24,845 nucleotides of DNA from a virus. Where the stretch lies: IMG/VR virus record IMGVR_UViG_3300025872_000290, positions 1 to 24,845 of that record; one strand, given 5' to 3'. A program made the position numbers and the translations under genes. Numbering within the stretch: position 1 is the stretch's first letter; every line of letters begins with the position of its first letter. Shown here in pieces: positions 1-24,845 of this stretch. Below the pieces are notes generated by a model. That model was not told the DNA's origin. It made no database searches and saw nothing but the letters and a program-made list of their open reading frames with translations.

Positions 1-3000
1 CTATTTGCATTCGCAGTAATCGACGTCGGTTGACCGGTAACTGCAATAGTCTTGAAGATCAGCTGATCTGATCCCTTATCGGTATTGGTCAGTGAAACTG
101 AACCACCAAGCGAGGCAGAACCTCCGGCTGACAGGCCAGAAGAACCTGATACCGTGAATGTGCTGGCCGTCAGCTTTGCGATATCGATTCCAGTTGCAAG
201 CTTTGCATTCGTAACATTAAGATCAGCAATCTTTGCTGTGGTTACCTGCGCATCACCGATCTTTATGGTAGTGACTGCTCCAGTACCAATCTTTGCCTCG
301 GTTACTGCGCCGTCACCAATCTTTGTAGCAGTAACAGCTCCAGTTCCAATCTTAGCCTCGACTACTGCACCGGCACCAATCGATGTTGCAAATGATCCCG
401 TGCCGCTACCACTTACGTCTCCGGTCAACTGTATCGTCTGGTCGCCGGTATTCGTTCCAGAAACTGTTGCGACGGCCGATACGGTTAGATTTCCGGAAAG
501 AGAAATTGTGCGGTCAGCATCGTTGACATTGACATTTAGCGTACGAGCCGCTGTCAGATCGGACGAATTATTGATCGCCAGATAATGAGAGGGATTTGTG
601 GTATCCCACAGGTATACGTCGTTGAAGTACCCGTTCTGAGTAGATGTTGTCGAACTCGACAGATATCCCAAAGCAGGAATATCTCCGGCCGAAAGTGTGG
701 CACCCGTTGTGACTAATCCCTTTGCATTGACAGTGACCTTGGTATATGTACCGGCCGTGACACCGGAGTTTGCCAGAGTAGAAGCAACTGATACGACAAC
801 ATTTCCTCCAAGGGCGGCTGCCGTAGTCGTGGTGCTTCCAGTGACATCACCGGTTAGAGCTACGTTGTAGGTTGGAGAAGGGAATCCTGCACCGGCCGTG
901 ACACTGGACCATGCTGGAGAATATGTGGTGCTCGTGATCGCTGTATTGCCCTTGACGGTCAGATCTCCTTCAATTACTACGCTTCCATCAGAATTGATTG
1001 TAAACCGATTAGGTGTGGCGAATGTATTATTTGTAAGAGCAACAACATTGACCGCGGTACTTCCAGCAGGAGATCCCGTTGCCTGGTTTCTCGTCAAGGT
1101 CAATCCGCCAAACGTTGGGGTTGCTGTTGAGTTGATACTCTGCGGAAGAGCCAATGTCAGAGTTGGGCCTGTCTGAGCCGATCCCGTAGTATTATTGACC
1201 AAGACTTGATTTGCTGTTCCAGTAACAGAGGTGATCTTGGCATCAGTATACGCTGTACCGATCGACGAAGCCTGCCATATTCCTGTTGTAACAGTTCCCA
1301 GAGTAGTAATACTACCGCTTCCGATAAGCGGAGAGTAAGCTCCAGTTGAGGTATATGCAGCGCTTCCGAGTGTACCACCGCCGCCGATATTGAGAGTAGA
1401 ACCATCAGTTCCGGAGAGAGTCAGCGTATTTGTTACTGAAAGCGTCTTAGCGTTTGTAACCGTTAGAGTTCCAGTAGTTGTGGAAATCGTGAGGCCGTTA
1501 TAAGTCTTGCCAGTCAGAGCTGCAGCAATACGACCATCGGCCAAAGTTCCGGAACTAATGTTGCTGGCATTGGTCGTATCAGTAGTAGCTGAAGCAGCAA
1601 GTCCAGCGATCTTTGAAGTGGCAATAGCAGCATTTGTAGCAATGTCAGCATTGACAATTGAATTGCCAAGAGAAAGTTTACCATATGCAATGGCAGCCGC
1701 GGCGTTGATGTCCGCGTTAACAATCGTGCCATCCAGGATCATGGCGCTTGTCACCGTTCCGCTGTCGCCTGTCGTAACAACTGTTCCGGTCGTATTTGCT
1801 GGTAAGCTAATCGTGCTTGTTCCGGCTGTTGCAACGGCCTGTAGAACCACAGAACCGGAGGTAGAACCAGGGAACGTAACTGATGAGATACCAGTCAAAG
1901 CCAGGTTTGCGCTAGTTCTGCTCAGAGAAACCGACGTCGTTCCAATGAACGTTACGTTATCCAGATGTGCCAGAGTTCCATCTCTGTCCTGGAAGGTCTG
2001 AATACGTGTTTGACCTGCGGTGATACCAGAAGATTCAAAGCGAGCGCGTTTCGTTGCTGCAGCATCGTCAATGATGAATGTTGTTGCATCTATCAGGCTC
2101 TTGTTCGTCAGAGTCTGCCCGGCCGATACCGCAGCAAAATCGTCATCGGTCAAGGCGGTATTGAACTGCGCCAATGTACCTGTGACTGTATTAGATCCTA
2201 GGGCAATACTCTTGTTTGTCAGTGTCTGAGCCGTAGCTAGACCCGCAAAGTCGTCATCTGAAAGAGCAGTATTGAACTGAGCCAGAGTACCGGTCAACGT
2301 ATTATTGGCTAGATTGACGGTCTTATTTGTTAACGTCTGGGTTGCAGCAAGAGCAGCAAAATCATCATCCGTCAACGCAGCATTGAATTGTGCTAGAGTG
2401 CCTGTGACCGTATTGGATCCTAGGGCGATACTCTTATTCGTCAGCGTCTGGGCTGTAGCCAAACCGGCAAAATCATCGTCGGTTAGTGAAGCGTTGAATT
2501 GTGTTAGAGTTCCAGTGATGCTGTTTGCTCCAAGCGTAATCGTCTTGTTCGTCAGGGTCTCAGATCCGGCCAGAGTCGCCAGAGTACCATCGAAATTAGG
2601 AACCGTCAGTGTGCGAGTGGTATTGGTCGTAATACCGGATACCTGAAACTGCAACTTCTTGGTTGAATCAGTCTCGTCGACGATGAATGTTGAAGAATCG
2701 ACAAGGCTCTTATTTGTCAGCGTTTGGCTTGCTGCCAGAGCTGCGAAATCATCATCGGTCAAAGCTGTATTGAACTGAGCCAGAGTGCCCGTAATTGTAT
2801 TTGAACCGAGAGCAATCGATTTGTTGGTCAGTGTTTGCGCTGCAGCCAGACCAGCAAAATCGTCATCGGTCAGTGAAGTATTGAACTGAGCCAGCGTACC
2901 GGTCAGCGTGTTCGTTCCTAACGTGATGGTCTTATTGGTCAGGGTCTCAGATCCGGCCAGAGTTGCCAAGGTTCCGGTTGCTGGAACAGTGACCACAGAT

Positions 3001-3926
3001 CCTGCGGCATTTGCTGTCAGAATCAGATTTCCTGTGTTGAGCGTGATAGTACGACCCTGGTTATTTACTCCAGTTCCACCATAGTTTGATGCAATTGTGA
3101 TACCTTGCCAGGTACCCTGGGTGATCGTTCCAACTTTAGTCAATGCTGAGTTGACGACGTTATCTCCAAGAGTGGTAGCGCTGAGAACCGACGTTCCAGC
3201 AATCGTAAAGACCTTTGTGCTAGCCAGGTTTAGACTCTCGCTGAAGGTCTTAGCACCATTGAAAGTGATAGCCGAATCCTTGACTTCATTCAGGGCACCG
3301 ACTAGATTGGTCTTCTCTGCGGTAGCCAGATTTGCAACCGTGCCAATATCTCTCTGAAGTTCGTTGATACCGGAGATTGCAGTCTTGGATGCTGTCTCAA
3401 GCTCGCGAGAATTGGTACCATTCGAAATTGTTTCGCCGATATCAACGATCGTATTGTATGAGACCGCCGTGATCGTCTTGCTTGTTGCCGTCAGAGTCTC
3501 GCCGACTGTAAAGGCTCCGGACACATTGTAGATAACCGCAGAATTTTCAACGGAATTAAACGAGAAAACCTTTGCGGTCTTGCTAGAAGTTGCTCCTGTG
3601 ATCGTCGAACCGACCGTAAGATCTCCGGCTCCTGACAGATAGATTCTGCTCTTTACGACATCTCCACCCACAAACGTATTAGCATTTGTCGGAATGACTG
3701 TCAATACATTTCCGACGATAGAATCAACTGTGGCTGTTGCTCCGCTGACAGATCCTGTCACAGTATTGCCGGCCGAGAACGAGTTCGCCGTGGCACCCTT
3801 GAAGACCAGTGTGGTCAGAGTGATGCGCGAGTCGAGGGTCGTGACCTCTCCTAATACCTTCGAGGTATCGTTGGTCTTTACCCTCCAGGTGTCAAAGGTA
3901 TCAGTACGGTAAACTTGGTTTGACAT
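1..3926 (-). CDS. Very large repeat-rich tail fibre / structural protein (3' end beyond window)
   Basis: This frame stays open from an ATG at 3926 to the left edge, giving 1308 complete codons with no stop, so the C-terminus is missing. The start (MSNQVYRTDTFDTW) resembles N-termini of fibre proteins in marine T4-like phages. Residues about 40-145 hold beta-type modules of the form F-x-x-G-x-x-V-T-G-x-x-S-G-A. The middle carries 37-residue repeats with the cores LTDDDFA and QTLTNK, and the part near the left edge carries 10-residue KIGTGAVTEA-like repeats. Such Gly/Thr/Ala-rich repeats are typical of trimeric fibre shafts. The protein probably sits at the baseplate periphery and contributes to host contact, although the receptor-binding tip is not in view. 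It starts 2 bp after the stop of the 74-aa gene and belongs to the leftward unit. The family call is firm; attachment site and receptor are unknown. Confidence 0.85.
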   Translation of the reverse strand, partial: MSNQVYRTDTFDTWRVKTNDTSKVLGEVTTLDSRITLTTLVFKGATANSFSAGNTVTGSVSGATATVDSIVGNVLTVIPTNANTFVGGDVVKSRIYLSGAGDLTVGSTITGATSSKTAKVFSFNSVENSAVIYNVSGAFTVGETLTATSKTITAVSYNTIVDIGETISNGTNSRELETASKTAISGINELQRDIGTVANLATAEKTNLVGALNEVKDSAITFNGAKTFSESLNLASTKVFTIAGTSVLSATTLGDNVVNSALTKVGTITQGTWQGITIASNYGGTGVNNQGRTITLNTGNLILTANAAGSVVTVPATGTLATLAGSETLTNKTITLGTNTLTGTLAQFNTSLTDDDFAGLAAAQTLTNKSIALGSNTITGTLAQFNTALTDDDFAALAASQTLTNKSLVDSSTFIVDETDSTKKLQFQVSGITTNTTRTLTVPNFDGTLATLAGSETLTNKTITLGANSITGTLTQFNASLTDDDFAGLATAQTLTNKSIALGSNTVTGTLAQFNAALTDDDFAALAATQTLTNKTVNLANNTLTGTLAQFNTALSDDDFAGLATAQTLTNKSIALGSNTVTGTLAQFNTALTDDDFAAVSAGQTLTNKSLIDATTFIIDDAAATKRARFESSGITAGQTRIQTFQDRDGTLAHLDNVTFIGTTSVSLSRTSANLALTGISSVTFPGSTSGSVVLQAVATAGTSTISLPANTTGTVVTTGDSGTVTSAMILDGTIVNADINAAAAIAYGKLSLGNSIVNADIATNAAIATSKIAGLAASATTDTTNASNISSGTLADGRIAAALTGKTYNGLTISTTTGTLTVTNAKTLSVTNTLTLSGTDGSTLNIGGGGTLGSAAYTSTGAYSPLIGSGSITTLGTVTTGIWQASSIGTAYTDAKITSVTGTANQVLVNNTTGSAQTGPTLTLALPQSINSTATPTFGGLTLTRNQATGSPAGSTAVNVVALTNNTFATPNRFTINSDGSVVIEGDLTVKGNTAITSTTYSPAWSSVTAGAGFPSPTYNVALTGDVTGSTTTTAAALGGNVVVSVASTLANSGVTAGTYTKVTVNAKGLVTTGATLSAGDIPALGYLSSSTTSTQNGYFNDVYLWDTTNPSHYLAINNSSDLTAARTLNVNVNDADRTISLSGNLTVSAVATVSGTNTGDQTIQLTGDVSGSGTGSFATSIGAGAVVEAKIGTGAVTATKIGDGAVTEAKIGTGAVTTIKIGDAQVTTAKIADLNVTNAKLATGIDIAKLTASTFTVSGSSGLSAGGSASLGGSVSLTNTDKGSDQLIFKTIAVTGQPTSITANAN
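191..390 (-). repeat. 30-bp tandem repeat coding for 10-aa KIGxGAVTxA units in the fibre
   Basis: The sequence ctttg/ctttatgg-like recurs at 201, 231, 261, 291, 321 and 351, an exact 30-bp period. On the minus strand this encodes units such as KIGTGAVTEA, KIGDGAVTEA, KIGDAQVTTA and KIADLNVTNA. Units decay toward the C-terminal side. Repeats of this kind occur in phage fibre shafts. The period is read directly from the sequence; the shaft role is inferred. Confidence 0.85.
2090..2950 (-). repeat. 111-bp tandem repeats coding for 37-aa LTNK/LTDDDFA units in the fibre
   Basis: The codons for the DDDFA core recur at about 2134, 2245, 2356 and 2467 (exactly 111 bp apart) and again at 2743 and 2854 (111 bp apart). 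A different segment of 165 bp beyond one period separates the two groups. Each unit encodes 37 residues with the pattern TLTNK, LGxNT, TGTLAQFN, LTDDDFA. Alternate units are more alike (DDDFAALA versus DDDFAGLA types), giving a 222-bp higher-order repeat. The intervening segment encodes VDSSTFIVDETDSTKK and ends in TLTVPNFDGTLATLAG, a common phage fibre element. Recombination between copies could change fibre length. Confidence 0.85.
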
Positions 3927-3928
3927 GA

Positions 3929-4153
3929 TTAGTTGTCTTTTTGCAGTAACTTATGAACAAGATTCTTTAGCTCATCTAACTCGGATTTCAGAGATTGAAT
4001 CTCATCCTCCTTGTGACGGCGGGACTGACGAAGAGCCATCCTCTGGGCATAGTTAGCACGGTTTCGATTCACGATCGCCTTGGAATGGAGATCGCGCTCT
4101 AAAAATGGGTTGTCTTGGACGACCGCCCGTGCCTGATTTGCCTGTTCGGACAT
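3929..4153 (-). CDS. Small coiled-coil protein (74 aa) between two virion-protein genes
   Basis: I do not recognise a named family. The N-terminal half is polar and rich in Asn, Arg and Ala (NRNRANYAQRMALRQSRRHK). The last 25 residues or so have a clear heptad pattern (EIQSLKSELDELKNLVHKLL), which suggests a short parallel coiled coil that could make a dimer or trimer. The gene sits between the 635-aa virion protein (stop at 4170) and the giant fibre (start 3926, two bases after this stop). This suggests a small connector, fibre-assembly factor or minor virion protein, but that is inference from position. The ATG at 4153 is the only sensible start. An AATAAATA late box lies 10 bp upstream of it, so the gene and the fibre may be transcribed from their own late promoter as well as by read-through. 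Confidence 0.7.
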   Translation of the reverse strand: MSEQANQARAVVQDNPFLERDLHSKAIVNRNRANYAQRMALRQSRRHKEDEIQSLKSELDELKNLVHKLLQKDN

Positions 4154-4163
4154 ACTCAGGCTC

Positions 4164-4171
4164 TATTTATT
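4164..4171 (-). promoter_or_regulatory. Late-promoter box AATAAATA before the 74-aa gene
   Basis: On the minus strand the sequence reads AATAAATA, matching the NATAAATA late-promoter consensus reported for T4-like cyanophages (T4 itself: TATAAATA). It lies in the 16-bp gap and 3' end of the 635-aa gene, 10 bp before the ATG at 4153. The predicted transcript would start only about 4-5 nt before that codon. Confidence 0.55.
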
Positions 4172-6077
4172 AGCTCACCGCAATCGCTCTGAAGTCTTTG
4201 CAAGAAGGAACCCGAGAGGAATTGGTGGATGTAAACGCAACCTTGATGGCAAAAGCCGTGAACTGTACGTCTCCATCCTGGAGAAGCTGGCTGGGAGGAT
4301 TTGGATCTGATAGTCCGAAAGCCGACTTGAATTCATCGATTCCGACCGTATATTCCACCTCTGTGTAATTATCCGGATTGTCAGAATATGGAACTCCGTT
4401 TGCCGAATCTGGAAGAACTGGATGCCATGGCAATTCGTCAAACTTCTGGTCGGTATCATCCGTTCTCTGGATCTTGTAGTATACACTGATATTTGATCCG
4501 GAAGGACGATTGGTCAGCAGGTATACCTTGATCTGAGAGGCAGGATCTGCAAGCTCGACTTTTCGTGTGATATACTTTGAAAGTGCAGAGGAGCCAATTG
4601 GAGTCTCTTCATTTGCGTAATTCACCACATAGTTCGATCCGGTCGTATTCGGATAGAAGAAGATAGGACTCGATGCTGGAATGATCCCAGTTGTAGTAAC
4701 GCCATTAGGAAGCGTGATTGTATTGGTGCCGGCATCTACTGTATTGACGACAGCATTGTTTGGAATATATGGTCCACGAATACGATACCCAGATAGGACT
4801 CCAACGGTTCCTCCAGCTGCCATAACGATGCTCGAGGATCCGCTGGCCGTCGTAGCATTCGTCGTGAACTTCTTCACAACCGCACCAGGATTATCGATAC
4901 GATTTGCAACCACAATTGCTGAACTTCTTTCTAGATCAATGACCGGAGACAAGTTGTTCAGAGAAGACGACATTGAACCCTTGATAGTCAGGGTCTTTGA
5001 AACTCCGTTTGGTCTTCCTACCTGAGGAACCACTGTATACGCTGATGCCATCGGGATATTTTTGTTAGTCTCGATGGTACGGTAGTTCGTATCGACTACG
5101 TAAGGAACTTCTGAGCCTCCTAAAGACTGTCCTGTAGTACCTTTCATTGACCACTTGATATTGGTCTTAGGGTGCACAATATTGTCGACGGTAGGACGGA
5201 TCAAATTGTATGGCTTGTAGTCTGTTGCCGTAACTTTGTTTCCTCCACCAATGCCGTCTGTTGTCGCCAAAGCAGTCACGCGTACAGTATAGGAATCAGC
5301 TTCAACGTCGATCACATCTAGTGTGGTATTGAGCTGAGAGATCGGAATTCCGTTGAGCTGTGTTGCTGGAGTTCCCGACATATTTCCCTGCACCAGCTTC
5401 AGAATTACCTTTGACTTTGCCGTAGAACCCTCCATCGGAAACATTCCGTGATTGGTATGATGGATTCGTACAATATTGCTGTTCTTGTAAGTTTCGATTG
5501 GATCAGCATTCAGGCGCTTCTGCATCGAATAGTCTTCGGTCAAGATCACTTCGGCCGTGGCGCTATTATCGAAAACTGCACGGTGCAAAGTAAACTTGAT
5601 GTCACGGTTCTGATCCGGCGTCCAGGTAGAAGAAGTAGATGACTTGAACATTACTCCCGTGAACGGACTGTCAATGATCTTTCTTCCTTGACCAGTCAGG
5701 CCGATTCCAGAGATATCATATGCAAATTTCTCCGAGGCCCATAGCTTGAACTTATCCGAATTGGAATATACGACAAAGCAGTATTCGGTATTTTCTTGCA
5801 AGAAAACCGGAGCATCGAATGTGAATCGAGTAGGAGCCGTGGCATCAGAAGAAATACTGATGAACATATTGCTCATCGTAGAGCTCTGGGCATACAATGA
5901 TACTCGGGAAAACGGAAGTACCTTGCAGGAAGGAAATCCGTTTTCAACTGTTCGCAGTTCTACCGTTACTGGAATTGCGTAATCTACTCCTGAAAAGAAG
6001 AGATCTAATGCCGTGGCGTAGATTCCTCCTGGAGTCTCAACTGTGAATGTCTGGGCAAGTGGATTTAGAGAGGCCAT
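4170..6077 (-). CDS. Virion structural protein, baseplate/fibre periphery (635 aa)
   Basis: No T4 gene matches this cleanly by eye. The N-terminal 130 residues (MASLNPLAQTFTVETPGGIY, then FFSGVDYAIPVTVELRTVENGFPS and NTEYCFVVYS) look like a beta-sandwich. Its LAQTF and G-x-P-x-x-V-x-L features recur in virion proteins downstream of DUF4815-type genes in T4-like phages. The rest is rich in Thr, Ser, Val and Asn, as expected for a beta-rich structural protein, with no catalytic motif, signal peptide or membrane segment. It follows the 1612-aa gene after a 6-bp gap and precedes the 74-aa gene, in the position where T4 carries gp9-gp12 baseplate-edge and fibre genes. A gp9/gp10-like peripheral role is plausible but inferred. 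The ATG at 6077 is the first start after the upstream stop. Confidence 0.75.
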   Translation of the reverse strand: MASLNPLAQTFTVETPGGIYATALDLFFSGVDYAIPVTVELRTVENGFPSCKVLPFSRVSLYAQSSTMSNMFISISSDATAPTRFTFDAPVFLQENTEYCFVVYSNSDKFKLWASEKFAYDISGIGLTGQGRKIIDSPFTGVMFKSSTSSTWTPDQNRDIKFTLHRAVFDNSATAEVILTEDYSMQKRLNADPIETYKNSNIVRIHHTNHGMFPMEGSTAKSKVILKLVQGNMSGTPATQLNGIPISQLNTTLDVIDVEADSYTVRVTALATTDGIGGGNKVTATDYKPYNLIRPTVDNIVHPKTNIKWSMKGTTGQSLGGSEVPYVVDTNYRTIETNKNIPMASAYTVVPQVGRPNGVSKTLTIKGSMSSSLNNLSPVIDLERSSAIVVANRIDNPGAVVKKFTTNATTASGSSSIVMAAGGTVGVLSGYRIRGPYIPNNAVVNTVDAGTNTITLPNGVTTTGIIPASSPIFFYPNTTGSNYVVNYANEETPIGSSALSKYITRKVELADPASQIKVYLLTNRPSGSNISVYYKIQRTDDTDQKFDELPWHPVLPDSANGVPYSDNPDNYTEVEYTVGIDEFKSAFGLSDPNPPSQLLQDGDVQFTAFAIKVAFTSTNSSRVPSCKDFRAIAVS

Positions 6078-6083
6078 TGTATA

Positions 6084-9000
6084 TTATTCTTCTGACATAT
6101 TTTGTACGTCATTATTATACTCTTCGTCAAAAGCTGCGTATGAAACCTGAGCACCCTCGTCAATATAAATTGTCGAGGCATTGTATTCCGGATAATAATC
6201 TATGTATGGCTCATAAACGTCATTGACATTTGCTTCATCCTCACCAACGTAGAACACAACGTCTCCTCCTGGCGAATCCGGAAGTCCAGGATAAATGTCT
6301 GGCTCGATCTCGGTGACAGAAATCGTCTGATTCAGAGAAGTGGTGTCCCACTCGTTAGGATGAACGCATGTGATAATCGTTTGATTCTGTGCTGTATAAT
6401 CTACAGGAGTAGGATCGAAGGCTTCGCCGACCATGTCCGATGCTACGGCCGGCTCTTCATAAACGTGTCCGGTGTTGTCAGGAGTATTATTGTTTGAACT
6501 ATACTTCTGACCTGAAGTGTTTGGTGTTGGAGGAGGACCGTAAACCAATCCGCCAGGTGCTCCACCATATGCTTCAGATGGGTACCAGCCATATCCAGTT
6601 GTCTCGGTACCAGGACCAGAAACCTGTTCGTGCACCTCTGGAGTAATGCGTGGTTGAGGAGGGCATGACCAGATCAGGCCGCCAGCCTGGCCAAAGGCTT
6701 CTCCAGGATACCAACCCTTGAGCGATCCGTCCGGACAGCAATTTGGATTTGCAGCAATGACGGCTGGTGCAACTGGGGTATTCTCTGGGAATACACACCC
6801 GATGACCGGAAGAGGAGGCCACACGTCTGTTTCAGGAGGGCACACGACTACCTGCTCCACAATGTCCTCCGGTGTATCTGGAGGAGGATTAAAGTAAACC
6901 GTCGTTTCTTCCTCATCCAGGACAACTTCGTTCGTTTCCTGATCGTATACCACTACGACATCAACCGGAGGATTTGGAGGAAGCGGTGGCTTTGGAATTT
7001 CAGGTATCTGAGTGCCTTCATTCTTGTTAGGAGCGATAAACTGAGCATCCGAAATGACTCCCTCCATCTTCATTGGGCAAACATCAGGTGAACGCATGGA
7101 AACAATACTTGCAGACTGCTGACCGAGGAATGTTCCACGAGCGTCATATTGCCCCTCGGCAATAGAGGTAGCAAGCTTGTTGTTATTGTTTCCGATATCG
7201 ATCAGGCGGAAGATCTTCTTTCCGGATTTGAAACGAATGAATTCAGTATTTGGCAGAATGAAGCTTCCATATACTTCTCCACGCGCATTCGAATAGAGCG
7301 AGGTAGACGAATCTGGATGGCTGGTGTAATTGATGTAATCCGTGACAAACGTCGAACTGTTATAGTTGATGAAGGTCGGATCCATGCTGGTATTCGTACC
7401 AGAATAATTTAGTGCCCAGGCTGGGATCTCTGTTTCCTGGCGGACGAATGGTCCGACATTCCGTCCATCAAAGAATGCGTAGAACTTAGTATTTGGCTTA
7501 AGTCCTACGGCCTTGAAGTAGATCTTGCGGGAGCGAATATATGGAACCAGATTTGTCTCAACCGCACGATTTGCGATGTATGTGGACTGAATTTCTGGAT
7601 TGAGGGCAGAAAGTTCTCCTCCGCTAAGGTTCGTGCGAGACTTCAGAAACTCATCCCAGCTCGTAATAGAGTCGGTGGTGCTTCCGCCTCCGACTAAAAT
7701 TTGAGTCGAATCAGATCCGCTGTTTGTGTCAAGACCATTCCAATTTGTGGCCCATTCATTCCATAGAGTTCCGATTGCAATTTCAGGATCTTGGGCGTTC
7801 TTGATTGAATCGTACGTTCCTGCTCCGTTGTCCATGATGACCTGAGGAGCCACAGTTGTCTCCTTCCATTCGTCGGTCGATGGAAACATCTTGATTGTTC
7901 CGACCCACGAATTCACCGCAAATGGATTTACAGACTGAATGTAAGAGGCATATGGCTGATTGATGATCGGAGCCGAATAATAATTCAGCGTGACCAACGG
8001 TCCTGTCTGGCGATATCCACTAGAATTGACAGAATCAAGTCTCAGATTGACTGAGTCTTCCCAGAACATTGGGCGTAGAACTCCAGCATTCTTATCAATG
8101 GCCGCAGTATAGTCTGGGTGAGTGACAGCGCCGATTCCATGACCGGTAAAGTTATCAACCACAAATCCGTTCTTGTAACGGTCATATCCATCATTATCCA
8201 GGATCTGCTGGTTAGCCGTTTCTTTCTCCAGAAGAGAAAGAGCCGTGTAGTATTCCAGCTTCTGGACTCGTTTCTCGATTCGGCCGATATCACGCATCGT
8301 GTAACGCCGATGATCGATCATCTTGCTAAGAACCGAGGAAGGAGTAAATGTATATGCCGGAATCGACAGAGTATACAGTGTCATCGTACCGGTCACGTCA
8401 TCTGGAGCCTTTGGCGTCAGAGATGCGATTCCCTCTGTGACCTTTACATTTCCGAACTGGTCCATATAGACCTTGTCAATTCGAGGGAGGTAGTACGAAA
8501 GATCGCAGGTAATCGATGGACTTGGAGCAGCCATCACTGTCTCGTTCCAGGCATTGATCGATGGACGGAAGTCGATGCAATCGCGCAGCTCTACGACACC
8601 ATTTGATGATTGGAATGCTGGAATCTTTTCGTAATCATTTCCATACGAGGCGACAGAGAAGTAATCTCCTGGAGATCCGTGCGCAAAGTACTTGAAATAA
8701 ACACGAATCTTTCCGGTAGGAGGATTGACTCCAGCCTTTAGTGTGACAGTTCCGTAATCATAATAGTTGTCACGCTGGCCATTGTCAATGGTATAGCGAT
8801 CCAGGATATCTGGCAATGCTAACCAGGCAGCGTCATTTGCCACCGGAGTCGTAGTGTCCGGAGACATGCGGATCGCCGATACGCTATGAATGTCTACCTG
8901 TGCCAGCGAATCATATCCTCCGGCCACAATGTTCGGAGTGTCGATCGTGATGAAAGCATCTGTCAAAGTCTTAGTCTTTGCGGCGGTTGCTCTCTGACAA

Positions 9001-10922
9001 GTGGCTACAACCTTGACGTTTCCTCCATTTGTGAGGACATTTGCTGCAAAGGTCAGTGTAACGCTGTTATAGGTGTTACCTCCTGTTGGAGCATTGATCT
9101 GAACACTAGACGGGCAAACCACGTACGCACCGCTTGCACCTGCACCAAATGCCGTACCGTCAGTCTTGACCACCACGTAATCAGAAGCAGACTCTGAAAC
9201 GAAATACTGATTGGCTGTCGTAGGACTTAAGGTGACAGTCGTGGCGCTAGCGCTTGCTGTAAATGTCTGGCGAACTCGATATGTCAGATCTGTTGCAGAT
9301 TTCGTGACATTCGTAGGAAGCTTGAAGACCAGAGAATTGTTTGCAGCATCCGTGATTACCCCAGCGGTTACCAAATTTGCCGTAAATCCAGATCCATTTG
9401 CTAGCTTGGCGATCTCGCTTAGTTGATGGTTTGGAAGAATCGTAACGTCAAAGAGATAGACCTTATAGGTTGCAGTATCACCCGATCCAGCGATATATTG
9501 AATTGAACGAACTCGTGCCGATCCGACTGTACTGTTTCCACTGTTTTTAAGATTGATCGTTGAATATGCAGCAATATCCGGAAGTCCGCGCAGGAGCGTC
9601 ACGATTGCATAGTTACCGTATTCAGCCGAGACGAAAACATTGTTGAGATCCTCGTACTTTCTGGCTTTCTTAATCGGAGTGTGAACTGTGCTCTGAAGTT
9701 CAACACGATATCCGTTGATATAGGCAACGGATGGATCCAGACCAATTGCCAACTTGTTTGCGGCATAGCTTCTGGCTTCAGTGGCGTTGTCGATGCCCTG
9801 AATTGCAGCTTGAATCTGAGCCTCGGTATAAAGGCCATCATTGGTAAAGTCGTTCAGGTATTCACGAACTGAAAGACGAAACGGATTCAGCACATAATTG
9901 CCAGACTCTTCGAAAGTGCGCTGAGCCAGAGTCTTCATGATCTCTGCGTACTCTGTGCGACCTTCCTTCTTTATTGTTCCGTTCTCAATGATCGCAACCA
10001 GGATTCGATTGTCGACATTCTCGTCATAGAGCGCTGGATTCCAATTCTCAATCGCCAAATCCATTGCGATCTGATAGCGATGCGCTCCAGGAGCTCCTAC
10101 ATTTGGAGAACCGAGCGCATTGTCGTTCAGCGTGGTATCCATTACTGGAGTGACCTTGTTTTCGGTCACCGAATAGATCACACGAGCAAACGGATTTGTG
10201 CGATAACGTGAAATGATAATCGAGGATGCTGGTGTATGAACAAAGCAACCCTTGACGTAATACACTCCCTCATCCACAGAGAGGCGCGTGCCGAATCCGT
10301 TAGGATGGTGTCCATTCTCCAGTGACTTTGCTCTGAAAGCGATATACGTGGTGACTTCGTCGACCGTACGCTGAGTGATCAGATATTCATCGGCTGCAAA
10401 TGCCTTGATGACACCAGTCGTATCAGTCGTGATTCCATTCGTTGTCGTAACTTTTCCACCAGAACTGAGGTACTCGACGAATAGGACAATGTTGTTGTCC
10501 TCATTGGTCGGAGGAGCAATGTCGATGATACGTGCGGACAATCCGTTGGTTGTTCCATAGATGGTAGAACCAATGAGAACATACTGACCGGTGACAGGAT
10601 CAGTCTGGAGATAGGTAGCGGAATTTCCAGTATAGGAGAGAGTGCTATATGTAGTCTGAACATTAGCATTATTTGGTTCGCTAGCACGAACCTTGATGAA
10701 GGCCAGCTTATTGTTTAGCGTGGCTAATCCTCCCATCACCTTCGAACCATCCTTGAAGAAATGGTCTCCGAAGCGTGCAATCTGCGCCTGTAGAGCAGTC
10801 TGAAGCTGTGTCAGCTCTCTGGCCTGAACAGAATATCCAGGGCGAAACAGGACTCGCAGATAATTCTTGTTCTGATTAAAGTCATCCCAGTACGGAGACT
10901 CATTGTAATATGTGATGGGCAT
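6084..10922 (-). CDS. Giant DUF4815-type virion protein (1612 aa), baseplate/fibre associated
   Basis: The N-terminus (YWDDFNQNKNYLRVLFRPG, then QARELTQLQTALQAQIARFGDH and FFKDGSKVMGG) is the hallmark of the DUF4815 family found in T4-like and other large myophages. A second conserved block lies past the middle, where DIGRIEKRVQKLEYYTALSL begins a helical stretch. Further on, KAVGLKPNTKFYAFFDGRNV resembles baseplate/fibre beta domains. The last 300 residues or so are unusual: proline-rich (PEIPKPPLPPNPP), then with two copies of a GWYPxEAxGxxxGGL motif and Cys residues, then strongly acidic to the end (EEYNNDVQNMSEE). The family is a virion protein of uncertain exact place, and the position after gp8 suggests a peripheral wedge or fibre-anchoring role. 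It starts 9 bp after the gp8 stop and ends 6 bp before the next start. Confidence 0.85.
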   Translation of the reverse strand: MPITYYNESPYWDDFNQNKNYLRVLFRPGYSVQARELTQLQTALQAQIARFGDHFFKDGSKVMGGLATLNNKLAFIKVRASEPNNANVQTTYSTLSYTGNSATYLQTDPVTGQYVLIGSTIYGTTNGLSARIIDIAPPTNEDNNIVLFVEYLSSGGKVTTTNGITTDTTGVIKAFAADEYLITQRTVDEVTTYIAFRAKSLENGHHPNGFGTRLSVDEGVYYVKGCFVHTPASSIIISRYRTNPFARVIYSVTENKVTPVMDTTLNDNALGSPNVGAPGAHRYQIAMDLAIENWNPALYDENVDNRILVAIIENGTIKKEGRTEYAEIMKTLAQRTFEESGNYVLNPFRLSVREYLNDFTNDGLYTEAQIQAAIQGIDNATEARSYAANKLAIGLDPSVAYINGYRVELQSTVHTPIKKARKYEDLNNVFVSAEYGNYAIVTLLRGLPDIAAYSTINLKNSGNSTVGSARVRSIQYIAGSGDTATYKVYLFDVTILPNHQLSEIAKLANGSGFTANLVTAGVITDAANNSLVFKLPTNVTKSATDLTYRVRQTFTASASATTVTLSPTTANQYFVSESASDYVVVKTDGTAFGAGASGAYVVCPSSVQINAPTGGNTYNSVTLTFAANVLTNGGNVKVVATCQRATAAKTKTLTDAFITIDTPNIVAGGYDSLAQVDIHSVSAIRMSPDTTTPVANDAAWLALPDILDRYTIDNGQRDNYYDYGTVTLKAGVNPPTGKIRVYFKYFAHGSPGDYFSVASYGNDYEKIPAFQSSNGVVELRDCIDFRPSINAWNETVMAAPSPSITCDLSYYLPRIDKVYMDQFGNVKVTEGIASLTPKAPDDVTGTMTLYTLSIPAYTFTPSSVLSKMIDHRRYTMRDIGRIEKRVQKLEYYTALSLLEKETANQQILDNDGYDRYKNGFVVDNFTGHGIGAVTHPDYTAAIDKNAGVLRPMFWEDSVNLRLDSVNSSGYRQTGPLVTLNYYSAPIINQPYASYIQSVNPFAVNSWVGTIKMFPSTDEWKETTVAPQVIMDNGAGTYDSIKNAQDPEIAIGTLWNEWATNWNGLDTNSGSDSTQILVGGGSTTDSITSWDEFLKSRTNLSGGELSALNPEIQSTYIANRAVETNLVPYIRSRKIYFKAVGLKPNTKFYAFFDGRNVGPFVRQETEIPAWALNYSGTNTSMDPTFINYNSSTFVTDYINYTSHPDSSTSLYSNARGEVYGSFILPNTEFIRFKSGKKIFRLIDIGNNNNKLATSIAEGQYDARGTFLGQQSASIVSMRSPDVCPMKMEGVISDAQFIAPNKNEGTQIPEIPKPPLPPNPPVDVVVVYDQETNEVVLDEEETTVYFNPPPDTPEDIVEQVVVCPPETDVWPPLPVIGCVFPENTPVAPAVIAANPNCCPDGSLKGWYPGEAFGQAGGLIWSCPPQPRITPEVHEQVSGPGTETTGYGWYPSEAYGGAPGGLVYGPPPTPNTSGQKYSSNNNTPDNTGHVYEEPAVASDMVGEAFDPTPVDYTAQNQTIITCVHPNEWDTTSLNQTISVTEIEPDIYPGLPDSPGGDVVFYVGEDEANVNDVYEPYIDYYPEYNASTIYIDEGAQVSYAAFDEEYNNDVQNMSEE
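6538..6718 (-). repeat. Duplicated GWYPxEAxG motif in the tail of the DUF4815-type protein
   Basis: Two segments, about 6538-6593 and 6667-6718, encode GWYPSEAYGGAPGGLVYGPP and GWYPGEAFGQAGGLIWSCPP. They are about 126 bp apart. They lie inside the proline-rich C-terminal region and look like a diverged duplication of a small aromatic/glycine module. Confidence 0.7.
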
Positions 10923-10931
10923 GGCAGTAGA

Positions 10932-12650
10932 TTAAAATTCTGCGATGATACGAATGTCTTCGATCTGAGTTTCGCTACGAGCAATCGGAGAAGTACGGTT
11001 TTCTAGGAAGATGACGTCACCGCTGAAGTGAACATATTCGGATGCAGTAATCGCGCTAATGTTTCCACCTGCAACAGAATTGGCTGTTCCTGGTGTATAA
11101 GCAGTTATGGAATTTCCTGTTGAGAACGATCCATATCCAGTCTTGTCATTCTGGTGAATTCCTAGAACACGGTTCGAACCGCTGGTCGTTACTGTATCAA
11201 TATACGCCTTGGATGGAGGTGTTGCACCATTTTGAATATAATCTCCTACGTGGAACGTTCCACTTGGAGCAGTAATTGTAAACTTACGGAGAGCAGACAA
11301 TGTTGAGGAAATTGCCGTCACTGGATTTCCACCGGATAGTTCCTTTGGCTTCTTCACTAGTCCAACCTGACGGAAGAATGTATCAGCAGCAAAATCACCA
11401 GCACCTTCTTGGCCGGTCAATGTAGCAGCAATACCAACATAGAATCCGCCGAGTTCTTCAGCTGGAGATGAGCCGTGACCATTCTTTGGCGAAAGGACTG
11501 CGCGAGCATTGCATCCAGATCCGTTACCAACGACATCAACGAAGGCAACATTATAGTTTGCGCCATATGAGGTACCGGTAATATCGATCTTGACTACTTT
11601 CTGATTGGCAATCGTAGCAGTTGCAACCGCTCCACTTCCGTCACCATTGATCGTGATAGTCGGTACGCTCGTATATCCAGTGCCACCATAAGAAAGAGTC
11701 TGGGCTGTCGGATCATTCGGATCGATTGCTACGGTATAAATTTTTCCAGTCAGCGTCTTCTTTGCTGCGTTTTGGAACCTGATTCGGCTTTTTTCTTCTT
11801 CCGAAACGTCACCTGTCTCTGTAATAGTATCAACGTTTCCAAGCGTGATTGAAGTGAGTGTGCAGTTAACGGCACCACTTCCAGTGATAACTTCGCCGGC
11901 CACGAAATTTCCGCGAATATTGTAGACAATATAACTTCCAGCACTCGATCCTGTTGCATAGATCGTTCCAGTGGCTCCACTCGTATTTCCAATTAGAAAT
12001 GCTCCATTTGTGACAGCCGGAAGAGTTCCGCCAACTCCAGCAGCAACAACTGCAGTTGCTGCGCCGACAACCGTCTTGATCGGCATGTAACTATTCGTCA
12101 GAAACTTTGCAGCTTCAGTAGCTGTAATCTGGAACATGAACTTCCAGATGTAACCGTCTGCATACTTGTATGGATCGCCTTCGATATCTCCATTTCCATT
12201 AATCGTAGGAACATGGCTTGGCTTGTTCGTCGAGGCGATCGGATCTCCATTGGAATCTTTTGGAGCATGCAAGCACTTGTAAATTGCAAAGGTGTCTGTC
12301 AGGACATAAAACGGCGTATCGTTTCCGCGATCAAAGATGTCAGTCTTGTTATCATCCCAGGCTGCGTAAAATGCACCAGACTCCCAATTATAACGAGGAA
12401 TGAGATTGATGACATCGGTCGAACCGATGCTCTTCATGGCAATCATGTTCGAATCGGCATCTCTGAGCTCGAGAATGGTATCCTTCGGAAGTCCGCTGTT
12501 CGGAACAACGTCGTCGGTACCACCGATAGTGCTAGACCATTTGTCTGACTTGCCGATAAACAGATATACATTCTCGCGATCGTCAAGAATGTTCTGCTTA
12601 AAGTTTCTGGCGTTTAGATTACGGAATTCCGTTGAGATGATTGCTGACAT
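10932..12650 (-). CDS. gp8: Baseplate wedge protein gp8, enlarged (572 aa)
   Basis: T4 gp8 (334 aa) is a dimeric wedge protein. The same landmarks appear here in order: FIGKSDKWSS (31-40), INLIPRYNW (81-89), FAIYKCLHAP (121-130), ADGYIWKFMFQI (164-175), FRQVGLVKKP (426-435) and the C-terminal HFSGDVIFLENRTSPIARSE followed by TQIEDIRIIAEF (541-572). These correspond to the WSS, YRCL, GDGYVWEYLFEI, FRQISIITNP and SGEMIYMENRPP features of T4 gp8. The extra length lies mainly at 195-425 and 440-540. It holds beta-type modules (GNFVAGEVITGSGA; GGTGYTSVPTITI with a diverged second copy; SGTFHVGDYIQNGA). The gene follows the gp7-position gene after 5 bp. A perfect TATAAATA box lies 64 bp upstream, within the preceding gene. 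Start: ATG at 12650. Confidence 0.9.
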   Translation of the reverse strand: MSAIISTEFRNLNARNFKQNILDDRENVYLFIGKSDKWSSTIGGTDDVVPNSGLPKDTILELRDADSNMIAMKSIGSTDVINLIPRYNWESGAFYAAWDDNKTDIFDRGNDTPFYVLTDTFAIYKCLHAPKDSNGDPIASTNKPSHVPTINGNGDIEGDPYKYADGYIWKFMFQITATEAAKFLTNSYMPIKTVVGAATAVVAAGVGGTLPAVTNGAFLIGNTSGATGTIYATGSSAGSYIVYNIRGNFVAGEVITGSGAVNCTLTSITLGNVDTITETGDVSEEEKSRIRFQNAAKKTLTGKIYTVAIDPNDPTAQTLSYGGTGYTSVPTITINGDGSGAVATATIANQKVVKIDITGTSYGANYNVAFVDVVGNGSGCNARAVLSPKNGHGSSPAEELGGFYVGIAATLTGQEGAGDFAADTFFRQVGLVKKPKELSGGNPVTAISSTLSALRKFTITAPSGTFHVGDYIQNGATPPSKAYIDTVTTSGSNRVLGIHQNDKTGYGSFSTGNSITAYTPGTANSVAGGNISAITASEYVHFSGDVIFLENRTSPIARSETQIEDIRIIAEF

Positions 12651-12655
12651 GGTGC

Positions 12656-14116
12656 TTACGGTGTAAATTGGTACGTATTGATGAGAATACCATTCGGTTC
12701 ATATGAGACTGTGTTATTTATAGCCTCATTGATGGTGTTGTTTGAATAAGTTCCGATCGGATTAGAGCCAGTAAACTTCATGGATTCCAGGGTCTTATAG
12801 AAGACTTTAGACTGACTATTTCCTTCTCCCAGAAGTTCGAGTCTAAGAATGTTCTGGAAATCATATAGCACCCGCATATTGCGCTCAATGTATTCCAGCT
12901 GTCCTTGTTCGTTTAGTTGAATCAGATCGGTGTAGATCGATTCAATCAACATAGTCAAGTCCTCAAGACCAATCAATCCAGGCTGAAGTTTCGGCATCTT
13001 GGATGCTGTCTTCAGGTCTAAAAGCTCCACTGCCGTCAGAAGCAAGAAAATTTGGCCAAAGAAAATGAATCCAGCCGGATGGACAAGGCGATTAAATGAA
13101 TCTTTCCACTCGGAAGAATTAGTACCGGTTTTGACTACGTACGAATACCTCTGGTAGTAGTAAGAGTCATGAATCTTCTTACTATCTGAAAGGAATCCGT
13201 TATTATCAGTGTATCTTCCGAGTGAAGCGTTCCATGTTCCAGAAGAAGGTTTTAACGTATCGCTATAAGGATAGTAAACTTCGGCTTCATCTTGGTACAG
13301 GATCTTGAAGAACAACTCAATGGAATTCGATGATCCACGGAGAGAATAATACTTCATTAGCTTCTTGTAAGCATCGGCCTCCGAAATGTTAAATTTTCCT
13401 GGAGCATTAGCTGCAGTTTCTCTCTGCAGCATTTCGAAGAATCTTTGTGTTGCTCGATCGATATCACGCTCTTTTGTAATTCTGGAGATTGTATAGCTAG
13501 GATTGTCATAGATCGGCGTGATCTGACTGATGATTCTAGTAGTACCTTGAGTGATTCCAGTGATTTCGCCAGTTGCGTTAGAAACGACTCCTGTCACAAC
13601 CTTTCGGTTAGGAGAAGCAACAACCGCAAAATTTCCAACAATATTGTTTACCAGCAATGTATTGCCGGTAGCCAGGAGTACTTTGGCCGAAACCGGATTA
13701 TTCGAGGTATCGCGCGAACTCACTGATTCTCCAGCAATAAACGATCCCGAAACGTTTGTGAGAACCAATGTTTCTGATTCAGATCCGACAATAGTCGATC
13801 CTCTGATCAATGTACCGGTGACCTGATATAGCAGAAGTTCGTTGTCAGTGAATGCAGAAACTTTTCCGGTGATCTGAGCACCATCGAGGCCAATTGAAGT
13901 AATGTCTTCTCCGGCCGTGAATGTTCCTGCACCTGATCGAACTGCAACTCGATATCCGGAAGTTCCATCCTTGTTGACCAAGTCGTAGTAGTCTTTTAGG
14001 AATTCAATGAGCTTTGCCGCTTTTGGCTTAAGTGAATCCGGAAAAAGCTGCTCTACTCTGGCCACCTCTTTGGTGGACCTACGAGTACTGGCTGTTGACT
14101 CAATCAGTGAAGCCAT
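12656..14116 (-). CDS. Baseplate wedge protein in the gp7 position (486 aa)
   Basis: The gene lies between gp6 and gp8, exactly where T4 has gene 7. The product is 486 aa, against about 1030 in T4. Visible parts are a helical N-terminus (VEQLFPDSLKPKAAKLIEFL, residues 21-40) and a beta-rich insert at about 60-190 with modules such as GAGTFTAGEDITS and SGSFIAGESVSS. A mixed region (210-330) follows, including SEADAYKKLMKYYSLRGSSN and DSYYYQRYSYVVKT. The motif LVHPAGFIFFGQ (344-355) recurs in wedge proteins of marine T4-like phages. A wedge role, linking gp6/gp25 to gp8 and the periphery, is well supported by order. True gp7 homology needs structure or profile comparison. The ATG at 14116 is 2 bp after the gp6 stop. 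Confidence 0.75.
   Translation of the reverse strand: MASLIESTASTRRSTKEVARVEQLFPDSLKPKAAKLIEFLKDYYDLVNKDGTSGYRVAVRSGAGTFTAGEDITSIGLDGAQITGKVSAFTDNELLLYQVTGTLIRGSTIVGSESETLVLTNVSGSFIAGESVSSRDTSNNPVSAKVLLATGNTLLVNNIVGNFAVVASPNRKVVTGVVSNATGEITGITQGTTRIISQITPIYDNPSYTISRITKERDIDRATQRFFEMLQRETAANAPGKFNISEADAYKKLMKYYSLRGSSNSIELFFKILYQDEAEVYYPYSDTLKPSSGTWNASLGRYTDNNGFLSDSKKIHDSYYYQRYSYVVKTGTNSSEWKDSFNRLVHPAGFIFFGQIFLLLTAVELLDLKTASKMPKLQPGLIGLEDLTMLIESIYTDLIQLNEQGQLEYIERNMRVLYDFQNILRLELLGEGNSQSKVFYKTLESMKFTGSNPIGTYSNNTINEAINNTVSYEPNGILINTYQFTP
12715..12722 (-). promoter_or_regulatory. Late-promoter box TATAAATA upstream of gp8
   Basis: A perfect T4-type late box on the minus strand, inside the 3' end of the gp7-position gene and 64 bp before the gp8 ATG at 12650. 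A start about 6 nt downstream would give a leader near 58 nt, a conventional arrangement. It would let gp8 and later genes be boosted independently of the upstream wedge genes. Confidence 0.55.
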
Positions 14117-14118
14117 GG

Positions 14119-15954
14119 TCAGCGATGACGAGGTGTCGTGGTATAGTTAGTCGAACCACCTGCACCAGTTACAGCAATCGAGTCAATTTCTGCAGTGACT
14201 GTAACATACTGCTGATCGATATCCAACAGCTGGTTTCTCTTTGGAGCGATGTCAAATGAATTTGGAAGAACTGTGATTTTGATCGGAGTATCGTCATCGG
14301 CTCGGAATCCAGTTAGCTCCACTCTGCCCAGCGAGGACGTAATAGTTCCAGCGCCAGCAACGCGAACACGAGTTCCCTGAACCAACTTGTAGATATAAAG
14401 ATTTCTATTTCCAGTTCCAGGAATTGGGCTGTCACCAAAGTAATGGTCGATTCCTCCGATTTTGAATGCAGTGGATGAAAGGACTGAGGTAGTTGAATTT
14501 GTGGTATATGTCGGTACTGAGAAATCTAAAACGAACGCGCTGCGCTGTCTGTCAGGCAAAGGCGTGATCGTCTTGTACATATAGACACGTGCAACAGAAT
14601 TTAAGATAGATGGTTCAGAGCTATCAATCGAGCTAAGGAACTGAGAATAACGGAAAACACCGTCAAACTTTCTAAGATTGCGTTCATTGTACAGGCGAAT
14701 GATATCTCGAACATAAGATTCGATTCCGGCTGTAGACTTATCGGTCAAGTTAGGATTGTACTTGATGAAAGTTTCCAATTCCAGGAAGGTAAACTCAGGA
14801 TCAACAATTGTCGGCTCAATTGATACGACATTCTTGCCACGAAGAATGGTGTCGACGATCTGAGTCTTTTCGGCAACATTCAGAGCATTTTTTCCGGACG
14901 GCTTAATTGAGATATAGACTTTTCCGTAATTTGGCTCAGGATCGGTTTCTCCACCCCATACAGCAATTGCATCGATATTGCCGAAGTCTCTCAATATGAT
15001 TGCTCGGTAATCGTCAGCCGTTACAGCTCTATTCTGAGTAATGAACGCCAGTGGGGCGTTATATCGAATGGACTCTACGGATTCTTTTGCCTGTCCACCA
15101 TACGAACCGGTAACGGTGCTAACGGTAATGTCGTTGATTGCAATTCCTCCGATCGTCTGAGAAGCCTTGAAGCTTGTGGCTCCATTTGCAATTCTTCCGT
15201 TAGTGTATACATATTCGATCTCGACGATGTTATTAGATCCTGGCTTCACTCCAAGATTGTCATCACCGAAATAGATCTCGTACTTTCCATTTGCATTCTC
15301 CTGAAGGAAGTACACTTTCGAATCTGAAGTGATATTGATCAGAGTCGTGAACTGGGTATAGATGGAGTACTCGGCATTGCCATCGCGTACTCTGACCTGC
15401 ATCGTAGTCGCATCCACAGTATCATCCGGAATCTCGTATGTCTGATTTTCGATCAGCTCATCGACTCGATATACCATTTTCTTCAGAGTTCCTTGCTTGA
15501 TTGCAACGTTCTCGAACGTATACTTTCCATTAATCTTCGGTACGGCTGGCTTGGCTTCCAGAACAACGAAAGTATAGTTCGTCGAGTCAACCACAGTACT
15601 GAACTTAGTGCCACGGTCCAACGATAAGAATGAAGGAGCGTTATTAACAGGAGCTTCTACCTCAACGTTGACAATCGCAGTAGAGGCCAGAGTAGAACGA
15701 GGTGTATAACCAAGGAGCTTGGCATGTGACACGACGTTTCCGCGAAGCTGTGCCGAATCAAGGAATGCTTCGTTCAGGGCAAGGTGTGCAGTGACGGCGT
15801 TGTAATGGGTATTATGCGCCAAAACGTCCAAAAGGACCGATAGACCAGATCCCTCGAAGTCAAAATCATTATACTTTGACTGACTCTTGAAGTGCGACTT
15901 GATCGACTCCTTGAGTGTGCCAAAATCTAGTTCGGATACGTTGATCTGTGCCAT
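14119..15954 (-). CDS. gp6: Baseplate wedge protein gp6 (611 aa), baseplate J-like
   Basis: T4 gp6 (660 aa) forms the iris-like ring that holds the wedges together and belongs to the baseplate J family. The N-terminus here (ELDFGTLKESIKSHFKSQSK, then FDFEGSGLSVLLDVLAHNTH and NEAFLDSAQLRGNVVSHAKL) is the conserved gp6 opening. The J-like core follows, including the NRAVTADDYRAIILRDFGNI segment and the AVWGGETDPEPNYGKVYISI segment. Length and order (gp25, gp6, gp7-position, gp8) fit. It starts 3 bp after the gp25 stop (TAA CAT ATG) and ends 2 bp before the next ATG, so translational coupling is likely. No anomalies were seen. Confidence 0.93.
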   Translation of the reverse strand: MAQINVSELDFGTLKESIKSHFKSQSKYNDFDFEGSGLSVLLDVLAHNTHYNAVTAHLALNEAFLDSAQLRGNVVSHAKLLGYTPRSTLASTAIVNVEVEAPVNNAPSFLSLDRGTKFSTVVDSTNYTFVVLEAKPAVPKINGKYTFENVAIKQGTLKKMVYRVDELIENQTYEIPDDTVDATTMQVRVRDGNAEYSIYTQFTTLINITSDSKVYFLQENANGKYEIYFGDDNLGVKPGSNNIVEIEYVYTNGRIANGATSFKASQTIGGIAINDITVSTVTGSYGGQAKESVESIRYNAPLAFITQNRAVTADDYRAIILRDFGNIDAIAVWGGETDPEPNYGKVYISIKPSGKNALNVAEKTQIVDTILRGKNVVSIEPTIVDPEFTFLELETFIKYNPNLTDKSTAGIESYVRDIIRLYNERNLRKFDGVFRYSQFLSSIDSSEPSILNSVARVYMYKTITPLPDRQRSAFVLDFSVPTYTTNSTTSVLSSTAFKIGGIDHYFGDSPIPGTGNRNLYIYKLVQGTRVRVAGAGTITSSLGRVELTGFRADDDTPIKITVLPNSFDIAPKRNQLLDIDQQYVTVTAEIDSIAVTGAGGSTNYTTTPRHR

Positions 15955-15957
15955 ATG

Positions 15958-16410
15958 TTAACGGATGCGTTTGAGGTATAGGGTGATGTCCACCTGCTCG
16001 TCTACCGAGATGACGCGGAATCCGACGGTAACAGTATAAGAATTTCGATCTGATTGATCCTTTACTTCAACAGTGACGTCGTCGACTCTGGGCTCATACT
16101 TACGAAGTACCTTCTTGATTTCTTCACGAATGGAGATGATCGTAAACGAATCGGCCGGTTCAAATAGCAATGCAGAGAGATTGGATCCGATCCAAGGCTG
16201 AAAGGGTCTCTCGAAGAAATTCGTGAGAATCAGGTTTCTGACTGAATTTTTGACAGCGTCAATATCGGTCAGCGGGACGATATCGTTGAAGTTTGGATTT
16301 AATTCCAGCGAAAGATCCAGATCAGAAAACGAACGTCTTTTCGAGACCACTTGCGATCTATTCGTCGCAATGAATTCGTTGACATTGTAGTCTGAAAGGG
16401 TTTCCGCCAT
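15958..16410 (-). CDS. gp25: Baseplate wedge protein gp25 (150 aa)
   Basis: Members of the GPW/gp25 family bind gp6 and help start sheath polymerisation. The protein shows the family pattern: PLTDIDAVKNSVRNLILTNF (46-65), ERPFQPWIGSNLSALLFEP (67-85), then helix IREEIKKVLRKYEPRV with the conserved EPR triplet at residues 106-108. The EPR motif is characteristic of gp25 and its contractile-system relatives. T4 gp25 is 132 aa, so this copy is slightly longer at the N-terminus. It has been called lysozyme-like, but no catalytic triad is visible. A good Shine-Dalgarno sequence (GGTGG, 16415-16419 on the minus strand) precedes the ATG at 16410, and a TATAAATA box abuts it. Confidence 0.93.
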   Translation of the reverse strand: MAETLSDYNVNEFIATNRSQVVSKRRSFSDLDLSLELNPNFNDIVPLTDIDAVKNSVRNLILTNFFERPFQPWIGSNLSALLFEPADSFTIISIREEIKKVLRKYEPRVDDVTVEVKDQSDRNSYTVTVGFRVISVDEQVDITLYLKRIR

Positions 16411-16419
16411 AATTCCACC

Positions 16420-16427
16420 TATTTATA
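16420..16427 (-). promoter_or_regulatory. Late-promoter box TATAAATA directly before the gp25 Shine-Dalgarno site
   Basis: A perfect TATAAATA on the minus strand in the 31-bp gap before gp25. The GGTGG ribosome-binding site follows immediately and the ATG is 9 bp from the box. If transcription starts about 6 nt after the box, the Shine-Dalgarno site would lie at or upstream of the transcript start. The site may then serve mainly read-through transcripts. Confidence 0.55.
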
Positions 16428-16441
16428 CAGCATTTCTGAGG

Positions 16442-17218
16442 TCAGCCCGGACCCTTATAATTCGTCTGAATCGTCGAAACAACGGCCTCGCTAGTCTCGG
16501 GATTGCCTGATGGGACGACGACTTCCTTTGCCTCGGTGACAACTGCACCGGTTGCCGTATTCATCTTGATGTTCGGAATGTCTTTGCAGAGATCCAAGGA
16601 CAGCGCAGCAAGGTTTCCTATCTTACCGGCTGCGTCCAGAAGTTTTGATGCAGCGGTTAAACCGGTCTGAACTCCTTGCAGCTTGGTATTGATGTTGCCA
16701 GATTTGAGGTTGGTTTTTGAACTCTTGATCAGCGAAGGAATCTCGGTTGACAGATTTTGAAGCTGCGCTGATTCATCAAGCATTGCGATCGTCGTGGACA
16801 TATTGAGACCAGGAATACTGGTCTGCCACTTTCGGATGAAACTGGAATACGATGCAGGGCCAGCTCCCTTGAGGGCCTTCAATTCTGAGTAAAAGGCATC
16901 AACCTTTGCCACGCTATTGGCAGTCTGTGTGATCTTCTGAACATACGTCTGCGCAGCCGGAACTTTTGGTCCCCATTTGTTCAGGAACTGCGCAATTGCC
17001 TGTGGATTCGGATTGCTTTTCAGGGCAGCAAGTTCACCCTGAAACGAATATACCTCAGCAACTTTTGTCTGGACCGTCTGTATCTTTGACTGCGCCTCTG
17101 CAATCTTGGACTGCAGAGATGCCAGGCCGCTCTTTCCGTTTTGGAGAACATCCTTGATGCCCCCGGTCGTAGAAGTGAGGGAATCGAGGGACGAATTACT
17201 TCCGCAGAGTAATGACAT
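16442..17218 (-). CDS. Helical virion-associated protein of unknown function (258 aa)
   Basis: I do not recognise the family with confidence. The sequence is largely helical. Residues about 19-65 form a Gln/Lys/Ala-rich segment with coiled-coil character (LQSKIAEAQSKIQTVQTKVA), and two related stretches follow: AVYSFQ-type helix then LAALKSNPNPQAIAQFLNKW, and FYSELKALKGAGPASYSSFI with RKW. The paired ALK-(6-8)-FL/FI-(K)-W pattern suggests an internal duplication. The C-terminus is a flexible, acidic tail ending NYKGPG. A protein of similar character occupies the place between gp5 and gp25 in marine T4-like phages, which suggests a minor baseplate or hub protein. The ATG is 1 bp after the gp5 stop (TAA T ATG), implying translational coupling. 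No Shine-Dalgarno sequence is obvious. Confidence 0.65.
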   Translation of the reverse strand: MSLLCGSNSSLDSLTSTTGGIKDVLQNGKSGLASLQSKIAEAQSKIQTVQTKVAEVYSFQGELAALKSNPNPQAIAQFLNKWGPKVPAAQTYVQKITQTANSVAKVDAFYSELKALKGAGPASYSSFIRKWQTSIPGLNMSTTIAMLDESAQLQNLSTEIPSLIKSSKTNLKSGNINTKLQGVQTGLTAASKLLDAAGKIGNLAALSLDLCKDIPNIKMNTATGAVVTEAKEVVVPSGNPETSEAVVSTIQTNYKGPG

Positions 17219-17219
17219 A

Positions 17220-18629
17220 TTATGCGACTGGTGTTGCGGTTGTTGCTAGGCCAGACATTACTCCGGTATGGCGGTGAGTGGTCAGATTGATTGCTCCGAC
17301 CTTTACCTGTGTTCCAGACGTGATAACTCCGTCTGCATCAATTGTGCCAGTCACATCCAGATTTCCATCGATATTGACATTGTTGTTGATGTTTGTCACG
17401 CTTGCTGTGATGTCCTGTGTTCCGGCAATGTTCATCGTCTGACCGCCATCGATATTCATTTCCATGTTCGATGGAGTTTCCATCTTCATGTCTTCCTGAG
17501 ACGTCAGGTATAGGTGACCCAGGACTGAGACTTCCAGATTGCCACCGACGGCATACTGGCTGTTACCGACCACAATCTGGCTATGATTACCGCCAATTGT
17601 ACAATCGGCATTCGACCCGATGGTCTCGAGCCGGTATCCATCGATCGTGATTGTCGCGTTACCGCCGACTCGTTCGACATGATTACCGGTCGTGTTCTTC
17701 GAGACGTCCTTTCCGATCTCGATGTTCTCGGACTGACCGATCTTGGACTGACGCGATCCCTTAATGTACTCTGTTTTGTTGCCCTCGACTTCCAGGTGGT
17801 AGTTACCCTTGACTAGCGTCCGAAGGTCTCCATCAATCGTCAGATTGCACGCACCGCGAATGTAGACATTGTTTGAGCCGAAGATGACAGTGTAGTTAGA
17901 TCCAACAACCGTCAATGTGCGATCTCCGGCATTGTCGATCTCGTAATACGTGCCAGAACGGTGCATCTCGAAGATACGACCATAGTCCGGTGTGTCATCG
18001 ACTTCGCGGACGTGACCGGACTCAGTCTCGACCGAATGGTTCATTGGATATGTCGGCTTGACTACCTCAGCGACTTCCCAATTACTCCAAGTCTGGCGAG
18101 TGTAATACGCATCCGGTTCGTCCTGCGCCACCGATGTGACCCTTGGAGGAACTGCCGTCTCGATATTTGAGACGTGAACTTCCTCGCGCTTTGCATAGCT
18201 ATTGGCATCGGTCCAATCTGATCGAGATTGGATAGGGGTATCTGGCTTCTCTAGTCCATCTTCTCTCGGATAGGTTTGATCCGGATCCGAGAATCCCTTC
18301 CCAGCTCGCTTATCCGTCGACATCGAAGGAATGGTACCAAGTACAATAGGATCCTGTGCTGATGGACCGTCACGGAAGAACCCGACCACCCAAGAACCTT
18401 GAAGAACTCCAGTTGCCGATTGGCCAATTCCAGTCATCGAGGCCGATGTGATCGGTGTCATTACCATCGCCCAGGGTAACGACTCGGTTGAAATAGCAGA
18501 TAGATCTGGAGAATGATATCCGAAACAACGGACCTTGACGCGACCCATCTCCAACGGGTCGTGGATATCCTCGACGACACCGGTGAACCAGGCAAACTGC
18601 CCACCAACATAATGATCAATGTTATTCAT
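17220..18629 (-). CDS. gp5: Baseplate central spike gp5 without lysozyme domain (469 aa)
   Basis: T4 gp5 is a trimeric spike with an OB-fold, a lysozyme domain and a C-terminal beta-helix. Here residues about 8-105 form the OB-fold (GVVEDIHDPLEMGRVKVRCF, then GSWVVGFFRDGPSAQDPIVLG). A charged linker of about 100 residues follows. From about 205 to 440 come octad-like repeats with regular Gly (for example VYIRGACNLTIDGDLRTLVK), the signature of the triple-stranded beta-helix. No lysozyme sequence or E-D-T triad is present. The C-terminal segment holds a T-H-R-H-T motif (H452, H454). HxH motifs at the tips of P2 gpV and phi92 gp138 bind iron with six histidines per trimer, so this spike probably carries its own metal-bound point. 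The ATG overlaps the gp27 stop (TAATG). Confidence 0.9.
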   Translation of the reverse strand: MNNIDHYVGGQFAWFTGVVEDIHDPLEMGRVKVRCFGYHSPDLSAISTESLPWAMVMTPITSASMTGIGQSATGVLQGSWVVGFFRDGPSAQDPIVLGTIPSMSTDKRAGKGFSDPDQTYPREDGLEKPDTPIQSRSDWTDANSYAKREEVHVSNIETAVPPRVTSVAQDEPDAYYTRQTWSNWEVAEVVKPTYPMNHSVETESGHVREVDDTPDYGRIFEMHRSGTYYEIDNAGDRTLTVVGSNYTVIFGSNNVYIRGACNLTIDGDLRTLVKGNYHLEVEGNKTEYIKGSRQSKIGQSENIEIGKDVSKNTTGNHVERVGGNATITIDGYRLETIGSNADCTIGGNHSQIVVGNSQYAVGGNLEVSVLGHLYLTSQEDMKMETPSNMEMNIDGGQTMNIAGTQDITASVTNINNNVNIDGNLDVTGTIDADGVITSGTQVKVGAINLTTHRHTGVMSGLATTATPVA

Positions 18630-20014
18630 TAGAATTCACTCAGGTCGTAAGTGTAGGTATCTCGCTTGATCCGAATCTCGCAGAAATACTCTTTGGAGAA
18701 ATTATGCTTGATTCCGGTGACCAAGTATGTACCGGACAGGAACTCGTCTCTTTCAGGTCCGCTCTTGGCGACGTCGCCCTCAACTCGCAGCGTAGGATCG
18801 ACGGACTTGGTCATATTTAGCTCGACAGTCATTCCAGAAGTCAGAGTCAGGTCACCATAAACGAGCAGGTCATGGGTCATGGTGTCACTATTCTCCAGGT
18901 ACGAGATCGCCTTGTTCAGGTTGTTTCCGGTGGCAGAATCATGATAATTCTGTTTCGATCCGTTCTCCGAGAAAGCTAGCGTATTCAGAGGAATGCGATT
19001 GATTCGGCTCTCATAGTATTCGTTGAGTGATCTTTCAGGCCGAAACTCGGTGCTCAGTGTCTTTCCATTCTCAAACCAGACCATTTCGCCGAACATTTGA
19101 TCATAGTCGAAGATGTCCGATGTATATGTCTTCTTGGCGATGTCAACGTAATCGGTCGTAGAGGAAAATGCGCCGGCAGCACCTGACGAAAGCTTCGACA
19201 TCTTCAATTCGGATCCGATCTTCAGGATTCTTCCGAGCTGCTGACGATAATACTCCAGGCTTCCCTCTTCGCTAGGATATGAGAAGAACTTTCCCTCAGT
19301 AAAAGAACGGTGTGCTGAATTTTCCGTTGAAACGAGGTCGCTATGTGACTCGATCACCATCTTGTAAAACAGAGTCTCATAGCAGTAAATAGGAGCTGAA
19401 TTCTGGTCAAAACTACGGCGCAGTACCCAGTTGATTGCCTCAAGGGGATCCATGTAAGGTATAACTATGCTCAATGACCGGGATCCAGCATCTGAGACGT
19501 AGATCTTAGTCGGATCATATGCCAGATCTTCAGTCAGGATATTCTTAACAACATTGATAGCATTGTCGGTATATGACTTTGATACCTTCTTGAATTTTGC
19601 CAGGAACGCATGACGGCTGACACCCCTGATCTTATAGGCCTGCTGCCTTGTATTACCCGACTTGGCAAATAACGGGTATTCTGTAGCTATGAATGTATGA
19701 CTGACTGTGATCTCTTTGAGTTCACTATTCTCTGGATATTCATCCGGATCAAATTCCCAGCGAGATACAGAGACGAAGATCGTTTCTTGACCAGATAACT
19801 GGTACTCTTCAAACAGGTTAACCTTATCGGCGACACTTAGTTCCAGCATAAGGAACTGGCGATATAGGCTTTCAGTAATCGTAAAATCAGTAACGATTGC
19901 AGAGATATCAATCACTCTGCCAGTATGATTGGTCAGGGTGATCTCATTGACTCGATAGGCTGCCGGATTATGTCCTTTCGAGTCATTGACTCCGACATTG
20001 ATATTAGTTGGCAT
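18629..20014 (-). CDS. gp27: Baseplate hub protein gp27 (461 aa)
   Basis: T4 gp27 (391 aa) forms the trimeric ring that holds the gp5 spike and matches the tail tube above it. The start (EITLTNHTGRVIDISAIVTD, then FTITESLYRQFLMLELSVAD) fits the first tube-like domain. The second part (IPYMDPLEAINWVLRRSFD, with FYKMVIESHSDLV) matches the gp27 pattern for the middle domain. The C-terminus (YGDLTLTSGMTVELNMTKSV, then GTYLVTGIKHNFSKEYFCEI) parallels the gp27 ending with its L-x-P-G-x-x-I and V-x-E-V-I-H-x-L features. The gene lies next to gp5, its structural partner. It overlaps the gp53 stop by 11 bp and the gp5 start by 1 bp, so balanced translation by coupling is likely. The extra 70 residues are spread through the protein. 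Confidence 0.85.
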   Translation of the reverse strand: MPTNINVGVNDSKGHNPAAYRVNEITLTNHTGRVIDISAIVTDFTITESLYRQFLMLELSVADKVNLFEEYQLSGQETIFVSVSRWEFDPDEYPENSELKEITVSHTFIATEYPLFAKSGNTRQQAYKIRGVSRHAFLAKFKKVSKSYTDNAINVVKNILTEDLAYDPTKIYVSDAGSRSLSIVIPYMDPLEAINWVLRRSFDQNSAPIYCYETLFYKMVIESHSDLVSTENSAHRSFTEGKFFSYPSEEGSLEYYRQQLGRILKIGSELKMSKLSSGAAGAFSSTTDYVDIAKKTYTSDIFDYDQMFGEMVWFENGKTLSTEFRPERSLNEYYESRINRIPLNTLAFSENGSKQNYHDSATGNNLNKAISYLENSDTMTHDLLVYGDLTLTSGMTVELNMTKSVDPTLRVEGDVAKSGPERDEFLSGTYLVTGIKHNFSKEYFCEIRIKRDTYTYDLSEF

Positions 20015-20876
20015 TGATCAAATTACTAAACTGATTTGCAAATCTATAGATCAAATTAGGGCGAACTACACGGATGTCAGATCGTTTATCGTTTAGGTCA
20101 GATTCATAGTCATAATATGATACCGGAGACAAGGAAAAGTTTGCCTCCGATGATAACTCTGTCGGATCAAATGCATACGGATTATATGTCTCACGATCAG
20201 TTGCTGGATCTAAATAATACTTGACGGCATCACGATATAGCGAAAATGACTTGATGACCAATGTGTCGTTGTTTGATCGAATGAAACCTTCTTCGACGAA
20301 CGGTTCTGTTACTCCAGGAGAAGGAACGATATCACGAATGACCAACTGGCATAGTTGAGGATTTCTGGCATAAACTTTACCGGTGCCTCGGGTCACGTAT
20401 GTAGGAATTATCTTTTGCGCTCCAGTTAGAGGATCTGTAATCACAGTAGGAACTCCCGCAACGGTGATTGCCACTTCAGTTCCAATCGGAAATTCGTCCG
20501 CCAATGTATTTGTGTATAGAATTTCGCGTTCCTTGTTAATGCCAAGATTAACCTCTGAGGTCACTGCTACTCCGGAGTATTCTGAATTGATGTAATCCTC
20601 AAACAATTCTGGAGGCAATGGCCAGTTTCCGATTCCTTCTTTCAAGTGATCATTAATGATGAAGAACGTCCAATAATAATCTGGTGTTCCATACAAGCGC
20701 TGCGATACCACATCAGGTCTTTCACCGTTTTGAATACGGTAATAAGAATATGTAGAGACGTCATCCAAAAAGGAATAGTCAACATTGACATACCTGAATA
20801 TGTCAGTGACTTTATAGTTAACGCCTCGATTGAAAAAGTCGTATGAAGTCTTTGGAAACTGTCGAAAGAAACCCAT
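20004..20876 (-). CDS. gp53: Baseplate wedge protein gp53 (290 aa)
   Basis: T4 gp53 (196 aa) binds the gp6-gp25 core and joins wedge to hub. The hallmark here is the segment VVSQRLYGTPDYYWTFFIIN (57-74) followed by DHLKEGIGNWPLP, matching the family pattern of a LysM-like fold with Y-G-x-x-x-x-W-W/Y followed by N-D. The opening (MGFFRQFPKTSYDF, then VTDIFRYV) is also typical. About 90 extra residues lie between 100 and 200. The segment LADEFPIGTEVAITVAGVPT looks like a small beta insert. The ATG at 20876 is 5 bp after the gp48 stop, and the 3' end overlaps gp27 by 11 bp. No anomalies apart from the insert. Confidence 0.9.
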   Translation of the reverse strand: MGFFRQFPKTSYDFFNRGVNYKVTDIFRYVNVDYSFLDDVSTYSYYRIQNGERPDVVSQRLYGTPDYYWTFFIINDHLKEGIGNWPLPPELFEDYINSEYSGVAVTSEVNLGINKEREILYTNTLADEFPIGTEVAITVAGVPTVITDPLTGAQKIIPTYVTRGTGKVYARNPQLCQLVIRDIVPSPGVTEPFVEEGFIRSNNDTLVIKSFSLYRDAVKYYLDPATDRETYNPYAFDPTELSSEANFSLSPVSYYDYESDLNDKRSDIRVVRPNLIYRFANQFSNLINAN

Positions 20877-20881
20877 GGTGA

Positions 20882-21670
20882 TCAGTATTTGGCTAACTTA
20901 TATTGGTCCTCGCGAGTGAGAGCCTTTGTTTCCTGGAACTTCATGCTGACATCTACTCCGATCGGCGATCCGTCTTCATGGAACATGTTGCTATCAGCAT
21001 TGTAGGTTGAGGAGAATGATAACAGAAAACATTCCTCGTAAATCTTAGGAATAAACTTGTTCTCCTCAGTTCCGCTATAAAATTTGATAGACCATACCGG
21101 AGGAAAGCTCAATACTAAACCTGCAGTATTGGATGCCGGATAGAGATTCAGGCGAAAAATCGTATTGATGTCCTTGATGACCGTAGTATCGCGTTCATCC
21201 TGTGGCATCATCTTAAACGAAAACTCAAATTCGCGAACTGATGTTCCCTGAAATGATACTGCCCTTCCTGGGTTTTGCACTCGCTTTGTAGCTAAAGTTA
21301 CGGCCTCGGCAACATTGGCATATTTGTTCTCGGCGTATTCTTTTGCCAGGATGTTTGCGGCCACGGCACCGACGTTTTTAAGCTGATCGGTCATCGTCCC
21401 AGATGTCTTATCAGTGTCAAATCCTAGTAAACCCAGATCGACATTAGAGTATTCAGCATTATCGGCAAATGTTAATCCTGAAGGAATAGGAAAATGAATA
21501 GACTTTCCTCCACATTCAAATCTGACATGGGGGAAATTGGCACGCTCGTTTCGCATCCTTGTGGGAAATGCAAAAATAGAATTCTGCGAAGCTACGTACT
21601 CATTTACGTTCGCAGCTCTTTTATCGTTGTCCTGACGTGATGTAGGTGATAGGATTGATAGGCCAGGCAT
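20882..21670 (-). CDS. gp48: Tail-tube-cap baseplate protein gp48 (262 aa)
   Basis: T4 gp48 caps the hub and, with gp54, starts tail-tube polymerisation. The central block (FEFSFKMMPQDERDTTVIKD, then INTIFRLNLYPA) and SFPPVWSIKFY are typical of gp48-type proteins in T4-like phages. The C-terminus has MFHEDGSPIGVDVSMKFQET and then REDQYKL, the last strand of a tube-like fold. The product is shorter than T4 gp48 (364 aa). It is the first gene of the leftward unit. A TATAAATA box ends 8 bp before the ATG at 21670 and no Shine-Dalgarno sequence is present in that space, so its message may be nearly leaderless. The next in-frame Met is too far into the conserved protein to be the start. Confidence 0.85.
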   Translation of the reverse strand: MPGLSILSPTSRQDNDKRAANVNEYVASQNSIFAFPTRMRNERANFPHVRFECGGKSIHFPIPSGLTFADNAEYSNVDLGLLGFDTDKTSGTMTDQLKNVGAVAANILAKEYAENKYANVAEAVTLATKRVQNPGRAVSFQGTSVREFEFSFKMMPQDERDTTVIKDINTIFRLNLYPASNTAGLVLSFPPVWSIKFYSGTEENKFIPKIYEECFLLSFSSTYNADSNMFHEDGSPIGVDVSMKFQETKALTREDQYKLAKY

Positions 21671-21675
21671 AAATA
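21668..21675 (+). promoter_or_regulatory. Possible late-promoter box CATAAATA for gp4
   Basis: CATAAATA on the plus strand fits the relaxed NATAAATA consensus. A start near 21682 would give gp4 a leader of about 26 nt that includes its GGAG site. Its first three bases are the complement of the gp48 start codon, so the match could partly be chance. Confidence 0.4.
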
Positions 21676-21678
21676 CAG

Positions 21679-21686
21679 TATTTATA
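21679..21686 (-). promoter_or_regulatory. Late-promoter box TATAAATA for the leftward baseplate unit
   Basis: A perfect T4-type late box on the minus strand in the 37-bp divergent gap, ending 8 bp before the gp48 ATG. It is the natural promoter for the whole leftward unit. The bases between box and ATG (CTGTATTT) contain no ribosome-binding site. Confidence 0.65.
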
Positions 21687-21695
21687 CTGCATTCC

Positions 21696-21699
21696 GGAG
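21696..21699 (+). promoter_or_regulatory. gp4: Shine-Dalgarno GGAG that fixes the TTG start of gp4
   Basis: GGAG lies 8 bp before the TTG at 21708. No ATG or GTG in frame lies between it and the conserved SYKGKFSPKN sequence, so TTG is the supported start. Confidence 0.75.
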
Positions 21700-21707
21700 C
21701 AATCGAT

Positions 21708-22148
21708 TTGAGTTACAAAGGCAAATTTTCACCAAAGAATCCATCAAAGTACCGAGGCGATGTCACTAACATCGTCTATCGTTCTCTGTGGGAACGCCAG
21801 GTATTTCGCTGGCTTGACGACAATTCGTTTGTCAAGTGCTGGTCATCCGAGGAAACAGTGGTGCCATATCGGTGCAAGACTGATGGAAAGCTGCATCGAT
21901 ACTTCGTGGATGTCAAGATCGAATTCACCGACGGCCGAGTGTTTCTGGTAGAGATCAAGCCAAAGAAGGAAACTCTTCCTCCTCGCAACACTGGTCGCAA
22001 AACCAAGAAGTACATCACTGAGGTAATGACATACGCCAAGAACATCAGTAAGTGGGAGGCAGCAAAGGAGTTTGCCGAGGACCGAGGTTGGTCGTTTGAG
22101 GTCTGGAATGAAGATTTTCTGAAAAGTCTAGGGATCAAAATCCTCTAA
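21708..22148 (+). CDS. gp4: Head completion protein gp4, nuclease-fold (146 aa)
   Basis: T4 gp4 (also called gp50/65 in older maps) is needed to finish DNA-filled heads before tail joining and has a PD-(D/E)XK nuclease-like fold related to TnsA. The match to T4 gp4 as I remember it runs along the whole protein: YKGKFSPKNPSKYRGD (3-18), YRSLWERQVFRWLD (24-37), YFVDVKIEF (65-73), FLVEIKPKKETLPP (79-92), then TYAKNISKWEAAKEFAEDRG (108-127). The likely active residues are D68, E82 and K84, with E29 nearby. It starts with TTG behind a good GGAG. It diverges from gp48 and is the first gene of the rightward unit. In T4 the gene also neighbours gene 53, so this piece of order is partly kept. Confidence 0.93.
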   Translation: MSYKGKFSPKNPSKYRGDVTNIVYRSLWERQVFRWLDDNSFVKCWSSEETVVPYRCKTDGKLHRYFVDVKIEFTDGRVFLVEIKPKKETLPPRNTGRKTKKYITEVMTYAKNISKWEAAKEFAEDRGWSFEVWNEDFLKSLGIKIL

Positions 22149-22155
22149 AATAGCC

Positions 22156-22163
22156 TATAAATA
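22156..22163 (+). promoter_or_regulatory. Late-promoter box TATAAATA before the 198-aa gene
   Basis: A perfect late box on the plus strand in the 21-bp gap after gp4, with its last base 6 bp before the ATG at 22170. The expected transcript start is at or next to that ATG. Confidence 0.6.
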
Positions 22164-22169
22164 GTGACC

Positions 22170-22766
22170 ATGGCGTCACTGTTCGACACACTCAGAAAAG
22201 AATCTACTGCGACCGGCTTCGCAGCACGATCGAAGGAGGCCCGTGACTGGTTCATGGAGAAAGCTCGTGAACTGAATGGTCAGATCAACCGAAAGAAGCT
22301 CCTGAACGATCCTGCTGTAAAGAACAGGCCGAATCCTCAGTGGGGATTCATGTACATGTTCGTATACGACGCCCTGCACAAGGATACGCTGCCATACTAC
22401 GATCGCTTTCCCCTAATCATCCTGTTAAAGCCGGCCGAGGGCGGTTTCCTAGGAATGAATCTTCACTATCTAGAACCACGCGTACGCGCCATTTTCTTGG
22501 ACAAATTGCTGGCTACACTGAAGGACGATGAGCTGACCGAAAGAACTCGCTTGCGTCTACGTTATCAACTACTGGCCTCGGCACAGCGGTTTCGCTACTT
22601 TAGGCCATGCCTGAAGCATTACCTCTGGGATCAGATCGGCAGCCGAATTGCCCAGGTTCATGCTCCAGATTGGGAGACTGCGATCTTTCTTCCGACAGAA
22701 CATTTCAAGGGTGCTACAAAGCAGAAAGTCTGGAGAGAGTCCAGAAAGGTCTATCAAAAATCATAA
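22170..22766 (+). CDS. Conserved T4-superfamily protein of unknown function (198 aa)
   Basis: I cannot name it firmly. The core LPYYDRFPLIILLKPAEGGF followed by LGMNLHYLEPRVRAIFLDKL is a well conserved block in marine and other T4-like phages. There the protein is mostly annotated as hypothetical; a role as a DNA-end protector (gp2-like) next to gp4 can be considered but is not shown. The N-terminal 60 residues are helical and basic (KARELNGQINRKKLLNDPAV), and the C-terminus is also basic (KGATKQKVWRESRKVYQKS), which would suit DNA or neck contact. A GTG at 22164 would add two residues, but the ATG at 22170 (MASLFDTL) is the more natural start. A TATAAATA box ends 6 bp before it and no Shine-Dalgarno sequence is seen. 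Confidence 0.75.
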   Translation: MASLFDTLRKESTATGFAARSKEARDWFMEKARELNGQINRKKLLNDPAVKNRPNPQWGFMYMFVYDALHKDTLPYYDRFPLIILLKPAEGGFLGMNLHYLEPRVRAIFLDKLLATLKDDELTERTRLRLRYQLLASAQRFRYFRPCLKHYLWDQIGSRIAQVHAPDWETAIFLPTEHFKGATKQKVWRESRKVYQKS

Positions 22767-22768
22767 TC

Positions 22769-23308
22769 ATGGCATTCGACTCCATCAACGATCTCAAGAG
22801 TTACATCCAGCGTGGAAACGGTCTGGCAATGACGAATCGTTTTCAGGTTACATTGTCCGCACCATCGGGAATTAGTTTTGGAAATGACATGCGCGAATTC
22901 ACTGTTTTGTGTGAATCTGCAATCATTCCAGGAAAACAGATCACAACTTCAGATTATCAATTATTGCGCCAGCCAATTAAAATGGTAACAAGTTATATGA
23001 ACGAAGATGTCATATTTTCGTTCCTGTTGACCAACAATTATTCAATCAAGAAAGCGTTTGATACCTGGATTGAGCAGATGATTTCGGTTGAAAAATACCG
23101 TGCAAAATACAAAAACCAATATACGACGTCGATCCAGATCTATCAGTTGGACAAGGATAATAATCCGACATATGGTGTCAGATTAAACGAGGCTTTTCCA
23201 ATTACCATGAATGCGGTAACTCTGGACAATACTGCAGAGAATGCAATTCAAAAGCTGTTTGTCACATTAGCCTATACCGACTACGAAGTACTTTCGTCAC
23301 TGAACTGA
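22769..23308 (+). CDS. Tail-tube-fold protein, gp19/gp54-like (179 aa)
   Basis: The protein follows the tail-tube pattern. It has N-terminal LKSYIQRGNGLAMTNRFQVT, then FTVLCESAIIPGKQI (the C-x-x-A-x-x-P-G strand and turn seen in T4 gp19), the strand segment VIFSFLLTNNYSIKKAFDTW, and the final RLNEAFPITMNAVTLDNTAE with LFVTLAYTDYEV. T4 gp19 (163 aa) is the tail-tube subunit and gp54 (320 aa) is the tube initiator with a related fold. This gene sits with gp26/gp51 and opposite gp48, away from a sheath gene, so an initiator or hub adaptor is as likely as the main tube subunit. The ATG at 22769 is 2 bp after the upstream stop (TAA TC ATG). The frame is open further upstream but that part overlaps the previous gene and is not conserved-looking. 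Confidence 0.75.
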   Translation: MAFDSINDLKSYIQRGNGLAMTNRFQVTLSAPSGISFGNDMREFTVLCESAIIPGKQITTSDYQLLRQPIKMVTSYMNEDVIFSFLLTNNYSIKKAFDTWIEQMISVEKYRAKYKNQYTTSIQIYQLDKDNNPTYGVRLNEAFPITMNAVTLDNTAENAIQKLFVTLAYTDYEVLSSLN

Positions 23309-23330
23309 ATGACTAACCACATCATTAACT

Positions 23331-24038
23331 ATGCCACTACCAAAAATTGAAGCACCAAAATATGAAGCTAAGATTCCTTCGACCGGTAAGACGATCCAAT
23401 ACCGTCCGTATCTAGTCAAGGAAGAAAAGATCCTCATGATTGCACTGGAGACGAAGAATTCATCTTCGATTCTGAATGCAGTCAAGGACATCATCTCATC
23501 ATGCACGTATGGAAAAGTCGATCCTGAGAACCTATGCACGTTCGACCTGGAGTACCTATTCCTAAAGCTACGCGCAAAATCAACCGGCGAGATCGCAAAG
23601 ATCGGAATGAAGTGCAGTCATTGTGAAGCCGTAAATCAGATCGAGGTTAACCTAGATGAGATCGAGGTCAGAATGCCAACAGGAATTGAGAAGAGAATCG
23701 CGCTGACTGACGTAGTTGGGGTGAATCTCAACTGGCCAAAGATGTCGCGTCTCCCTTCGGCAGAAACCGCAGAAAAAGCTGATGCAAATGCGGCATTAGA
23801 CGTCGTTATTTCTTGCATTGATTCCATCTATGACAAGACAAAAATCTACAAGGCGGAAGATACCTCTCATGAGGACATGATCGAATTCATCGAATCTTTG
23901 AGCCAAGCACAGTTCGGAAAGATTCAGGAGTTCATGCTTAATCTCCCAGCGCTGGAAACGAAAGTGCAGTTTAGCTGCGTCAAGTGCAAGAAGGATTCGG
24001 ACATTACCCTCTCGGGTCTGAACTCTTTTTTCACCTAG
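23331..24038 (+). CDS. gp26: Baseplate hub / assembly protein gp26 (235 aa)
   Basis: T4 gp26 (208 aa) is needed for hub assembly. The opening MPLPKIEAPKYEAKIPSTGK, then IQYRPYLVKEEKILMIALET and the middle CTFDLEYLFLKLRAKS, resemble gp26-type proteins. Two CxxC pairs, C95-C98 (MKCSHC) and C216-C219 (FSCVKC), could bind zinc; T4 gp26 has a similar first pair. The protein ends LSGLNSFFT. Its final codons TCT TTT TTC ACC TAG form a slippery T TTT TTC heptamer, and the gp51-like frame is entered by a -1 shift there (see the separate entry). So both a 235-aa form and a 299-aa fusion are expected. The ATG at 23331 is 22 bp after the previous stop, with no strong Shine-Dalgarno sequence. In T4, genes 26 and 51 are also adjacent. 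Confidence 0.85.
   Translation: MPLPKIEAPKYEAKIPSTGKTIQYRPYLVKEEKILMIALETKNSSSILNAVKDIISSCTYGKVDPENLCTFDLEYLFLKLRAKSTGEIAKIGMKCSHCEAVNQIEVNLDEIEVRMPTGIEKRIALTDVVGVNLNWPKMSRLPSAETAEKADANAALDVVISCIDSIYDKTKIYKAEDTSHEDMIEFIESLSQAQFGKIQEFMLNLPALETKVQFSCVKCKKDSDITLSGLNSFFT
24026..24032 (+). promoter_or_regulatory. Slippery heptamer T TTT TTC for a -1 frameshift from gp26 into gp51
   Basis: The heptamer is in the correct zero-frame phase (TCT TTT TTC). Both tRNAs can re-pair after a -1 slip (TTT and TTT). The gp26 stop TAG is only one codon further on. After the slip the next codon is CAC at 24032, exactly in the gp51-like frame. Confidence 0.8.
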
Positions 24039-24229
24039 CCCTCTCCCATGACACGCTTCTCAACTACTACCAGACGAACTTTGCAATGATGCAGCATCAT
24101 CATTACAGTCTGACAGAGATCGAGGACATGCTCCCATGGGAGAGGGAAATCTACGTTCATTTGCTAGTAGAGCACGTCAAGGAAGAAAACGAGCGAATTC
24201 AAAAGCTTAATAGACAGAAAGGAACCTGA
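24032..24229 (+). CDS. gp51: gp51-like baseplate hub assembly protein, expressed as a -1 frameshift extension of gp26
   Basis: T4 gp51 is a catalyst of hub assembly not found in the mature virion. The 65 residues after the shift are HLALSHDTLLNYYQTNFAMM, then QHHHYSLTEIEDMLPWEREI, then a charged helix ending LNRQKGT. They fit the short gp51-type proteins of T4-like phages, which follow gp26. The conserved-looking part begins right after the slippery site. No ATG, GTG or TTG occurs in frame between the gp26 stop and the double ATG at 24086/24089, which would lose the LSHDTLLNYY part. A GTG at 23984 opens the frame but lies inside gp26 without a Shine-Dalgarno sequence. The preferred reading is a fusion of gp26 residues 1-234 plus 65, 299 aa in total. 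This parallels the G/GT products of lambda. Confidence 0.7.
   Translation, partial: HLALSHDTLLNYYQTNFAMMQHHHYSLTEIEDMLPWEREIYVHLLVEHVKEENERIQKLNRQKGT
24039..24146 (+). promoter_or_regulatory. Long-range RNA stem likely to stimulate the gp26-gp51 frameshift
   Basis: CCCTCTCCCATG at 24039-24050 is perfectly complementary to CATGGGAGAGGG at 24135-24146: 12 consecutive Watson-Crick pairs, 8 of them G-C, enclosing 84 nt. The 5' arm begins 6 nt after the slippery heptamer, a typical spacing for a -1 stimulatory structure. The arms lie in codons for LSHD and PWERE of gp51. It has no T-run and is not a terminator. Confidence 0.65.
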
Positions 24230-24232
24230 TCA

Positions 24233-24845
24233 ATGGCACAGGAAGAAACAAAGAGAGATAGCAGCGGAACCGGAGAAGCTTCAATTGTGGCTTCTGCGCA
24301 GACACCCGTTTCTTCCATTGTGCCTGATACTCCTCAGGCTGTTGCAGCAGCAGACTCCGGCGATACTTCGCCGAAGAAAAAGAAGAAGTCCAATGCCCTG
24401 AAGAATCCGGAAAAGACATCTGCTAAAGAACTCCTAAAACAGACCGAAAGTCTAAGAGATGTCTCAAAAAGTCTTTCAAAGCTAAACGACGGCCAAAACA
24501 AGCTTAATCAGAATACGAAGAAACTGACTCCATTGCTGGAGGGAATGACAGAAAGTGTTGATGCGCTTCTAAAGCCAGCTGAACGTACGGCTCAAACCAT
24601 TAAGGCATTATGCAAGATTACTGACAGGCATCTTCCCCAGATTGATCACATCGTAGGCAATATCTTTACGATGATGTATGACTTTTTCCAGGGAACTGAA
24701 CGCATGCGCCTTCAGGATCTAGAAAATAAAAAGGAAACGACTGGTCTATTCAACCAATTACTAGATACTTTAGAAGATCTTAAGAAGAATGGACTAAAGT
24801 CGACGGTCGAAATTCATGACAAGGGTGGCCCAGACAAAGACGCAA
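24233..24845 (+). CDS. Helical virion protein, possible tape-measure N-terminus (partial, 204+ aa)
   Basis: The frame is open from the ATG at 24233 to the right edge. The N-terminal 45 residues are low-complexity, rich in Ser, Ala, Thr and Pro, followed by a basic patch (PKKKKKS). From about residue 65 the protein becomes a long helical, coiled-coil-like stretch (KLNDGQNKLNQNTKKLTPLL), then a helix with aromatic residues (IFTMMYDFFQGTERMRLQDL). The position directly after gp26/gp51 matches the tape-measure gene in phages where a frameshifted chaperone pair precedes it, and in T4-like phages a large tail protein (gp29-type) belongs to this cluster. A tape-measure role is therefore reasonable but inferred; only the N-terminus is seen. 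An AAAGGA site (24218-24223) lies 9 bp before the ATG, and the gene starts 3 bp after the gp51 stop. Confidence 0.65.
   Translation, partial: MAQEETKRDSSGTGEASIVASAQTPVSSIVPDTPQAVAAADSGDTSPKKKKKSNALKNPEKTSAKELLKQTESLRDVSKSLSKLNDGQNKLNQNTKKLTPLLEGMTESVDALLKPAERTAQTIKALCKITDRHLPQIDHIVGNIFTMMYDFFQGTERMRLQDLENKKETTGLFNQLLDTLEDLKKNGLKSTVEIHDKGGPDKDA

Follow-up and report, generated by a model that had tools for sequence, protein, structure and literature searches.

T4-like phages of one lineage carry T4-type late promoter boxes at about the shortest distance that would let transcription start on the start codon or 1-5 nt before it. We consider it likely, though well short of certain, that the genes behind these boxes are translated as leaderless mRNAs. 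Comparison with related phages makes leaderless or near-leaderless late mRNAs a well-supported prediction for the lineage. The features that suggest this reading are a peak at a gap of five bases between box and ATG, the lack of any TATAAATA box closer than that, the use of ATG starts, the scarcity of Shine-Dalgarno (SD) sites, a pyrimidine before the A of the ATG, and the conservation of the layout at gp2 and gp25 across different hosts. We infer that the boxes serve as promoters in the window phage, that +1 lies as in T4 and that the ribosome takes the leaderless route.

In the mechanism that we propose, the box would be read by the gp55 sigma factor, as in T4, and would be fixed so that RNA polymerase begins at the start codon or 1-5 nt ahead of it. 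Every short-gap gene would obtain an mRNA of its own late in infection, beginning at or almost at the AUG, and this 5'-terminal AUG would be used by the host ribosome through the leaderless route, with no SD pairing. Longer leaders would persist at other late genes of these phages, and genes would switch between the two states in evolution. T4 late promoters are described with A(-13) in place of T in the available text of a review (PMC2988020). We read this position as placing the box at -13 to -6 and +1 on the sixth base after the box. Hence, at a gap of exactly 5, +1 would by the T4 rule coincide with the A of the ATG. Gaps of 6-10 prevail in the window and in most of the phages closest to it, so the case for strict leaderlessness comes from more distant relatives, and a leader of 3-5 nt may not act like one of 0 nt.

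Late boxes and genes of the window

The window is the whole stretch of DNA analysed, a fragment of 24,845 bases (IMGVR_UViG_3300025872_000290) with a T4-like phage structural gene cluster. According to PHROG matches, whose product names we translated into gp numbers, its plus strand carries gp4, gp2, gp19, a baseplate hub protein and a hub assembly catalyst, and its minus strand gp48, a gp53-like protein, gp5, gp25, gp6, gp8 and large proteins annotated without a function. A 258-aa protein between gp5 and gp25 (16442-17218) has no PHROG match, and a 1308-aa ORF at the left end (3-3926) has a single weak one. The nearest named phages by gp6 are Melnitz (40%), Mosig (37%) and HTVC008M (36%), followed by cyanophages, and by gp2 the nearest is C48C1 (44%); a nucleotide search among named phages found no near relative of the window. 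The tRNA genes in 16 stretches of the window's clade came down to one tRNA-Met, which gives no clue to the host. A search of genome contigs detected gp2 in six contigs of metagenome-assembled genomes (MAGs), namely two Bacteroidetes, two Rhodobacteraceae, Opitutia and Neisseriaceae, and in two of the six (L273 and L274) gp2 lies at gap 5. A host assignment from these contigs was rejected as too weak, given their number and mixed taxa.

The window contains six NATAAATA boxes (Table 1). In four of them the gap to the ATG is 6, 8, 9 and 10 bp, for gp2, gp48, gp25 and a 74-aa virion gene, respectively, so that the gaps given in the original prediction were all reproduced on recounting; the sixth box, that of gp4, was absent from it. 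The boxes fit the T4-type late box (8 bp, TATAAATA, variable first base) and lie upstream of virion genes (gp2, gp4, gp8, gp25, gp48 and the 74-aa gene) that would be expressed late, as in T4. TATAAATA occurs four times in the window against 0.44 expected, a count reached by none of 100 shuffles. ATAAATA occurs six times against 2.94 expected, which nine of 100 shuffles reach and which is not significant alone.

Table 1. Late boxes of the window and the genes behind them; the gap is the number of bases between box and ATG, and leaders are predictions by the T4 rule
Feature	Position	Strand	Remarks
gp2 late box, TATAAATA	22156..22163	+	gap 6 to ATG 22170
gp2, DNA end protector	22170..22766	+	phrog_429, E 2.8e-54; predicted leader 1 nt, near-leaderless
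gp48 late box, TATAAATA	21679..21686	-	gap 8 to ATG 21670
gp48, baseplate tail tube cap	20882..21670	-	phrog_230; next gene upstream is gp4, on the opposite strand
gp4 box, CATAAATA	21668..21675	+	gap 32; ordinary leader, about 27 nt
gp4, head closure	21708..22148	+	phrog_218; TTG start, GGAG at 21696-21699
gp25 late box, TATAAATA	16420..16427	-	gap 9 to ATG 16410
gp25, baseplate wedge subunit	15958..16410	-	phrog_261
74-aa gene box, AATAAATA	4164..4171	-	gap 10 to ATG 4153; overlaps the stop codon of the upstream gene
74-aa virion structural protein	3929..4153	-	phrog_473
gp8 box, TATAAATA	12715..12722	-	gap 64 to ATG 12650; within the 3' end of the upstream gene; ordinary leader, about 59 nt
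gp8, baseplate wedge subunit	10932..12650	-	phrog_438

With +1 on the sixth base past the box, the predicted leaders of gp48, gp25 and the 74-aa gene are 3, 4 and 5 nt, which together with that of gp2 agrees with the 0-5 nt proposed originally. None of the four short gaps contains GGAG, GAGG or AGGA, where the original prediction had named three of the four as lacking an SD site; the gp25 gap has ggtgga, a weak purine run. The gp8 leader is of ordinary length, as claimed, at 59 nt rather than 58. An in-frame GTG directly follows the gp2 box (22164) and would lie upstream of the predicted +1.

Two observations concern the gp4 region. The boxes of gp4 and gp48 face each other only 3 bp apart between the divergent genes (CATAAATA-CAG-TATTTATA, 21668-21686), and a similar inverted pair with wider spacing is found upstream of gp4 in T4 and C48C1 and in the MAG contigs L273 and L274. 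Furthermore, gp4, which starts with TTG behind an ordinary leader and has its GGAG 8 nt upstream, directly precedes gp2, for which a near-leaderless mRNA is predicted.

Spacing of boxes and start codons in the lineage

We picked 160 related loci by protein similarity, 80 with gp2 and 80 with gp25, ignoring promoters. Together with the window they yielded 255 gaps between TATAAATA and ATG, of which none falls at 0-4, 61 at 5, 31 at 6-10 and 7 at 11-21, and a second mode of 70 lies at 31-60. (Duplicates by context were removed in these pooled gap counts, as in those of start codons, SD sites, gp25, gp48 and gp4 classes and -1 bases below.) Exactly 5 is the commonest gap across the related loci, and three control words in the same set have no occurrence at this distance.

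As gp2 and gp25 had been the basis for selecting the 160 loci, the boxes were next counted genome-wide in nine records of the lineage, comprising six fragments (the window, G000, and G001-G005) and the complete HTVC008M, Mosig and Melnitz; ORFs and their neighbours were called mechanically, with no gene finder. In these records, 34 of 123 TATAAATA boxes are followed by the ATG of an ORF at a gap of 5-10 bp, and none at a smaller gap. For [ACG]ATAAATA, 22 of 105 lie at this distance and 2 of 105 at a gap below 5. By contrast, T4, Syn9, S-PM2, phiM12 and OspM_OC together have none at gap 5-10 (0/75 for TATAAATA and 0/169 for [ACG]ATAAATA). Fisher tests of the lineage against these five phages gave 2e-8 for TATAAATA and 1.5e-10 for [ACG]ATAAATA, p-values that ignore the shared descent of these related sequences. 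C48C1, excluded from this comparison and placed in group B of the 56-word and nine-record NATAAATA counts, has one of 25 TATAAATA at gap 5 and one at gap 2. The original prediction had opposed the leaderless reading to box positions with no preference for start codons; counted genome-wide, the preference is present, and the reading is not refuted.

Chance, or a wrong choice of start codons, could in principle produce such an arrangement, and the window alone, with its few boxes and a non-significant loose NATAAATA count, would leave room for it. This explanation is hardly credible in view of the gap distribution in the relatives and of the nine-record counts, where the control words give 1/50 (reversed) and 0/66 (TAAATATA) at gap 5-10. 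Moreover, when 56 words of the same letters are ranked by their occurrences at gap 5-10 in the nine records, TATAAATA comes first with 34 and the next word has 10. At gap 0-4 the relation is the opposite, with 0/123 for TATAAATA vs 91/5199 for the 55 other words. A search for TATAAATA-N4-10-ATG that dispenses with ORFs gave 9 matches vs 1 for the reversed pattern in HTVC008M and 23 vs 1 in G001-G005 together, compared with 3 vs 5 in T4 and 0 vs 3 in S-PM2. As to misannotation, the deposited start is the short-gap ATG in all 11 cases within the annotation examined, 8/8 in HTVC008M (of 12) and 3/3 in Mosig (of 8); the Melnitz cases all fall outside the annotation compared. In addition, tblastn matches of gp2 relatives begin at or beside the short-gap ATGs. 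We therefore rejected chance and misannotation on the strength of the lineage-wide enrichment at gap 5-10 and of the first rank of TATAAATA among the 56 words. The observation itself is confirmed, as chance falls far short of explaining how the boxes cluster 5-10 bp before the ATG throughout the lineage.

The layout is unevenly distributed. Some IMG relatives have few or no TATAAATA at gap 5-10 (G006 0/16, G007 1/10, G008 0/4), and Melnitz has 2/25. In C48C1 and G007, otherwise long-leader records, the sole gene with a 5-10 bp gap encodes an 84-aa protein that looks alike by eye in the two (104644, minus strand, gap 5, and 8380, minus strand, gap 6, respectively).

Start codons, Shine-Dalgarno sites and routes of translation

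Start codons differ between short and long gaps. With TATAAATA at gap 5-10, 108 genes start with ATG and none with GTG or TTG, vs 122 ATG, 11 GTG and 12 TTG at gap 26-60; [ACG]ATAAATA at gap 5-10 precedes 26 ATG and 2 TTG. When all NATAAATA boxes of the nine records are taken, gap 5-10 gives 57 ATG, 1 TTG and 0 GTG, in keeping with the AUG start of leaderless mRNAs, and gap 22-60 gives 69, 15 and 7. A pyrimidine at -1 and a purine at +1 are the rule at transcription start sites, so a pyrimidine before the ATG is expected at gap 5 if the RNA starts on that A. Such a base is present at 74 of the 79 gap-5 sites, which are related rather than independent (45 distinct box-plus-gap sequences), vs 100 of 175 at gap 22-60.

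The SD 4-mers GGAG, GAGG and AGGA are found in 9 of 125 cases at gap 5-10 vs 54 of 140 at gap 22-60. The lack of SD sites typical of leaderless mRNA also holds when AAGG is counted (17/125 at gap 5-10). Within the window's clade 1/30 of the cases at gap 5-10 have an SD 4-mer. Box-less genes of this clade (the window and G001-G005) have an SD 4-mer in 8-20% of cases, by our estimate about the level of random sequence, compared with 42% in HTVC008M and 52% in T4. The missing SD sites at short gaps therefore say little within the window's clade, whose host may use SD pairing little, and the contrast is carried by the pooled set and by HTVC008M (2/12 vs 4/6).

This scant use of SD sites would also suit a motif that acts in the RNA, where A/U-rich sequence covering -13 to -6 relative to the ATG would stand in for the SD site in hosts ignoring it. 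We regard this as very unlikely. Without TATAAATA, the set of 56 same-letter words reaches 66/5199 at gap 5-10, no word having more than 10, and cyanophages with weak SD use too (Syn9 0.24, S-PM2 0.23) have no box at this distance. Besides, the sequence is that of the T4 late box, and its first letter varies as in the T4 and S-PM2 lists.

If the boxes are promoters, their short transcripts could still be hardly translated, the proteins coming instead from long read-through mRNAs off upstream boxes and the short gap from genome compaction. Called ORFs place a neighbour on the same strand upstream of 43 of the 56 short-gap genes, and in the window gp2, gp25 and the 74-aa gene follow closely behind such a neighbour. 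However, by the same ORF calls the upstream neighbour of the other 13 genes is on the opposite strand. For gp48 of the window and gp2 of HTVC008M this neighbour is gp4 by gene identity, so adjacent same-strand read-through is unavailable to these two. Compaction gives no reason for the limit and peak at 5, nor for ATG-only starts, and read-through mRNAs would mostly also be devoid of SD sites. T4 and the cyanophages are presumably closely packed too, yet together with phiM12 and OspM_OC they place none of their 75 boxes at gap 5-10. Altogether, translation by read-through in place of the short transcripts appears distinctly improbable. The 43 genes with a same-strand neighbour could use either route.

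Conservation, known systems and phage bS21

The predicted leaderless layout is a property of particular genes. The nine records hold 56 short-gap genes in 29 families, among which gp2 has the layout in 9/9 records and gp25 in 8/9. In the 160-locus set, the gp2 listing covers 75 of 80 loci (L013, L029, L036, L043 and L055 left out). Of 42 gp2 loci with at least 60% identity, the 38 with upstream sequence (the same loci except L055 left out) all have gaps of 5-9, namely 5 in 3, 6 in 20, 7 in 9 and 9 in 6, and loci below 60% have mixed box layouts. A gp2 tree that kept 70 of 98 proteins (Syn9 gave no row) includes 48 short, 9 long and 12 box-less rows and one that is not assessable. The window's clade is short in 25 of 26 rows, the 26th being without upstream sequence. 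Over the whole tree, well-supported branches require that the short state changed at least six times; the T4 label should be disregarded in this tree, as the T4 start was badly chosen. Among 52 classed gp25 loci, 35 have a gap of exactly 5 and 9 a gap of 6-10, whereas the gap is short in only 6/69 classed gp48 loci and 5/61 gp4 loci, which makes the layout gene-specific. Orthologues may differ in state: gp25 of Melnitz has a 16-bp gap with an SD site. Likewise, a 112-aa family matching 'L-shaped tail fiber protein assembly' has a short gap in all five of G001-G005, and the HTVC008M gene with this annotation (46310) has an 18-bp gap with an SD site. The mixed strategy proposed originally is thus partly supported, inasmuch as the same records have other boxes at 22-60-bp gaps and orthologues differ in state.

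The boxes resemble the T4 late promoters, dependent on gp55/gp33/gp45, in the 8-bp sequence, the variable first base and the position upstream of virion genes, as far as the available text of PMC2988020 describes them; our count of 32 perfect boxes in T4 equals the 32 perfect sites given there. In contrast to the lineage, T4 has 0/32 TATAAATA and 0/33 [ACG]ATAAATA at 5-10 bp before the ATG of an ORF. Its shortest TATAAATA gaps are 13-18, and six of its seven genes at gap 11-21 have an SD 4-mer. A transcriptome of Syn9 reportedly exists (Doron and others, 2016).

A promoter element directly before the ORF is also known from Deinococcus-Thermus, where a -10 motif adjoins ORFs, mostly at about 6-7 bp, and is read as a sign of leaderless mRNA (PMC12340547, available part). 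That element is a bacterial TANNNT motif, whereas here it is a phage late promoter in a layout absent from the T4 and cyanophage relatives. Leaderless initiation in E. coli depends on AUG, as stated in the accessible portion of PMC4965119, and the short-gap genes would share with lambda cI and the other E. coli leaderless mRNAs covered there a 5'-terminal AUG, the dependence on AUG and the lack of SD sites. Unlike the lambda cI cases, many late genes are involved here. The AR9 paper describes phage transcripts as often leaderless.

The cultured phages with the layout belong to the pelagimyophages and Melnitz, which also have ribosomal protein S21 (PMC7029224 and PMC9004378, both in the parts available). 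Within those parts, late-promoter prediction was unsuccessful in the pelagimyophage survey (PMC7029224), which has no words beginning with 'leader', and 15 late promoters were counted in Melnitz (PMC9004378). Apart from a gene-prediction paper whose title they cite, the latter paper and that on Mosig (PMC7892664) do not use the word 'leaderless'. Taken singly, the late box and leaderless initiation are known already; their combination in T4-like phages appears to be new. A literature search found no paper combining late promoter, leaderless and TATAAATA, and none of the matches listed, in the openly available parts of the literature, reports leaderless late transcripts in T4-like phages. If our reading is correct, leaderless mRNAs are the source of some virion proteins in a lineage of T4-like phages infecting aquatic bacteria, but not in T4 and the cyanophages with the same box. 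Orthologous genes would then be at hand in leaderless and leadered form to investigate the reasons for leaderless translation and its timing, and start codons could be placed from the box. We would also guess that the short leaders are a possible reason for the failed promoter prediction in pelagimyophages.

According to the available text of PMC7029224, S21 belongs to the core of pelagimyophages, and among translation-related features it is what sets them apart most significantly from cyanomyophages. For Bacteroidetes, a proposal exists that phage bS21 selects phage transcripts late in infection (PMC9723584, available part). A late translation programme of the lineage's own, in which chosen virion mRNAs begin at the AUG and phage bS21 makes host ribosomes prefer them, would join these observations to ours, although we consider it rather doubtful. 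Leaderless late mRNAs, if real, would in any case provide a concrete hypothesis for bS21 in pelagimyophages. All three cultured phages with the layout (HTVC008M, Mosig and Melnitz) encode bS21, vs 0/12 of the other named records searched, but the three are kin, so the association may reflect one event. No bS21 was found in 33 fragments detected by gp2 of at least 60% identity (0/33), incomplete genomes in which the gene may lie elsewhere. Among 48 IMG records searched, part of those behind the 160 loci, one fragment encodes bS21, and the locus of that same record (L149) has two short-gap genes, at gaps 5 and 6.
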